Below, piece by piece: positions 1 through 64,000 of a DNA stretch of 64,000 nucleotides. How positions within the stretch are numbered: the stretch's first letter is position 1; each line of letters opens with the position of its first letter. This DNA is from Natronospirales bacterium (lineage in GTDB: Bacteria; Pseudomonadota; Gammaproteobacteria; Natronospirales; REEB76). The stretch covers positions 1-64,000 of the forward strand of contig JAKAXB010000006.1 in the NCBI GenBank assembly GCA_021816765.1, read 5' to 3'. The notes beneath the pieces were generated by a model, which made no database searches, was not told the DNA's origin, and was given only the letters and a program-made list of their open reading frames with translations. A program made the translations under genes and the position numbers.

Positions 1-398
1 ACAACAATACGCTTTATCTGGCGGCGTGGGTTCTCTGGTGAGCGCCGGGGTGTCAGACGCAGGACGTGCCGGTACGCGGTATCTTTCGTCATAGCAAGGG
101 CGCAAAGATTGATGAGGCTATCGCATCACACCTCCTGAGTCCGGCGGCAGGACCAATGCCAGGGGAAATCGACAAGCCAGGAGAGGTGCGAAGCACCGCG
201 GCAAGAAGCCCATAATGGCCGCAGCGGCCGTAGCCAGCGTCCGCAGGCCCGTGCCCTGGGCGTAGCGTCACTGTGGAGGGGGCGCGCAGTGATCGCGCCC
301 GAACGCAGGACAGTCGTGGCGAAAAGAGTGATCGTCGTGGGATGGGGGGACGGGACGCTTGAAGCGTACCGTCCATGCCGAGTCCGGCGACGCTATCG
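1..398 (-). mobile_element. Non-coding end of an IS110-type element (partial, runs off the left edge)
   Basis: No convincing gene is present. Three short blocks recur in the same order and orientation in the non-coding leader of the IS110-family element at 8463-9892. They are acaagccagg (172-181 and 9639-9648), cagcggccgtagc (222-234 and 9680-9692) and gcgacgctatcg (387-398 and 9881-9892). Sequence similarity stops after 398 and 9892, which suggests the element border. The recombinase start in the intact copy lies about 230 bases inside the first block, so here it would fall outside the window. Whether this copy is intact or a solo remnant cannot be seen. Confidence 0.5.
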
Positions 399-657
399 AA
401 ATGCCTGTCAATGCCAGCGACAAGTTGCATCAGGAACATGCCAACATGCGATGCATATTGTTGGAATGGCAGGATACGCCGGACCTCGTGCTGCTGGCCA
501 AAACCCTTTACTATGTGTGCATGTTTCCCAGCATTGCACATCCTCCCAAGGAGGAATTATCTCCGGGAAACTGCTTGCCACCGACGCGCCAGTCAAGCAA
601 GAGGTGGACCGGTTGCGTCGGCAGCATTGAGATGATCTCCGTGTAATAGGAAAAAAC
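399..657. other. Spacer between element border and ccmC, no gene recognised
   Basis: All six frames were considered. The open frames here do not resemble CcmB or CcmA, which usually precede ccmC. A strong Shine-Dalgarno-like aaggagg lies at 547-553 but no ATG follows at a usable distance. The stretch must hold the ccmC leader and perhaps a promoter. The ribosome-binding site of ccmC itself is the agga just before the ATG at 658. Confidence 0.4.
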
Positions 658-1395
658 ATGTTTATCTGGTTCCACAAGCTGGTTTCGCCCCCTTACTTTT
701 ATAAATTCGCCGGTCGGCTCTCGCCGTGGCTGGCTTGGCTGAGCCTGCTGGTGATTCTCGCCGGCCTTTACGCTGGGTTGTGGCTGGCGCCGCCCGATTA
801 CCAGCAGGGCGACGGTTTCCGCATCATGTACGTGCATGTGCCGAGCGCCTGGATGTCGTTGTTTGTGTACACCGTCATGGCGATGGCCGCCGCCATTGGC
901 CTCATCTGGCGCATGAAACTTGCCCATGCCGTCTCAGCGGCGGCCGCGCCGCTGGGTGCCTCGTTCACCTTCCTGGCGCTGGTCACCGGTTCATTGTGGG
1001 GTAAGCCCATGTGGGGTACGTATTGGGTATGGGATGCGCGACTTACTTCGGAACTTATCCTCCTGTTCCTGTATCTGGGTTATATGGTGCTCAATCGCGC
1101 CTTTGACGATCGGCGCACCGGTGACCGGGCAAGCGCGATTCTGGCCCTGGTGGGTATCGTAAATATCCCCATCATTCATTATTCGGTAAAATGGTGGAAC
1201 ACCTTGCACCAGGGCCCCACGGTGTTCTTCGGACCACGGGCGGATATCCCGCCCAGCATGTACATTCCATTATTCATCATGGTAGCGGGTTTTATGCTGT
1301 ATTTCGCCGCGTTCATTCTCAAGCGTCTGCAAGTGGAAATATTGCAACGCGAGCGCAACACGGCGTGGGTACGCGAGTTGGTGGAAAAATCATGA
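658..1395 (+). CDS. ccmC: Haem exporter/handling protein CcmC
   Basis: CcmC is an inner-membrane protein that, with the CcmAB ATPase, loads haem onto CcmE for cytochrome c maturation. The 245-residue product has the family length and six hydrophobic segments. It carries the tryptophan-rich WWD-type motif GTYWVWDARLTSELIL near residues 120-135, and the conserved haem-ligand histidines lie in the flanking periplasmic loops (VHVPSAW and IPIIHYSVKWWNTLH). The ATG is preceded by agga. It is the first gene of a tightly packed ccmCDEFGHI run whose genes overlap by 1 to 4 bases. The usual upstream ccmA and ccmB are not in view. Confidence 0.96.
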   Translation: MFIWFHKLVSPPYFYKFAGRLSPWLAWLSLLVILAGLYAGLWLAPPDYQQGDGFRIMYVHVPSAWMSLFVYTVMAMAAAIGLIWRMKLAHAVSAAAAPLGASFTFLALVTGSLWGKPMWGTYWVWDARLTSELILLFLYLGYMVLNRAFDDRRTGDRASAILALVGIVNIPIIHYSVKWWNTLHQGPTVFFGPRADIPPSMYIPLFIMVAGFMLYFAAFILKRLQVEILQRERNTAWVRELVEKS

Positions 1396-1565
1396 CTTCC
1401 TGGCACGAGTTCTTTACCATGGGCGGCTATGCGGCCTACGTGTGGCCGGCCTATGGCATTACCGCTGTCGTGCTCATTGCCAACGCCATCCTCCCAGGCC
1501 GGCAGCAGCGATCCTTGCTGAAGGAATTGAGCCGGCGCGGTATGCGCGCGGATAAGCCCTCATGA
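1392..1565 (+). CDS. ccmD: Cytochrome c maturation protein CcmD
   Basis: CcmD is a small membrane protein needed to release holo-CcmE from the CcmABC complex. The 57-residue product has one hydrophobic helix (about residues 14-34) preceded by the aromatic FFTMGGYAAYVWPAYG segment typical of CcmD and followed by a basic tail. The start codon overlaps the ccmC stop by four bases (ATGA), and the stop overlaps the ccmE start, so translation is probably coupled. Confidence 0.92.
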   Translation: MTSWHEFFTMGGYAAYVWPAYGITAVVLIANAILPGRQQRSLLKELSRRGMRADKPS

Positions 1566-2020
1566 CACCGGTACGCCGCCGACGCTTGATCCTCGTGGCC
1601 GTCATCGTGGCGGGTATGGCCATCGCAACCGGCCTGGGCCTGAAGGCATTCCGGGAGAATCTATTGTATTACTTCACGCCGTCACAAGTGGCGGCCGGCG
1701 ATGCCCATGCGGGCCAGCGTTTCCGCATGGGTGGTCTGGTGGCCATGGGAAGTATACGGCGCACGCCTGGCAGCATGACCGTGCATTTCACGCTCACCGA
1801 CATGAAGGATTCCATCCCGATTACCTACACCGGGATTCTGCCGGATCTGTTTCGTGAAGGGCAGGGCATTGTGGTGTATGGCACGCTGGAAAAGAATGGC
1901 CAGTTCGTGGCAGACCAGGTGCTGGCCAAGCATGATTCCAAGTACATGCCGCCGGAAGTGACGGCGGCGATGCAGAAAGCCATGCAGGCTCAGCAGGCGG
2001 CAGTCAAGGGCGCCTCATGA
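1562..2020 (+). CDS. ccmE: Periplasmic haem chaperone CcmE
   Basis: CcmE covalently binds haem in the periplasm and passes it to CcmF. The 152-residue product has an N-terminal basic/hydrophobic anchor (residues 5-30) and an OB-fold domain. The haem-binding motif VLAKHDSKYMPPE near residue 125 contains the covalent histidine and the conserved tyrosine. The C-terminus is Gln/Ala-rich and probably disordered. It overlaps ccmD and ccmF by four bases on each side. Confidence 0.96.
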   Translation: MTPVRRRRLILVAVIVAGMAIATGLGLKAFRENLLYYFTPSQVAAGDAHAGQRFRMGGLVAMGSIRRTPGSMTVHFTLTDMKDSIPITYTGILPDLFREGQGIVVYGTLEKNGQFVADQVLAKHDSKYMPPEVTAAMQKAMQAQQAAVKGAS

Positions 2021-4020
2021 TTCCCGAACTCGGTCAACTCGCACTCGTTATTGCCCTGTGCCTGGCGGTGGCGCAGTGTTTCTTCGGGATTGTGGGCGCG
2101 CAGCGCGGCCATTTCATTTGGATGAACGCGGTACGCCCCGCTGCGGTCGGCCAGGCCCTGTTTGTCAGCCTGGCGTTTGTCATTCTGACCTATTCGTTTT
2201 TAACCAACGACTTTTCCGTGCGCTACGTCGCGGAGAACTCCAACACCGCCTTGCCCTGGCCCTATAAGATCACCGCAGTGTGGGGCGCCCATGAAGGGTC
2301 GCTGTTGCTGTGGATTTTCGTGCTGGGGCTATGGACGCTCGCGGTGGCGCGCTTCAGTCGCCGCCTGCCTCAGGAGTTCGCCAGCCGGGTGCTCGGCGTG
2401 CTCGGCTTGATCAGCATCGGGTTCCTGCTGTTCATGCTGACCACGTCGGATCCGTTCACACGATTGTTGCCGCCGGCGGCCCAGGGTCGGGATCTGAACC
2501 CGCTGCTGCAGGATCCGGGGATGGCGGTCCATCCGCCGATGCTATACATGGGCTATGTGGGCATGTCCGTAGCGTTCGCGTTCGCGGTGGCTGCACTGCT
2601 CGGTGGTCGCATGGACGCCGTGTGGGCGCGCTGGTCACGGCCCTGGACTCTGGTGGCATGGCTGTTTCTGACCATCGGCATCACCTTTGGCAGCTGGTGG
2701 TCCTATTATGTGCTCGGCTGGGGTGGATTCTGGTTCTGGGATCCGGTGGAGAATGCCTCGTTCATGCCATGGCTGGTGGGCACAGCCCTGGTGCATTCCC
2801 TGGCGGTCACCGAAAAACGTGGGGCATTCAAGAGCTGGACCGCCTTGCTCGCCATTGCGGCGTTTTCCTTGAGCCTGCTCGGCACCTTTCTGGTGCGCTC
2901 CGGTATTTTGATCTCGGTGCATGCCTTTGCCACGGATCCCAGGCGGGGAATATTCATTCTGGCAATGCTCGGGGCTTTTGTCGGTCTGGCACTCATCCTG
3001 TATGCGTGGCGTGCCCCGATGTTCAGCGAAAGCGGCGGCGGCTTCAAAGTATTCTCGCGGGAAACCTTCCTGCTGCTCAACAATATTTTTCTGGTGGTGG
3101 CGGCGGCGGCAGTGTTGCTCGGCACCCTGTACCCGCTGGTGCTGGGCGCGCTCAATCTCGGCCAGATTTCAGTAGGGCCGCCGTACTTCGATCATATATT
3201 CGTGCCCCTGATGATCCCGTTTTTCATCCTCATCGGGATCGGTCCCTATGTGCGCTGGAAACACGGCTCCGTACCCCACACCGGTCGGAAGCTCGGATGG
3301 GTCGCGGCACTGGCGCTCTTGGTGGGGGCGATCGTGATCGTGTTGCTGCGGGCCGAGACCAGTTTCATCGCCATGGCGGGCGTCCTGCTCGCGGCCTGGA
3401 CGGTGTTCAGTGCACTGCAGGAGCCGGTGCAGCGCCTGTGGCAACGGCTGCGCCATCGGCATGCGAGCCTCGGACGCAGCGTGCTCGGCATGAGCGTCGC
3501 ACATGTGGGTGCCGGCTTGATGATCTTGGGCGTGACCGTGACCACGATGCTCGGTATCACGGTGGATCGGGTGTTCACGCCGGGATCCAGCCTCAGCGTG
3601 CACGGCGATCAATACGCCTTTGAGGGAGTGCAGGATGTCTCCGGCCCCAATTACCAGGCGGTGCAGGGCACCTTCGTCGTGACCCACGACGGCCGGCCGG
3701 TGACGGTGATTTATCCCCAAAAGCGCCAATTCCGGCGCGACGGCACCACCACTACGGAAGCGGCCATTGATGCGGGTCCGTTCCGGGACCTCTATGTGGC
3801 GCTCGGCAACCCCCTCGGTCATGGCGCCTGGAGCGTGCGCATCGAGTACAAACCACTGGTACGGTTCATCTGGCTCGGCGGACTCATCATGGTGCTGGGC
3901 GGGTTCATCGCGCTCATGGACAAGCGCTACCGCCGGGTCCGGATAACGGCGGTCACACTGGATGTGGCCGCCACACTCGGGGATGCGGGTACGAATCTGA
4001 GACGCGAGCCGGAGCACTGA
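2017..4020 (+). CDS. ccmF: Haem lyase subunit CcmF
   Basis: CcmF, with CcmH and CcmI, ligates haem from CcmE to apocytochrome c CXXCH motifs. The 667-residue polytopic product has the family length. It shows the WWD domain (GSWWSYYVLGWGGFWFWDPVENA, residues about 229-250) and a long periplasmic loop near the C-terminus before the last helix. The start is ATG inside the ccmE stop overlap. Confidence 0.97.
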   Translation: MIPELGQLALVIALCLAVAQCFFGIVGAQRGHFIWMNAVRPAAVGQALFVSLAFVILTYSFLTNDFSVRYVAENSNTALPWPYKITAVWGAHEGSLLLWIFVLGLWTLAVARFSRRLPQEFASRVLGVLGLISIGFLLFMLTTSDPFTRLLPPAAQGRDLNPLLQDPGMAVHPPMLYMGYVGMSVAFAFAVAALLGGRMDAVWARWSRPWTLVAWLFLTIGITFGSWWSYYVLGWGGFWFWDPVENASFMPWLVGTALVHSLAVTEKRGAFKSWTALLAIAAFSLSLLGTFLVRSGILISVHAFATDPRRGIFILAMLGAFVGLALILYAWRAPMFSESGGGFKVFSRETFLLLNNIFLVVAAAAVLLGTLYPLVLGALNLGQISVGPPYFDHIFVPLMIPFFILIGIGPYVRWKHGSVPHTGRKLGWVAALALLVGAIVIVLLRAETSFIAMAGVLLAAWTVFSALQEPVQRLWQRLRHRHASLGRSVLGMSVAHVGAGLMILGVTVTTMLGITVDRVFTPGSSLSVHGDQYAFEGVQDVSGPNYQAVQGTFVVTHDGRPVTVIYPQKRQFRRDGTTTTEAAIDAGPFRDLYVALGNPLGHGAWSVRIEYKPLVRFIWLGGLIMVLGGFIALMDKRYRRVRITAVTLDVAATLGDAGTNLRREPEH

Positions 4021-4562
4021 TGCACCGCCGGCTGGTTTTCATTCTGCCTATCCTGGTGCTGATCGCGCTCATCGGTTTTTTTTGGCGCGGCCTGTATCTC
4101 AACCCGACCCTCGTAACTTCACCCCTGATCGGCAAGCCGGTACCGGACTTCAGTTTGCCGCGGCTGCACGATCCGCAACAGGCTTTCAATCAGAGCCGGT
4201 TGAAAGGCCAGGTATCCCTGGTCAACGTCTGGGCCACCTGGTGCGTCGCCTGCCGTGAGGAACAGCGGACGCTGCTCCACTTTTCCAAGCAGAACATCGT
4301 GCCGATCTACGGGCTCGACTACAAGGATGACCGGCAGAGCGCCTTGCGCTGGTTGACGGAACGCGGCAATCCCTATACCGCGATCGCCTTTGATGCCACC
4401 GGCAACGTAGCCATCAATTGGGGGGTGTACGGCGCGCCGGAAACGTTCCTGATCGATCAGCACGGTATCATCCGCTACAAGTACATCGGTCCGATCACTA
4501 CTGAGGTGATCCAGAGGGAGCTGCTGCCGCGCATCCGCGCGCTGCGCCGCGAGGGTACATGA
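4020..4562 (+). CDS. ccmG: Thiol:disulfide reductase CcmG/DsbE
   Basis: This is a membrane-anchored thioredoxin-fold protein that keeps the apocytochrome cysteines reduced in the periplasm. The 180-residue product has one N-terminal transmembrane helix (residues 5-25) and the active site WATWCVACREE, where the CXXC is CVAC. The conserved GAPETFLID cis-proline segment is also visible. It overlaps the ccmF stop by one base and the ccmH start by four bases. Confidence 0.96.
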   Translation: MHRRLVFILPILVLIALIGFFWRGLYLNPTLVTSPLIGKPVPDFSLPRLHDPQQAFNQSRLKGQVSLVNVWATWCVACREEQRTLLHFSKQNIVPIYGLDYKDDRQSALRWLTERGNPYTAIAFDATGNVAINWGVYGAPETFLIDQHGIIRYKYIGPITTEVIQRELLPRIRALRREGT

Positions 4563-4987
4563 AACCCTGGGTACGGGTACTGGTACTGGGCTGCATGTTG
4601 CTGCTCGTCAGCCGGTTAGCGTTCGCCATCGACAGCGAACCCCCGTTCACCGATCCGGTGCTGGAACATCGCTATGAGCACCTGCTGCAGGAGATACGCT
4701 GCCTGCAGTGCATGGATGAGAACATCGCCAACTCCGACGCACCGCTGGCCGCGGATTTCCGCCGTCAGATCCACGCGATGGTGGGGGAGGGTGAGAGCGA
4801 TGCACAAATCAAGCGCTACATGGTGCAGCGCTACGGGGACTTCGTTCTCTACAAACCGCCGCTGCAAGCCAACACCTGGTTCCTGTGGGGCGGACCTTTT
4901 CTGCTGCTGCTCGTGGCCCTAGTCGTCGTGACCCTCGTCATTCGCCGGCGGTCGCGTCTCGCTGACCAAGAGCAATCCTCCCGATGA
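4559..4987 (+). CDS. ccmH: Cytochrome c maturation protein CcmH (CXXC subunit)
   Basis: CcmH is the apocytochrome thiol-handling subunit of the haem lyase. The 142-residue product has a signal peptide (about residues 1-23, ending LAFA), the redox motif RCLQCMDENIANSDAPLA with the CLQC pair, and a single C-terminal transmembrane helix. This is the short form without the TPR part, which is encoded separately by the next gene. Confidence 0.95.
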   Translation: MKPWVRVLVLGCMLLLVSRLAFAIDSEPPFTDPVLEHRYEHLLQEIRCLQCMDENIANSDAPLAADFRRQIHAMVGEGESDAQIKRYMVQRYGDFVLYKPPLQANTWFLWGGPFLLLLVALVVVTLVIRRRSRLADQEQSSR

Positions 4988-6165
4988 TCTTCATCCTTTT
5001 AAGCACCGGCATGATCGTGCTTGCCGCCGCACTGGTCGCGGTACCCCTGTGGCGGGTCCGCCCGCGGTCCTCGCCCTCGACGCAGGCCGCGAACCAAGCC
5101 ATTTATGTCGCCCGTCGTGAGGAGCTGGAACGGGATGTGGCCTCCGGAAGACTCGCGGTGGAGGACTTCGATGCCGCGCAGCGCGATCTGAAGAGGGAAC
5201 TCGTCCCGGCCGCGGCCGCACCGCTTCCGGAACCCGTCCGCACACGCAGCGCGCGCTGGGTCGCGGCCGTGGCCGCCGCGGCGATTATTGCTGCCTGCCT
5301 GGGCCTCTACCTGAAAGTGGGCAATTGGCGGCCGGCAGTGGAAGGCGTGCATGCCGCCAGCGTCCCCAAAGTCGAGCAGATGGTGGCCGAGCTCGCCGAG
5401 CGGCTTTCCACCACCGATCAGAATGACCTGCAGGGTTGGATCATGCTGGGTCGCTCTTACGTCTTGATGGGCAAATATGGGCAGGCACTGAATGCCTTCA
5501 ACCAGGCACGTCAACTTTCCCATGATCGGAGTGCCAGTGCGTTGGCAGGTTATGCCGAGGCCCTCACGCTGCAAGATCCATCGGTAGTTATGACCAAGGC
5601 GGCGCCGTTATTCGAGCAAGTGCTCAAACTCGATCCCCGGAATGCCGAGGGGTTGTGGTATGGCGGCCTGATTGCCCTTGCGCGTGGTGACAAGTCGCTG
5701 GCCATACAGCGCTGGCAGACGCTGCTGACTGAAAATCCACCGGAAAATTTCCGTAGGCTGATTGTTACCCGTATCCAGGCAGCGGGGGGCACCATTCCAG
5801 CAGCAGTGATTACCGAGGGCAAGGGAATTGCAGTACATATAACGCTGGACCCGGCGCTGCGCAGCAAAGTAACGCCGGATGAAACGCTGTTTGTATTTGC
5901 CGAGCCGGTGGGACAGACCAGCGGTCCACCGCTGGCCGTGCGCCGTTTCCAAGTACGTGATCTGCCGTTGCAGATGACGCTCAGTGATACGGATTCCATG
6001 CTTTCCGGCCGCAAGCTGTCGGATTACGCTGCCGTGACCATCATTGCGCGGATTTCGCCTCAGGGTAACCCGTTGCCGCAGCCGGGTGATCTGATGGGAC
6101 AGGGTCGCTGGCAGGAAAATACAGCGAAAGCTGTAAACATCAGCATTAACCAATCTATTCCTTGA
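4984..6165 (+). CDS. ccmI: Cytochrome c maturation TPR protein CcmI
   Basis: CcmI is the apocytochrome c chaperone of the haem lyase. The 393-residue product has two N-terminal membrane segments (about 1-22 and 88-108) separated by a cytoplasmic coiled region rich in Arg/Glu. TPR-like repeats follow (about 125-245), then a C-terminal beta-rich domain. It overlaps ccmH by four bases and ends the ccm operon, followed by a hairpin with a T-rich tail. Confidence 0.9.
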   Translation: MIFILLSTGMIVLAAALVAVPLWRVRPRSSPSTQAANQAIYVARREELERDVASGRLAVEDFDAAQRDLKRELVPAAAAPLPEPVRTRSARWVAAVAAAAIIAACLGLYLKVGNWRPAVEGVHAASVPKVEQMVAELAERLSTTDQNDLQGWIMLGRSYVLMGKYGQALNAFNQARQLSHDRSASALAGYAEALTLQDPSVVMTKAAPLFEQVLKLDPRNAEGLWYGGLIALARGDKSLAIQRWQTLLTENPPENFRRLIVTRIQAAGGTIPAAVITEGKGIAVHITLDPALRSKVTPDETLFVFAEPVGQTSGPPLAVRRFQVRDLPLQMTLSDTDSMLSGRKLSDYAAVTIIARISPQGNPLPQPGDLMGQGRWQENTAKAVNISINQSIP

Positions 6166-6479
6166 TTCCGGGATAGAGCTGAAAATAGTTGCGTGGCTGT
6201 CAACCGCCTGCGCGGTTTCTTTTGTATGGCCCGGTATTCAGCCGGCGTCATCGCGCGCAGCTTCTCCAAGAATGCCACGATAGCCCAGATGCTGGCATCG
6301 TCCTCGGTCTGCCCCCAAGCCGGCATGCCGGTCATCTTGATGCCGTTTTTGATAATCCAGAAAAGCTCTGCCAGCGGCGTATGAGGAATGATACGCGCCA
6401 ACACGGGTGGACGCGGATTCAGCCCCGTGCGGATTGCGGAAGTTTCCACCCCGGGCGCGAGATGACACCCTGCACACAT
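6060..6479 (-). pseudogene. 5'-truncated c-type cytochrome
   Basis: The reading frame opens with the haem motif MCAGCH and continues with GLNPRPPVL, ELFWIIKNGIKMTGMPAWG (axial Met) and IWAIVAFLEKL, a signature of small membrane-anchored monohaem cytochromes c. The family normally has some 60-80 residues before CXXCH, including a membrane anchor. Here only about ten codons precede it before an in-frame TGA, and that TGA is the stop codon of the upstream PilZ gene in the same frame. The 3' end has probably lost its own stop, because the frame runs antisense into ccmI. Without an export signal it cannot receive haem, so it is most likely dead. Confidence 0.7.
6202..6223 (+). terminator. Probable intrinsic terminator of the ccm operon
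   Basis: The inverted repeat aaccgc/gcggtt with a four-base loop is followed by tctttt. It lies 36 bases after the ccmI stop. The tail is short, so termination may be partial. It also lies within the 3' end of the opposite-strand cytochrome fragment. Confidence 0.5.
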
Positions 6480-6509
6480 CTTAATTGTAACGCGGTAAGG
6501 ACCACGTTC

Positions 6510-6914
6510 TCAAAAATGGCTGTCTATGTAGGCTTCCAAGGCGTTATAGGTACCAGGTTCGAAATCCGTGAACTGGACACCCATCCGATACTCATCCTCG
6601 GCACTCTGGCGAACGGCCACCACGCGTCCAAACAGACCGAGTTTGCCGCGGTTATCAGCCAGCCCCGGTGGAGCAACACGCACATGAATACGCACGCCAT
6701 GCCCGGCATGGGTCTTGATGCCGTGCGGCGTAATTCGCGACATGGTCGGCCCGTCGCACAGAATTTGCATGCCAGTCAGCGAGAGGTCTGCGGCAATGGC
6801 CGGAAAGGTGCTGCCATCCGCCTCCACGATGCGTATGGAGTGCTCGACTTCAATCCGGCGGAAAGTGCGTTTTTCTTGTTCCATGTTGATGTGGGTATCC
6901 GAAGCGTGGGCCAT
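6510..6914 (-). CDS. PilZ-domain c-di-GMP binding protein
   Basis: The product is a small cytosolic c-di-GMP receptor of about 134 residues. The two PilZ binding motifs are visible: RTFRR, then DLSLTGMQ (D-x-S-x-x-G) about 30 residues on. The C-terminal half reads as the rest of the beta-barrel (GVQFTDFEP). Start choice is uncertain among GTG 6923, ATG 6914 and ATG 6884; I chose 6914 for the aagtga five bases upstream. It has no obvious operon partner and is followed in frame by the cytochrome remnant. Confidence 0.8.
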   Translation of the reverse strand: MAHASDTHINMEQEKRTFRRIEVEHSIRIVEADGSTFPAIAADLSLTGMQILCDGPTMSRITPHGIKTHAGHGVRIHVRVAPPGLADNRGKLGLFGRVVAVRQSAEDEYRMGVQFTDFEPGTYNALEAYIDSHF

Positions 6915-6923
6915 TTTAATCAC

Positions 6924-7360
6924 TTCGGGTACAAAGTTGTGGTACTTAGGTTACAGGCCAGGTATTAGCCAGCCAGCGCCCCAGGATAGCCGCTCCTTAT
7001 TTCAAGTGAGCATAAAAATAATATATAACAAGCTATTACAGTCTATTTCTCATATTTTTATCCGATGTGTGGAACAAAAAGGATGGGGCGCTCAGGATGT
7101 GATCTTAAGTCCAGTATGGGGTCCGTAGCGCCTTATACGCATACTTAATATATTACATAATATACATTCTGCGCATTTTAGGGGGCGGCCAGAGTTACCC
7201 GGGAAGCCCGCCCGTGAGCACTCCCCTTATCCCAGTCACCCCCATTCCCACCCCCGAGGCTGTCTGCGGTAATCGTAGCGGCACCGCAGCCAGCCGTTCG
7301 TCGTCGTCTCATTTGCTGGGCTTGTCTGTATTAGGTACAACTCCCATGCCGGTCACCCCG
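6924..7360. other. Intergenic region, AT-rich then GC-rich, no gene seen
   Basis: The part 7000-7175 is AT-rich and includes tracts such as taatatattacataatata, so it probably carries the promoter of the leftward PilZ gene. The part 7180-7300 holds inverted repeats: gggcgg at 7183-7188 with ccgccc at 7208-7213, and ctgcggt at 7264-7270 with accgcag at 7283-7289. Neither has a T-run, so I do not call a terminator. The short open frame at 7214-7405 is low-complexity Pro/Thr and is not credible. Confidence 0.5.
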
Positions 7361-8350
7361 TTACCGGTTTCCCCCAAAGAATCCCGCTTGTCTGCCATGT
7401 GGTGATGGCGCATCTCTTGCGGCCAGACGTGAAGGAAGCATGCAGGATGCCAACAGAAAGAAAAATGCGAACAGATAAATATTGATGGTTCCGAGTACAT
7501 CACCTTTGTTGCCAGTGAAACCGGCGCCATAGGGCCCACCCCATCCTTCGGCGGTGGTCCAGAGTCCCAGGCTGTAGATGATCCCGAACGGCAACATCCA
7601 GCGCAGGAAGCGGCCGGTCAGCAGGGATAGAGCGATTGCCGTTTCGCACACTGCGGCGAAGACACCGAAAGCGAATGGTCCGATCACTCCAATCACTGCA
7701 AGAAACAAACCTATATAGGACACCACCCAGGCAGGCTGCCCCGCCTGCGCCTGCTGCAGATAGGTCGGCGCGTGCACGATGAAATAGGGTTGCCATTTCC
7801 AGAAAGTGTCAAATGCCCAGAGAAGACCGAAGAGGATGCGTGCTGTTCTCAAACGCCGCGCTGAATCCCCGCGCCCGCGGACAGGACTGCCTTTATACAG
7901 GCTGAGACCTTCCCATGAGCGGGTGGCTATCACGAAAATGAACACGAGCGTGTAGGCTATGGCCGTACCCGGATCCGTCGCCCCCGCAGTGTAGGGGCCG
8001 CCCAAGCCGCCGACGGTGGACCATAACCAGAGGTTATACACGATGCCGAACCAAGCGAGATACCGCAGTCCAATACCGCTGAGCAGCGAGGCGGCCAGCA
8101 AGCCGTCTATTACCACGCCCCCCCACGCCACCGCAGCCGGACCCAGAGCAGCCACTCCGGCGGCCATCAAATGACCGTAGGCTGCCAGCCAGTGGGGCTG
8201 ACCACTGACCCAGTCCGCCGCAAAGCTCCCCAGGAAATGTTCGATATAGGCTGGGTTCGCCTGGAGAAATACATTTGTCGCGCATACCAGTCCGAACAGG
8301 ATGCGGATTGCTCCATAGGCGGTCTCACGTTGACTGAAATTTAGCCGCAT
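7361..8350 (-). CDS. DoxD/DoxX-like integral membrane protein, two tandem domains
   Basis: The 329-residue product is highly hydrophobic and shows an internal duplication. Each half starts with an (A/T)(A/I)RILFGL segment, contains a phrase of the type FLQANPAYIEHF or WQPYFIVHAPTYLQQ, and ends with LWTTAEGWGGPYG or LWSTVGGLGGPYT. This pattern matches the small subunit (DoxD) of thiosulfate:quinone oxidoreductase and its DoxX relatives. No separate DoxA partner gene lies nearby, so thiosulfate oxidation is only a possibility. The ATG is preceded by aggg about 8-13 bases upstream. Confidence 0.75.
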   Translation of the reverse strand: MRLNFSQRETAYGAIRILFGLVCATNVFLQANPAYIEHFLGSFAADWVSGQPHWLAAYGHLMAAGVAALGPAAVAWGGVVIDGLLAASLLSGIGLRYLAWFGIVYNLWLWSTVGGLGGPYTAGATDPGTAIAYTLVFIFVIATRSWEGLSLYKGSPVRGRGDSARRLRTARILFGLLWAFDTFWKWQPYFIVHAPTYLQQAQAGQPAWVVSYIGLFLAVIGVIGPFAFGVFAAVCETAIALSLLTGRFLRWMLPFGIIYSLGLWTTAEGWGGPYGAGFTGNKGDVLGTINIYLFAFFFLLASCMLPSRLAARDAPSPHGRQAGFFGGNR

Positions 8351-8365
8351 AAACTGTCACCCTGT

Positions 8366-8389
8366 TCTGTACATATATCTGTACATATA
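8366..8389. promoter_or_regulatory. Two tandem copies of a 12-bp repeat upstream of the DoxD-like gene
   Basis: The 12-mer tctgtacatata occurs twice back to back at 8366-8377 and 8378-8389. It starts 16 bases upstream of the DoxD-like start codon (minus-strand sense tatatgtacaga). The core tgtaca is itself palindromic. Such spacing suggests a pair of operator half-sites or a promoter-overlapping binding site, with the regulator unknown. Confidence 0.45.
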
Positions 8390-8462
8390 GTAGTTGGCGC
8401 ATAACAAGAACTTTGGACAAATATGGAAGCAGTATTCAAGCGATGAGATTCTATGGTTTTGG

Positions 8463-9407
8463 TCAAGCTGCGATGGACGTGGAGTCAAAGCGCGTTTCAT
8501 GTTTGTGGAGGGCATAGGCGACGCGCAGCAGTTTGCGAGCGAGTACGACCAATGCGGCCGTGGAAGACAGACCCTTGGCGCGCTGGCGTTCGTAGAAGGG
8601 TTTCCACGCAGCGGTTTTGGCGGCACTCATGGCTGCGTTATAGAGCAGGCGGCGCAATTCTGCTGGGCCGCGCTTGGACAAGCGACGGCGACCGCGCCGC
8701 TGACCGGAGTCGCAGGGCCGTGGGTCGAGGCCGAGATAAGCGATAACGGCGTCACTGCGCGGGAAGGACACGCGGGAGAATAGTTCGGTGAGGGCAGCCC
8801 CCGACAGTGGCCCGATGCCGGGGATTGAGCGCAAACGTGCCCAGCGTGTAGTGCCTTGCGGCAGCGCGCGGACGGCGCGCGGCAGCTCACGATCCATGGC
8901 GGCAAGAAGGGCATCGAGTTGGTTCAAAGTGGCGTCCCGCTCCACCGACAAGATATCGAGGCCGGCGAGGCTGGCCCGCAATAGGCCCTTGGCCACCACG
9001 ACTTTGGCGCGGCGTTTGAGCAGTTGGGTCAGGCGATCTTGGGCCGGGGTCGGCGGCTGCCAGGGATGCAAGCCGACATGCTCCTGGGCCAAGTAGCGGG
9101 CCAACACGGCCGCATCGACTCGATCGGTTTTGGCGCGGCGTCCTACGGCCTTGGCATAGTGGCGGACATCGTGAGGGTTGAGCACGTAGACGGTAATCCT
9201 CCGTGCGTGGGCGTGGTGGGCCAGTAAACGGTGGTAGTCGCCAGTGGATTCCACCCCGAGGTGGACGGCCTCCGGCAGGGCAGCGAGCCAGGCGTCTACG
9301 GCAGCGGGCGCATTGACACACCTCGTCACGCCGGCTTGGCCGAAGACGGCGGCTACGAGTTCGTGTTTAGCCACATCGACACCAATGTAACTGGGTTGGG
9401 TATTCAT
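8463..9407 (-). CDS. IS110-family DEDD recombinase (transposase)
   Basis: The 314-residue enzyme has the N-terminal RuvC-like domain with acidic residues in GVDVAKHE, GVESTGDY and KTDRVDA. It also has the C-terminal Tnp domain with the helix-hairpin RSIPGIGPLSGAAL and the serine motif RRRLSKRGPAELRRLL. Family enzymes are guided by a bridge RNA made from the element's non-coding end. I chose ATG 9407, preceded by gagg five bases upstream; longer open sequence upstream is out of family. The frame is intact, so it may be active. Confidence 0.93.
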   Translation of the reverse strand: MNTQPSYIGVDVAKHELVAAVFGQAGVTRCVNAPAAVDAWLAALPEAVHLGVESTGDYHRLLAHHAHARRITVYVLNPHDVRHYAKAVGRRAKTDRVDAAVLARYLAQEHVGLHPWQPPTPAQDRLTQLLKRRAKVVVAKGLLRASLAGLDILSVERDATLNQLDALLAAMDRELPRAVRALPQGTTRWARLRSIPGIGPLSGAALTELFSRVSFPRSDAVIAYLGLDPRPCDSGQRRGRRRLSKRGPAELRRLLYNAAMSAAKTAAWKPFYERQRAKGLSSTAALVVLARKLLRVAYALHKHETRFDSTSIAA

Positions 9408-9599
9408 GGTTGCCTCGTGCAGGTGCAGAATAGTAAAGGTGTCGGGGTGGCCACCTCCGATCGCGTGAGCTTGCAACGTAATCGGCGCTCGCACATTGGC
9501 GCTAGATTCCTCATCGACGCTGAACGAGGTGGAATGGGGAGAGTACTCGTCGAGTGGGTCCAGCTCACGCCGGCCCATGCCAGGGAACGTCCCTCCACC

Positions 9600-9892
9600 C
9601 CGGCGCTTCGGTATACACCCAAGCGCTGGGTGAACCATACAAGCCAGGGAAGCGCGAGGCGAAGAGCCAAGGGATGCCCCAGCGGCCGTAGCACAGCGCC
9701 CCCCGTCGGGGACTTGGCCCCAAAGGTCCACCTTGTCCCAGGGTCGTCCCCCTCCGGCCGACGAACGCCGGGCCTGCCGCAGAAAGAGGAATACTCGTCG
9801 CGGGAGCGAGTGGCCGGGACGCCGGCCTGCCTGTGCGGGTCCGCACGCAGACAGGGACCGTACCAGCCGTCACGAGCGACGCGACGCTATCG
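9600..9892 (-). ncRNA. Candidate bridge RNA region of the IS110 element
   Basis: IS110-group elements transcribe a structured RNA from the leader upstream of the recombinase. On the minus strand this leader shows several hairpins. One pairs ctgcgtgcgg with ccgcacaggcag near 9820-9855, and caccca/tgggtg with a five-base loop lies near 9616-9632. Short blocks are conserved in the second leader copy at 1-398, as expected for a constrained RNA. The exact ends and the target- and donor-binding loops cannot be assigned by eye. Confidence 0.45.
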
Positions 9893-9893
9893 C

Positions 9894-11108
9894 TCAATGG
9901 TTCAGTGCCTCCGCCAGCAGCATGGAAATATCAATGCCATGCTGTTTTGGGTCAAGTATTGTACTGATTGATAATTTTTCGTCAGGTAGTGCCGCTAAAT
10001 TAATAAGCCTGCGCGGGTGGACATTCACACCCTGCCCGTCTCGGATCATCATGATCATGGGCCGCAGACGTTTTTTTGGATCAGAAGATATAACAACGGC
10101 GATTTCTCCGGAATTCATTTTAACCAGGCTACCGATGGGATAAAGTCCGATGAAACGAACAAACTCTTGTATCAGCTCTTGCCCGAATTCCCCGGCGCCC
10201 GAGGTACGTAAACGCTGGAGTGCGTCAACTGGCATAATTGCAGCCTGATATGGCTTGTCGGCTGTGAGCGTTTCATAGGCATCCGCTACAGCCGTGATAC
10301 ATACCGAAATTGGCAGTTCGTCACCCCGCAAACTGTGCGGATACCCGCTGCCGTTGATACGTTCATGATGGGAGCGAATTATCTCCAATACCTCGTCAGG
10401 AACATTAGGGGAACTCTTGAGCATTTCATAGCCGTCAGCAGGATGACGCTTCATAATTATCAATTCGGCATCCGTGAGTTTGCTTGGCTTGTTGAGGATT
10501 TCGACAGGTACACGGGTTTTACCGATGTCATGCAGGATCGCTCCAAGACCAAGCATCCGCAGCCTGTCTTCGGAGTGGCCGAGATGGCGTGCAAAAGCAA
10601 TAGCAAAAATCGCCGTATTCAGCGCATGCGTGGTATTCCAATCATGCTTCTGCCTTATATTGGCGAGTTGCATCATTATGTTCGGATTAGCCGATTGGCG
10701 CACCAGCCGCTCAACAATAGTTTTCGACTCACTGATATCTATACTGCTGCCCTCTTTGGCACTGGAGAGCAGCTGTCCGATACTCTGTTGGGCGGTGGCA
10801 TGCGTGGCAGTTAAACGGCTGGCATTATCAACCAATGCGGATGGATGTGCCGGTTTCCCTGGCACAGGTGGCTTTCCGGATGCCTCCAGCGCATTGTCGT
10901 CAACCGGTTTGCCCACTCCCGCAACCGTGACTTTGGATTTCAGTTCATCCACGAGAACATAAACACAAATGGCTTTGATCTGTTCCAGATCCTCTCTGGA
11001 TTCAACCAGAAACCCCTGGAAAAGAAATGGGGTACCCAGCCATGGCCTGTCCAGCTCAGCCACATACATGCCGACTCTCAAGTCGCCTACGTCAACCTTA
11101 TATCGCAT
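9894..11108 (-). CDS. HD-GYP domain c-di-GMP phosphodiesterase
   Basis: The product of about 404 residues has an N-terminal DUF3391-type domain (MRYKVDVGDLRVGMYV) followed by an HD-GYP domain. The HD pair is in ILHDIGK and the GYP signature in HHERINGSGYPH. HD-GYP proteins hydrolyse c-di-GMP. ATG 11108 fits the family N-terminus better than the alternative at 11141. The TGA stop at 9894-9896 touches the IS110 border, so the original 3' flank, and perhaps a terminator, has been displaced. Confidence 0.88.
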   Translation of the reverse strand: MRYKVDVGDLRVGMYVAELDRPWLGTPFLFQGFLVESREDLEQIKAICVYVLVDELKSKVTVAGVGKPVDDNALEASGKPPVPGKPAHPSALVDNASRLTATHATAQQSIGQLLSSAKEGSSIDISESKTIVERLVRQSANPNIMMQLANIRQKHDWNTTHALNTAIFAIAFARHLGHSEDRLRMLGLGAILHDIGKTRVPVEILNKPSKLTDAELIIMKRHPADGYEMLKSSPNVPDEVLEIIRSHHERINGSGYPHSLRGDELPISVCITAVADAYETLTADKPYQAAIMPVDALQRLRTSGAGEFGQELIQEFVRFIGLYPIGSLVKMNSGEIAVVISSDPKKRLRPMIMMIRDGQGVNVHPRRLINLAALPDEKLSISTILDPKQHGIDISMLLAEALNH

Positions 11109-11234
11109 GATCTGCGCTCGTTCTTGCAGCCCGGGATTCATAGGTGGTGTAATGCGGAAAGCTTAACACGAAACAAAGTTTGTTCTGATCATCTGTTGTA
11201 CCGTTAGGCGTTCGGTGTATGCCATCGTACTGAC

Positions 11235-12503
11235 TCAGTGCATGAAGCGGGAGAAACTGTAGGCACCCGGATCGATATCCGGGGTCCTGCCTGTTATCAC
11301 ATCCGCCACAATGCGTGCCGAACCCGCACATAACGTCCAGCCCAGCGGACCGTGTCCCGTGTTGAAGAAAAGATTGCCATAAGGGGTTTTCCCCAAGACA
11401 GGCGGGCCGTCACAGGTCATGGGGCGTAATCCGGTCCAGGAAATGACTCCGCCCTGTTCTACCGATGCGGCAAGCCCGGGAAGAATGGCCATGGCTTGGC
11501 AAAGGATACTGCCGCTGCGAGCGGCGTTGAGCGTGATGTCATAACCATTGAACTCGGCAGTACCGGCGATGCGCAAGCGGTCGCCCAATGGGGTAAGCAC
11601 GAGCTTCTGCTCGAAATCCACCACCGGTACCCGCAGGGAATGACCCTGGGCCGGCGTGACGGTTACCGAATATCCCTTGACCGGGTAGATCGGAAGCCGC
11701 AGTTTCAGAGGACGCACCAGCTGTGGGCTGTAGCTGCCGGCGGCCAAAACGTAAATGTCAGCATGGATTTCATCCTGCTGTGTTATCAGGCCCTGGATAC
11801 GCGTAGCATCCACCCGCATGGCCTGTACGCTGGTATTGAAACGAAATTTCACCCCGGCTGCCGCCGCATGCTTCGCCATCGCCAGGGTGAACAGATGGGC
11901 ATCCCCACTTTGATCGGCTGGGTAGTGGATAGCCCCCACCAGCTGGTCGGAGATGGTGTTCAGCGCTGGCTCAAGTCCGACCGCTTCACATGGGTCCAAC
12001 AGGTGCGATTCCAGACCGAGTGGCCGCAGTGCGTCCGCCAGCTCCAGCGATTGTTCCAGTGCGCTGCGATTCCGGAATATTTTGATGGTGCCGTTGTTGA
12101 GCGCATCAAAATCGGGATGCAATTGATACACGAGTTCGTCCAGCATCCGCACACTATAGAGAGCAAGCCGCAGGATGGCTTCGGTGGAACGCCGATGTGG
12201 CACAGCACGTGAGGCGTGCAAAAAACCAATTCCCCACTTCAGCATTCCGGGAAGCGCCGTGGGGCGCAGTAGCAATGGCGAGTCTTCCCGTCCCAGCCAG
12301 CGCAGCAGACGCCCCAATGTGCCCGGTGCATTCCAGGGGTCGGCTTCACTGGGCGTCAGCAGGCCACCGTTGGCATAGCTTGTTTCCAGTGCAGGGCCCT
12401 CGCGGCGGTCCAGTACCGTGACATCAAAACCGCGCTCGGCAAGATACCAGGCAGTGGTGGTGCCGATCAGGCCTGCGCCGATAACGACGACGCTGCTCGT
12501 CAT
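11235..12503 (-). CDS. dadA: D-amino-acid dehydrogenase, FAD-dependent
   Basis: The 422-residue flavoprotein has the N-terminal Rossmann motif VVVIGAGLIGTTTAWYLAERG, the ETSYANGGLLTPSEADPWNAPG segment characteristic of DadA and the C-terminal GHGPLGWTLCAGSARIVADVI. It oxidises D-amino acids to 2-oxo acids and passes electrons to the respiratory chain. The start overlaps the stop of the upstream S9 peptidase gene by four bases (ATGA). This suggests that peptide breakdown and D-amino-acid oxidation are expressed together. No alr/dadX racemase is adjacent. Confidence 0.88.
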   Translation of the reverse strand: MTSSVVVIGAGLIGTTTAWYLAERGFDVTVLDRREGPALETSYANGGLLTPSEADPWNAPGTLGRLLRWLGREDSPLLLRPTALPGMLKWGIGFLHASRAVPHRRSTEAILRLALYSVRMLDELVYQLHPDFDALNNGTIKIFRNRSALEQSLELADALRPLGLESHLLDPCEAVGLEPALNTISDQLVGAIHYPADQSGDAHLFTLAMAKHAAAAGVKFRFNTSVQAMRVDATRIQGLITQQDEIHADIYVLAAGSYSPQLVRPLKLRLPIYPVKGYSVTVTPAQGHSLRVPVVDFEQKLVLTPLGDRLRIAGTAEFNGYDITLNAARSGSILCQAMAILPGLAASVEQGGVISWTGLRPMTCDGPPVLGKTPYGNLFFNTGHGPLGWTLCAGSARIVADVITGRTPDIDPGAYSFSRFMH

Positions 12504-14686
12504 GGAGTATGAGGCATTTCCACGCGCCGCCCATTTTTTTTGTGAAGAAACTGCTGTGCGAAAAAATTCACCGTAGCCCGATCCGATAGCAGCCAGGAGT
12601 GATAACGCAGGAAACCGTGTATCTCGTTGGGAATTACGATTTCCTGATACGGCACGTGCTGCAACTGCAAGCGCCGCACCAGGTCAACCATCTGGTGGAA
12701 ATGCACGTTGCGGTCATCATCGCCCTGGATAAGCAGTACCGGCGATTTCCATTTGGCGATCTCCGAATCCGGTGAAGACTCCCAGGCGATGTGCATTATT
12801 TTCTTCATATTTGGCATCTGGTAACGCTGTATGGGTTTTCCAAACCAGTCATTGATGAACATGGACCAGTCATGCACACCGTGGAAATCCACACCGGCCT
12901 TGAATATGTCGGAGTTGCGTGCCAATGCCAGTGCCGTGAGATAGCCACCGTAGGAACCGCCCCATATGCCAATGCGCCTGGAATCCACATGCGCATCCCT
13001 TTGCAGGAAGTGTGCCCCCGCGAGCACGTCCTTGTATTCCGAGGCGCCGGTGGGCCCCCAATGGGCTGGGTAATGGAAATCATGGCCGTAGCCGGTACTC
13101 AGGCGGTAATTGACAGACAGCACGATGAAACCGTGGTTGGCGAGATACTGGTTCACCGCGTAGGCATTGCTGTAATAGTCCATGGTTTGCCACGTGACCA
13201 GCATCTGCCTCATCGGCCCGCCGTGCACAAAGATGATGGCCGGTTTTTTCCCCGCGCCGCTATTCTTTTCAAACACCTGACCATGGATCAGCCAGCCGTC
13301 ACTGGCGCGGAAAGTCACCTCTTTCGGCACCACCAGCTCTGTCGTCGGAAAATCATTCGGCAACTGGTCGTGGTCCAGCGTGCGCCATGCATGGCGCCGC
13401 CATGGGCCGAGCATGACCAGCGGTGGTTGCCGGGGACCCGCATCCACAAACGCCAGTACCTGACCTTTATCCGTCACCACTGGGCTCCACTGGCTATGGT
13501 CGCCCCAAGTGACAGCTTGCGGTACCCCGCCCAATACCGACACGCGGTACAGGTGACGGCGATCACCATCTTCCGGTGTGGCGCCGGTGTTGGCGGTATA
13601 GATGACGGATTTCCGGTCCGGCGTAACCGTCATATCCCCAAGCATGAAGTTGCCGGGGGTAAGCAGCCGTGCCGTGCCGCCGCTGGCAGGTACCGTATAA
13701 AGATGCGGCCAGTTATCCATCTGGGAAACGAACACCAACTGATTCCCCACTGCCCAGCGCAGGTCCACATCGCCCCCCTGTTGCGGGAAGGAACCGCGCA
13801 ATGTGTCCGGGCTCCGCCAAATGCGCGCGCCTTTGCCGGTGTGCACATCCGCCACCCAGATGGACCAGGGCAGCCGGTGCCACTCGAGGACGGACTGGGG
13901 CGGCCCGCCGTTTCCCGGCAGGCGCACAAAAGCAATGCGTGAGCCGTGCGGCGACCAGCGCGGCTCGATGTCATTCGAGGTGGATGGTGCCAGATACTCG
14001 ATCCGCCTGCTGTCATTGCGATATATTCCGATAAAACTGTGGTCGCCGCGGCCGGAAACAAATGCCAGCGCCTTGCCGTCCGGTGACCATTGCAGATCTG
14101 ACGCCTGACCACGATCGAAAAACAGCCGCCGCGCTTTCTGGCTGCCGTCGATGGGCGCCCACCAGACGGACTGCTCGGGAAAATGAATAAACGCCACGCG
14201 CTTGCCATCGGGTGAAATCACCGGCGTATCGCCCTCCCCCAGCACCCGCGGTTCACCGGTTGTCAACGATACCGCCCAGACCTGCATGTGCGGCTGAATC
14301 GGACTCGAATCCGGATCCGGCTGCAGTGCCTCCGGCCAGTTGGCATCGTGATCGCCTCCACGCACATAGACAAGGTACTTACCATTACGCGAAAAACTCA
14401 GATTGGTAAGTTCCTGTCCATCATCCCGGGTGTAACGGGTAAGCAGCCGCGGCTGGTAATCCGGACCACGGGCGACCCAGATATTGCGCACACCACGCTC
14501 ATTCAAAACCCAGGCGACAGCGCTGCCATCCGGCAAAGAGATCAGATCGGATGGGTAGGGATAGCCTAAAACCTGTTCCATGGTGAAACTTTGACTGGGC
14601 TGCTGCGCATAACCTGTGGCACTGCATAAAGCAACAGCAGCAGTAAAGACGAAAATCCATGGAGCATGCGGAAGGCGAGGCAACAT
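12500..14686 (-). CDS. Secreted S9 family (prolyl oligopeptidase-like) peptidase
   Basis: The 728-residue product has a signal peptide ending near ATGYAQQ, a beta-propeller of WD40-like/TolB-like repeats (about 45-450) and a C-terminal alpha/beta-hydrolase domain. The catalytic residues are visible: Ser in GIWGGSYGGYLTA, Asp in IQGDDDRNVHF and His in NEIHGFLRY. I chose ATG 14686 because aaggag lies six bases upstream; the upstream ATG has no such site. It probably trims peptides in the periplasm. Confidence 0.9.
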   Translation of the reverse strand: MLPRLPHAPWIFVFTAAVALCSATGYAQQPSQSFTMEQVLGYPYPSDLISLPDGSAVAWVLNERGVRNIWVARGPDYQPRLLTRYTRDDGQELTNLSFSRNGKYLVYVRGGDHDANWPEALQPDPDSSPIQPHMQVWAVSLTTGEPRVLGEGDTPVISPDGKRVAFIHFPEQSVWWAPIDGSQKARRLFFDRGQASDLQWSPDGKALAFVSGRGDHSFIGIYRNDSRRIEYLAPSTSNDIEPRWSPHGSRIAFVRLPGNGGPPQSVLEWHRLPWSIWVADVHTGKGARIWRSPDTLRGSFPQQGGDVDLRWAVGNQLVFVSQMDNWPHLYTVPASGGTARLLTPGNFMLGDMTVTPDRKSVIYTANTGATPEDGDRRHLYRVSVLGGVPQAVTWGDHSQWSPVVTDKGQVLAFVDAGPRQPPLVMLGPWRRHAWRTLDHDQLPNDFPTTELVVPKEVTFRASDGWLIHGQVFEKNSGAGKKPAIIFVHGGPMRQMLVTWQTMDYYSNAYAVNQYLANHGFIVLSVNYRLSTGYGHDFHYPAHWGPTGASEYKDVLAGAHFLQRDAHVDSRRIGIWGGSYGGYLTALALARNSDIFKAGVDFHGVHDWSMFINDWFGKPIQRYQMPNMKKIMHIAWESSPDSEIAKWKSPVLLIQGDDDRNVHFHQMVDLVRRLQLQHVPYQEIVIPNEIHGFLRYHSWLLSDRATVNFFAQQFLHKKNGRRVEMPHTP

Positions 14687-14785
14687 CGGAATCTCCTTGG
14701 CACCGGGTAGCGATTGAAGCAATCTGTTAAAGCCAGAGTTTTAAGTATCTCATACCGTCACGTAAAACTCCCTCAGAAAAATATA

Positions 14786-16327
14786 TTATGCGTCCGCTGC
14801 CAGTTGTTCCATACGCACTTCCATTTCCAGGCTATGACGATCACGGAATATGGTCGCCAGGGCGAGCACACGCCCGGCCTGCTTGTAGGTGAAGGCGCAA
14901 TCAGATTTTTCCGGATCACCCTGCATGTCAATACTGTCCCACTGCTCCGCATGCCCCACGTAGTTGAGACTGATGTCGTAATGCTGGCTCCAGAAAAACG
15001 GTACGGCGGTGTAACGCTCGCGGTAACCGAGTATATTGCGTGCTGCCACCTGCCCCTGATGTTGCGCCACCGCCCAGTGTTCCACACGGATGGACAGGCC
15101 GCTCATCGCATCCGGCCAGCGCGCAATATCTCCCGCGGCATAGATTCCCGGCGCACTGGTCTCCAGGTATTCATTCACGAGCACACCACGGTTAATCTTC
15201 AGACCCGCCTGTTCCGCCAGTGCGGTAAGCGGCCGCACGCCGACACCCACTACCACCAAATCCGCTGCCAGTTGCCCTTCACCCTTGAGCATCACCTGTT
15301 CCGGCCGGATGGCGGTTACGCTCTGGCCGAGATGAAACACCACGCCTTTCGATTCATGCAACGCACGAATGAAATCGCCGAGACGGGGACCGAAGATACG
15401 CTCCATGGGGCGCGCTTCCGGCGCCACCACATGCACTTCCGCGCCGCGTGTGCGCAGCGAAGCGGCCACTTCCAGACCGATGAAACTCGCACCGATGACG
15501 ACCGCACGACGTGCACCTTGTTCTACAGCCGCAATAATGGAACGGCTGTCGGATACCGAGCGCAGATAATGGACATGCGGCAGGTCTGCACCCGGCAGCG
15601 TCAGGTGGATTGGTTCGGCACCGGTAGCCAGCAGCAGTGCGGCATAGCCGAGTTCACGGCCATCTTCGAGACGCAGTTTACGCTGTACCACGTCAATGGC
15701 AGTGGCGCGCAGATTGCGCAGCAGTGTGATGCGTTTTTCCTGGTAAAAGCTCTCGGAACGCAATGGCACCCACTCCTCCGGTGCCGTACCGGCCAGGTAG
15801 TCCTTGGACAGATTGGGCCGGTCACAGGGCAGATTGTCTTCGGCGCTCACCAGCGTCACCGGACCGCGATAATCGCAGAAGCGCAATGTCACTGCTGCCG
15901 CCTCGCCCGCGGCCCCGCCGCCGACGATCAGTACCGATGCCGGTGGTTCTACCTGCCGCATGGGAGACCGGTTGCTGTGCACAAGTGGTGGGAACTTCTC
16001 GCGTACGTAAACCTTGCCTGCCCGCTGCTCGATCCGCCAGCAGGGAATGGGGTTCAGGGCAGGTGGGGCGAGTACCTCACCATTGCGCAGGCTGAAACAG
16101 GCATGGTGCCAGGGGCAGCGGATGCCGCCTCCCGCCACCAAGCCTTTGACGAGCGGGCCATGGTAATGGGTACAGGTTGCGCCTACGGCGAAGATTTCAC
16201 CCGCGTGCCGTACCAGCACCACTTCATCCTGGCCCACATGACCGAGCAGCGGCTGATCCGTTTTGAGGCTGTCGGCATCAACGCCGCTGCTGAGATCCGG
16301 CCCCGCGGGGGCGCTGGGGTGGGACAT
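14786..16327 (-). CDS. Rieske-domain FAD/NAD(P)-dependent oxidoreductase (AIFM3-like)
   Basis: The 513-residue fusion has an N-terminal Rieske [2Fe-2S] domain with ligands in CTHYHGPL and CPWHHACF (residues about 50-75). A pyridine-nucleotide-disulfide reductase fold follows, with GGGAAGEAAA and VVIGASFIGLEVAASL dinucleotide-binding motifs and an ATGAEP segment. It resembles ferredoxin reductases fused to their own Rieske domain. The physiological electron partner is unknown and no dioxygenase gene is nearby. Confidence 0.88.
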   Translation of the reverse strand: MSHPSAPAGPDLSSGVDADSLKTDQPLLGHVGQDEVVLVRHAGEIFAVGATCTHYHGPLVKGLVAGGGIRCPWHHACFSLRNGEVLAPPALNPIPCWRIEQRAGKVYVREKFPPLVHSNRSPMRQVEPPASVLIVGGGAAGEAAAVTLRFCDYRGPVTLVSAEDNLPCDRPNLSKDYLAGTAPEEWVPLRSESFYQEKRITLLRNLRATAIDVVQRKLRLEDGRELGYAALLLATGAEPIHLTLPGADLPHVHYLRSVSDSRSIIAAVEQGARRAVVIGASFIGLEVAASLRTRGAEVHVVAPEARPMERIFGPRLGDFIRALHESKGVVFHLGQSVTAIRPEQVMLKGEGQLAADLVVVGVGVRPLTALAEQAGLKINRGVLVNEYLETSAPGIYAAGDIARWPDAMSGLSIRVEHWAVAQHQGQVAARNILGYRERYTAVPFFWSQHYDISLNYVGHAEQWDSIDMQGDPEKSDCAFTYKQAGRVLALATIFRDRHSLEMEVRMEQLAADA

Positions 16328-16493
16328 GGTTGCTCCTCATCGTCTTGAGCGTCAATTGAACACACAAGTGCGCGCTTGGCTTCCACTGTAGCACGCACCG
16401 TGATCTGCAGAGCCAGGGTCGCGCATAACCAGCCGCTTGTGAATGGAACAACTTTCCTGCGGAGACCAAATACATACTGAAAATAATGAAGAG

Positions 16494-16562
16494 CCTCGCG
16501 GCAAGCCGCGAGGTATCAAATCCGAATCCAGTCACATCATTCGCCGCAAGCGGCGGGGAATT
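16494..16562. repeat. REP-like pair of GC-rich palindromes
   Basis: The first unit is a perfect 9-bp stem, cctcgcggc/gccgcgagg, with an AA loop at 16494-16513. The second, 27 bases on, is ttcgccgc-aag-cggcggggaa at 16540-16560. Paired GC palindromes of this kind resemble repetitive extragenic palindromes. No other copy was found in this window, so repetitiveness is unproven. Confidence 0.4.
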
Positions 16563-16711
16563 GAACTTAAAGTGATTAAATTAATATTTAACAGTTGATT
16601 ATAGAGATAACCTAAAGTATTTTATTGATTGTGGCTTTGGCTGCCACTCCTCCTACCTATACGTCATGCCCCTCTGCCGGTACTCCCTCCCGCGAGCAAA
16701 GCTAAGTCAAA

Positions 16712-16799
16712 GACCCGGTGTTCAGAGGTGTATGCATAATGATGTTGGCGTGGCACGTCACGTAGAGTATGCGGTCCCTGATTGCCATGACACCGGGTC
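16712..16799. repeat. 10-bp inverted repeat bounding an 88-bp segment
   Basis: The arm gacccggtgt (16712-16721) is exactly complementary to acaccgggtc (16790-16799). The intervening 68 bases contain smaller self-complementary pieces (tatgcata and cgtggcacgtcacg). It could be a small MITE-like insertion, a structured RNA or an operator. Confidence 0.35.
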
Positions 16800-16926
16800 A
16801 AAGCCATGAGTATGGCTATGCTGCGAACAGTGGAAAATGACTTGAAATCTGCTGAATGCCAAAGCGCTTACATTGTAGACTTCCCGCTAGCCTATGCGGG
16901 GAGGCCGCAGACCGCTTTGTTTTTAA

Positions 16927-16970
16927 GGGTATTCTTGCAACTTTCCGGCGGAGCCGGAGCCAGAATACCC
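16927..16970. promoter_or_regulatory. Nested hairpin upstream of the DUF1499 gene
   Basis: The outer arms gggtattct (16927-16935) and agaataccc (16962-16970) pair perfectly over 9 bp. They enclose an inner hairpin, tccggc-gga-gccgga (16944-16958). The structure ends 59 bases before the start codon at 17030, so it could lie in the 5' leader of the cluster mRNA. Confidence 0.35.
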
Positions 16971-17029
16971 ATATGCACCGTTTAGCATTAATTCGCCCGC
17001 GTACCTCACTTGTCATGGAGTACTTAAAT

Positions 17030-17821
17030 ATGAGTCAGCCATCCCGCAGCGATTCACCCCTTGCTCTTTGGGCGCCGCGTATTGCCCTGTTGGGCATGAG
17101 CATCGGCATCCTGGCCATTCTCGCAGTAGTGTTGCCGGGCCCCCTGTACCGGCTCGGGACTGTCGGTCTCGGAGGCGCCTTCGGAATGATCACCTACGGC
17201 GCTTACGGCGGCATGCTTGCCATACTGGTCACCGTCATCGGCCTGATTCTGCTGCTGGCGGCGCGGCGGCGGGAATATTTCATGCGCATCATTGTCGGCA
17301 TCACACTGGGTGTGATCGCCTGGGGCATTCCCTACATGTGGCTCAAGAAGGCCGAGTCGGTACCCGCCATCCATGACATCACCACCGACACGGCCAATCC
17401 ACCGCAATTCCAAGCGGATATTCTGGCGCTGAGAAAGGGAGCGGCCAATTCGGCGGTATATGGCGGTCCCAAGATTGCGGCCCTGCAGGAAAAGGCTTAC
17501 CCGGATATCCAACCCATGCTGCTCTCCCTGCCGCTGTCACAGGTGTACGCCGCTGCGTTACAAACCGTAGAGGCCCGGGGCTGGAAGCTGGTGTCCAATG
17601 ACCCCGCCACCGGTATCATCGAAGCCACCGCCACCACGTTCTGGTTCGGTTTCAAGGATGACGTGGTAATCCGTATCGTACCGAATGGCACAGGTACCCG
17701 CCTGGACATACGCTCTGAATCGCGCATAGGCACAAGCGATGTGGGCAGAAATGCACAACGCATCCGTGCTTTCCGTGCCGCTCTCTACAAACGACTTGGC
17801 CTGCAATACCACAGACAGTAA
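17030..17821 (+). CDS. DUF1499 family membrane protein
   Basis: The 263-residue product has three N-terminal hydrophobic segments (about 15-105) followed by a soluble DUF1499 domain. That domain includes the family phrase IHDITTDTANPPQF and a C-terminal RIRAFRAALYKRLG. Function is unknown for the family. I chose ATG 17030 because ggag lies nine bases upstream (17017-17020); the longer upstream frame is not credible. It is the first gene of the plus-strand cluster and lies 61 bases before the flavin oxidoreductase. Confidence 0.8.
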   Translation: MSQPSRSDSPLALWAPRIALLGMSIGILAILAVVLPGPLYRLGTVGLGGAFGMITYGAYGGMLAILVTVIGLILLLAARRREYFMRIIVGITLGVIAWGIPYMWLKKAESVPAIHDITTDTANPPQFQADILALRKGAANSAVYGGPKIAALQEKAYPDIQPMLLSLPLSQVYAAALQTVEARGWKLVSNDPATGIIEATATTFWFGFKDDVVIRIVPNGTGTRLDIRSESRIGTSDVGRNAQRIRAFRAALYKRLGLQYHRQ

Positions 17822-17882
17822 TAAAACAGCGGGAAGTGCGGTCTGCCGCTAGAACGCAGCAAGGCGGATTTCATGGCTGGAC

Positions 17883-19331
17883 ATGGCGGCAATGCGCATG
17901 CACGCAGCGGACTATGACATCTGCATTCTGGGAGGCGGTGCCGCGGGCCTGGTAACCGCGGCGGGGGCGGCTGCCTTGGGTGCACGTACTGTGCTGGTTG
18001 AAAAGCAGCGGCTGGGAGGCGAATGTCTGTACACCGGCTGCGTGCCCAGCAAGACTCTGCTGCACTCCGCCCGCATGGCCGCCCTCATCCGGCGGGCACA
18101 GGACTGCGGCTTGTCGGCGCAACTGACTCCGCCGGAAATAGGGCGCGTAATGGAGCATGTCTCACAGGTCATCGCTGCCATCGCGCCTCAGGACAGTCCG
18201 GAGCGCTTTCGCAGTCTGGGTGTCGAAGTTATCGAGGCGCCAGGCCGATTCACGGGTGCCCACAGCGTTCAGGCCGGAGACCGCGAAATTCGCGCACGAC
18301 GTTTCGTCATTGCCACCGGCAGTCGCCCTGCTATCCCACCTGTTCCGGGGCTTGCACAGGTGAGTTACTTCACCAACGAAAATATTTTCTCCCTGCGCGA
18401 TTCCATGCCGGATTTGGTAGTTGTCGGTGGCGGACCCATCGGGGTGGAACTTGCCCAGGCATTTTCCCGGCTGGGCAGTCGCGTCAGTATTCTGGAGTCC
18501 GCGGCACAGATTCTGCCTCGGGAAGATGCCGATGTGGCACAGGTGCTGGGGGATGCGTTGAGGCATGATGGTATTCGGCTGCTTACCGGCATAAACGCGG
18601 AGCGCATCACGCAGCGGGAGCGTAATCTCGTCATCAGTTACCGGGATGCCCGGGGACAAGCGCAGGAGCTTGCCGCCACGCATCTGCTGATAGCGGTCGG
18701 ACGCGTACCGGCTCTGGAAGAGTTGGGGTTGGAACAGGCAGGCGTTGTCGTCCGCAACGGCCAACTGGCGGTGGATGACTGTCTGCGCACCAGCCAGCAT
18801 CATATATACGCCTGCGGTGATGTCATCGGTCCCTACCGCTTTACTCACATGGCGGAACACCAGGCCGGCATGGTTCTCAGAAATGCGCTCTTTCACATGC
18901 GCAGCCGAGCGAGCCGGATCATCCCCTGGTGCACTTTCACGGACCCGGAGATGGCAAGGGTGGGTTTGTCGGAGCGGCAGGCGCGGGAGCGCAGCGTAAT
19001 TCATGAAGTGTACCGTGTGCCGTTTGCACGCGCCGACCGTGCCCGGACCGACGGTCAAACTCAGGGTTTCGTCAAGCTCCTTACGGACCGGCGCGGACGC
19101 TTGTTGGGGGCGGCAATCGTGGGTGCGCAGGCGGGCGAGCTCATTCATGAGTTTGCCTTGGGCTTGAGCCAACGCCTGAAGGCCCGGGATATCTCGGCCT
19201 GCATACACCTTTATCCGGCCTTGGCGCAGATCAGCCGCTTCGTAGCCGATGAGCGCATGAAACAGCGGCTGACACCTACCACGCGCCGCTGGCTGCAACG
19301 CCTGTTCCGTCTGCGAGGTGCACATGCGTGA
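17883..19331 (+). CDS. Class I pyridine nucleotide-disulfide oxidoreductase (mercuric reductase-like)
   Basis: The 482-residue flavoenzyme has the N-terminal FAD motif CILGGGAAG, the redox-active disulfide GGECLYTGCVPSKTLL, the NAD(P) motif VVVGGGPIGVELAQAF and a C-terminal dimerisation domain. It lacks an N-terminal heavy-metal domain and the C-terminal Cys pair of true mercuric reductase. Relatives often sit beside VTT proteins and ArsS-type genes. The natural substrate is unknown. In-frame alternative starts at 17892 and 17898 are possible. Confidence 0.85.
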   Translation: MAAMRMHAADYDICILGGGAAGLVTAAGAAALGARTVLVEKQRLGGECLYTGCVPSKTLLHSARMAALIRRAQDCGLSAQLTPPEIGRVMEHVSQVIAAIAPQDSPERFRSLGVEVIEAPGRFTGAHSVQAGDREIRARRFVIATGSRPAIPPVPGLAQVSYFTNENIFSLRDSMPDLVVVGGGPIGVELAQAFSRLGSRVSILESAAQILPREDADVAQVLGDALRHDGIRLLTGINAERITQRERNLVISYRDARGQAQELAATHLLIAVGRVPALEELGLEQAGVVVRNGQLAVDDCLRTSQHHIYACGDVIGPYRFTHMAEHQAGMVLRNALFHMRSRASRIIPWCTFTDPEMARVGLSERQARERSVIHEVYRVPFARADRARTDGQTQGFVKLLTDRRGRLLGAAIVGAQAGELIHEFALGLSQRLKARDISACIHLYPALAQISRFVADERMKQRLTPTTRRWLQRLFRLRGAHA

Positions 19332-20043
19332 ATCCGCCAAGCGGCTGCGCATGACCGCACCACGCCTGCTCATTCTTGCAACTATCCTCGCGATCGTAGT
19401 GGTATTTTATCTGGTGGGCGGTGCACACTGGCTGAATCTGAGTCACCTGCTGGCACAACGGGATGCGCTGCAAATGCTGGTTCAGCGTCATTATTTTGCT
19501 GCCGTGTTTGTTGCAGGACTGTTATATACAGTCATGACGGCGATCAGTATTCCCGGCGGAACCGTGCTTTCGCTGTTGATCGGTTTTTTATTTGGCCGTT
19601 GGGTGGGGGGCCTCACCATCGTGATATTCGCCACACTGGGGGCCAGCCTCATTTTTCTGATCGCACGCTACCTCATCGGTACCGCAGTGCGAACCCGGCT
19701 GGAGAGCAACCCGCAAGCAGCAAAACTATTGCAGGGTTTCGAACGCAATGCCTTCAACTATCTCCTGTTTGTGCGTTTGGTGCCTTTGTTTCCGTTCTGG
19801 CTGGTAAACCTGGCAAGCGCTTTTACGGCCATTCGCGTGCGGCAATTCGTGCTCGGAACTTTTATCGGCATCATCCCGGGCAGCTTCATCTACGCGAATC
19901 TCGGCGAGCAGCTTGCCAGCATCCATACCCTGCATGGGCTCATTTCTCCGGGGCTGATTGCCGCCCTGGTATTGCTCGGGCTGTTCGCATTGCTTCCGGT
20001 TGCCGTACGCCGCTGGCGCACCAGCCGTCACCATGAGGTTTGA
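19324..20043 (+). CDS. VTT-domain (TVP38/TMEM64 family) membrane protein
   Basis: The 239-residue polytopic protein has the VTT signature: a glycine-rich re-entrant stretch (ISIPGGTVLSLLIGFLFG) followed by LVRLVPLFPFWLVNLASA and a GTFIGIIPGSFIYANLG segment. DedA/VTT proteins are linked to lipid scrambling or membrane transport. I chose ATG 19324, preceded by gagg; it overlaps the oxidoreductase stop by eight bases. Confidence 0.87.
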   Translation: MRESAKRLRMTAPRLLILATILAIVVVFYLVGGAHWLNLSHLLAQRDALQMLVQRHYFAAVFVAGLLYTVMTAISIPGGTVLSLLIGFLFGRWVGGLTIVIFATLGASLIFLIARYLIGTAVRTRLESNPQAAKLLQGFERNAFNYLLFVRLVPLFPFWLVNLASAFTAIRVRQFVLGTFIGIIPGSFIYANLGEQLASIHTLHGLISPGLIAALVLLGLFALLPVAVRRWRTSRHHEV

Positions 20044-20046
20044 ACC

Positions 20047-21009
20047 ATGCACGCTGTCGCTCCCTTGCTCAAGAACACCAGCTTTCCTTCCCTGCGCCGG
20101 AGTCATGTGCACACCCTGCAGGTCAATCTCGGTTATCGCTGCAATCTATCCTGCGTCCACTGCCATGTGAGCGCCGGTCCGCATCGCACCGAGGATATGG
20201 ACGCAGAAACGGTGGATACAGTGATCGAATATCTCAGGCGACCGAATATCGAGGCCCTGGACATTACCGGTGGCGCCCCTGAAATGAATGCACACTTCCG
20301 GCGGCTTGTCCGCAGCGCACGGGCCATGGGGAAACGCGTCATGGATCGCTGCAACCTGACCATACTCGAAGAACCGGGTTACGAAAACCTCGCGGAATTC
20401 CTCGCCGCCGAACGCGTGGAAGTGGTGGCCTCGCTGCCCTGCTACACTGAGGAAAACGTGGATGGTCAACGCGGCAAGGGCACCTATCACGCCAGCATCC
20501 GCGCGCTCAAGCGTTTGAATTCTCTCGGCTATGCTCGGCCGGGCACGGGACTCACACTGAACCTGGTCTACAATCCCCTGGGCGCATACCTGCCGGCGCC
20601 ACAAGCCAAACTTAAGGAGGATTACACCCGTGAACTCAATGAACGCTGGGGCGTATGTTTCAATGATCTGTTTGTGCTCGCCAACATGCCCATCGGCCGT
20701 TTCGGCAGCATGCTGGTATCAAAAGGCAGGCTCCAACCCTATCTTGAGACTCTGAAACAGGCACACCAGCCCCATAATCTGCCGAATGTCATGTGCCGTC
20801 ATCTCATCAGCGTGGATTGGCGCGGCTATGTCTATGATTGCGATTTCAACCAGATGATGGCATTGCCGTTGCGCCTCAACGGCAAGCCGCGCCCGCATCT
20901 GCGCGACTTGTTGAAAATGGAATTGAAAGGCATATCCATTGCTGTGGGGGATCACTGCTATGGCTGCACCGCCGGACAAGGCAGCAGCTGCGGCGGGGCT
21001 CTCAGCTGA
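20047..21009 (+). CDS. arsS: ArsS-type radical SAM enzyme
   Basis: The 320-residue enzyme has the radical SAM cluster motif CNLSCVHC (residues about 36-43) and an ITGGAPEMN glycine-rich strand. It also has the C-terminal cysteine-rich DUF3641 end CYGCTAGQGSSCGG. This matches ArsS, which adds an adenosyl-derived group to dimethylarsenite on the way to arsenosugars. The Cys in GSSCGG is selenocysteine in some homologues; here it is an ordinary TGC. The gene starts three bases after the VTT stop, with gagg upstream. No arsM is present in the window, so the arsenic role is inferred from family only. Confidence 0.88.
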   Translation: MHAVAPLLKNTSFPSLRRSHVHTLQVNLGYRCNLSCVHCHVSAGPHRTEDMDAETVDTVIEYLRRPNIEALDITGGAPEMNAHFRRLVRSARAMGKRVMDRCNLTILEEPGYENLAEFLAAERVEVVASLPCYTEENVDGQRGKGTYHASIRALKRLNSLGYARPGTGLTLNLVYNPLGAYLPAPQAKLKEDYTRELNERWGVCFNDLFVLANMPIGRFGSMLVSKGRLQPYLETLKQAHQPHNLPNVMCRHLISVDWRGYVYDCDFNQMMALPLRLNGKPRPHLRDLLKMELKGISIAVGDHCYGCTAGQGSSCGGALS

Positions 21010-21011
21010 TT

Positions 21012-21695
21012 GTGCGCATCTCAATTATCGTTCCCACGCTGGAGGAGGCAGCGGTTGTCTCCGCCACGCTTGCTGCATTGCAGCCACTGCGCCAAACTGG
21101 GCACGAGGTGATCGTAGTGGACGGCGGCAGTGCCGACGGCACACCGGAAATCGCACAGCAGCTGGCGGACCGGGTGATCGTCACGGCGCGCGGGCGTGCC
21201 AGGCAGATGAATGCCGGCGCGCATCTGGCCCGGGGCGACGTCCTGCTGTTTCTGCATGCCGATACGCTGCTGCCGCCGCAGGCCACCGACCATGCCGTTG
21301 CCAGCGTGACGAACGGAGCGGCTTGGGGCTGGTTCGATGTGCACCTTTCCGGGCAACATCCCCTGCTGCGCGTGATCGAACATTGCATGAGCTGGCGGGC
21401 GGGTCTCACACGAATCGCCACCGGCGATCAGGCGATTTTTGTAAAGCGTGACGTATTTTTCCGGGTGGGTGGCTATCCGGACCTGGCGTTGATGGAAGAT
21501 GTGGCGTTATGCAAACTGCTCAGGAAAAATGCGGCCTCACACCGCATCCGCCTGCCCGTCCTCTCCTCCAGCCGCCGCTGGGAACAGCATGGCATGATAC
21601 GCACCATACTGCTTATGTGGTGGTTGCGCCTGGTGTTTGCCTTCGGCGCAGACAGCCTGCGCCTGGCGGTCCGCTATGATTCGCGATCCCGCTGA
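21012..21695 (+). CDS. Family 2 glycosyltransferase, TIGR04283 type
   Basis: The 227-residue GT-A enzyme begins RISIIVPTLEEAAVV, has the VVDGGSADGT nucleotide-binding loop and the FLHADTLLP (DxD-like) motif, and ends with a hydrophobic WWLRLVFAFGAD segment. This is the subfamily repeatedly found beside ArsS. No ATG lies at the right place; GTG 21012, two bases after the arsS stop, is the likely start. The sugar donor and acceptor are unknown. Confidence 0.85.
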   Translation: MRISIIVPTLEEAAVVSATLAALQPLRQTGHEVIVVDGGSADGTPEIAQQLADRVIVTARGRARQMNAGAHLARGDVLLFLHADTLLPPQATDHAVASVTNGAAWGWFDVHLSGQHPLLRVIEHCMSWRAGLTRIATGDQAIFVKRDVFFRVGGYPDLALMEDVALCKLLRKNAASHRIRLPVLSSSRRWEQHGMIRTILLMWWLRLVFAFGADSLRLAVRYDSRSR

Positions 21696-21704
21696 GGTAG
21701 CGAA

Positions 21705-22481
21705 ATGAGTGCCACACTGGTACGTCTGCTATGTTTCGTGGGTGCGCTACTGCTCTTTGGCGCACTGGAGTACCGATGGCCATGGCGCCCGGAGCCGGGT
21801 TGGCGGCATAAGAGTATCAATCTGGGCATGATTGCTTTGGGTAGCATTGGCACGCGGCTTGCCATTCCCATTTCTTTGATCGAGGTGGCCATACTGGTTC
21901 GGCGTCATGGCCTCGGACTGCTTCACCTTGTCACGCTGCCTGGCATATTGTTGATAATCGCGGGCGTGGTGCTGCTGGATCTGATTATTTATGGTCAACA
22001 TATGGCTTTCCATTACACCCCTGTACTATGGCGGCTGCATCGCGTACACCACACCGATCCAAGCCTGGACGTAACCACCGGTGTGCGCTTTCATCCCCTC
22101 GAAATCATCGTTTCCACTATCGTCAAGGGTGTCGCCATACTTCTACTGGGTATCACACCCATGGCTGTGGCGGTTTTCGAGGTGATACTCAATGTCTCGT
22201 CGGTTTTTAACCATGCCAATCTGCGCCTGCCGGATTTTCTGGAACGCCTGCTGCGCCTGCTCATCGTGACACCCGGCATGCATCGCGTGCACCATTCGGC
22301 GGTTGACGGTGAGCTCAACCATAATTTTGGCTTTAATCTCTCTTGGTGGGACAGGCTGTTCAGAACCTACCTTGGACGCTCCCGCGTGCCGGAAGCGGGG
22401 ATGCCAGTAGGCCTTCCCGGTCGTGTTGGCGACAACCCCGGGTTTGCAGCACTGCTGCTGTTGCCGTTTCGGCGCTCCTAG
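21705..22481 (+). CDS. Sterol desaturase/fatty acid hydroxylase family protein
   Basis: The 258-residue integral membrane protein carries the eight-histidine di-iron signature in three blocks: HMAFH, HRVHH and MHRVHHS, between four or more hydrophobic segments. Such enzymes oxidise lipid C-H bonds. Its place between two glycosyltransferases suggests action on a lipid intermediate or the product of the same pathway. The ATG is preceded by gaggtagcga. Confidence 0.88.
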   Translation: MSATLVRLLCFVGALLLFGALEYRWPWRPEPGWRHKSINLGMIALGSIGTRLAIPISLIEVAILVRRHGLGLLHLVTLPGILLIIAGVVLLDLIIYGQHMAFHYTPVLWRLHRVHHTDPSLDVTTGVRFHPLEIIVSTIVKGVAILLLGITPMAVAVFEVILNVSSVFNHANLRLPDFLERLLRLLIVTPGMHRVHHSAVDGELNHNFGFNLSWWDRLFRTYLGRSRVPEAGMPVGLPGRVGDNPGFAALLLLPFRRS

Positions 22482-22484
22482 ATC

Positions 22485-23135
22485 ATGCAGCGCACTCCCT
22501 GCACCATCGCGTTACTTTGCAAGGCGCCCATTCCGGGCTTTGCCAAGACGCGGCTCATCCCCCATCTGGGAGAGACCGATACCGCCCATCTCCAGGAAGA
22601 GCTGGTCATTCAGGCCGTCTGTACCGCGCTGGACGCCGCCATCGGGCCCGTGGAGCTGTGGTGTGACCCGGATGAGTCGCACCCTTTTTTCGGGAAGATC
22701 ATGCAGAAATACCCGGTGCGGCTGACGACGCAGCCGCCGGGTGACCTCGGGACACGCTTGCACACCTGCGCTTCCGGAGCACTGACGGTCGCGGATGCGG
22801 TCATTCTCATGGGTGCCGACTGCCCGGCCATGCCGCCCTACTACCTTGAAGAAGCGGCAGCGGCATTGGCACGGGACTGCGATGTCACCTTGGGTCCGGC
22901 CGAGGACGGCGGTTACGTGCTGCTGGGACTGAAGCACGCCAGCGAGTTGCTGTTCAGCGATATTCCCTGGGGAACCTCGCTGGTCCTGGCAGAGACGCGC
23001 ACCCGCATCGCACAACTCGGCTGGCGCTGCCATACGCTGGCCACGCTCTGGGATGTGGATACGCCTGCGGACTATCACCGCTGGCGCCTCATCACTGAGG
23101 CGATGCCGCAACGGCCCGGTGCTCAGCGCCTCTGA
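22485..23135 (+). CDS. TIGR04282/DUF2064 glycosyltransferase
   Basis: The 216-residue product has the nucleotidyl/glycosyl transferase-like N-terminus CTIALLCKAPIPGFAKTRL. It also shows GDLGTRLH, LMGADCPAMP and LGPAEDGGYVLLGL, the hallmarks of the DUF2064 subfamily that co-occurs with TIGR04283 and ArsS. It closes the plus-strand cluster. Its stop lies 13 bases inside the 3' end of the convergent glutathione transferase gene. Confidence 0.87.
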   Translation: MQRTPCTIALLCKAPIPGFAKTRLIPHLGETDTAHLQEELVIQAVCTALDAAIGPVELWCDPDESHPFFGKIMQKYPVRLTTQPPGDLGTRLHTCASGALTVADAVILMGADCPAMPPYYLEEAAAALARDCDVTLGPAEDGGYVLLGLKHASELLFSDIPWGTSLVLAETRTRIAQLGWRCHTLATLWDVDTPADYHRWRLITEAMPQRPGAQRL

Positions 23136-23818
23136 TACTGGGTATTCCCGAAGAGGGTTTCCCTGGCTTTGTCGGTCATCGCCGAAGTGCGCAATTCCTT
23201 GAGCTGTGCCATACCGCGCTGCACGGCCGGACGGACAGCGAGGCGCTCGAACCAGCGCTTGAGGTGCGGATAATCTTCCAAAGCCTGGCCCTGCCGTTCA
23301 TACGGTACGATCCAGGGATAGATGGCCATGTCCGCAATGGAATACTCGCCGGCGATGTAGTCCCGGGCCGCCAATTGCGTGTCCATTACGCTATACAAGC
23401 GCCCGGTTTCCTTGGTGTAACGGTTGATGGCGTATTCAATTTTCTCCGGCGCGTAACCGCGGAAATGATGCGCCTGGCCCAGCATCGGTCCTACCCCGCT
23501 AATCTGGAACATGAGCCACTGGATCACCTGATAGCGATTGAATGGATCCCGTGGCAGGAAGCGGCCGGTCTTCTCCGCGAGATATAGCAAAATGGCCCCC
23601 GACTCGAACAGCGCTATGGGTTTGCCATCCAGCCCCGCGGGGTCCACCAACGCCGGCATTTTGTTGTTGGGGCTGATGCGCAGAAACTCCGGCCTGAACT
23701 GATCGCCATTGCCGATATCCACCGGATGCAGCGTATAGGGGACACCCGTCTCCTCGAGGAAAATGGTGATTTTCTGGCCATTCGGTGTCGGCCAATAATA
23801 CAGTTCGATCACATTCAT
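23123..23818 (-). CDS. Glutathione S-transferase family protein (YfcG-like)
   Basis: The 231-residue protein has a thioredoxin-like N-terminal domain (IELYYWPTPNGQKITIFLEE) with the conserved cis-Pro/glutathione segment NNKMPALVDP and ALFESGAILLYLAE. An all-helical C-terminal domain with YIAGEYSIADMAIYPW follows. It resembles E. coli YfcG, a disulfide-bond oxidoreductase. I chose ATG 23818, which has gggag upstream. It faces the glycosyltransferase gene and overlaps it by 13 bases. Confidence 0.9.
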   Translation of the reverse strand: MNVIELYYWPTPNGQKITIFLEETGVPYTLHPVDIGNGDQFRPEFLRISPNNKMPALVDPAGLDGKPIALFESGAILLYLAEKTGRFLPRDPFNRYQVIQWLMFQISGVGPMLGQAHHFRGYAPEKIEYAINRYTKETGRLYSVMDTQLAARDYIAGEYSIADMAIYPWIVPYERQGQALEDYPHLKRWFERLAVRPAVQRGMAQLKELRTSAMTDKARETLFGNTQYQRR

Positions 23819-23888
23819 GGAATCTCCCTCACAGCAAGTGATGTCTCGCCTGACACCGAACCAGGATGCCTGCAGCAGACCTGCTTCC

Positions 23889-24989
23889 TCACAGCCAGCG
23901 GCGCGCCAACCAGCCAACAAATTCCAGTGCCCGTGCAAGCCAGCTGCGCCGCGCCCAACGGGCAGGCGCTATCTGCTCCGATTTCCTCAGGTCATCCCGG
24001 AATTCCACCTCCAGGGCGGCAGCCAATGCCCGATCGGTGCTCGCCAAATTGATTTCATAATTGAGGAAGAAGCTCCGATAATCAATATTGGCGGTACCTA
24101 CGCTGCTCCAGCTGCCGTCAATCACGACAGTTTTTGCGTGCAGCATGCGCGGCAGATATTCATGGATTTTCACGCCCGCTGCAAGCAGCGCCGCATAAGC
24201 GGCCTGTCCCGCCCATTGAGCCAAGTGTTCATTATTCTTGCGCGGTACCAGTACGCGCACATCCACTCCGCGCCGTGCTGCAGCCATCAGGCCGCGTTGA
24301 GTGCGGCGGTCGGGAACAAAATACGGCGTGGTCAACCAGATGTGCTCCCGTGCAGTGGCAAAATGTGCAGCAAACAGGTTGCGTAGGAACAGCCGGCCCT
24401 GCCAAACATGATTGGTGATAAGTACGTTACCGTCCGGTGCCTGGATAAAAGGATAGCGGCGGCGGCGGCCGCGCCAGAAAGCATCGAACAAAGTCTGCAA
24501 AGCGCGCGCCAGCGTCCCGTCTACTTCCACGTGGGTATCACGCCAGCGGGCTTCACCGTATGCATCCCGGGAATTTTCCCGGTGGATGTTGAAACCGCCG
24601 AGGAAACCTGCGCGGCCATCCACCACCAGAAGTTTGCGATGATTGCGCCGGTTGTAACGCCACGGCGCGCGCCAGTTCCAGCGGTGGAACCAGCGCAAGC
24701 GTACACCCTCACGTCTCAATAGCTGTCCCAGATGTCGTGACCCCCAGAACAAGGAACCGGCCGCATCGATATGTACAAGTACCTGGACGCCAGCGCGGGC
24801 GCGTTCACCCAATGCAGTGGCAAACTGCCGTCCAATCTCGTCATCGGCAAAAATATAACTTTCCAGCTTTATGGAATGCCGGGCGCCGCGAATCACATCC
24901 AGCATGGCAGCATAAAGCCGATCACCCTCTATAAAGAGCCGTAACCGGTGGGTTCCTCGCTCCCCATCCTGAACCGGGTGGGACTTCAT
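23889..24989 (-). CDS. Cardiolipin synthase/phospholipase D family protein (ClsB-like)
   Basis: The 366-residue product has the two HKD catalytic motifs of the phospholipase D superfamily, HRKLLVVDG and HAKTVVIDG. The second is followed by GTANIDYRSFFLNYEI, as in bacterial cardiolipin synthases. It lacks the N-terminal membrane helices of ClsA, so it is more like ClsB. I chose ATG 24989; a TTG at 25028 would extend it. It is divergent from the EEP gene. Confidence 0.87.
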   Translation of the reverse strand: MKSHPVQDGERGTHRLRLFIEGDRLYAAMLDVIRGARHSIKLESYIFADDEIGRQFATALGERARAGVQVLVHIDAAGSLFWGSRHLGQLLRREGVRLRWFHRWNWRAPWRYNRRNHRKLLVVDGRAGFLGGFNIHRENSRDAYGEARWRDTHVEVDGTLARALQTLFDAFWRGRRRRYPFIQAPDGNVLITNHVWQGRLFLRNLFAAHFATAREHIWLTTPYFVPDRRTQRGLMAAARRGVDVRVLVPRKNNEHLAQWAGQAAYAALLAAGVKIHEYLPRMLHAKTVVIDGSWSSVGTANIDYRSFFLNYEINLASTDRALAAALEVEFRDDLRKSEQIAPARWARRSWLARALEFVGWLARRWL

Positions 24990-25257
24990 TGCGCCACCAC
25001 ATGAGTAACAGGACTGGTTACTTCGCAAAACATCATATACCCTCGTGAAATGGGCATGCAGGGTCTCCCTGATGAATGCATTTGATTATATCCGGTCGTA
25101 CGGCATAACTCAGGTCGTCCGTCTCAACGTCTGGCCATAGGATGGATACCATCCCTGTCTGCTACGCACTGTTTTCGCCCGCACGAGTCCCAAGCTGGTA
25201 TAGTGTCACGCATCACATACAGGCGAGCATGCTTGGTAGCACCGTTATTTTCATCGC

Positions 25258-26001
25258 ATGCGACTACTGCTCTACAACATTCGCTATGCCACAGGACATG
25301 GGCCGGGATTCCATTTCCCGATTCCCGGCGCCGGCTATCTGCGTCATACCTCGCACAATCTGCGGCGTATTACGCAATTTGTCGGCCAGGTTTCTCCGGA
25401 TATCGTGGGACTTATCGAGGTGGATATCGGCTCAGTGCGTACCTCAGCAATCAACCAGGCGGAGGCCATTGCCACCGCCATAGGGCATTCGTCCACTTAT
25501 CAAAATAAGTATGGTGTGGACTCGATCAACCAGTTGCTGCCCATTCTGCGCAAACAAGCCAACGCCTTTCTCACCTGCAGCCCAAACGCCATCCAGCGCT
25601 TCCATTATTTTGAACTCGGCGTCAAACGCCTGATCATGGAACTGGAGCTGGACGAGTTATGCCTGTTCCTGGTGCACTTGTCCCTCAAATATCGCCACCG
25701 TCATCATCAGATGCACCACCTTTTCTCACTGGTGAAAAGCTGCGGCAAACCGGTAATTGTGGCCGGGGATTTCAATACCCTGTGGGGCACATATGAAATC
25801 GAGCTGTTCACGGCAGCCGCGGGTTTGCGCAACGCGAATAGGCACAACGCCCCAACTTGGCCAAGTTCCCACCCCAACCGGCAACTGGATTTCATTCTCT
25901 ACGGTCCGGGCATTGAACTGAATCATTTTGAGATTCCTGCCGTGCGGTTTTCGGATCATTTACCCCTTATTTGCGATTTTGAAGTAAACAGGAAGCATTG
26001 A
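25258..26001 (+). CDS. Endonuclease/exonuclease/phosphatase (EEP) family protein
   Basis: The 247-residue protein has the EEP fold motifs: LLYNIRYATG at the start, GLIEVD (metal-binding Glu), HLSLKYR, VAGDFNTLWG and SDHLPLICDF. EEP enzymes cleave phosphodiesters in nucleic acids, inositol lipids or sphingolipids. The divergent pairing with a cardiolipin synthase makes a membrane-lipid role possible, but the substrate cannot be read from sequence. Confidence 0.83.
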   Translation: MRLLLYNIRYATGHGPGFHFPIPGAGYLRHTSHNLRRITQFVGQVSPDIVGLIEVDIGSVRTSAINQAEAIATAIGHSSTYQNKYGVDSINQLLPILRKQANAFLTCSPNAIQRFHYFELGVKRLIMELELDELCLFLVHLSLKYRHRHHQMHHLFSLVKSCGKPVIVAGDFNTLWGTYEIELFTAAAGLRNANRHNAPTWPSSHPNRQLDFILYGPGIELNHFEIPAVRFSDHLPLICDFEVNRKH

Positions 26002-26002
26002 C

Positions 26003-26725
26003 ATGTGGTGGGCAGTTGCCATCGCCGCCCTGCTTTTTTCTGGTCTGGACCTGTGGGCCACGTGGTATTTCCACGGGCTCCACGCCCGTACCGGATGCAA
26101 TCAGCGGCGGATTGGCATAGATCAGGCCTGGCAAGCCTGGCTGTCTTCTGATCACTTGAGTCGGGAGGAACAGTCGGCGCGCATGGTATTACTTGGGAAA
26201 GTGGATGCACAGGTCCGGGCATCCGTGCACCAGAGCCTGCTGGAATTTGAACGTGCGCTGCAAACTGAAACTAACCCGATGCTTGTGGTGCGCAAGGAAC
26301 TTATGAGTAGTATTGACCGTCGCCAGCTCAATACCGAGGTTCTAAAACTTCCGGAACCTACGCGCGTGAATCTGCGTGCAACCAGCCTGGAAATACCGCA
26401 GACTGATGCGGAAGCCCGCATATACATCGCTGCCAATGAGCTGCGCATGGCGGTATTACGTGAATACAGCGGCCTGTGTTTCGGTGATTGTGCGGATGGC
26501 GACTGGTTCGATGTCTATGCAAGAGCGGCCTATCTGCGCCAGCGAAGCACACGCAATTATATCGAACGCACCCTTAACGGCAGCCAGAATATCGCCGCTG
26601 ACGCGCGTTTCCACACCATGACCCTGGTGGACAGCGAGATCCGCGCCAGGCTGCTGCAGATTCCCGCCGGTACGCGGTTCCCCGGCTTTGGGAAGACGCT
26701 GGCACAAAGCGATGAATCCGCATAA
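26003..26725 (+). CDS. Hypothetical membrane-anchored protein
   Basis: I do not recognise this family. The 240-residue product has one N-terminal hydrophobic segment (residues 2-22) followed by a soluble, helix-rich, charged domain with two nearby cysteines (CFGDC, about residue 160). The start lies one base after the EEP stop, so the two are probably co-expressed. Confidence 0.65.
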   Translation: MWWAVAIAALLFSGLDLWATWYFHGLHARTGCNQRRIGIDQAWQAWLSSDHLSREEQSARMVLLGKVDAQVRASVHQSLLEFERALQTETNPMLVVRKELMSSIDRRQLNTEVLKLPEPTRVNLRATSLEIPQTDAEARIYIAANELRMAVLREYSGLCFGDCADGDWFDVYARAAYLRQRSTRNYIERTLNGSQNIAADARFHTMTLVDSEIRARLLQIPAGTRFPGFGKTLAQSDESA

Positions 26726-26828
26726 TGCAAGTTGCAGTAATTGCCTTCAATTCCTATGATTGAGCGCTTATCCAGGTTGCAACTGGAACCCGCAATTCAG
26801 ACCTTCCAAGCTAAAGTGGAGTAAGCAT

Positions 26829-28871
26829 ATGTCCAACACTGCCCAGACCGACTGGCGGATCGAACGTGATGCAGACGACATCGCCTGGTTGTGTTTCGAT
26901 AAAGCCGGCACCAGTACCAACGTGTTGTCCGGCCAGGTGATGCTGGAGCTGGGTGAGCAACTCAAGACGCTGGCGGCATCACCCCCCAGAGGCCTGGTCA
27001 TCTACTCCGCCAAACAGAGTGGTTTCATCGCTGGTGCGGACATCAAGGAGTTTACCGGCCTGAAAACACCGCAGGACGCCTTTCAGATGGTCCGCCGCGG
27101 TCAGCTGGTACTGGAGCAACTGGGAAAATTACCCTGTCCCAGCGTGGCACTCATCAACGGTTTCTGCCTGGGCGGCGGGCTGGAGCTCGCGCTGGCGTGC
27201 CGTTATCGCGTGGGTATTGACGATGACCGCCTCAACCTCGGGCTCCCGGAAGTCAAGCTCGGCATCCATCCGGGTTTCGGCGGCACGGTACGTTCCACCC
27301 GTCTGGTGGGCGTGATTCATGCCATGAGCTTCATGCTCAATGGGCGCAATGTGCACGCACCCGAAGCCCTCAAGATGGGCCTGATTGACCGCCTGGTTAC
27401 TGGTGATAACGCCAAACAAACCGCGCGTGCGCTGCTACTCGGCCCGCCGCCGACGAAAAGTGCGCCCTTGGGTCAAAAATTACTGGCCTTCGGCCCATTG
27501 CGTCCCTTCATCGCCGGTATGCTGACAAAGCAAGTGGCATCCAAGGTGCGCCGCGACCATTATCCCGCACCGTACGCCATCATTGATCTGTGGAAAAAAT
27601 ACGCCGGCAGCGACGAAATGTATGTCCAGGAAGCCCATTCTATCGCACGGCTCATGGTACACGACACGGCGCATAACCTGGTACGCGTGTTCCTGCTGCA
27701 GGACCGGCTGAAATCCCTGGGTAAGAAATCTGATCTGGCGCTCAAACACGTTCATGTGGTGGGTGCCGGCACTATGGGAGGTGATATCGCCGCCTGGTGC
27801 GCATTGCGCGGTTTCAACGTGACCTTGCAGGATCGTGAAGAAAAATATATCCAGCCCGCCATCACCCGCGCGCGGAAGCTGTTCGAGAAAAGGCTGAAGG
27901 GCGAAGAAATTCAAAAGGCAGCCGCCCGCCTGAAGATGGATGTGGCGGGTGATGGCGCGAGAGATGCGGATGTGGTCATTGAAGCAATCTTCGAGGATGT
28001 GGACGCCAAACAGGATCTCTACAAAATACTGGACACCAAGATGCGCCCCGGCGCAATTCTTGCCACCAACACCTCCAGTATCCGCCTGGAGACGCTGCGT
28101 GGCGTACTCAAAAACCCACAGCGGCTTGTGGGACTGCATTTCTTCAATCCGGTAGCCAAGATGCCGCTGGTGGAAGTGATCCATGCGGACGACACTCCCA
28201 GAGATGAGATCGCCAGGGCACTGGCTTTCACCCGCCATATAGACAAACTGGCGGTGCCGGCGAAAAGTTCGCCCGGCTTTCTGGTGAACCGCATCCTCAT
28301 GCCCTATCTCATGGAGGCAATGCTGGCCGCAGATACAGGCATCCCGTTGGAAGCTATTGACCAGGCGGCGCTGGATTATGGCATGCCCATGGGGCCGGTG
28401 GAACTGGCGGATACGGTGGGCCTGGATGTATGTCTGTCAGTATCCAGGGTATTCGCCAGGGAATTCAACAAGAATATCCCCGACAGTCTTACCACGCTGG
28501 TTGCGGCCAAAAAACTGGGACGTAAAACCGGCGAAGGTTTCTATAAGTATCAGGATGGAAAGCCGGTGAAGGATCGAAGCCGTATGCAGCGGATGCCTGC
28601 CGACTTGCAGGATCGGCTGATCCTGCCCATGCTCAACGAAGCCGTAGCGGTGCTGCGTGAGCGCATCGTGGATGATGTAGATCTGCTGGATGCAGGTGTT
28701 ATATTCGGCACCGGTTTCGCACCATTCCGCGGCGGACCCATCAACTACATCCGCGCCGTTAGCGTAACCGATCTCAAGATGCGACTGGAAAAACTGATGC
28801 AGCAGTATGGCCAGCGCTTCAAGGCGGATGCGGGTTGGGATGCTCCGGCACTCAAGGAATCCAAAGCATGA
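26829..28871 (+). CDS. Bifunctional enoyl-CoA hydratase/3-hydroxyacyl-CoA dehydrogenase (FadB/FadJ type)
   Basis: The 680-residue enzyme has an N-terminal crotonase domain (oxyanion segments SGFIAGADIKEF and NGFCLGGGLELALACR). A 3-hydroxyacyl-CoA dehydrogenase domain follows, with the NAD motif VHVVGAGTMGGDIAAWCA and LVGLHFFNPVAKMPLVEV. It catalyses the two middle steps of fatty acid beta-oxidation. No thiolase gene is adjacent. ATG 26829 has ggag seven bases upstream. The stop overlaps the thioesterase start by four bases. Confidence 0.93.
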   Translation: MSNTAQTDWRIERDADDIAWLCFDKAGTSTNVLSGQVMLELGEQLKTLAASPPRGLVIYSAKQSGFIAGADIKEFTGLKTPQDAFQMVRRGQLVLEQLGKLPCPSVALINGFCLGGGLELALACRYRVGIDDDRLNLGLPEVKLGIHPGFGGTVRSTRLVGVIHAMSFMLNGRNVHAPEALKMGLIDRLVTGDNAKQTARALLLGPPPTKSAPLGQKLLAFGPLRPFIAGMLTKQVASKVRRDHYPAPYAIIDLWKKYAGSDEMYVQEAHSIARLMVHDTAHNLVRVFLLQDRLKSLGKKSDLALKHVHVVGAGTMGGDIAAWCALRGFNVTLQDREEKYIQPAITRARKLFEKRLKGEEIQKAAARLKMDVAGDGARDADVVIEAIFEDVDAKQDLYKILDTKMRPGAILATNTSSIRLETLRGVLKNPQRLVGLHFFNPVAKMPLVEVIHADDTPRDEIARALAFTRHIDKLAVPAKSSPGFLVNRILMPYLMEAMLAADTGIPLEAIDQAALDYGMPMGPVELADTVGLDVCLSVSRVFAREFNKNIPDSLTTLVAAKKLGRKTGEGFYKYQDGKPVKDRSRMQRMPADLQDRLILPMLNEAVAVLRERIVDDVDLLDAGVIFGTGFAPFRGGPINYIRAVSVTDLKMRLEKLMQQYGQRFKADAGWDAPALKESKA

Positions 28872-29269
28872 AATTCGATGCCATGCCCAAGGACCGTGAA
28901 GCCACGGTCCGCACCCTCGCCATGCCCAAGGACACTAACGGCCTGGGCGATATCTTCGGCGGCTGGATTATGTCGCACGCAGACATCGCCGGCGCCATTC
29001 TTGCGTTCCGCCGCGCCGGCGGCCGGGTGGTGACGGTTGCCGTGAACGAATTCGTGTTCGTAAGCCCGGTGTACGTGGGTGACGTGGTCAGTGTCTATAC
29101 TGACGTGGCACATGTGGGCACCACCTCCATCGCCATCGACGTCACGGTTTTTTCCCAGCGCAACGATGGGGAACATGAATCCTGCGTCAAGGTGGCCACG
29201 GCACAGATGACCTATGTGCGCGTGGGTGCCAACCGCCGCCCTGTGCCGATAGCGAAACATCCGGAGTAA
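28868..29269 (+). CDS. Acyl-CoA thioesterase (YciA-like hotdog fold)
   Basis: The 133-residue hotdog protein has AMPKDTNGLGDIFGGWIMSHAD, the YciA/Acot signature with the catalytic Asp/Asn region, and a VTVAVNEFVFVSPVYVGDVV strand. It hydrolyses acyl-CoAs. The ATGA overlap with the beta-oxidation gene suggests that it balances CoA during fatty acid use. Confidence 0.9.
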   Translation: MKFDAMPKDREATVRTLAMPKDTNGLGDIFGGWIMSHADIAGAILAFRRAGGRVVTVAVNEFVFVSPVYVGDVVSVYTDVAHVGTTSIAIDVTVFSQRNDGEHESCVKVATAQMTYVRVGANRRPVPIAKHPE

Positions 29270-29418
29270 GCACAGCGATTTCATTCACCAGCTCACATAC
29301 CCCCCGGCGCTCATCAGCCGCCATGTCCGGATGCAGCGGATGTCTATGCTAGACTTCCGGCCTCCGCCATGTGGGCGGGACGTTCCGTTAACCACAGACA
29401 GTTATCAGGCTTGCAGGC

Positions 29419-30468
29419 ATGTCGCCCAGAATACTCGACCGCGAACTCATCAAGAGTTTCTCGCCATTGAGCGGCCTCAAGCCGGAGAATCAGTCCGAAC
29501 TCGCCGCAAAAACTGCGATCCAGGAACTCGGTGCAGGCCGGTATCTGTTCAAGCAGGGTGACACCGACAGGCGCAACTTCTATCTCGTCAGGGGTTCGGT
29601 GGAGTTGCGCTCCGGTGATAAGGTGCTGGTGGTCATCACCGGCGGCGCCGATGAAACGCGCCATCCGCTGGCACCGCAGGTGCCGCGTCACCTGTCAGCC
29701 CGGGCGAGCACGAATATCGAATATTTCACCATAGACAGTGATCTGCTGGATATCCTGCTCACCTGGGACCAGACCGGAAGCTTTCAGGTGGGCGAGCTCC
29801 AGGTCCGGGAGAATGAAGTCCATGGCGATGACTGGATGACTGCCATCCTGCAGACCAAGGCATTCCACCGCATTCCACCGGCCAATATTCAGGCCTTGTT
29901 CATGCGCATGGAGCACCTTCCCCGCCAGCAAGGCGATGTCATCATCAAACAGGGCGACCAGGGGGATTTTTTCTACATAGTCACGGCAGGCAGTTGCCTG
30001 GTGACGCGCGAGATGCCCAATGACAAAAGCATAAAACTTGCCGAGCTGGAAGTGGGTGCCAGTTTTGGCGAGGAAGCTCTGCTTTCCGATGCCCCACGCA
30101 ACGCCACAGTCACCATGCTCACGCACGGCGCACTGGTACGCTTGGCCAAAGCGGATTTCAACACGCTATTGAAAGAACCCCTGCAGCAATGGGTGAGCCT
30201 TGAACAGGCAAAACAGACCATCGCAGCCGGCGGTCAGTGGCTGGATGTGCGCCTGCCAAGCGAATTTGAAAGGCTGCACCCGGATGGTGCAGTCAATATT
30301 CCGCTGTATTTCCTTCGCATGAAACTCGACACCCTCGACCCGAAACGCCGCTACGTGGTCTGCTGCGATACCGGCCGACGCAGTTCGGCGGGCGCCTATA
30401 TTCTGAGTGAGCGGGGGTTTGATGCCTGCGTGCTCAAGGATGGTCTTGCTGCGCAGACATCTATTTGA
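29419..30468 (+). CDS. Cyclic nucleotide-binding and rhodanese fusion protein
   Basis: The 349-residue protein has two cyclic-nucleotide-binding-like domains. The first (about 12-115) is degenerate. The second (about 140-250) has GDFFYIVTAGSCLV and the phosphate-binding cassette-like SFGEEALLSDAPRNATV. A C-terminal rhodanese domain (about 255-345) follows, with LDVRLPSEF and the active-site loop CCDTGRRS. No transmembrane segment or DNA-binding domain is visible. It could couple nucleotide sensing to sulfur or persulfide transfer. Confidence 0.85.
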   Translation: MSPRILDRELIKSFSPLSGLKPENQSELAAKTAIQELGAGRYLFKQGDTDRRNFYLVRGSVELRSGDKVLVVITGGADETRHPLAPQVPRHLSARASTNIEYFTIDSDLLDILLTWDQTGSFQVGELQVRENEVHGDDWMTAILQTKAFHRIPPANIQALFMRMEHLPRQQGDVIIKQGDQGDFFYIVTAGSCLVTREMPNDKSIKLAELEVGASFGEEALLSDAPRNATVTMLTHGALVRLAKADFNTLLKEPLQQWVSLEQAKQTIAAGGQWLDVRLPSEFERLHPDGAVNIPLYFLRMKLDTLDPKRRYVVCCDTGRRSSAGAYILSERGFDACVLKDGLAAQTSI

Positions 30469-30530
30469 TCCGTTTTTCGAATACTTCAGGTATCCAGTCG
30501 GCAGGAACTTCAGGTCGCCTAACACCGCAT

Positions 30531-30878
30531 TTACATCGTATGGGTCGGACGATCCGCCTGCAATGCACCGCCCAGGAGACCCTCGATCTTGCGCTGTGTA
30601 TTGCCGCCATCCTGTTCACTGAACTGAACGCCAATGCCCGTGGCGCGGGTGCGGTTGGTACTGCGCGGTGTCACCCAGATGACCTTGGCTGCCACCGGGA
30701 GACGCTCCGGTGAACCCATAAGCTGCAGAAGAATGAAGACATCATCACCCAATTGGTAAGGTTTGCTGGTGGGAATGAACAGGCCGCCGTTCTTCACAAA
30801 CGGCATATAGGCGCTGTACAGCGCACTCTTATCCTGGATAGCGATATTGAGTATCGCTTGCTGACGGGCTGTATTCAT
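30531..30878 (-). CDS. pilZ: PilZ domain protein of the holB operon
   Basis: The 115-residue protein matches the canonical type IV pilus PilZ, whose gene follows holB in many gammaproteobacteria. It shows NGGLFIPTSKPYQLGDDVFILLQL and the C-terminal ATGIGVQFSEQD. Like other founding-type PilZ proteins it lacks the RxxxR c-di-GMP motif, so it probably does not bind the nucleotide. ATG 30878 lies five bases after the holB stop. Confidence 0.88.
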   Translation of the reverse strand: MNTARQQAILNIAIQDKSALYSAYMPFVKNGGLFIPTSKPYQLGDDVFILLQLMGSPERLPVAAKVIWVTPRSTNRTRATGIGVQFSEQDGGNTQRKIEGLLGGALQADRPTHTM

Positions 30879-30883
30879 CCAAA

Positions 30884-31921
30884 CTATCCTCCGCACGCGG
30901 CGAGCGGCGCCGCCTCCAGTGTCCGCAATCCATCCGCCCATTCCAGGAACAGGCCCTCCAGCAGGAGCTGGGCGTTTACGGACGTGGCAACAAGTGCCAC
31001 CGCCTCATTCAGATGTTTAAGATAAGCATGCAGTGCGCGCAAGTTTATGCCCTTGAGGGCGCTTTGCAACAGGTCCAGCGCATCAGTATTGACGATCGTC
31101 CTCCGGTCCGCATCCCCAATGGATGCCAATATAATCAGATCCATCACCCAGGATTGCAGCAGCCCCAATGTTACCGGCAACGTTTCGCGGTCAAGCTCGG
31201 CGGCACAAGCCAGGGGATTGCGCTTGCCATTGAGCAGTTCCACCAGCGTCGCATAGAACTGCAATCTCTCCTGTATCAGCCTGTATCGAGTCAAACGCAG
31301 TGCGGCCAGCGGTCCTCCGCCCGCAATGCCCAATAATGCCGGCCAGTCGTGGCGGGACTCCCGGCTATTCAGCCATTGCAGTACTGTGGTCCTGTCGGGT
31401 GGCGGCAGGCGCACATCCTGGCAGCGGCTGCGGATGGTGGCAGCCAGCCGTGCCGGCCGGGCCGTAACCAGCAGCAACAACGTATCCGCCGACGGTTCCT
31501 CCAGGGTCTTGAGCAGGCTGTTGGCGGCATTGGTGTTCATGGCATCCGCCGGTGCAAGCAATGCAATTTTCCTGCCACTGTGCTGACTGGTGAGCGTGAG
31601 ATTCTGGGACAATTCGCGGATCTGGTCCACGAGGATAGCCGATTTGTCTTCCAGAATGGTCACATAAAAGTAGTCCGGGTGCGCGCCGGCACTGAATTGA
31701 CGGCAGGAATTGCACCAGCCGCAGGCGCGCTGATTCTCGCGATGGCGACACAACGCCAGCATCGCGAATGCTTGCGCGAACAGCTGTTTACCTGTGCCAG
31801 CGATACCAGAAATCAACAAAGCATGGGGCAATTTTCCGTCCGCCAGCCGTGTGTACAACCGCCGCCATGTTTCCTGTTGCCATGGCAATGCCGCCGTTTG
31901 CAGTTCAGGTGTGGTATTCAT
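30884..31921 (-). CDS. holB: DNA polymerase III subunit delta'
   Basis: The 345-residue clamp-loader subunit has the P-loop-like GIAGTGKQ, the zinc-binding cysteines in CRHRENQRACGWCNSC and the NSLLKTLEEPSADTLLLL sensor region. It opens the beta clamp together with delta and tau/gamma. The start overlaps the tmk stop by four bases. Confidence 0.92.
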   Translation of the reverse strand: MNTTPELQTAALPWQQETWRRLYTRLADGKLPHALLISGIAGTGKQLFAQAFAMLALCRHRENQRACGWCNSCRQFSAGAHPDYFYVTILEDKSAILVDQIRELSQNLTLTSQHSGRKIALLAPADAMNTNAANSLLKTLEEPSADTLLLLVTARPARLAATIRSRCQDVRLPPPDRTTVLQWLNSRESRHDWPALLGIAGGGPLAALRLTRYRLIQERLQFYATLVELLNGKRNPLACAAELDRETLPVTLGLLQSWVMDLIILASIGDADRRTIVNTDALDLLQSALKGINLRALHAYLKHLNEAVALVATSVNAQLLLEGLFLEWADGLRTLEAAPLAACGG

Positions 31922-32556
31922 AACCAGCGGGCAAGTCGTGCTTGCAATACCTTTATAATCTGCCGCCGCACATCCTGCATATCGCCATCTGCCCGGATCA
32001 GCCCGATGCGCAGCGGTTCGCACCGGGCGCGCGCGCGATATGCGCGCCGCACGCGCTCAAAAAATACCTTGCGTTCCAATTCAAAGCGGTCACGCTGGCC
32101 ACGGCCTCGCATGCGCCTGATGCCCACCTGCACGGGTGCGTCGAGCAACAACGTCAAATCCGGTTTCAGGCCCCGTAGCACCCAACGCTCCAGCGTCGCG
32201 ATGTGTTGCATCGGTAGTTTGCGCCCGCCACCCTGGTAGGCATAACTCGCGTCAGTAAAACGGTCGCACAGCACCCAGGTGCCGGCTGCGAGTGCCGGGC
32301 GAATAACATACTCCACATGGCTGGCGCGGGCGGCGAACATAAGCAGCAATTCGCTCATGGCGGGCAGTTGCTCATTGGACGCGTCCAGCAGCAATTCGCG
32401 GATACGTTCCGCCAGCGGCGTGCCACCAGGCTCACGCGTTATCAGCACCTTGACTCCCTGTGCCTTCAGCCAATCGTGTATAAAGCCAAGATGGGTGGAC
32501 TTGCCCACGCCCTCGATGCCTTCCACGGTAATGAGGCGGGCCTTGCGCATGTTCAC
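31918..32556 (-). CDS. tmk: Thymidylate kinase
   Basis: The 212-residue kinase phosphorylates dTMP to dTDP. It has the P-loop EGIEGVGKST, the REPGGTPLAERIRELLLD segment and the CDRFTDASYAYQGGGR DRY-type motif. Starts at 32556 and 32550 are both possible. It overlaps mltG by four bases. Confidence 0.95.
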   Translation of the reverse strand: MNMRKARLITVEGIEGVGKSTHLGFIHDWLKAQGVKVLITREPGGTPLAERIRELLLDASNEQLPAMSELLLMFAARASHVEYVIRPALAAGTWVLCDRFTDASYAYQGGGRKLPMQHIATLERWVLRGLKPDLTLLLDAPVQVGIRRMRGRGQRDRFELERKVFFERVRRAYRARARCEPLRIGLIRADGDMQDVRRQIIKVLQARLARWL

Positions 32557-33569
32557 GGCTTACGGTGCGGGGTCAGTTGATATTTGCGTACCGCAGCGTC
32601 CTGCTGCTGCAGCGTCGCCGAAAATTGATGGGTACCGTCACCACGCGCCACAAAATAAAGGGCGTTGCCGGACGCCGGATGCAGCGCCGCCTCTATGGAT
32701 GGCAGGCCGGGCATGCAGATGGGCGTGGGCGGAAGACCATAGCGCGTGTAGGTGTTATAGGGCGTATCGGTGCGCAGATCCTTATAAGTAATCCTGCCGT
32801 TATATGCATTTCCCAAGCCGTAGATCACCGTGGGATCCGACTGCAGCTTCATGCCCTTCTCAAGTCTGCGCACGAATACGCCGGCGATTTCTGCGCGCTC
32901 CACGGGTTGGGCCGTTTCTTTTTCAATGATGGATGCCAAAATCAGGGCGTCGTAGGGCGTCTTGTAGGGTAAATTCTGCGCCCGCGCCTGCCAAGCCGCA
33001 TGCAGGTGATCTTGCATGGTGCGATAGGCACGTTCCAGAAAAGCTGCATCCGTGGTGTCTTTGGGAAATTGATAGGTGTCAGGGAAAAACCGGCCCTCCG
33101 GATTCTCGCCTGGATGACCGAGTCGGGTCATGATGACGCTGTCATCCAGCCCCTTGAGGGTATGCCGGAGTTCCGGGTCCTGCTCCACTGCCTGCAACAC
33201 CTGCGCAAAGGTCCAGCCATCCACCAGGGTAAGGGGATGCATCACCACCCTGCCACTTTTCAGCAACGCCAAAAGACCGGCGACATTGGTACCCGGTTGC
33301 ACCAGGTATTCACCCGCACGAATGGTACTGGCGTCGCCCCGCAATCGTGCCAGCAATACCAGATCCAACGGATGCGGGAGTGCACCCTGAGCATGCAGCT
33401 GCGCGGCCACGGCACGCAGAGGCTGGCCGGGGGTCACTTCCACATCCACCGCTTTGTTGCCGGGCACTACCGGCACGATGTACCAGTTCCAATAGGCAAG
33501 TCCGGTGCTCGCGATGATCACGGCGAGGACGGCGGGCAACCATAAACGCAGACGTTTTTTATTCACCAT
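32553..33569 (-). CDS. mltG: Endolytic peptidoglycan transglycosylase MltG
   Basis: MltG cleaves nascent glycan strands at the inner membrane. The 338-residue product has an N-terminal transmembrane helix (about 8-28) and a LysM-like part. The YceG catalytic domain contains ASIIEKETAQ with the essential Glu, and LQSDPTVIYGLG follows. In most relatives pabC precedes mltG; here a 455-bp gap takes its place. Confidence 0.94.
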   Translation of the reverse strand: MVNKKRLRLWLPAVLAVIIASTGLAYWNWYIVPVVPGNKAVDVEVTPGQPLRAVAAQLHAQGALPHPLDLVLLARLRGDASTIRAGEYLVQPGTNVAGLLALLKSGRVVMHPLTLVDGWTFAQVLQAVEQDPELRHTLKGLDDSVIMTRLGHPGENPEGRFFPDTYQFPKDTTDAAFLERAYRTMQDHLHAAWQARAQNLPYKTPYDALILASIIEKETAQPVERAEIAGVFVRRLEKGMKLQSDPTVIYGLGNAYNGRITYKDLRTDTPYNTYTRYGLPPTPICMPGLPSIEAALHPASGNALYFVARGDGTHQFSATLQQQDAAVRKYQLTPHRKP

Positions 33570-34024
33570 GATTCTTCCTTCAGGCGTGCGCCGTCCAAGC
33601 CCAGGGCCGGCATGGCATGGCGTTCACGGTGATCTTTCCTTGGCCGACATGACGAACTTCGGCCAGACGCCGCGGGCGAATTTGCGCGCAAATGCTTCCA
33701 CAGGCCACATGGTTTCCGCCGACGTCAGACTGGCAATGCATATTCAGCATGTCTGTCTGGCGCGCAGGTTCCAGTAATTAAGATGCCTGAATGCTCGCGA
33801 GCCACAGGCTCCGCATCGTCAGCGCATGGTGGGAAAGCCGGGTGACCATGCCGCTTAATTGTACCTTTGAAAATCGCAGCTTTTTCATCCGGCAGCATGT
33901 CTGTCCCGGATGTTATCAGCTCCTGCCCACTCGGCGCACGCCAATATCCGCTCAAAGCAATCAAGGTGCTTGAACCGAACCTGCCGATGCTGAACCCGAG
34001 TGTCGGCCACACAGGCGAGTGCCG
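33570..34024. other. 455-bp gap between fabF and mltG, no gene recognised
   Basis: This is the usual position of pabC (aminodeoxychorismate lyase). None of the six frames shows PabC motifs. The longest minus-strand frame (33725-34012) has no recognisable family. It may be decayed sequence or a replaced segment. Confidence 0.45.
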
Positions 34025-35269
34025 TCAATCAAGGCGACGGAAGACCAGTGTGCCATTAGTGCCGCCGAAACCGAAGGAATTGGACAGCACCGTATCAACC
34101 TTCAGCCTGCGTGCCGCGTGTGGTACATAATCCAGATCGCAGCCTTCATCCGGGTTATCCAGGTTGATGGTGGGCGGTACCACCTGGTCGCGCAGCGTCA
34201 GGACGCTGAAGATGGCTTCCACGCCGCCGGCAGCGCCCAGCAAATGACCGGTCATGGACTTGGTGGAACTGACCGCCAGCTTCAGGGCGTGAGCACCGAA
34301 AGCACGTTTGATGGCAACGGTTTCACCTTTATCGCCCGGCAGGGTGGAGGTGCCGTGCGCGTTGATGTACTGTACCCCGCCGGTATTGAGCCCGGCATCG
34401 TGCAGCGCATTCAGCATGCAAAGACGTGCACCCTCCCCGTCTTCGGGTGGTGCGGTCATGTGGTGGGCGTCGCCGCTCATGCCGAAGCCCGCGAGCTCAG
34501 CGTAAATGTGTGCACCGCGACGTTTCGCGTACTCGTATTCTTCAAGTACCAGTATACCGGCGCCTTCGCCCAGTACGAAACCGTCGCGGTCTTTATCCCA
34601 GGGTCGACTGGCTTTTCCCGGCGCGTCATTGCGCGTGGATAATGCACGCGCGGCGCAAAAGCCGCCCACGCCCAGCGGTGTCACCGCCATTTCCGCACCA
34701 CCGGCAATCATCACATCCGCATCGCCATACTGGATACAACGCATGGCGATGCCGATATTATGGTTGGCGGTGGTGCAAGCGGTGACGACTGCGATATTCG
34801 GGCCTTTGAAGCCGTATATGATGGACAAATGCCCCGCAATCATATTGATGATGCTGCTGGGTACAAAAAACGGTGATACGCGCTTGGGGCCACGGTTCTC
34901 AATAATTGAAACATGTGCCTTTTCGATATTGGTGAGACCACCGATACCGGCACCGATAGCCGCTCCGATCCGCGGCGCGCTGACCTCCGTCACTTCGAGC
35001 CCTGAATCCTTAACGGCCTGGATGGATGCCGCCACACCGTAGTGCACGAATGGGTCCATCTTCTTAATGTCCTTGGGCTCGATGTATTGGGCGGGATCGA
35101 AATGTTTCACTTCCGCCGCAATGCGAGTCGGATAATTCGTCGCATCGAAATGGGTGATGGGCCCGACACCGCTCTTGCCGGCGATAGCGGCTGACCATGC
35201 CTCTGCCACGGTGTTTCCCAATGGGGAGATGATTCCCAGCCCTGTTATCACCACACGCCGCTTGGACAC
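34025..35269 (-). CDS. fabF: Beta-ketoacyl-ACP synthase II
   Basis: The 414-residue condensing enzyme elongates acyl-ACP with malonyl-ACP. Catalytic residues are visible: Cys in [13 protein letters not shown] and His in [11 protein letters not shown] and [10 protein letters not shown]. The likely start is GTG 35269 ([12 protein letters not shown]), because no ATG lies at the family N-terminus. Confidence 0.95.
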
Positions 35270-35368
35270 TGGCTCATCCTCGCTTGCCTGACCAGGACAG
35301 AGTATAAGAAAACACAAGGCCGTTGCCACCTCGCAGCGACAACGGCTCTGTAAATGAGAATCACGGGC

Positions 35369-35611
35369 TCAGGCGTTGGGCAGATGTTCCTTGATGTAGT
35401 CAACCGCCTGTCCAACGGTGGTGATCTTCTCCGCTTCCTCGTCAGGGATTTCGCACTCGAATTCTTCCTCAAGGGCCATGACCAGTTCGACGGTATCCAG
35501 GGAGTCAGCACCCAGATCGTCCACAAAGGAGGCCTGCGGCGTAACCTGTTCTTCTTTCACGCCTAACTGCTCCACGACGATCTTCTTTACGCGTTCTTCG
35601 ATGCTACTCAT
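35369..35611 (-). CDS. acpP: Acyl carrier protein
   Basis: The 80-residue acidic protein has the phosphopantetheine attachment site [15 protein letters not shown] (Ser 38 or so). ATG 35611 is preceded by gggaggt. It carries acyl chains for fatty acid synthesis and lies between fabF and fabG. Confidence 0.97.
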
Positions 35612-35679
35612 GACTATTGGAACCTCCCGAAGTGAAAAAACAGTTGTGGCGCGGTCAGTCCGGCCAAACCGGGGGCGGT

Positions 35680-35708
35680 ATTGTAGTGAAAACTCCCCGC
35701 GCGTGCCA
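35680..35708 (-). promoter_or_regulatory. Possible sigma-70 promoter of acpP
   Basis: On the minus strand a TGGCAC element (35708-35703) and TACAAT (35685-35680) are separated by exactly 17 bases. They lie about 70 bases upstream of the acpP start. The -10 matches well and the -35 poorly. An extra acpP promoter would fit the high demand for ACP. Confidence 0.35.
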
Positions 35709-35719
35709 GCCACCGTGTT

Positions 35720-36466
35720 TCAGGCCATGTACATGCCACCATTGACGTGCAGGGTCTCGCCAGTAATATAAGCGGCCGCCGGCGAGGCCAGAAACAGTAC
35801 TGCCTGGGCGATATCCTCGGGCGTGCCGAGGCGTTCCAGTGGGACCTGCGTGAGCATCGCGGCCCGCTGTTCCGTGCTAAGGGCACGGGTCATATCGGTG
35901 TCAATAAAGCCCGGCGCAACGGCGTTGACCGTAACATTGCGGGAACCGATTTCCCGGGCCAGTGACTTGGTGAAGCCGAGGATGCCTGCCTTGGCGGCGC
36001 AGTAATTGGCTTGGCCGGGATTGCCCACCGCACCCACCACGGAGGAAATATTAATGATGCGGCCGCGGCGGGTCTTCATCATGCCCCGCAAGCAGGCTTT
36101 GGAGAGGCGGAACACCGAACCCAAGTCGGTGTTGATGACTGCGTCCCAATCCTCATCCCGCATGCGCATGAGCAGGGTGTCGCGGGCGATGCCGGCATTG
36201 TTCACCAGAATGCTGACGTTGCCGAACTCCCCGTGTACCGTCTTCAGCGCCTCGTCCACCGAGACACTGCTGGCCACATCCAGTATCAGTCCTCTGCCTC
36301 TGATACCCTCCGCCCCCAAGTAGGCGCTGATGCGCCCGGCTCCCTCCGAGGTGGTGGCGGTACCCACCAGCGTAGCTCCCGCCTGGCCTAAGGCCAGGGC
36401 AATAGCCCGGCCGATACCGCGGGTGGCGCCTGTCACCAGGGCGATGTCATCGCTGAGCAGATTCAT
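35720..36466 (-). CDS. fabG: 3-oxoacyl-ACP reductase
   Basis: The 248-residue short-chain dehydrogenase reduces 3-oxoacyl-ACP with NADPH. It shows ATRGIGRAIA, NNAG and the catalytic YCAAKAG (Tyr, Lys) with ISSVVGAVG (Ser). The start overlaps the fabD stop by four bases. Confidence 0.96.
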   Translation of the reverse strand: MNLLSDDIALVTGATRGIGRAIALALGQAGATLVGTATTSEGAGRISAYLGAEGIRGRGLILDVASSVSVDEALKTVHGEFGNVSILVNNAGIARDTLLMRMRDEDWDAVINTDLGSVFRLSKACLRGMMKTRRGRIINISSVVGAVGNPGQANYCAAKAGILGFTKSLAREIGSRNVTVNAVAPGFIDTDMTRALSTEQRAAMLTQVPLERLGTPEDIAQAVLFLASPAAAYITGETLHVNGGMYMA

Positions 36467-37407
36467 GCCGCTTTCACCGCAGCCAATGCGGCCTCCAAGC
36501 TTGCTGGGTTGTACACGGCATAGGCCGCCATCGTCTTGCTGATACGTTTGTTCAGCCCCGCCAGCACCTTGCCGGGACCCAGTTCCACCAGTTTGTGGAT
36601 GCCTTTCCCTTCCAGATAGCGGATGGTTTCTACCCAGCGCACAGGTTTGTAGAGTTGGGTCTGCAGGGCTATGCGGATCGCCTGGTTCTCTTCATGAGTG
36701 GCTACATCCACATTATGGATAACTGGGATGGAAGGCCGCCTGATCGCTATTCCCGCCAGCCGGGCAGACAGGCGCTCTGACGCCGATATCATCAGGGTGC
36801 AATGGGAAGGGACGCTGACCGGCAGCAGGAGGCTGCGCCCGGCACCCCTGGCGCTGCAAACCTCCATGGTTCGTTCCACAGCGGCTTTATGGCCGGCGAT
36901 GACCACTTGGCCGGGGGCGTTGAAATTCACCGCCTCCACCACCTGGCCCTGGGCAGCCTCGGCGCAGGCATCACGCACCGTGTCATCCTCCAGCCCCAGA
37001 ATGGCCGCCATGGCACCGGTTCCGGCTGGGACTGCTAGTTGCATGACTTGGCCGCGAAATTCCACCAGTTTTATCGCCGTGGTGAAATCCAGCACCCCGG
37101 CACAGACCAAGGCGGTGTACTCACCCAGGCTATGGCCGGCCATATAGGCCGGCTGAGGGCCACCTTGGGCCCGCCATACTCGCCACACGGCCACACTGGC
37201 AGCCAGCAGGGCGGGCTGGGTGCGCTCGGTAGCGTTCAGCTGCGCCTCGGGACCTTGCTGGACCAACGCCCATAAATCATAACCTAAAATCTCGGAAGCC
37301 TCTATAAATGTTTGTTTTATATCAGTAAAATACTCACTAAACTCTGTGAGCATGCCCACGGTTTGAGAACCTTGACCGGGAAATGCGACGACAAACGTCA
37401 TGGACAT
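36463..37407 (-). CDS. fabD: Malonyl-CoA:ACP transacylase
   Basis: The 314-residue enzyme loads malonyl onto ACP. It has the N-terminal FPGQGSQTVGM and the nucleophile elbow GHSLGEYTALV. I chose ATG 37407 with gggga upstream; ATG 37401 is an alternative. The usual upstream fabH and plsX are not here; a rhombosortase gene occupies that side. Confidence 0.95.
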   Translation of the reverse strand: MSMTFVVAFPGQGSQTVGMLTEFSEYFTDIKQTFIEASEILGYDLWALVQQGPEAQLNATERTQPALLAASVAVWRVWRAQGGPQPAYMAGHSLGEYTALVCAGVLDFTTAIKLVEFRGQVMQLAVPAGTGAMAAILGLEDDTVRDACAEAAQGQVVEAVNFNAPGQVVIAGHKAAVERTMEVCSARGAGRSLLLPVSVPSHCTLMISASERLSARLAGIAIRRPSIPVIHNVDVATHEENQAIRIALQTQLYKPVRWVETIRYLEGKGIHKLVELGPGKVLAGLNKRISKTMAAYAVYNPASLEAALAAVKAA

Positions 37408-37429
37408 GGATATCCCCAAAAGCGGCGGA

Positions 37430-38047
37430 TTATACCCGCCCGGCCTGCCCGAACAGCCGCGGCCAAATCAACAGCGCGATCCCCAGCAGGGCGCCGGTCA
37501 GGGCACCATACAAATGAGCATCCACCACCACCGGGCCACCAGTGGTGGCCACGGAAAAAGGCAACGGTCCCAAGGTCTGTTCATATATGAGCTTCAAAAT
37601 CAGAAAAACCGCCAGCACCCAACCCAGCCAGTCGCGGCGCTGCATAAGCAGCATGGCCCCGGCAAGCCACAGGGTGTTCAGAGCCCCGGAGATACCCACA
37701 TACCAGCGCAGAGCGGGATCTCCCAGATACAGGCCTATGCCGACCCCCAGCGAACCCAGCACCACCAGCAGGGGGCAGCGCCAGCCGGGCAGGAGCTCTT
37801 CGAACAGCAGCCACAGCAGCATATAACCCGCCATGTCTTCCGCCAGATGGCCCCAGCCGAGATGCACGAAGTTACCGGTAAATATCCGCCACACCTGACC
37901 ATGCAGGATGGCCACGCGGTCATACTGCAGTGCATGACGCACCGGCTCGCCGCCCAATGCCAGAAGCACACAAGGCATCAGCACCACCAGCATCGGCCAG
38001 AGGCGCTGCATATTCCAGCGGGAACCTTGTGACACCGGCAGAGTCAT
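37430..38047 (-). CDS. rrtA: Rhombosortase (rhomboid-family intramembrane protease)
   Basis: The 205-residue product has about six membrane helices. The rhomboid catalytic serine is in YVGISGALNTLW and the histidine in DAHLYGALTGAL; an early HLGWGHLAEDMAGY segment holds additional conserved residues. This size and pattern match rhombosortases, which process GlyGly-CTERM proteins secreted by type II systems. The divergent neighbour is gspG, which fits. Confidence 0.82.
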   Translation of the reverse strand: MTLPVSQGSRWNMQRLWPMLVVLMPCVLLALGGEPVRHALQYDRVAILHGQVWRIFTGNFVHLGWGHLAEDMAGYMLLWLLFEELLPGWRCPLLVVLGSLGVGIGLYLGDPALRWYVGISGALNTLWLAGAMLLMQRRDWLGWVLAVFLILKLIYEQTLGPLPFSVATTGGPVVVDAHLYGALTGALLGIALLIWPRLFGQAGRV

Positions 38048-38130
38048 CGGAAAAATGGGGAATCCGTTGTTGTATGATGAGTTTGTATTTCGGAACGCAC
38101 TTTAACCCAACTCCCCCAAGCAAATCAGCC

Positions 38131-38592
38131 ATGCAGCTACATAAACAGTTTTCCGGCTTCACCCTCATCGAAGTGATGGTGGTGGTTGTGATCCTCGGTA
38201 TTCTTGCCTCCATCATCGTGCCCAAGATCATGAACAAGCCCGATGAGGCGCGCATCGTGAAGGCCAAGCAGGATATTCGCGCCATCCAGTCAGCGCTGGA
38301 AATGTACAAGCTCGACAATTATGCCTATCCCACCACCGACCAGGGACTGCAGGCACTGGTGCAAAAGCCCAGCACCGATCCCGTACCACCCCATTGGAAA
38401 CAATATCTCGACCGCATGCCCATTGACCCCTGGGGTCACCCGTATCAGTACCTCAATCCCGGCGTACATGGACAGATTGATATCTGGTCCTATGGACCGA
38501 AAGGTCCGTCGAGCGGTACCAGCAGCAGCACAGTCATCGGCAATTGGAATCTGGATGATAACGGCAGCAATAACAGCAGCGGTGGCAGCTGA
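38131..38592 (+). CDS. gspG: Type II secretion major pseudopilin GspG
   Basis: The 153-residue protein has the prepilin cleavage motif FSG/FTLIEVMVVVVILGILAS and the GspG core YKLDNYAYPTTDQGLQAL with DPWGHPYQY. The C-terminus is a Ser/Gly/Asn-rich tail of unusual length. I chose ATG 38131; a longer frame upstream would add an unlikely leader. It begins gspGHIJKLMN. Confidence 0.93.
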   Translation: MQLHKQFSGFTLIEVMVVVVILGILASIIVPKIMNKPDEARIVKAKQDIRAIQSALEMYKLDNYAYPTTDQGLQALVQKPSTDPVPPHWKQYLDRMPIDPWGHPYQYLNPGVHGQIDIWSYGPKGPSSGTSSSTVIGNWNLDDNGSNNSSGGS

Positions 38593-38618
38593 CGCTGCCC
38601 GTCCAAGGGTGCAGTACG

Positions 38619-39179
38619 GTGCCATCGCGTTTAAGGGGTTTCACGCTGATTGAGCTGCTGGTGGTGTTGGTCATTGTCAGTATCATCAGCGCCGCCGCCG
38701 TGCTGTCGCTCGGTGCCCTGGACGGCAGCCCACCGGCGAAACACGCGGCCGAACAACTCGCGGCACTGGCGGATCTTGCCGCACAACAAGCGGTGATGCA
38801 GGGCCGGCAATACGGTCTGCGGGTGTTACCACACGCTTATGAATTCCTGCTTTACGATGGCAGCAACTGGTCGCCGGTACAGAATGACAATCTGCTGCGG
38901 GTGCGACAATTGGGCAATGATGTCAGCCTGTCCCTGCAACTGGAAGGCACCGCCGTCATCCTGCCCAAAAACAATAATAAAAACGGCGCAGGTAGCGACA
39001 GCAACGACGGCTCCGGCAAACAGGCGATAAAACCGCAAATTATGCTGCTTTCCAGCGGTGAAATCACGCCATTTCAGATTACCGTGAGCGCTAGCGTCAG
39101 CAGCACGCAATACCTGGTGAAGGGAGATCTGTTGCACGGTATCCGATTCCTGCCGTCGCACGCATCGGCCGGTCGCTGA
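38619..39179 (+). CDS. gspH: Type II secretion minor pseudopilin GspH
   Basis: The 186-residue protein starts with a short leader and the cleavage motif RG/FTLIELLVVLVIVSIISA. It has a GspH-like C-terminal beta domain interrupted by a low-complexity Asn/Gly/Ser insert (about residues 109-127). The start is GTG 38619, as no ATG is available. Confidence 0.87.
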   Translation: MPSRLRGFTLIELLVVLVIVSIISAAAVLSLGALDGSPPAKHAAEQLAALADLAAQQAVMQGRQYGLRVLPHAYEFLLYDGSNWSPVQNDNLLRVRQLGNDVSLSLQLEGTAVILPKNNNKNGAGSDSNDGSGKQAIKPQIMLLSSGEITPFQITVSASVSSTQYLVKGDLLHGIRFLPSHASAGR

Positions 39180-39180
39180 C

Positions 39181-39627
39181 ATGTATCGCCCTCTCAGAAA
39201 ATCACCGGAAGGGTTCACATTGCTGGAAGTGCTGATTGCACTGGCGGTCGTGGCCATCGGCATGCTTGCGGTTATTGGCACCGCGGCCACCAGCACGCGC
39301 CGCGCCGGTGAATTGCGCGATGAGACATTTGCTCACTGGGTGGCCATGAATGAGCTCACCACACTGCGCCTGGCACCCGCCTGGCCCCACCTTGGCACGC
39401 TGAAGGGCTACTCCGACATGGCGGGCCAGAAGTGGGGCTGGCAGGCGGCCGTCAGCAAGACCTCAGACCCCGATCTGTTACGCGTAGATATCGCCGTGAG
39501 CAGCGCGCTGGCGCCGAAAGCCGTGATTAACAGCCTGACCGGTTTCATCGGCCGGCCGCTGCCCATGACTCCCGTTCCATCTGCGAGCGTGCCGCCGCAA
39601 GCCAACGGCGGTGTCGCAGCGCCGTGA
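39181..39627 (+). CDS. gspI: Type II secretion minor pseudopilin GspI
   Basis: The 148-residue protein has EG/FTLLEVLIALAVVAIGML and the family phrase AHWVAMNELTTLRL. It forms the pseudopilus tip with GspJ and GspK. It starts one base after gspH ends and overlaps gspJ by four bases. Confidence 0.9.
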   Translation: MYRPLRKSPEGFTLLEVLIALAVVAIGMLAVIGTAATSTRRAGELRDETFAHWVAMNELTTLRLAPAWPHLGTLKGYSDMAGQKWGWQAAVSKTSDPDLLRVDIAVSSALAPKAVINSLTGFIGRPLPMTPVPSASVPPQANGGVAAP

Positions 39628-40238
39628 ACAGCAAGCTACGCGGCTTCACACTGATTGAACTGCTGGTGGCGGTGGCCATCTTCGCAGTGGTCGCCGCGCT
39701 CGCCTACGGCGGCCTTGACACTGTCATACATCAGCGTGAACAAAATACCGCTGTGATGGGCCGGTTGCGCGTAGTACAACAGGCCTTCACCATCCTGGCT
39801 AGCGACTTTGCCCAGCTGGAACCGAGACCGGTACGCGACCCGCTGGGCGGCACTCCGTTGCCGGCTTTCGCCGCTGCCCCGCAAGACATGCCGCAGGTCA
39901 CCTTCACGCGCGGCGGCTGGACGAACCCTCTGGCGGAGGTGCGCAGCACCGAAGAGCGGGTGGCGTATGAGCTTGACAAGAACACGCTGGTGCGTATCTC
40001 CTGGCCGGAGCTGGACAGCACACCAGAGGCCAAACCGCTGAAACAGGCCCTGCTCCCCCACGTTACCTCGTTTGACATGCGTTTCCTGGACAGCAGCGGT
40101 CAATGGCAGAACCAGTGGCCGCCGCTCAATGCCGATGCCAACGCCTACCTCGCGCAACTGCCCCGGGCGGTGGAAATCAGCGTGACCTTGCAAGACTGGG
40201 GCCGAATCACGCGCATCATCGAGGTGGCCGCGCCATGA
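39624..40238 (+). CDS. gspJ: Type II secretion minor pseudopilin GspJ
   Basis: The 204-residue protein has the cleavage motif RG/FTLIELLVAVAIFAVVAALAYGGL and the GspJ phrases FTILASDFAQLEPRPVRD and VAYELDKNTLVRISWP. The start is GTG 39624 inside the gspI stop overlap. Confidence 0.92.
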   Translation: MNSKLRGFTLIELLVAVAIFAVVAALAYGGLDTVIHQREQNTAVMGRLRVVQQAFTILASDFAQLEPRPVRDPLGGTPLPAFAAAPQDMPQVTFTRGGWTNPLAEVRSTEERVAYELDKNTLVRISWPELDSTPEAKPLKQALLPHVTSFDMRFLDSSGQWQNQWPPLNADANAYLAQLPRAVEISVTLQDWGRITRIIEVAAP

Positions 40239-41221
40239 AAGCTCCGCGGTACCCGGCGCACCATGCGAAACAGCGCGGCGTGGCCCTGTTGATCGCCTTG
40301 GTGATTCTGGCCATCGCTGCCACGCTTGCCACCGGTATGATCTGGAACCGCGAGCTGGATATTCGTCGTACCGCCAATATCATTCACGGGGACCAGGCCA
40401 TGGAATATGCCCTCGGTGCCGAGGCCTGGGCGGAACAGATCCTGCAACGTGATTTTCAACAGAACCCCCAGATAACGGACCTGACCCAGGACTGGGCCAT
40501 GCAATTGCCGCCGCTGCCAGTGCAAGGGGGATCCATCACTGGCCGCCTGCAAGACCTGCAGGGCCTGTTCAATGTAAACAATCTGGCCAGCACCAGTGCA
40601 CCGCAAGCCGCGGCCGCACTGCAACAGTTCCAGCGCCTGCTGATGGCCCTCAACATTGATCCGGCAATCGCCAACGCGGTGGCTGACTGGGTGAATGCAG
40701 GCACGCAACCACACATTCCAGGCGGGGCCGGGGATGAGTTCTATTCCCGGCTGACACCACCCTATCTGACGGCCGAGCGCCCCATGAGCGACATCAGTGA
40801 ACTGCTGCTGGTGAAAGGCGTCACACCGGCAATCTATGCCCGGCTCCTGCCCTATGTCTGCGCCCTGCCCCTGCAACCGCCCGGATCGGTGCCCGGCATG
40901 GCAATGACCCCCACGGCGATCAATATCAACACCGCCCCTGCCGTGGTGCTCATGTCGCTGAACACCGGCATCAGCGCAGAAGCGGCCGCAGCGGCGGTGC
41001 AGACCCGCACCCGACACCCCTTCCAGTCTGCCCAAGATCTGACGCAACTCTTGCAAGGCATCACTACCGCACCCGGCATACTTCCAAGCCTGACCAGCGA
41101 TTATTTCCGGCTGACGGCACAGGTGCGCATTGGCAGCACCCAGATCACCCTGTACAGTCTTTTATACCGTAACCAAACCGGCGGCACCGTCGCCATCCAG
41201 CGGACTTTTGGAACCTTGTGA
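40235..41221 (+). CDS. gspK: Type II secretion minor pseudopilin GspK
   Basis: The 328-residue protein is the large tip pseudopilin. Its N-terminus (KQRGVALLIALVILAIAATLA) lacks the Glu5 of the other pseudopilins, as usual for GspK. INTAPAVVLMSLNTGISAEAA forms the helix-hairpin-like domain. It overlaps gspJ by four bases and gspL by one base. Confidence 0.93.
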   Translation: MKAPRYPAHHAKQRGVALLIALVILAIAATLATGMIWNRELDIRRTANIIHGDQAMEYALGAEAWAEQILQRDFQQNPQITDLTQDWAMQLPPLPVQGGSITGRLQDLQGLFNVNNLASTSAPQAAAALQQFQRLLMALNIDPAIANAVADWVNAGTQPHIPGGAGDEFYSRLTPPYLTAERPMSDISELLLVKGVTPAIYARLLPYVCALPLQPPGSVPGMAMTPTAININTAPAVVLMSLNTGISAEAAAAAVQTRTRHPFQSAQDLTQLLQGITTAPGILPSLTSDYFRLTAQVRIGSTQITLYSLLYRNQTGGTVAIQRTFGTL

Positions 41222-42453
41222 TGACTGAAACCCTGCTATTGCGCATGCCCGAAGCAGGCCGGCCGGCGAACTGGCTGGTGGTGGATGCCTTCGGCAACCG
41301 CATGGGTCAAGTGCAGGGCGGTACGCTGGCTGAAGCAGGGCCGTTTGCTGCCGGCCGCCGTGTGCGGGTGTATGTGCCTGGTTCCGCTGTTACGCTGTTT
41401 CATGTGGCTATTCCCTCACATAATTTGCACAAAATCCTGCAGGCCGCGCCTTTTGCACTAGAGGATAAACTTGCGGAGGATGTGGAGACACTGCACTTCG
41501 CTGTCGGCAGGCGCGCAGGTAATGCTTACCCCATTGCGGTAGTGGCACGCGCGCGCATGCGGCAATGGCTGGATGAGCTTGCCGCCGCCGGCCTTAAGCC
41601 AGCCGAAATAATCCCCGACATGCTGGCTCTGCCGACACGCGATAACACTCTCATCGTTGTACAGGATGGTGAACACCTGTTGGCGCGTTTCCCCGACGGC
41701 ACGGCCCTGGCTGCAGAAACCTCGCTGATGCCGTTGCTGATTCAGCGTTATCAGGCGATGCTCGATGAAACCCTGCGCTGCACCCATGCCCTGATCCATG
41801 CCCCGGATGAGACGGCGGTACAGGCTATAACCCACACCCTCGGCGATCTGCACATGGAACCCGCCTACCGGCCCCTGAATGGCGATGCCATAACCCTCAT
41901 GGCCGTGACAGCGCAGAATGCCTGGACAATTGATCTGCTGCAGGGTGAATTCCGTCTGCATGGCGGCATGAACGAACACTGGCAACATTGGCGTACCGCC
42001 GCAATGCTGCTGATCGCGCTGTGTACAGCGGTCATCGCGCAGCAGGGTGTAAGTTATTTCCGCCTCCGGCATGAAGCGGCGTCACTGGATACGCAGGTAG
42101 CCACGTTGTTCCATGCGGCACTGCCTGACGTGCATCGCATGGTTCGCCCCCGGGCGCAAATGCAACAACGACTCAGCCAGCTTACGGGCGGAAACGGCAA
42201 TACCGATGGGCCGCTACGTATACTGATGGCGGTGGGCAATGCCCTGCAATCCCAAAGTGGTGTGCAACTACAGGGCTTCAGTTACCACGGCGGCACCTTG
42301 CAATTGCAACTGCAGGCGAGTGGCATTGATGCGCTCAATAACGTGAAATCTGTCCTGGCCCGGAACACTGCCTTCAGCGTGAACCTCGATTCGGTAAATA
42401 GCGGTGCGGGTCAGACCACGGGTCGCCTGACCATCAGTGGGAGCGGTGCATGA
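41221..42453 (+). CDS. gspL: Type II secretion inner-membrane platform protein GspL
   Basis: The 410-residue protein has the actin-like cytoplasmic domain of GspL (VRVYVPGSAVTLFHVAIP, KILQAAPFALEDKLAEDVE), one transmembrane helix (about 257-277) and a periplasmic ferredoxin-like part. GspL links the GspE ATPase to GspM. ATG 41221 or GTG 41218 can start it. Confidence 0.92.
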   Translation: MTETLLLRMPEAGRPANWLVVDAFGNRMGQVQGGTLAEAGPFAAGRRVRVYVPGSAVTLFHVAIPSHNLHKILQAAPFALEDKLAEDVETLHFAVGRRAGNAYPIAVVARARMRQWLDELAAAGLKPAEIIPDMLALPTRDNTLIVVQDGEHLLARFPDGTALAAETSLMPLLIQRYQAMLDETLRCTHALIHAPDETAVQAITHTLGDLHMEPAYRPLNGDAITLMAVTAQNAWTIDLLQGEFRLHGGMNEHWQHWRTAAMLLIALCTAVIAQQGVSYFRLRHEAASLDTQVATLFHAALPDVHRMVRPRAQMQQRLSQLTGGNGNTDGPLRILMAVGNALQSQSGVQLQGFSYHGGTLQLQLQASGIDALNNVKSVLARNTAFSVNLDSVNSGAGQTTGRLTISGSGA

Positions 42454-42944
42454 GCCTGCAGCAGTTGCGTCAATGGTTCATGGCACTGGAAAAGCGTGAG
42501 CGCATGATACTCGCCGGCGGCGGCCTGATTCTGTGCAGCGTCATTATTTATGCCGGTGTCCTCAGCCCGTATCTCAGTCACCGCCATGCCCTGCTTGTCC
42601 AGGTACGGGAACAACGCGCACGGTTGGCCTGGATGCGCCCGGCGGCAAACCGGATTAAATTGCTGAGCGGTAAGCGCCCAACCGCATTGCCCGGAGGCTC
42701 GCTGCTCAGCACCGTGAACAGCAGCGCGGCCAGCGCCGGATTGGGTAGCGCCTTGCAGCAAGCTCAACAGGAAAGCGATGGTTCGGTGCGCGTGCAACTC
42801 AGTGCCGCGGCTTTCGATTCTCTGGTGCGCTGGCTAAGCGATATGCGGCAAACGTATGGCGTTATGCCCAGCGATATGACGGTGGAACGCGGTAGTGGAC
42901 CCGGCCTCGTGAACGCCAGCATCAAACTGCGGCCCCCCCCATGA
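42450..42944 (+). CDS. gspM: Type II secretion protein GspM
   Basis: The 164-residue protein has an N-terminal amphipathic piece with LEKRERMILAGGGLILCSVIIY (one membrane helix) and a periplasmic ferredoxin-like domain. It pairs with GspL. It overlaps gspL and gspN by four bases. Confidence 0.9.
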   Translation: MSLQQLRQWFMALEKRERMILAGGGLILCSVIIYAGVLSPYLSHRHALLVQVREQRARLAWMRPAANRIKLLSGKRPTALPGGSLLSTVNSSAASAGLGSALQQAQQESDGSVRVQLSAAAFDSLVRWLSDMRQTYGVMPSDMTVERGSGPGLVNASIKLRPPP

Positions 42945-43696
42945 AACGCCATACCTGGCGTTGGGGGCTGCTCGGGCTGACTGCTTATCTCCTTTTCCTG
43001 TTGGCCACCCTGCCTGCCGTCTATGCCACCGCCTGGTTGGAAAAGCGTCTGCCGCAGGTGCAACTGGCAGGTGTGGACGGCAGTATTTGGTCGGGCGCAG
43101 CGCGGGAATTCACCTACAGCGGCCGCTCTTGGGGCGCCTTGCGATGGCACTTTGATTGGCGCGCACCCTTCAGCGGCCACCTGGGATACCGCCTGCAACT
43201 GCACGGCGCCGGTAACACACTTCAAGGAAGAATCGCCGCCAGTGCCGCCGGCACGCTGTTCTTCCAGGATGTGCGGGGTCAACTGCCGGTGACGGAAATT
43301 GAGCTCTGGGTGCCACTGCCGCCCGGCAGCATTGATGGCACCTTGAGCCTGCAACTCGTCCGTTTGGTGCTTGCACACGGTCGGCCCATTGCAGCGCAGG
43401 GTAACGTGACGCTCACCGGCGCGACCCTCAACTGGCCTCAAGCCGTGGCCCTGGGAAGTTACCAGCTGAAGCTGCGGACCCATTCCGGCACAGGGATCGA
43501 AGGCAGCTTGCTGGATACCAGCGGACCCCTGATGTTGCAGGGCACCTTGAACCTCGCCCCCGATGGGCATTACCAGCTCAGTGGCCGCCTTGCTTCACGC
43601 GATCCGGGCGATGCTGCCATCAGCCATTTGCTGCAATACTTGGGACCGGTCAATGCCGCCGGAAATCATCCATTTCAGTTTTCCGGTCAGTGGTGA
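42941..43696 (+). CDS. gspN: Type II secretion protein GspN
   Basis: The 251-residue protein has one N-terminal membrane helix followed by a beta-rich periplasmic domain with the GspN-family phrases DGSIWSGAAREFTYSGRSWG and LRWHFDWRAPFSG. It ends this gsp block; gspC, D, E and F are not in the window and must be encoded elsewhere. Confidence 0.87.
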   Translation: MKRHTWRWGLLGLTAYLLFLLATLPAVYATAWLEKRLPQVQLAGVDGSIWSGAAREFTYSGRSWGALRWHFDWRAPFSGHLGYRLQLHGAGNTLQGRIAASAAGTLFFQDVRGQLPVTEIELWVPLPPGSIDGTLSLQLVRLVLAHGRPIAAQGNVTLTGATLNWPQAVALGSYQLKLRTHSGTGIEGSLLDTSGPLMLQGTLNLAPDGHYQLSGRLASRDPGDAAISHLLQYLGPVNAAGNHPFQFSGQW

Positions 43697-43864
43697 GCCT
43701 GTCAAGTGGACTATAATCAATAATAATTTCATTATGTTATAGAAATAACCTACGTAAGATTCTGAGATAAATGCGGTAGCAACCCAGCACCTTCATGGAT
43801 CGGTGGTCATCCAAATTGCCGCTCAAAACATCACCACCGCCATTTTTATGGTCAAATTACGCCT
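43697..43864 (+). promoter_or_regulatory. AT-rich intergenic stretch with a TATAAT box
   Basis: The region upstream of the GGDEF-EAL gene is AT-rich, with tataat at 43712-43717. No good -35 lies 17 bases before it, so the promoter call is tentative. No terminator hairpin with a T-run was seen after gspN. Confidence 0.3.
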
Positions 43865-46800
43865 ATGAAACCGGAAGCTGCAATCGTCCCGGCACCAACC
43901 AGCGTGTTCCATACGCTTATGGAACAGACGTCGGGCACGGTGGGCCAGGATTTTTTCCGTCATCTGGTGCGCACCCTCGCGGTCTCGCTGGATGCGGAAT
44001 ATGGTTTCGTTACCACCCGCAAGCTGCAGGATGCCAATAGGCTGGTGCTGGTGGCGGGCTGGCATGTCAACCATGCTGCCGGCAGCGGTGACGAGCTCCT
44101 GCTGGAGGGCACACCTGCTGCCCGCGTGCTCGCGGACGGTCAATTATGGCACGAGGACGATACCGCCAACGTTTATCCCAAAGATCGCTGGTTGCGCAAA
44201 CATGGTGTGCGCGCGTACTGCGCGGTAGCCATCCCCGGTCTGGATGGCCGGGCGGTCGGCCATCTCGGAATCATGTCACGTCATCCTTTCCAGGCGAGCG
44301 ATGAGCTGTTTGCCGCCTTGCGCACGCTCGCAATGCGTGCTGCAGCTGAACTGCGCCGCTGCCATCTCGATGAGATACAGCGCTTGGCCGCTGCGAAATT
44401 CGCCGCTAGCTTTCGTTTGGCCCCAAGCATTATTGGCGTGCTGGAGCTGGATGACGGCCAGATCAGCGATATCAATCAATCCGTAGAGCGTCTGCTGGGG
44501 TACAGTCCCACAGAAATAACCGGCCGCAGTGCGGCTGCTTTGAGCTTGTGGGAAAACCCGCAGGCATATGCAGATATCCTGCAGGAACTCAAGGCCGGGG
44601 GATGCATCATCAATCGCGGCATAGGCCTGGTCACACGCTCGGGTGAGAAACACCATGGTATTTTTTGCGCCAACGCGGTGGAGCTGGATCGGCGCCCTCA
44701 AGCTCTTTTTACCGTTGTGGATGATTCCGATTATCGCGTTGCCTTGGCCGAGTTGCATGACAAATATCTGACCTACCGTACACTCCTTGATACCGATCCG
44801 AATCTCATACTGCTTTACTCCATTGATAAAGATGGACGTCCACGCGGGAGCTTTGCCGAAGCAAACGACGCCGCTTGCCGGCTACTGGGCTATCCCAGGG
44901 AAGAACTGCTGCGATCCACGCCATCCACGCTTAGTGAAAGTAAGGCCTGGCGCAGTCTTGGCCGTAAGTTGCTGAACGAGCACAACGTCATATTCGAGGT
45001 CAGTCTGCGGCGCAAGGATGGCATGCTGCTGCCCTGTGAAGTCTATTCCTCCCTCATCATGGCGGACAGCCATCAGTCTGTCTTGGTGCTGTGTCGCGAT
45101 CTCAGCGGACGAAAATTGCAGGATACTGCTCTACAGGACGTGGAACGCAAATATCGTTCCATTTTTGAGAACGCCATTGAAGGCATCTATCAATCCACAT
45201 CTGACGGCCGTGTCATAGGCGCCAACCCCGCACTCGCCCGTATCCTCGGCTATGACACGCCCGAAGAAATGATCGCCGGCGGTCTCAATATCGCCTCCCG
45301 TGTGTATGTTCGACCTGAAAAGCGTGCCGAACTGTTGCGCCGTATCGAGGGAGATGGCCGCTATACGGATCAGGAATTCCAGGTATTCCGCCGTGACGGC
45401 ACTACTATCTGGGTTTGTGATAATGCACGTGGTGTGAGGGATACAAATGGCAATATGCTCTACTACGAAGGTACGCTGCAGGATATCACCTCGCGCAAAC
45501 GTGCCGAGGAAGCACTGATACGCTCGGAAGAAAAGTATCGCACGCTGGTGGACATGAGTCAGGACGGCGTGTTCCTGAGCCAGAGCGGTAAATATGTCTA
45601 CGTCAACCGCTCATTCGCCTACATGCTGGGCTTTGAGCCGGAAGAATTGGTGGGTAAACCCGTCACCGACATAGTGCTTGCATCAAACGGCGAACTGGCT
45701 GAGCAAATTGCCACGGATACGATGGGGCATGGCGCCATGGAACCCCATGAAATACACTTGCGCTGCAAGGATATCACCAGCCAAGTGACTGTTTCGATCA
45801 CCGTCAGCCGCATTTCCTGGCGTGGACGGCCCGCCTCCATGGGGACCGCACGTGACGTCACCGAACGCAAGAAGGCCGAACAGGATCTAGTGCACAGTGC
45901 CTATCACGATGCGCTCACGGGCCTGCCCAACCGCAGTTTCTTTATGGAACGGCTGCGCCAGGCGCTTGAGCGCAGTAACAAACATGCTGCTGACAATTTC
46001 GCAGTGCTGTTCCTGGACCTGGACCGCTTCAAGCTGATCAACGACAGTCTGGGTCACAGTTTTGGCGACCGCCTGCTGGTGGCTATTGCCAAGAGGCTGC
46101 GCACTTGTCTGCGCCCAGCCGACCTGATCGCCCGCCATGGCGGCGATGAGTTTACTATTTTGCTGGAGAGTATCCAGGGACTGGATGATGCCACCGCTGT
46201 GGCAGACCACATCCATGAGGAATTGGCGCGTGCCTTCAATGTGGATGGCCACGATGTGTTTTCCACCGCCAGCATCGGTATTGTGATGAGCGCCGACCAC
46301 TACCGGCATGCGGATGAATTTTTGCGTGATGCTGATACGGCCATGTACCGCGCCAAGGCAGCCGGCAAAGCCGGCTATGTGGTGTTTGACGACGCCATGC
46401 ATGAACGCGTAAAAGCCAATCTCAAGCTGGAAACCGAATTGCGTCATGCCTTGCAACGCAATGAATTCCGTGTCTATTACCAGCCGATCATGGAGCTCGC
46501 TACCGGTCGCCTTACAGGTTTCGAGGCATTGGTACGCTGGGCGCATCCTGACCGTGGACTGGTGGCGCCGGAGCAGTTCCTGGCGGTTGCCGAGGAAACT
46601 GGCCTCATCATCCCTCTGGGCTGGTGGGTAATGGAAACAGCCTGTGTGCAACTGGCCCAATGGCGCAAGCGCCACAAGCACCTCGCCGACAGCATTTCGG
46701 TAAGTGTAAACATCGCCAATCGCCAATTTGCCCACTGGGTGCTGCCGCAACGTGTAGCCCGTGTTTTGGATATGACAGGCATACCTGCTAAAAATCTATG

Positions 46801-47206
46801 CTTGGAAATTACCGAGACAGTATTCATGGATAACCCGGAGCTGGCGGTTGAAACCATCGGCCGCCTCAGAACCATCGGCGTCAATTTACAGATGGACGAT
46901 TTCGGCACCGGCTATTCATCTCTGAGCGCCCTGCGCACTTTGAAACTGGACACGCTCAAGATTGACCGTTCCTTCATCAAGGACATCGAACGCAACCGCA
47001 GCGATCGTGCCATAGTGCGTACTATCACGGTTTTAGCCGCCGATCTCGGCATGGACGTGGTGGCAGAAGGCATTGAGAATTCCCGCCAACTGGAATTATT
47101 GCGGGCATTGGGTTGTCGCCGTGGGCAGGGTTATCATTTTTCCAAGCCTTTTTCGCCCAACGAAGTGGAGCGCTTTCTGACAGCACTGGCACCGCCCAAG
47201 GCATGA
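43865..47206 (+). CDS. GAF-PAS-GGDEF-EAL sensory c-di-GMP enzyme
   Basis: The 1113-residue cytosolic protein has a GAF-like N-terminal domain (about 15-165) and four PAS-like segments (about 175-295, 300-420, 425-550, 555-675). A GGDEF domain (about 680-840) and a C-terminal EAL domain (about 855-1105) follow. The GGDEF active site is intact (RHGGDEFTILLES). The EAL domain has GFEALVRWAHP, the metal-binding ITETVFMDNPE and MDDFGTGYSSL. Both cyclase and phosphodiesterase activities are therefore possible. No transmembrane segment is seen. Confidence 0.93.
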   Translation: MKPEAAIVPAPTSVFHTLMEQTSGTVGQDFFRHLVRTLAVSLDAEYGFVTTRKLQDANRLVLVAGWHVNHAAGSGDELLLEGTPAARVLADGQLWHEDDTANVYPKDRWLRKHGVRAYCAVAIPGLDGRAVGHLGIMSRHPFQASDELFAALRTLAMRAAAELRRCHLDEIQRLAAAKFAASFRLAPSIIGVLELDDGQISDINQSVERLLGYSPTEITGRSAAALSLWENPQAYADILQELKAGGCIINRGIGLVTRSGEKHHGIFCANAVELDRRPQALFTVVDDSDYRVALAELHDKYLTYRTLLDTDPNLILLYSIDKDGRPRGSFAEANDAACRLLGYPREELLRSTPSTLSESKAWRSLGRKLLNEHNVIFEVSLRRKDGMLLPCEVYSSLIMADSHQSVLVLCRDLSGRKLQDTALQDVERKYRSIFENAIEGIYQSTSDGRVIGANPALARILGYDTPEEMIAGGLNIASRVYVRPEKRAELLRRIEGDGRYTDQEFQVFRRDGTTIWVCDNARGVRDTNGNMLYYEGTLQDITSRKRAEEALIRSEEKYRTLVDMSQDGVFLSQSGKYVYVNRSFAYMLGFEPEELVGKPVTDIVLASNGELAEQIATDTMGHGAMEPHEIHLRCKDITSQVTVSITVSRISWRGRPASMGTARDVTERKKAEQDLVHSAYHDALTGLPNRSFFMERLRQALERSNKHAADNFAVLFLDLDRFKLINDSLGHSFGDRLLVAIAKRLRTCLRPADLIARHGGDEFTILLESIQGLDDATAVADHIHEELARAFNVDGHDVFSTASIGIVMSADHYRHADEFLRDADTAMYRAKAAGKAGYVVFDDAMHERVKANLKLETELRHALQRNEFRVYYQPIMELATGRLTGFEALVRWAHPDRGLVAPEQFLAVAEETGLIIPLGWWVMETACVQLAQWRKRHKHLADSISVSVNIANRQFAHWVLPQRVARVLDMTGIPAKNLCLEITETVFMDNPELAVETIGRLRTIGVNLQMDDFGTGYSSLSALRTLKLDTLKIDRSFIKDIERNRSDRAIVRTITVLAADLGMDVVAEGIENSRQLELLRALGCRRGQGYHFSKPFSPNEVERFLTALAPPKA

Positions 47207-47437
47207 ACGGATTTTACCTGCCCGGCGATTGGACTTGCTTTTTCTGCGCGATCGCTGATTAACCGCTCATAGTTGAGCTGATACTCGACGATTTCCTCGA
47301 ACACCGACATAAGATCCAGCGCCTATGCTGGTGTTATGCACGGTACGCAATAGCCTGCACGCCTGCGCTATCAGTTCCACGCTTCCACATGCCACCTGTA
47401 TGTATAAACACGCAGAAATTGAAGAACGATTGCCGTA

Positions 47438-47596
47438 TCACAGAATGGTAGTCAGCGCCAATAGCCATTTTGGCCAGTGTGTACCGCTAATGCCCAACCC
47501 TATCAAAACTGCCATGATGACGATTGCGGCAATAAACAGCCTTCGACTCCAGTATTGCGAGCGGCTTGGTTGGTTTGCTTTTTTTTCTGTGACCAT
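47438..47596 (-). CDS. Possible small membrane protein (52 residues)
   Basis: The frame encodes a basic N-terminus rich in Lys/Ser/Arg, a strong hydrophobic helix (about residues 20-38, LFIAAIVIMAVLIGLGI) and a short second apolar stretch ending at the stop. The topology is that of a small single-span protein. No clear ribosome-binding site precedes the ATG, and I know no homologue. Confidence 0.35.
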   Translation of the reverse strand: MVTEKKANQPSRSQYWSRRLFIAAIVIMAVLIGLGISGTHWPKWLLALTTIL

Positions 47597-48035
<439 letters not shown>

Positions 48036-48129
48036 ACTGGTGGACAACGGATACGTCATTCATCAGCGCAAGTGGCAATGATACCTGATGGTCTGGATGC
48101 GTGGTACTCGTGCGGATGCAGCCGAGCCA

Positions 48130-48486
48130 TCAGCGCTTGAGCTGCTGCAGCAGATCCTCCAGTTCCACACGCAACTGGTGGACGATCTGCTGGCTCTGCG
48201 AGACGTCCTGTCTGGCGGTATCGCTGGATAACTGTTGACGCGCGCCGCCTATGGTGAATCCCTGCTCGTAGAGCAGGCTGCGAATCTGGCGTATCACCAG
48301 CACGTCGTGACGCTGGTAATAACGGCGATTACCGCGGCGTTTGACCGGCTTGAGCTGTGGAAATTCCTGTTCCCAATAGCGCAACACATGCGGTTTGACG
48401 CCGCACAGATCGCTTACCTCGCCGATGGTGAAGTAGCGTTTCCCCGGAATCGGCGGAAGTTCGCTATTGTTCCCGGCTTCCAGCAT
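48130..48486 (-). CDS. MerR-family transcriptional regulator
   Basis: The 118-residue protein has an N-terminal MerR winged helix ([21 protein letters not shown], then [16 protein letters not shown]) and a C-terminal coiled coil without metal-binding cysteines. The gene follows ihfA in many gammaproteobacteria, and its target is not established. It overlaps the ihfA 3' end by 23 bases. Confidence 0.88.
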
Positions 48487-48766
48487 AGGCCTCTACCCGC
48501 GCTTTGAGTTTCTGCCCCGGCCGGAAGGTCACTACGCGCCGGGCGGTAATAGGAATTTCTTCACCGGTCTTGGGGTTGCGGCCGGGGCGCTGATTTTTAT
48601 CCCGCAGGTCGAAATTGCCGAAGCCGGAGAGTTTGACCTGCTGGCCTGTAGCGAGTGCCTGGCGGACTTCCTCGAAAAAGAGGTCCACCAATTCCTTCGC
48701 CTCCCGCTTATTGAGCCCCAGTTCCTCGAACAGGGCCTCGGCCATTTCCGCCTTGGTCAGTGCCAT
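48464..48766 (-). CDS. ihfA: Integration host factor subunit alpha
   Basis: The 100-residue DNA-bending protein has the HU/IHF signature [22 protein letters not shown] and the alpha-type N-terminus [24 protein letters not shown]. It starts two bases after the pheT stop. Its partner ihfB is also in this window (62620-62919). Confidence 0.96.
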
Positions 48767-48768
48767 GT

Positions 48769-51135
48769 TCAATCTCTTATTGTTGCGCCCAGTTCGCGCC
48801 ACAGCCGCTCAGTCACTTTAGCCATGACTGCGTCGGCGGCATCGTTTGTTAGCGTGCGCGAAGAGTCTTGTAAAATCAAGCCCAAAGCCACGCTTTTTCG
48901 TCCAGAATCTATGCCTGGCCCACGATATATGTCAAATATATGCAGATCCTGAACCAACTCGCCCCCCGCGCCCCGGGCTGCTTGCAGCAACCGCGCCGCG
49001 GTTACGGCTTCGTCCACCACTACGGCCAAGTCTCTGCGTATGGCGGGAAAGCGCGAAACCTCCCGGCTATGGGGCAGGTGAGCAATCAGCAAAGGCTCCA
49101 GCTTCAGTTCAAAGACCACAGCATTCGGGATATCCAAGGCCTTGGCGATCTGCGGATGCAAAACCCCCAGCCAGCCCAGGTCCGTTCCCTCCAGCCATAA
49201 CTGTGCGGACTGACTCGGATGCAGAGCCGGATGGGAGGCGGGAAGAACCTCTAACCGCTCAAGGTTACCGGAAAGTGCTATCAGGGCTTCCACGTCCCCC
49301 TTCAGGTCGGCGAAATCCGCTGGTCGGTCCGGCAAACCCCATTGCAGCGGGTACTGGGGCCCTGTTATCAAACCAGCTATAACATTTTCCTGTTTTATAT
49401 CATCATGTTCCAATATAAATCTCAAACCAGTCTCATATATCCGCACGCGCTCTTGCTGGCGATTCAGGTTATAGCGCAATGTCTGCACCAGCCCAGTCCA
49501 TAGACTCAGGCGCATTTCGGCCAAATCTGTTGCAATCGGATTGGCCAGCGCAATGCCCTGTTGCCCTGCCAGTCTGTGCTGGAGTCCCGGGTCCACGAAG
49601 CTGTAGGTAATCACTTCCTGGTATCCCCGTTGCACCAGGGTTTCCTGCAGCCGCCTTATGTCCAGCCGCTTTTCCGGGAGGGGTGCCATGGACGCGGAGC
49701 CAGGGTATTGCAGGGATGGAATAAAATTGTAGCCATGAATCCGGCCCACCTCCTCCACCAGGTCTTCTTCAATCTCGATGTCGAAGCGGTAACCTGGAGG
49801 CACCACGTTCCATCCGTCAGCGACCACTTGGGGTGGCATCCCCAGCCGGCTGAGGATACGCACGACGTCTTTTTCCGGTACCGCAATACCCAACAGCTTT
49901 TCCAGGCGCGTGCGGCGCAGCCGCACCTGACGCGGCTTGCTGCGGGGTTCCTCCGCCACCGTCACAGGGCCGGGCTTGCCACCGGCAATCTCCATCAGCA
50001 AACGCGTGGCGCGTTCCATGGCGCGCAATTGTCCTTGCGGGTCCACGCCTCGCTCGAAGCGATAGCCGGCCTCGGTCTGCAGACCAAGGCGGCGCGACCG
50101 CCCGCTGATAGCGGTGGGGCTAAACCAGGCACACTCGAGATAGATGTCCACGGTTCCACCCTGTACGGCAGAACCGCTTCCGCCCATGATGCCGGCGAGG
50201 CCTAATACCCGCCTGTGGTCGGCGATTACCAGTACATTTTTGTCCAGCTCCGGTTCATTGCCTTCCAGGAGTTTTATGCGTTCGCCCGTATGCGCCCAGC
50301 GCACCACGATGCCGCCTTCAATGTGTGTGCAGTCATAGGCATGCATGGGCTGGCCCAATTCCAGCATTACATACTGGGTAACATCCACCACCGGATGGAT
50401 GGAGCGTACACCCGCTCGCCGCAGGCGTTCACACAGCCACAAAGGGGTAGTCGCACGACTGTTCAGGCTACGGATAATGCGCCCGGTGAATGCCCGGCAA
50501 CCCTCCGGTGCCTCAAGTTTCACCGGCAGCATATCTTTGATAACCGCCGCTACCGGCTTTGCATCCGGCATCTTTAAATCCTGGTCGTAGAGAGCACCCA
50601 GTTCGCGCGCAATGCCCAACACGCTCAGGCAATCGCCGCGGTTGGGCGTAATCTCTACTTCCAATACTTTGTCAGCTCCGCCCAAAATTTCAATTAATGT
50701 TTTCCCGACCGGGGTATCCGCCGGCAGAACCATCAGACCCAAATGGTCGTCTGTCAGCGCCAGCTCGCGCGCCGAACACAGCATGCCTTCCGATTCCATG
50801 CCACGCAGTTTTGCCTTGCGGATCTCGCTCCCATCCGGCAGACGGCCACCGGGGAGAATCACCGGTGCCTTTATGCCGGCATGCACGTTGGGTGCACCGC
50901 ACACGATCTGCAGCAACCTGCCGCTGCCTGCCTTCACTTGGCAGATATTGAGTTTGTCTGCAGCCGGATGCGGCAGGACGGACTTGACCTCGCCTACCAC
51001 TACTCGATCCAGTGATGGCAGGGCATCCGTTACGGACGTCACTTCGATACCAGCGAGCGACAGGCGCTCTGCCAGCACGTGCGCATCCACCGCCGGATTG
51101 ATAAATTCACGCAACCAATTTTCGCTGATCTTCAT
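48769..51135 (-). CDS. pheT: Phenylalanyl-tRNA synthetase beta subunit
   Basis: The 788-residue subunit has the expected domains: EMAP-like tRNA-binding ([23 protein letters not shown], about 45-150), B3/B4 editing, B5 and a C-terminal anticodon-recognition (FDX-ACB) domain. The length is normal. It starts 21 bases after pheS. Confidence 0.97.
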
Positions 51136-51156
51136 GTCCTGTCTTTGCTGGTGTGC

Positions 51157-52179
51157 TCAACGAAATTGCTGCAGAAAGCGAATATCATTGTCAAAGTTCA
51201 TACGCATGTCGTTGATACCGTAGCGCAGCATTCCAAGTCGCTCCACACCCAACCCGAAAGCCCAGCCAGTGTAACGTTCCGGGTCAATCTTGCAGGCCTT
51301 GAGTACATTTGGATGCACCAGTCCACAGCCGAGCACTTCAAGCCAGCCGCTCTGCTTGCAGATGCGGCAGCCGCTGCCACTGCAGAATATGCAGCGAATA
51401 TCCACCTCCGCACCCGGTTCCACAAAGGGAAAATAGGACGGCCGGAATCGCAGCTGCAGGTCATCCCGTTCAAAAAAACGCTGCAGGAACAGGCTGAGGG
51501 TACCGCGCAGGTGCGCCATGCTTACGCCCTTGTCCACCAGCAGCCCCTCAACTTGGTGAAACATGGGTGTATGGGTCACGTCGGAATCGTGGCGGAAGGT
51601 GCGTCCCGGGGCAATCACGCGGATGGGCGCGCCGCATGCCAGCATGGCACGGATTTGCACCGGCGAGGTGTGGGTACGCAGCAGGAGCGGCCAGTCCCTG
51701 AGATAGAAGGTATCCATCTCGGCGCGTGCCGGATGATCGGGCTTGAAGTTGAGTGCATCGAAGTTGTGGAACTCATCCTCGATTTCTGGGCCGGTTTCCA
51801 CTCGGAAACCCATGCGTTCAAACAGTGTCTGCACCCGCGCCAGCAGACGCGTCACGGGATGCAGTCCACCCGGCTCGTGGCCGCGCCCCGGAAGCGTGAT
51901 ATCCAGCGCTTGTGCTGCCAGTTTGGCATCAAGCTCGGATTGTTCCAGCACTTGTTTGCGCCTGTCGAGTGCTTCACTGACCAGGCGTTTAGCGTCATTT
52001 ATATGTTGTCCGGCGCTAGCCCGCTCCGCGGCAGGCAACGCTCCCAGGGATTTAAGCTGCTCCGTGAGTACGCCCTTCTTGCCAAGATAGTGCACGCGCA
52101 CATCGTTCAACGCCGCGAGCGTAGCGCTCGCACCAATACGCCTGTGGGCCTCACGGATCAGGTCATCGAGATGCTGCAC
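51157..52179 (-). CDS. pheS: Phenylalanyl-tRNA synthetase alpha subunit
   Basis: The 340-residue catalytic subunit has class II motifs: motif 2 FRHDSDVTHTPMFHQVEG and motif 3 GWAFGLGVERLGML. A coiled-coil N-terminus is present. The start is probably GTG 52179 with agga upstream. A terminator-like hairpin lies between rplT and this gene. Confidence 0.97.
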   Translation of the reverse strand: MQHLDDLIREAHRRIGASATLAALNDVRVHYLGKKGVLTEQLKSLGALPAAERASAGQHINDAKRLVSEALDRRKQVLEQSELDAKLAAQALDITLPGRGHEPGGLHPVTRLLARVQTLFERMGFRVETGPEIEDEFHNFDALNFKPDHPARAEMDTFYLRDWPLLLRTHTSPVQIRAMLACGAPIRVIAPGRTFRHDSDVTHTPMFHQVEGLLVDKGVSMAHLRGTLSLFLQRFFERDDLQLRFRPSYFPFVEPGAEVDIRCIFCSGSGCRICKQSGWLEVLGCGLVHPNVLKACKIDPERYTGWAFGLGVERLGMLRYGINDMRMNFDNDIRFLQQFR

Positions 52180-52211
52180 AGTAGTTCCTGTTTCCGATCC
52201 CGGCTGTACCC

Positions 52212-52249
52212 AAAAATAACGGAGGGGAAAGGCTTTTCAGGGCCCCTCC
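52212..52249 (-). terminator. Terminator/attenuator between rplT and pheS
   Basis: On the minus strand the stem ggagggg/cccctcc (52249-52243 with 52227-52221) is followed at once by gttattttt (52220-52212). It lies 33 bases before the pheS start. A preceding hairpin, ggcgggc/gcccgcc, occupies 52273-52291. The pair resembles the attenuator ahead of E. coli pheST, but no Phe-rich leader peptide is visible. Confidence 0.6.
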
Positions 52250-52298
52250 CCTCACTCGTCTGCCGTCTGCAGGGCGGGCGACATGCCCGCCACATTAA

Positions 52299-52655
52299 CT
52301 ATGACAGGCTGGCTTTGGCTTTCTCGACGAGCACGGAGAAGGCGGCTTGGTCAAATACGGCGATGTCAGCGAGTACTTTACGGTCCAGCTCAACCTTCGC
52401 GCGCTTGAGACCATTCATGAAACGGCTATAGGACATGCCATTGAGGCGTGCCGCGGCATTGATACGTGCCACCCACAGTGCGCGGAACTGGCGCTTGCGG
52501 TCGCGGCGATCACGGAAGGCATACTGCCCCGCCTTCATTACCGCCTGGTTGGCGGCTTTGATAGTCTTGCGGCGGGCATTGTAATAACCCTGGGCCCGGC
52601 CAAGCGTCTTCTTGTGCCTGGCGCGGCTGGTGACTGAACGTTTAACGCGTGCCAT
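52299..52655 (-). CDS. rplT: 50S ribosomal protein L20
   Basis: The 118-residue basic protein has the L20 sequence [25 protein letters not shown] and the globular domain [20 protein letters not shown]. In E. coli L20 represses its own operon by binding the leader mRNA. It lies 15 bases after rpmI. Confidence 0.98.
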
Positions 52656-52670
52656 GTGTGTATCCTTCCA

Positions 52671-52868
52671 TTATGACCAGGGCAGCATCTGCTTCACGCG
52701 ATCGTGATCCTGCGGAACCACGAGCGCGCTGTTGCGAAGCTGACGCTTGCGCTTGGAACTTTTCTTGGTGAGGATGTGGCGCTTGTGTGACTGGCCACGC
52801 TTGTATTTGCCGCTGGCGGTAGCGCGAAAACGCTTGGCCGCGGCGCGGTTGGTCTTCAACTTCGGCAT
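52671..52868 (-). CDS. rpmI: 50S ribosomal protein L35
   Basis: The 65-residue basic protein begins [20 protein letters not shown] and ends with the L35 tail [15 protein letters not shown] 52868 is preceded by aggagtacggca. Confidence 0.98.
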
Positions 52869-52899
52869 TGCCGTACTCCTGTAGTGCATTTTTCATAGA

Positions 52900-52962
52900 G
52901 CCTGGCCCCGCTTACGCGGCGTTTACCCATTCGCCAGGCGGTGGAACGTCGAAGCGTTCCAC
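52900..52962 (-). promoter_or_regulatory. Structured leader in the infC-rpmI spacer
   Basis: On the minus strand the spacer folds into two elements. The first is a perfect 8-bp hairpin, gtggaacg/cgttccac, at 52962-52941. The second has outer arms gcctggc/gccaggc (52939-52933 with 52906-52900) enclosing ccgc/gcgg with a four-base loop. It lies 32 bases before the rpmI start. In E. coli L20 represses rpmI-rplT through structures in this region; a comparable role here is inference. Confidence 0.45.
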
Positions 52963-52994
52963 TTTTGCTTGCTTTACACTGTCCCTCGCAGGAC

Positions 52995-53513
52995 TTATTT
53001 TCTCTTGGGCGACAGCACCATGACGAGCTGCCGGCCCTCGAGTTTTGGAAATTGTTCTATCTGGGCCTGCTCATTGAGATCAGCCTTGATACGCTCAATG
53101 AGCCGTGAGCCGAGTTCCTGATGCAGCATTTCCCGGCCGCGGAAACGTATCGTCACCTTGGCCTTGTCGCCCTCCGCCAGGAAACGTCCCAGATTGCGCA
53201 GCTTGATCTGGTAGTCACCCTCGTCCGTTGTCGGACGGAACTTCACTTCCTTGACCTGAATCTGTTTCTGTTTCTTGCGCGCGGTTTGTTGTTTCTTGTT
53301 CTGCTCGAAGAGGTACTTGCCGTAATCCATCACCCGGCACACCGGCGGCTCGACCGTGGGCGAAACCTCCACGAGATCCACCCCTGCCTCCTCGGCGTAC
53401 CGGATGGCCTCGCGTGTGTTCATGATACCGATCTGCTGATTGTCCGGTCCGATCACCCGGACATTGGGTGCCGTGATCTCCCCGTTCCGCCGGGCGCGCT
53501 TTTCAGAACTGAT
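52995..53513 (-). CDS. infC: Translation initiation factor IF-3, probable AUC start
   Basis: The 172-residue factor has the IF3 N-domain ([21 protein letters not shown]), a lysine-rich linker ([23 protein letters not shown]) and the C-domain ([21 protein letters not shown]). No ATG or GTG lies at the right position. A strong GGAGGA (53526-53521) is followed seven bases later by an in-frame ATC at 53513-53511. The upstream in-frame TTG at 53528 overlaps the Shine-Dalgarno and is unlikely. Non-canonical starts are typical of infC, because IF3 rejects them and so represses itself. Confidence 0.95.
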
Positions 53514-53574
53514 TAGATGATCCTCCAAAAATAAACCCGAACCCGCCCCATTGCAGAGTTTATGCTGGCGGTGT

Positions 53575-55491
53575 TCAGGCAGACACTCCGCGGCTGATCA
53601 CCTCGGCGGCCAGTCGCTGAGTAAAATCCTCAAGCTTGAGGCTCCCCAGATCCTTGCCGTCCCGGGTACGGACCGCCACGGAACCCGTTTCCTGCTCCCG
53701 GTCGCCCACTACCAGAAGGTAGGGAACGCGCTGGAGAGTGTGTGCGCGGATTTTATAGCCGATCTTCTCATTTCTCAAGTCTAAATCGGCTCGAAGCCCA
53801 TGATTTTTCAGGGTTTCAGTTACCTGCTGGGCATAGCTTGCCTGGCGGTCTGTAATAGTCAACACCACCGCCTGCACAGGCGCCAGCCAGACGGGAAATT
53901 TACCGGCATAGTCCTCGATGAGGATGCCGATGAAACGCTCCAAGGAGCCCAGGATGGCCCGGTGCAGCATCACCGGCACCCTCCTTGATCCATCCTCAGC
54001 CACGTAGCTGGCACCCAGACGCTCAGGCATGTTGAAATCCAGCTGCAGGGTGCCACATTGCCATACCCGTCCAATGCTGTCCTTGAGCGAAAACTCGATC
54101 TTGGGGCCGTAAAATGCCCCCTCCCCCGGCTGCATCTGCCATTTTAGGCCCTTGGCATCCAGGGACTGGGCCAGGGCTTTTTCCGCCTTGTCCCACAGTA
54201 CGTCGGCCCCTACCCGATTTTGCGGGCGGGTGGACAGCTTGATCAGCACCTCGGTAAAGCCGAAGTCTTTGTAAACCTGATATAGCAGATCAATAAACGC
54301 TGCCGCTTCCGGCTGAATCTGCTCCTCAGTACAAAAGATGTGGGCGTCGTCCTGGGTAAAGCCCCGTACCCGCATGAGGCCGTGCAGGGCACCGGAGGGC
54401 TCGTTGCGGTGGCAGGAGCCGAACTCCGCCAAGCGCAGCGGCAAATCCCGATAACTGCGCAATCCCTGGTTGAATATCTGCACATGGCAAGGGCAGTTCA
54501 TGGGTTTGATGGCGAACTGCCGCTCCTCGGATCCGGTGAGAAACATGTTCTCGATGAATTTCTCCGCGTGGCCGGATTTCTGCCACAGGGAAATATCCAC
54601 GATCTCCGGCGTATGCACTTCCTGATAACCGTGGGTACGCAGTAACTTGCGCAGATAGCTCTGGATTTCCGTGTAAATAGTCCAGCCCTTGTCATGCCAG
54701 AACACCATGCCGGGAGCCAGTTCCTCCAGGTGAAACATATCCAATTCGCGGCCGATGCGGCGATGATCGCGCTTTTCGGCCTCCTCTATGCGTGTCAGAT
54801 AAGCCTGCAAGGCTTTCTTGTCGGCCCAGGCAGTACCGTAGATACGCTGTAACATTTCGTTCCGGGAATCACCGCGCCAATAGGCGCCCGCCACCTTCGT
54901 CAGCTTGAATGCCTTGAGCTTACCGGTGCTCGGCACATGCGGGCCGCGGCACAGATCAATGAAGTCCCCCTGCTGGTACAGTGAGATATCCTCATCGGCG
55001 GGAATGCTCGCGATAATCTCCGCCTTGTACTTCTCACCCATTTCGCGGAAAAATTGCACAGCCGCATCCCGCCGCATGAGCGTACGACACACCGGATAAT
55101 CCTTGGCAGCGAGTTCTTCCATGCGTCTTTCGATGGCGGCCATATCTTCCGTTGAGAACGGCCGCTGGTAGGCGAAGTCGTAGAAAAATCCATCCTCGAT
55201 CACGGGACCGATGGTAACCTGGGCATCGGGGAAAAGCTGTTTTACCGCCTGGGCAAGCAGATGCGCGGTGGAATGGCGGATGACTTCCAGGCCGTCGGCA
55301 TCGCGATCCGTGACGATGCTCAGATTGGCATCGTTCTCAATCGTGTAGGACATATCCACCAGCTTGCCGTTTACCCTGGCGGCGAGCGCAGCTTTGGCAA
55401 GGCCTGGGCCGATGCTGGCGGCCACTTCGGCTACTGTGAGCGGGTGATCGAACTTTTTCTGGGAGCCGTCAGGGAGGGCGATGGAAATCAT
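53575..55491 (-). CDS. thrS: Threonyl-tRNA synthetase
   Basis: The 638-residue enzyme has the TGS domain, the editing domain with [11 protein letters not shown], class II catalytic motifs (motif 2 [23 protein letters not shown] region with the zinc-binding Cys in PMNCPCH) and the anticodon-binding domain. I chose ATG 55491 since aagga lies five bases upstream. A hairpin imitating a tRNA anticodon arm lies just before that site. Confidence 0.97.
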
Positions 55492-55507
55492 CTTCATCCT
55501 TACAGTG

Positions 55508-55528
55508 GCGACCTGTACGAGGGGTCGC
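55508..55528 (-). promoter_or_regulatory. Candidate tRNA-Thr anticodon-arm mimic (thrS translational operator)
   Basis: On the minus strand a 6-bp stem, GCGACC/GGTCGC, encloses the loop CCTCGTACA. The central seven bases C-T-CGT-A-C read as an anticodon loop with U33, the threonine anticodon CGU and A37. The hairpin ends six bases before the thrS Shine-Dalgarno. E. coli ThrRS represses its own mRNA by binding anticodon-like arms in the leader; the same mechanism here is inferred. Confidence 0.5.
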
Positions 55529-55575
55529 ATGTTGGGCCGGCCCGCCGCCGGCGACGCAATAATCCTGCAAAAAAC

Positions 55576-55652
55576 TGGTAGGCGCGATTGGACTCGAACC
55601 AACGACCCCCACCATGTCAAGGTGGTGCTCTAACCAGCTGAGCTACGCGCCT
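55576..55652 (-). tRNA. tRNA-Val (anticodon GAC)
   Basis: The minus strand folds as a 77-nt cloverleaf: acceptor aggcgcg/cgcgcct, D-arm tagctcagctggttagagca, anticodon stem ccacc/ggtgg with loop TTGACAT giving GAC, T-arm with ggttcgagtcc and encoded CCA. Confidence 0.96.
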
Positions 55653-55660
55653 AGGGGCCG

Positions 55661-55699
55661 CAAAAGATACCTGATGTCCCGTCCTGCGGCAAGGACATC
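55661..55699 (-). terminator. Weak terminator-like hairpin after uvrB
   Basis: On the minus strand the arms gatgtcc and ggacatc pair (55699-55693 with 55679-55673), and a short TTTT follows at 55665-55662. It lies between the uvrB stop and tRNA-Val. The tail is short, so efficiency is doubtful. Confidence 0.4.
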
Positions 55700-55730
55700 G
55701 GCAAGTAAGGAGTGGGGTGAAATGCTGTAA

Positions 55731-57758
55731 TCAGCTCACTTTCGTATCCGGCAATCCCAGATCCACTGCCTGGATGCGGCGGATTTCGTCCCGCAGCCGC
55801 GCCGCTTCCTCGAATTCCAGGTCCCGGGCGTGTTTGTGCATCTGCTGCTCCAGCCTTTTGATGAATTGCAGGCGTTTCTGGGGCGACATGACCTCGTATC
55901 GGGCCCGTTCCTCCGCCGCCTTGAGATAGGTTACGCGTGCGCTTCCGGATGACATGGAACGCGCACCTTCCATGATGTCCGCCACCGCCTTCCTGATGCC
56001 CTTGGGAGTAATGCCGTGCTTTTGGTTATACAAAACCTGTTTGACACGGCGTCGGTCGGTTTCGTCCATGGCCCGCTGCATTGAACCCGTGACACGTTCT
56101 GCATACAGGATGGCCCGGCCGTTTACATTGCGCGCCGCCCGGCCGACGGTCTGGATGAGCGAGCCCTCGGAGCGCAGGAACCCTTCCTTATCCGCATCCA
56201 GGATCGCCACCAGTGACACTTCCGGCAGGTCCAGACCCTCGCGAAGCAGATTGATCCCCACCAGCACATCGAATTCACCCAGGCGCAGATCGCGGATAAT
56301 CTCGGTCCGCTCTACCGTCTCGATATCGGAGTGCAGGTAGCGCACGCGTACACCATGCTCAGCCAGGTACTCCGTCAGGTCTTCCGCCATGCGCTTGGTC
56401 AGGGTCGTCACCAATACGCGCTCATCGCGAACCACCCGCAGACGTACTTCCGAGAGCAGATCATCCACCTGAGTGCGAACCGGTCGCACTTCCACTTCCG
56501 GATCCACCAGACCCGTGGGGCGCACCACCTGCTCCACAGTCTGGTCGGATAAACGCTTTTCATAAGGCCCGGGTGTAGCCGATACAAAAATCATCTGCGG
56601 CGCCCGTGTCTCCCATTCCTCAAATTTAAGGGGCCGGTTGTCCAGGGCCGATGGCAGGCGAAACCCGTATTCGACGAGGGTTTCCTTGCGGGAGCGATCG
56701 CCGCGGTACATACCGCCCAGTTGCGGGATGGTGACGTGGCTCTCGTCCACCACCAGCATGGCGTTGGGTGGCAGATAATCGAACAGGGTGGGGGGCGGTT
56801 CACCGGCCTTGCGGCCCGAGAGATGCCGCGAATAATTCTCGATGCCGCTGCAGTAACCCATCTCTGCCATCATCTCGATGTCGAATAGCGTGCGCTGCTC
56901 CAACCGCTGCGCTTCCACCAGTTTGTTGGCTTGGCGCAATCCGGTGAGACGCTGCTTCAATTCAAGTTTGATGTTGTCCACCGCTTCCAGCAGAGTGCCC
57001 CGCGGCGTCACATAATGGCTGCCGGGAAATACCGTAACGCGTGGAATGGCACGGTTAACCGCGCCGGTGAGCGGATCGAATAAACACAGGGATACCACTT
57101 CATCGTCGAGCAGTTCCACCCGCAATGCTTCACGATCCGATTCCGCCGGGAAAATGTCCATGACCTCACCACGTATCCGGTAGGTGCCCGGAGACAGATC
57201 CAGTTCATTGCGGGTGTATTGCATCTCGGCGAGGCGCCGCAGGATGCGCCGCTGGTCCACGCGGTCGCCACGGGACAGGTGCAGCACCATACTGAGGTAG
57301 GCCTGCGGGTCACCCAAGCCATAAATCGCCGAGACCGTCGCCACGATAATCGTGTCGGACCGTTCTAAAAGAGCCTTGGTGGCGGACAGGCGCATCTGTT
57401 CGATGTGGTCATTGATGGAGGCATCCTTCTCTATATAGGTATCGGTAGAGGGAACATAGGCCTCCGGCTGGTAGTAATCATAGTAGGACACGAAATACTC
57501 GACGGCATTGTCCGGGAAGTAAGCCTTGAACTCACCGTAAAGTTGTGCCGCGAGCGTCTTGTTGGGGGCAAGCACCAGTGTCGTCCGCTGCAGGTGCTGA
57601 ATAACGTTGGCAATGGAAAACGTCTTACCGGAGCCGGTGACGCCCAGCAGCGTCTGTCGCGCGAGACCGCTGCGCAGGCCCGCAGCAAGAACAGCTATGG
57701 CTTCCGGCTGATCGCCCGCGGGCGCATAATCCGCCGCCAGTCTGAATGCGTCGCTCAT
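55731..57758 (-). CDS. uvrB: Excinuclease ABC subunit B
   Basis: The 675-residue repair helicase has Walker [12 protein letters not shown], the beta-hairpin region [12 protein letters not shown], helicase motif [11 protein letters not shown] and the C-terminal UVR domain ([28 protein letters not shown]). I chose ATG 57758 to fit the family N-terminus; the longer frame upstream is antisense to the aminotransferase gene. Confidence 0.96.
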
Positions 57759-57807
57759 TGGCAATTCCAGGGTGCTTTCCTTATCATGATACCGTCTCGC
57801 CCCCCGG

Positions 57808-59004
57808 ATGGAGCTTCTTTTGAGCATCGTGCTTTCCAAGCGCGTCCAGCGCCTGCAGCCTTCGCTGACCCTCGCCGTCACCGCCCGTGCCGCTGAGCTC
57901 AAGGCCAAGGGCCGGGATATCATCGGCCTGGGCGCAGGCGAGCCGGATTTTGACACGCCGGAACATATAAAAGAGGCAGCCATCCGCGCCATTCGTGCCG
58001 GCCAGACCAAATACACTGCCGTGGATGGCACGCCGTCATTGAAGCGCGCGGTCATCGAGAAATTCCGTCGCGATAACGGGCTGATTTATGCGCCCAATCA
58101 GATACTGGTTTCCTGCGGCGGAAAACAGAGTTTCTTCAACCTGTGCCAAGCACTGCTCAATGCCGAGGATGAGGTCATCATCCCCGCGCCTTACTGGGTA
58201 TCCTATCCGGAAATCGTACAGATCAGCGGCGCCACACCGGTTATTGTCTGTGCGGGACCGGAACAGCATTACAAACTCACACCGGCACAGCTTGACCAGG
58301 CCATTACACCGCGTACACGGCTGATGATTATCAACAGCCCCTCCAACCCCACGGGCATGGCATACAACCGTACGGAGCTCGCCGCGTTCGCCGCGGTGCT
58401 GCGATCGCATCCACACGTACTCATCGCCACTGATGACATGTACGAGCATTGCCAATGGCAGGGCGGGCCATTTTGCAACATTCTCATGGCAGCGCCAGAC
58501 CTTTACGAACGAACCCTGGTATTGAATGGCGTCTCCAAGGCCTACGCCATGACTGGCTGGCGCATCGGTTACGCTGGGGGGCCGGGCCACTTGATCGAAG
58601 CCATGAAAAACGTGCAATCCCAGAGTACCTCCAACCCAGCCTCCATTTCGCAGGCGGCGGCCGAGGCTGCGCTCACAGGCGATCAGACCTGTGTGCAACG
58701 CATGTGTGCGGCATTTCATGAGCGGCACAATTTCGTCTGCCAAGCGCTGCACAAGATGCCAGACGTACGCGTAATACCGGCGGACGGCACCTTCTATTCC
58801 TTCCCGGACTTCTCCCAGGTGATTGCGCGCCGCAATCTCAAAAATGACAATGATCTGAGCGAGCACCTATTGATGGACGCGGGCATTGCGCTGGTGGCGG
58901 GCTCATCCTTCGGCGCGCCTGGCCATCTGCGTTTATCGTTTGCCACCAGTATGGAAAATCTTGAGGTCGCTATGGCGCGGCTGGCCGCATTCCTCGAAAA
59001 ATGA
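57808..59004 (+). CDS. Class I aspartate-type aminotransferase
   Basis: The 398-residue PLP enzyme has the Schiff-base lysine in [26 protein letters not shown] and the C-terminal arginine motif HLRLSFA. It resembles the Ib-subgroup aspartate/prephenate aminotransferases. The true start may be the TTG at 57820, which has ggag six bases upstream. It is divergent from uvrB with only 50 bases between starts. Confidence 0.92.
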
Positions 59005-59075
59005 TCCCAGCGGACGCTGCTTGCTGTTGACCCCCCCGGAGGGCTTCATTACCATATGCGCCCGCCCAATACTGT

Positions 59076-59151
59076 TCCCCGGTAGCTCAGTTGGTAGAGC
59101 GACGGACTGTTAATCCGTTGGTCGCTGGTTCGAGTCCGGCCCGGGGAGCCA
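59076..59151 (+). tRNA. tRNA-Asn (anticodon GTT)
   Basis: The 76-nt cloverleaf has acceptor tccccgg/ccgggga, D-arm tagctcagttggtagagcga, anticodon loop CTGTTAA giving GTT, T-arm with ggttcgagtcc, discriminator G and encoded CCA. Confidence 0.97.
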
Positions 59152-59241
59152 ACTTCCACCGCCAGACTTGGTAAATCAAAAACCCCGTTCTTTGCTGATA
59201 AAGCTGGTACTCTGCGTCAAATGTTATGCAGGTAGATAGGC

Positions 59242-60084
59242 ATGAAAGTCAGTCTCATTATTCCTACCTATAAACGCGAAGAGCTACTGGTACAAACGCT
59301 TGAATGCGCGCTCAAACAGGATGTTACTGACTACGAAATCTTGGTGATTGACCAAACTCCAGAGCATGCGGTCAAAACCATGGAATTCCTTGCAGCCTAT
59401 GCCGGCCGTATCAAGCTTGTTCACCTTTCAAAGCCATCTGTCACCCACGCGCGCAATGAAGGGCTACTGCAGGCCACCGGCGATATCCTGGTATTCGTGG
59501 ATGATGACACCAGTTTCGAACCGGGTTTTCTCGCTGCTCACTGCGATGCACATTTGGCGGGAGCTGATATCGTGCAGGGTAGGGTAATTGAGGGGAACAG
59601 TCGTCCAGTGTCTCATCCCACCTGGCTATCCCATACACTCAAATTCACCGGCGGGGACAATTGTGACAAAGACGGCATCACCAATAACATTACTGGTTGT
59701 AATTTTTCCATAAACCGCAAGGTCGTGAGTACCATTGGTTATTTCGATGAGCATTTTCGCGGGATTTCGGTGCGTGAAGAAAGTGATTATGCGCGACGGG
59801 CCTGGAATGCCGGTTTGCATTTTTTCTTCAGCGCCCAGGCTGCACTGTTCCATCATCGCAGCCCTTCGGGAGGGGTGACATCCGGCATTCGAAACGCTTT
59901 TTTCGACGAATCCTATTACTATTGTGAATTTCTGTTCTGCAAGAAGCACTTCCCGCGCTGGGTGCAGTTTCTCTACCGAGTGAGGTTGTATCTGCGGGGC
60001 AAGCGCATGCTGCGCCGGCTGATTCGCGCCGCTGAGGCTGAGGCCGAGCGCGTATTGCAGCCGAAAGAAAAAACAAGAATCTGA
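59242..60084 (+). CDS. Family 2 glycosyltransferase
   Basis: The 280-residue GT-A protein begins MKVSLIIPTYKREELL and has ILVIDQTPE, the donor-site FVDDDTSFEPGF (DDD) and REESDYARRAWNAG as the catalytic-base region. The C-terminus is basic without a membrane span. It lies alone between tRNA-Asn and the convergent galU; a role in exopolysaccharide or LPS is a guess. Confidence 0.85.
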   Translation: MKVSLIIPTYKREELLVQTLECALKQDVTDYEILVIDQTPEHAVKTMEFLAAYAGRIKLVHLSKPSVTHARNEGLLQATGDILVFVDDDTSFEPGFLAAHCDAHLAGADIVQGRVIEGNSRPVSHPTWLSHTLKFTGGDNCDKDGITNNITGCNFSINRKVVSTIGYFDEHFRGISVREESDYARRAWNAGLHFFFSAQAALFHHRSPSGGVTSGIRNAFFDESYYYCEFLFCKKHFPRWVQFLYRVRLYLRGKRMLRRLIRAAEAEAERVLQPKEKTRI

Positions 60085-60127
60085 TCGGTTTTCTATATGC
60101 GGCTGCGGGCCTGATTACGGGTTGTGC

Positions 60128-61033
60128 CTACGCCACAGTACCCCCCGCCCGCAGTTCGGCGCCGATGCGCATCAGATAATCCCGAAACTCATCGCCGAGT
60201 TCCGTATGTTTCAGGCCATATTCCACCGTTGCTTTAAGATAGCCAAATTTGCTACCGCAATCATAGCGCGTCCCTTTGAATTCATAAGCTTGAACTTCTT
60301 CATATCCTAGCAGCGCCTGGATGGCATCAGTGAGTTGAATTTCACCACCCGCTCCCTTGCCTGTCTTGCGCAATAGCTCGAAAACACGTGGTGTCAGCAA
60401 ATAGCGTCCCACTACGCCCAGTGTAGAGAGGGCTGCAGCAGGTTTGGGTTTTTCCACGATATGTTTCACCTGGTACAGTCGTGAGGAAATTTCTTTTGGT
60501 GTGATAATGCCATAACGGCCGGTTTCTTCCTGCGCGACCTGCTCCACCCCGATTACAGTGTGGCCGTATCGCTCATACACATTTCGCATCTGTAATAATG
60601 CTGAGTGTTGATCGCCGTCAATCAAGTCATCGGCGAGAATCACATAGAAGGGTTCATTGCCAATCACCGGCTCAGCACACAGTACCGCATGGCCGAGACC
60701 CAGGGCCTCAGCCTGCCGTATATACACGCAGGTGACGTGGGCCGGTACGATGCCTTGCACCAGTTCCAGCTCGGTCTTTTTGCCGCGCAGTTCGAGCTCG
60801 GTTTCCAATTCATAGGCACGATCAAAGTGATCCGAGATGGAACGCTTGGTACGACTGGTAACGAATACCAGCACCTCGGCCCCGGCCTCCACCGCCTCCT
60901 CCACCGCATACTGAATAAGTGGCTTGTCCACCACAGGCAGCATTTCCTTGGGACTCGCCTTGGTGGCCGGCAGAAAGCGCGTACCCAGGCCCGCTACAGG
61001 GAATACGGCTTTTCGGATTTTCGCGTATTTCAT
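60128..61033 (-). CDS. galU: UTP-glucose-1-phosphate uridylyltransferase
   Basis: The 301-residue enzyme makes UDP-glucose from UTP and glucose-1-phosphate. It has the nucleotide-binding [25 protein letters not shown] and the [15 protein letters not shown] segment. I chose ATG 61033. It lies 55 bases after lapB on the same strand. Confidence 0.95.
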
Positions 61034-61088
61034 GGATATGTTCTCCCCGGTATTTAATACTGTAGTCAGGCTCATCCGGCCATGTCAT

Positions 61089-62291
61089 TCAGGCGGGACT
61101 TGAATGGCCTATCGCGGCAAACGTTATTTCATGAAATGGCATGGTGCGATTCCAGGTTTTGCAGCTTGGACATTGCCAATAAAGAGTTTTGCTGCGAAAC
61201 CCGCATTCCTCGCAACGATAACGCGGAGCATTTTTCAGCAGATTCCTGACCGCAATTTTGAGCGGTTCCATATCCGACAGGTTGGAAACGCCATTGCGCC
61301 GGGCAAAGGATACAAACATTTCATATAGCCCGCCCAGGCTGGGCTCGGTACGCAGATAATCTGCAACACAGTCTTGCGATACCGGGTCATCCAGTTCGGG
61401 GTTAAGAATCGCGGCAATCGCCAAATAACCGTGAACCTGCGGATTATCGCGGCGTAATTTCCCGAGCAGGGTTTCCAGGGAGGCTTTCCCATCCACCTGC
61501 CGGACCACCCGTGCCAGCGCCGGGAGTACCTCGCTCGCATAGCGGATTTCATGCTCAAGCACCTCGCGGTAATACCGCTGGCTGCGGGCCCAATCCTGAC
61601 TGGCTTCCGCCATTTGTGCCAGCAGCAGATTTGCACGCGCGCAGTTTGGGTCGTGTGACTGGGCACGCTTCAAATACCGATTCGCCAACACCATATCTCT
61701 GCTGGTCAGGGCTCCCTGGGCCAATTCACAAAAATACTGGGCAATGGTCTCCTCTTCAAAACTGCCTATCAGTACCTGCAGTCGTCGCCGCATGGCTATG
61801 GCCTGCTCCCAGTCCTTTTGCTGTTCGTAGAGCGATATCAGGCTGCGTAGCGCCGGTTCTGTGTAATGCGGCATATCCAGCAATTCATGCAGGATACTTT
61901 CTGCACGGTCCAGCAGGCCTGCACGCAGATAATCCTGTGCCAATTCATACAATGCCTGGGCACGATGGGCGCGCGTAAGATTGGGGCGGGCAATGAGATT
62001 TTGATGAATACGAATAGCCCGATCTACTTCGCCGCGGCGCCGGAACAGGTTGCCCAGGGCGAAATGGGTTTCAACGGTATCCGAGTCAACCTCCGCCACA
62101 CGGATAAACACTTCCAGGGCCTTGTCCGGTTCTTCATTCAGCAGGAAATTGAGGCCTTTGAAATATTCAGCACTGACAAATTTGAAGCGCGAATCCAGCT
62201 TGCTGTCGCGACCCCAGCGTACCAAAATCCAGCCGAACACTGCAGCTGCGATCAGTAGTAGTGCAACAACCGCTGCGGAATCAGTGGTCAT
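61089..62291 (-). CDS. lapB: Lipopolysaccharide assembly protein LapB (YciM)
   Basis: The 400-residue protein has an N-terminal membrane helix (about 5-22), a series of TPR repeats (about 40-340) and a C-terminal rubredoxin-type metal site (CEECG and CPSC). In E. coli LapB promotes LpxC degradation by FtsH and couples LPS synthesis to transport. The start overlaps lapA by 11 bases. Confidence 0.94.
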   Translation of the reverse strand: MTTDSAAVVALLLIAAAVFGWILVRWGRDSKLDSRFKFVSAEYFKGLNFLLNEEPDKALEVFIRVAEVDSDTVETHFALGNLFRRRGEVDRAIRIHQNLIARPNLTRAHRAQALYELAQDYLRAGLLDRAESILHELLDMPHYTEPALRSLISLYEQQKDWEQAIAMRRRLQVLIGSFEEETIAQYFCELAQGALTSRDMVLANRYLKRAQSHDPNCARANLLLAQMAEASQDWARSQRYYREVLEHEIRYASEVLPALARVVRQVDGKASLETLLGKLRRDNPQVHGYLAIAAILNPELDDPVSQDCVADYLRTEPSLGGLYEMFVSFARRNGVSNLSDMEPLKIAVRNLLKNAPRYRCEECGFRSKTLYWQCPSCKTWNRTMPFHEITFAAIGHSSPA

Positions 62292-62574
62292 TCTTGAGTG
62301 GGAGATTGCGCAAGTTGCGGATTTCCGCCTCTGCGTCACGGATGGAACGTCTAAGCCGCCAGGCTTCCCGCTTGAGACGGAAAATTATCGCAAGGCTGCT
62401 CAATAGACCCAGCAGCCAGCCGATGAGGGCGGCCCCGAGCAGTGCCGAGGACAAATGAACGCGTATGGTGCCGACGAGATAATCAAGCGCAATCGTGGCA
62501 CCGTTGGCATAGGCCAGCAGCAGCGCCAACAGGAAGATGCACAGAAGTATGGCTACGGCGATCCAACGCAGCAT
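62281..62574 (-). CDS. lapA: Lipopolysaccharide assembly protein LapA
   Basis: The 97-residue protein has two transmembrane helices (about 4-24 and 40-62) and a C-terminal coiled coil (LKREAWRLRRSIRDAEAEIRNL). I chose ATG 62574 with ggag six bases upstream. It forms the conserved ihfB-lapA-lapB unit. Confidence 0.92.
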   Translation of the reverse strand: MLRWIAVAILLCIFLLALLLAYANGATIALDYLVGTIRVHLSSALLGAALIGWLLGLLSSLAIIFRLKREAWRLRRSIRDAEAEIRNLRNLPLKNDH

Positions 62575-62619
62575 GAGTGGCTCCATTCAATACTAAATGA
62601 GGCCGGGGCCCACCCCGGC

Positions 62620-62919
62620 TTATCCGTGCTTTTCGAGAATGCCATCGTTGACGCGGTCGCGTAAATCCTTGCCGGGCTTGAAGTGCGGGACATGCTTCCC
62701 CGGCAGAGCGACGGCATCGCCGGTTTTAGGGTTACGGCCCATGCGCGGCGGGCGGAAATGCAGGGAAAAGCTGCCAAAACCGCGAATTTCAATCCGCATT
62801 CCCGTGGCCAGGGCGTTGCTCATCTGCTCCAGCATCGTCTTGACGGCGAGTTCAATATCCTTGCCTGCAAGATGACTCTGCTTCCTGGCGATGATTTCGA
62901 TCAGCTCTGACTTCGTCAT
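62620..62919 (-). CDS. ihfB: Integration host factor subunit beta
   Basis: The 99-residue protein has the beta-type N-terminus [17 protein letters not shown] and the DNA-binding arm [22 protein letters not shown]. It lies downstream of rpsA as in E. coli. Confidence 0.97.
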
Positions 62920-63031
62920 GGTTCGTTTGTGCCTTCAATGCCAAACATGCAACGAGCTGCCGCGCGAATTTGCATGATTGCACTCAACAGTCTGACTAAC
63001 CCGCAGCTACCAGAATGCGTGAGTTGCCTGA

Positions 63032-64000
63032 TTACGCCTCTTTACCATTGCCGATGTGTTCCTTGAGCAGATCGCCCAGAGTGGTGGTACCGGATGAGGT
63101 ATTGCGCGAGTAATCCTCCATCGCCTGTGCTTCCTCCTGCAGTTCCTTGGCTTTCACCGACAGGTTGATGCTGCGGTTCTTGCGGTCCACTCCCACGAAA
63201 CGGGCTTCGATCTCATCTCCTTCCTTGATCATTGTACGTGCATCCTCCACGCGGTCACGTGACAGTTCCGAAGCACGCAGATAACCTTCAATGCCGTTGC
63301 CCAAGTCGATGTTTGCGCCCTTGGCGTCCACTGTGACGACCTTGCCATTCACCAGACTGCCCTTGGGATGTTCGGCCAGGAAGTTCGAGAAGGGGTCTTT
63401 CTCCATCTGCTTGATACCGAGGGAGATGCGCTCGCGCTGTGCGTCCACCGCCAATACCACAGCTTCCACTTCATCACTCTTCTTGTAGTTACGCACCGCC
63501 TCTTCGCCGGGGATATCCCATGAGATGTCAGAAAGGTGCACCAGACCGTCAATACCGCCGTCCAGGCCTACGAAAATGCCGAAATCAGTGATGGACTTGA
63601 TCTTGCCCTTGATGTGGTCACCTTTATTGTGGTTGGCGGCAAATTCCTCCCAGGGATTCGGTGTGCACTGCTTCATGCCGAGCGAGATGCGGCGACGTTC
63701 CGCGTCGATCTCCAGTACCATCACTTCAGTCTCATCGCCCACTTGCACGATTTTGGCGGGATTGACGTTCTTATTGGTCCAGTCCATCTCGGAAACGTGC
63801 ACCAGACCTTCCACACCCGGCTCTACCTCCACAAAACAGCCGTAGTCGGCGAGATTGGTCACCTTGCCGAACAGCCGCGTGCCGGCCGGATAACGGCGTG
63901 TGATATCCACCCACGGATCGTCGCCCAGCTGCTTGAGACCCAGCGATACGCGATTGCGCTCGCGATCAAACTTGAGCACCTTGACGTCAATCTCGTCGCC
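63032..64000 (-). CDS. rpsA: 30S ribosomal protein S1 (3' part, runs off the window)
   Basis: The visible 322 residues contain consecutive S1 RNA-binding repeats, recognised by [38 protein letters not shown] and repeats of RISLGMKQ. They end with [12 protein letters not shown]. The reading frame is open to the right edge, so the N-terminal repeats and the start lie outside. Confidence 0.97.

What the first reader, a model, noticed from the sequence alone, without database searches (positions are those of the whole stretch)
9408..9892. Probable bridge RNA in an intact-looking IS110 element
The recombinase keeps its acidic RuvC residues and the serine motif of the Tnp domain. The 485-bp leader upstream is non-coding, hairpin-rich and partly conserved in a second copy. 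IS110-group recombinases use an RNA from this position to choose target and donor DNA. Defining the two loops would give the target specificity of this element.
Basis: partly seen in the sequence, partly recalled or inferred. Interest (0 to 1): 0.6.

Follow-up and report, generated by a model that had tools for sequence, protein, structure and literature searches.

The report
IS110 bridge RNA aimed at repeats
This is an intact-looking jumping gene of the IS110 family with a recognisable guide (bridge) RNA in front of it, and the guide can be read: it points to the 3' end of a small mobile repeat scattered in this genus, in which the element sits.

Summary
The bridge-RNA call is right, but the coordinates are not. 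The 485-bp leader contains two things. Only 9408-9641 (-) belongs to the IS110 element, which runs 9643-8446 with CT cores. The outer half (9644-9892), with a 5-bp tail at 8441-8445, is the repeat into which the IS inserted: a dispersed ~242-256-bp mobile sequence, absent from the orthologous empty site in a congener.

A covariance model built only from distant relatives finds 9640-9430 (-) as its single hit in the window (76 bits, E 1.5e-21). Four helices, two at the target loop and two at the donor loop, show compensatory changes. Target guides TTCCCTGGC (left) and CGACGAG (right) fit the true target TTCCCTGG-CT-CATCG with one mismatch in the right guide. Across 17 elements each guide fits its own target far better than swapped ones (0 of 100,000 permutations). 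Donor guides covary in two relatives. The RE-LE circle junction would build a promoter, TTGACC-17-TATGGT. Catalytic residues are intact.

This is a new member of a known kind (IS621-like). Most relatives target REP-like sequences; this lineage is aimed at a different mobile repeat. How that repeat moves (no target duplication, NNNGA downstream) is unexplained.

The parts
8446..9643 (-). IS110-group insertion sequence, 1196 bp counting one CT core
   Evidence: Termini shared with 25 related elements: LE CT-TGTATG, RE CATAGAAT-CT
8463..9407 (-). IS110 recombinase CDS, 314 aa, catalytic residues D11 E53 D95 D98 S234
9642..9643 (-). CT core, left junction
   Evidence: Alignment of element ends; CT is the IS621 core
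8446..8447 (-). CT core, right junction
9408..9641 (-). Left non-coding end (LE) of the IS, holding the bridge RNA
8448..8462 (-). Right non-coding end (RE), 15 bp, CCAAAACCATAGAAT
9430..9640 (-). Predicted bridge RNA region (model match; the transcript probably starts near 9627-9632, its 3' end is unknown)
   Evidence: cmsearch with model R2, built without this lineage: 76.2 bits, E 1.5e-21, only hit in the window; helices with compensatory changes
9579..9587 (-). Left target guide, TTCCCTGGC
   Evidence: Equals the left target half TTCCCTGG plus the C of the core; own-versus-swapped test
9546..9552 (-). Right target guide, CGACGAG (6 of 7 against CTCATCG; 7 of 7 in both sister copies against their own targets)
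9504..9512 (-). Left donor guide, GAGGAATCT (pairs over GAATCT with the right end ATAGAATCT)
   Evidence: Conserved; covaries in L177, where RE is ATAGGATCT and the guide GGGATCT
9470..9476 (-). Right donor guide, TTGCAAG (GCAAG against CTTGT of the left end)
   Evidence: Conserved; covaries in L007, where LE is CTTATATG and the guide ATAAG
9532..9600 (-). Target-binding loop: outer stem 9600-9595 with 9537-9532, inner stem-loop within about 9577-9556
   Evidence: Helices 1 and 2: 100% and 83% of cells paired
9463..9520 (-). Donor-binding loop: outer stem 9520-9517 with 9466-9463, inner stem 9502-9499 with 9488-9485
   Evidence: Helices 3 and 4: 98% and 92% of cells paired
9634..9639 (-). -10-like TATGGT; in the excised circle it would lie 17 bp from TTGACC of the right end
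   Evidence: TTG-17-TATG(G/T)T kept in 23 of 26 elements
9644..9892 (-). Dispersed mobile repeat, 5' part; not part of the IS; its last bases CTTCCCTGG are the left half of the IS target
   Evidence: empty site in G005
8441..8445 (-). Last 5 bp of the same repeat (CATCG), right half of the IS target

Best explanation
Window 9643-8446 (-) is an IS110-group (IS621-like) element whose left end encodes a bridge RNA in 9640-9430. By analogy with IS621, the excised circle joins RE to LE, completes a promoter (TTGACC-17-TATGGT) and transcribes the RNA. The target loop then pairs with the 3' end of a dispersed mobile repeat (TTCCCTGG-CT-CATCG), and the donor loop pairs with the IS's own ends (ATAGAAT-CT-TGTATG). 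The recombinase exchanges the strands at CT. Shown here: the boundaries, the target and empty site, the conserved structure, the guide-target and donor covariation, and intact catalytic residues. Inferred: transcription, RNP assembly and present-day activity.
For: Model from relatives only: E 1.5e-21, single hit in 64 kb. Structure: 93.1% of cells paired against 80.1% shuffled, 46 double-change cells against 13.6 shuffled, slid versions 32-48% paired. Own guide against swapped guides: mean 6.9 of 9 against 4.6 (left) and 6.9 of 7 against 5.0 (right), 0 of 100,000 permutations, also with one element per lineage. Sister copies covary with their own targets: C4 TTCCTTGGC with TTTCCTTGG, CGATGAG with CTCATCG; G006 CGACGAG with CTCGTCG. 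Donor covariation in L177 and L007. Junction promoter. Catalytic residues.
Against: The window's own right guide has one mismatch to its present target, and its donor guides pair over only 5-6 contiguous bases. A single guide match in the window is modest against shuffled leaders (880 of 20,000 for the left 11-mer); the case rests on position and comparison. No transcript data. The RNA fold of this leader alone is weak (z -1.9).
Confidence: 0.92

Rival explanations
1. The structured leader is only a regulatory 5' UTR (with or without antisense RNA) that controls recombinase translation, as described for ISPpu9, and is not a guide.
For: ISPpu9 has a long structured 5' UTR and two small RNAs that affect transposase expression (PMC8450116); the RNA here also abuts the start codon.
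Against: A regulator need not match the insertion site. The loops track each element's own target and own ends. The two roles can coexist.
Confidence: 0.05
2. The whole 485-bp leader 9408-9892 is one bridge RNA or left end.
For: It is continuous and hairpin-rich, and the repeat folds strongly as RNA (z about -3).
Against: The outer part occurs without an IS at many sites. Relatives' left ends begin at CT-TGTATG. The model matches only 9640-9430.
Confidence: 0.02
3. The dispersed repeat is a mini-element of this IS, moved by its recombinase and carrying its guide RNA.
For: Repeat and composite insertion share the same outer ends, exact insertion and the same right-flank G. I held this view for part of the work.
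Against: Free copies have no bridge RNA match (G005: nine complete copies, no hit). They lack the IS termini and a shared CT core, and their insertion sites share no left half. The IS boundaries lie inside the repeat.
Confidence: 0.04
4. The leader is coding: the frame is open from 9731, so the conservation is that of an N-terminal extension.
For: The ORF 9731-8463 exists.
Against: Relatives' left ends differ by lengths that are not multiples of three. Changes follow base pairing. IS621 aligns from residue 5 of the 314-aa form.
Confidence: 0.01

Closest known systems
IS621 and its bridge RNA (IS110 group; PMC11208160, PMC11208158)
   Same: DEDD RuvC plus Tnp serine recombinase, bridge RNA in a long left end, target loop then donor loop, CT core, promoter rebuilt at the RE-LE junction
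   Different: The target is the 3' end of a genus-specific mobile repeat instead of an E. coli REP; the recombinase is distantly related (E 3e-28 over 306 residues); expression and activity are untested here
REP-inserting IS110 elements of Pseudomonas, such as ISPpu9 and ISPa11 (PMC1525189, PMC8450116)
   Same: They insert at a fixed point of a dispersed repeat; several relatives fetched here target REP-like GCG-CT-CCCAC sequences
   Different: A different repeat family, with guides changed accordingly
seekRNA of IS1111 and IS110 elements (PMC11187229)
   Same: A non-coding region gives an RNA with short sequences matching both strands of the target
   Different: IS1111 types carry the RNA downstream and have subterminal inverted repeats; neither is seen here

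Membership tests
IS110 family, IS110 group | Recombinase with DEDD RuvC-like domain (PF01548) and Tnp domain with conserved serine (PF02371) | tested here: met
   Both domains above cut-off; D11 E53 D95 D98 S234 aligned to IS621
IS110 family, IS110 group | Long left end upstream of the CDS, short right end | tested here: met
   LE 234 bp, RE 15 bp
IS110 family, IS110 group | Short core shared by both junctions | tested here: met
   CT at 9643-9642 and 8447-8446; the IS-free repeat reads TTCCCTGG-CT-CATCG once
IS110 family, IS110 group | Conserved RNA structure with a target loop followed by a donor loop | tested here: met
IS110 family, IS110 group | Loop sequences complementary to own target and own ends | tested here: met
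   Target: 0 of 100,000 permutations. Donor: short matches with covariation in two relatives
IS110 family, IS110 group | Promoter rebuilt at the circle junction | tested here: met
   TTGACC-17-TATGGT by sequence; 23 of 26 elements. Activity not tested
IS110 family, IS110 group | RNA transcribed and bound by the recombinase; scarless excision as a circle | not testable with these tools
   Needs small-RNA sequencing, binding and PCR assays
IS1111 group | Long right non-coding end carrying the RNA | tested here: not met
   RE is 15 bp; the RNA match is upstream of the CDS

The most novel reading that the evidence does not exclude
The repeat that hosts the IS is a non-autonomous mobile element of an undescribed kind. 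It has fixed ends (CGATAGCG...CTCATCG) and near-identical copies, and it inserts exactly with no target duplication at N|NNNGA. It also acts as a landing hub for more than one IS110-family lineage, each at a different point of it.
Probability: 0.3. Interest if true: 0.6.

Novelty: new member of a known kind. Interest (0 to 1): 0.38.

Why it matters
It gives a complete, testable guide/target/donor set for a natural IS110 lineage whose target differs from its relatives' REP-like targets, that is, a natural case of retargeting by guide change. It also shows a trap for leader-based annotation: half of a 'non-coding leader' can be the target repeat. The repeat itself, moving with no target duplication by an unknown agent, is the more open question.

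Tried and rejected
Rfam had no match at E 1 for the leader and nothing above chance for the repeat. The repeat as an IS110-derived mini-element was my own intermediate view; it was rejected on relatives' boundaries, absence of the RNA in free copies and absence of a shared core. A TTGA direct repeat at both ends as target duplication was rejected: the empty site already reads TTGAGCTTGA. RAYT/Y1 transposases as movers of the repeat: present in 7 of 11 genomes, but no repeat ends lie in the loci fetched around them, so neither supported nor excluded. The plasmid and viral collections gave no close relative.

Full report
What was checked. The minus strand of 8463-9407 encodes a 314-aa IS110 recombinase. 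IS621 and ISCro4, both with solved structures, align over residues 5-310 (E 3e-28 and 5e-27). The IS621 catalytic residues D11, E60, D102, D105 and S241 (PMC11208158) fall on D11, E53, D95, D98 and S234 here, and these are invariant among the relatives aligned. The second copy in the genome (G000:C4) is 86% identical but has an in-frame stop shortly after its ATG (read), so the window copy is the only intact-looking one of this lineage found there.

The leader is composite. A search with the leader alone found dozens of dispersed copies of its outer part in congeneric genomes, without a recombinase. In G005 eight of them were aligned and nine complete ones were found in all: a 242-bp repeat with sharp ends, CGATAGCG...CTTCCCTGGCTCATCG, 99-100% alike, in unrelated sites. 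The orthologous site of the window insertion is empty in G005, and five G005 repeat insertions have orthologous sites without the repeat in other congeners. Four of these join exactly with no duplication; the fifth (C19b) is too diverged to judge. For a while I read these repeats as IS110 mini-elements. The distant relatives settled it: they end with CATAGAAT-CT on the right (ATAGGAT-CT in L177) and begin CT-TGTATG on the left, with small variants in L005 and L007. In the window these landmarks fall at 8446 and 9643, inside the repeat, five bases before its 3' end. Two other copies of this lineage (G000:C4 and G006:C85) lie at the same point of other repeat copies. A fourth, in G006:C76, lies at the corresponding place but has lost its bridge-RNA stretch and has a broken CDS.

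The RNA. Sixteen left ends were aligned. RNAalifold gave 25 pairs, 12 of them with compensatory changes. Twenty pairs in four helices were counted against controls: 93.1% of cells paired (80.1% shuffled), 46 double-change cells (13.6 shuffled), and slid versions at 32-48% paired. The order is target loop, then donor loop, as described for IS621 (PMC11208160). A model built only from 12 relatives outside this lineage found 9640-9430 (-) as the only match in 64 kb (E 1.5e-21) and found the two sister copies.

The target guides. Directly after the outer stem of the target loop lies TTCCCTGGC, which equals the left half of the target up to the first base of the core. On the 3' side lies CGACGAG, which pairs with CTCGTCG. 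The present right half is CTCATCG, one mismatch. The sister copy in C4 has TTCCTTGGC and CGATGAG and sits in TTCCTTGG-CT-CATCG. The G006 copy has TTCCCTGGC and CGACGAG and sits in TTCCCTGG-CT-CGTCG. Over 17 elements own guides beat swapped guides in all 100,000 permutations for the left guide, the right guide and both, and again with one element per lineage. Close relatives share ancestry, so the thinned run is the fairer one. The match of a single window guide against its own shuffled leader is only modest (880 of 20,000 shuffles for the 11-mer), so the case rests on position and on the comparison across elements.

The donor guides. GAGGAATCT and TTGCAAG fit the IS ends over short stretches. 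In L177 the RE has ATAGGATCT and the guide GGGATCT, and in L007 the LE has CTTATATG and the guide ATAAG, so both sides change together. The G006 copy, with CTTATTATGG, does not keep the fit.

Promoter. Joining RE to LE as in the excised circle gives TTGACC-17 bp-TATGGT. The TTG and the 17-bp spacing to TATG(G/T)T hold in 23 of 26 elements; L005, L173 and L178 depart. IS621 is transcribed from such a junction promoter (PMC11208160). Expression here is inferred.

Target use. The pattern TTCCYTGGCTCRTC occurs nine times in 11 congeneric genomes, always at the 3' end of a G005 repeat. IS elements that insert into REPs, ISPpu9 and ISPa11 among them, were described in 2006 (PMC1525189), and several relatives fetched here sit in REP-like sequence (GCG-CT-CCCAC). 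This lineage reads a different repeat. That is a new target for a known kind of system, not a new mechanism.

The repeat. It carries no transposase in the copies seen and has no Rfam match. Its right flank has G at +4 in 23 of 25 sites (binomial 3e-11 at p 0.28) and A at +5 in 16, with nothing clear on the left. At G005:C19:66217-67853 another IS110-family recombinase (348 aa) sits inside a repeat copy at positions 65-67. How the repeat moves is open. In a sample of 39 related genomes leader-like sequence was found only within the genus.

Limits. The ends of the transcript, binding and activity are not shown. E-values from the model are rough by the tool's own statement. The genomes are draft assemblies, and several repeat copies in G006 are cut by contig ends.

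Noticed in passing
L085, L092, L096, L099, L101, L104, L107, L110, L113 (G005): Nine near-identical 242-bp repeats with fixed ends, exact insertion without target duplication (four empty sites), and G at +4, usually A at +5, of the right flank; the mobilising enzyme is unknown.
   Followed up: partly
window 175-398 (-): A diverged copy of the same repeat (67%). The same left flank (TTGACAGGCATTT) precedes repeat copies in G007 (L089) and G006 (L125), so this insertion looks ancestral in the genus.
   Followed up: partly
L131 (G005:C19:66000-68200), 218-1854: A second IS110-family recombinase (348 aa) lies inside a repeat copy at repeat positions 65-67; L116 (G005:C10) seems to show a further case. 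The repeats may be landing sites for several IS110 lineages.
   Followed up: partly
L012-L015 and L027 (Methyloversatilis thermotolerans): Related IS110 elements sit in tandem arrays of roughly 121-bp repeats built of REP-like GTGGGAGCGG...CCGCGAT units.
   Followed up: no
L181 (G002:C75): Another IS110 with a bridge RNA match (E 6.4e-37) in the same genus but with a REP-like left flank and an apparently broken CDS, so the genus holds both target types.
   Followed up: partly
L006 / L111 (G006:C76): A copy of this IS in the repeat that has lost nearly all of its left end and has stops in its CDS; its right repeat tail reads CATCA.
   Followed up: partly
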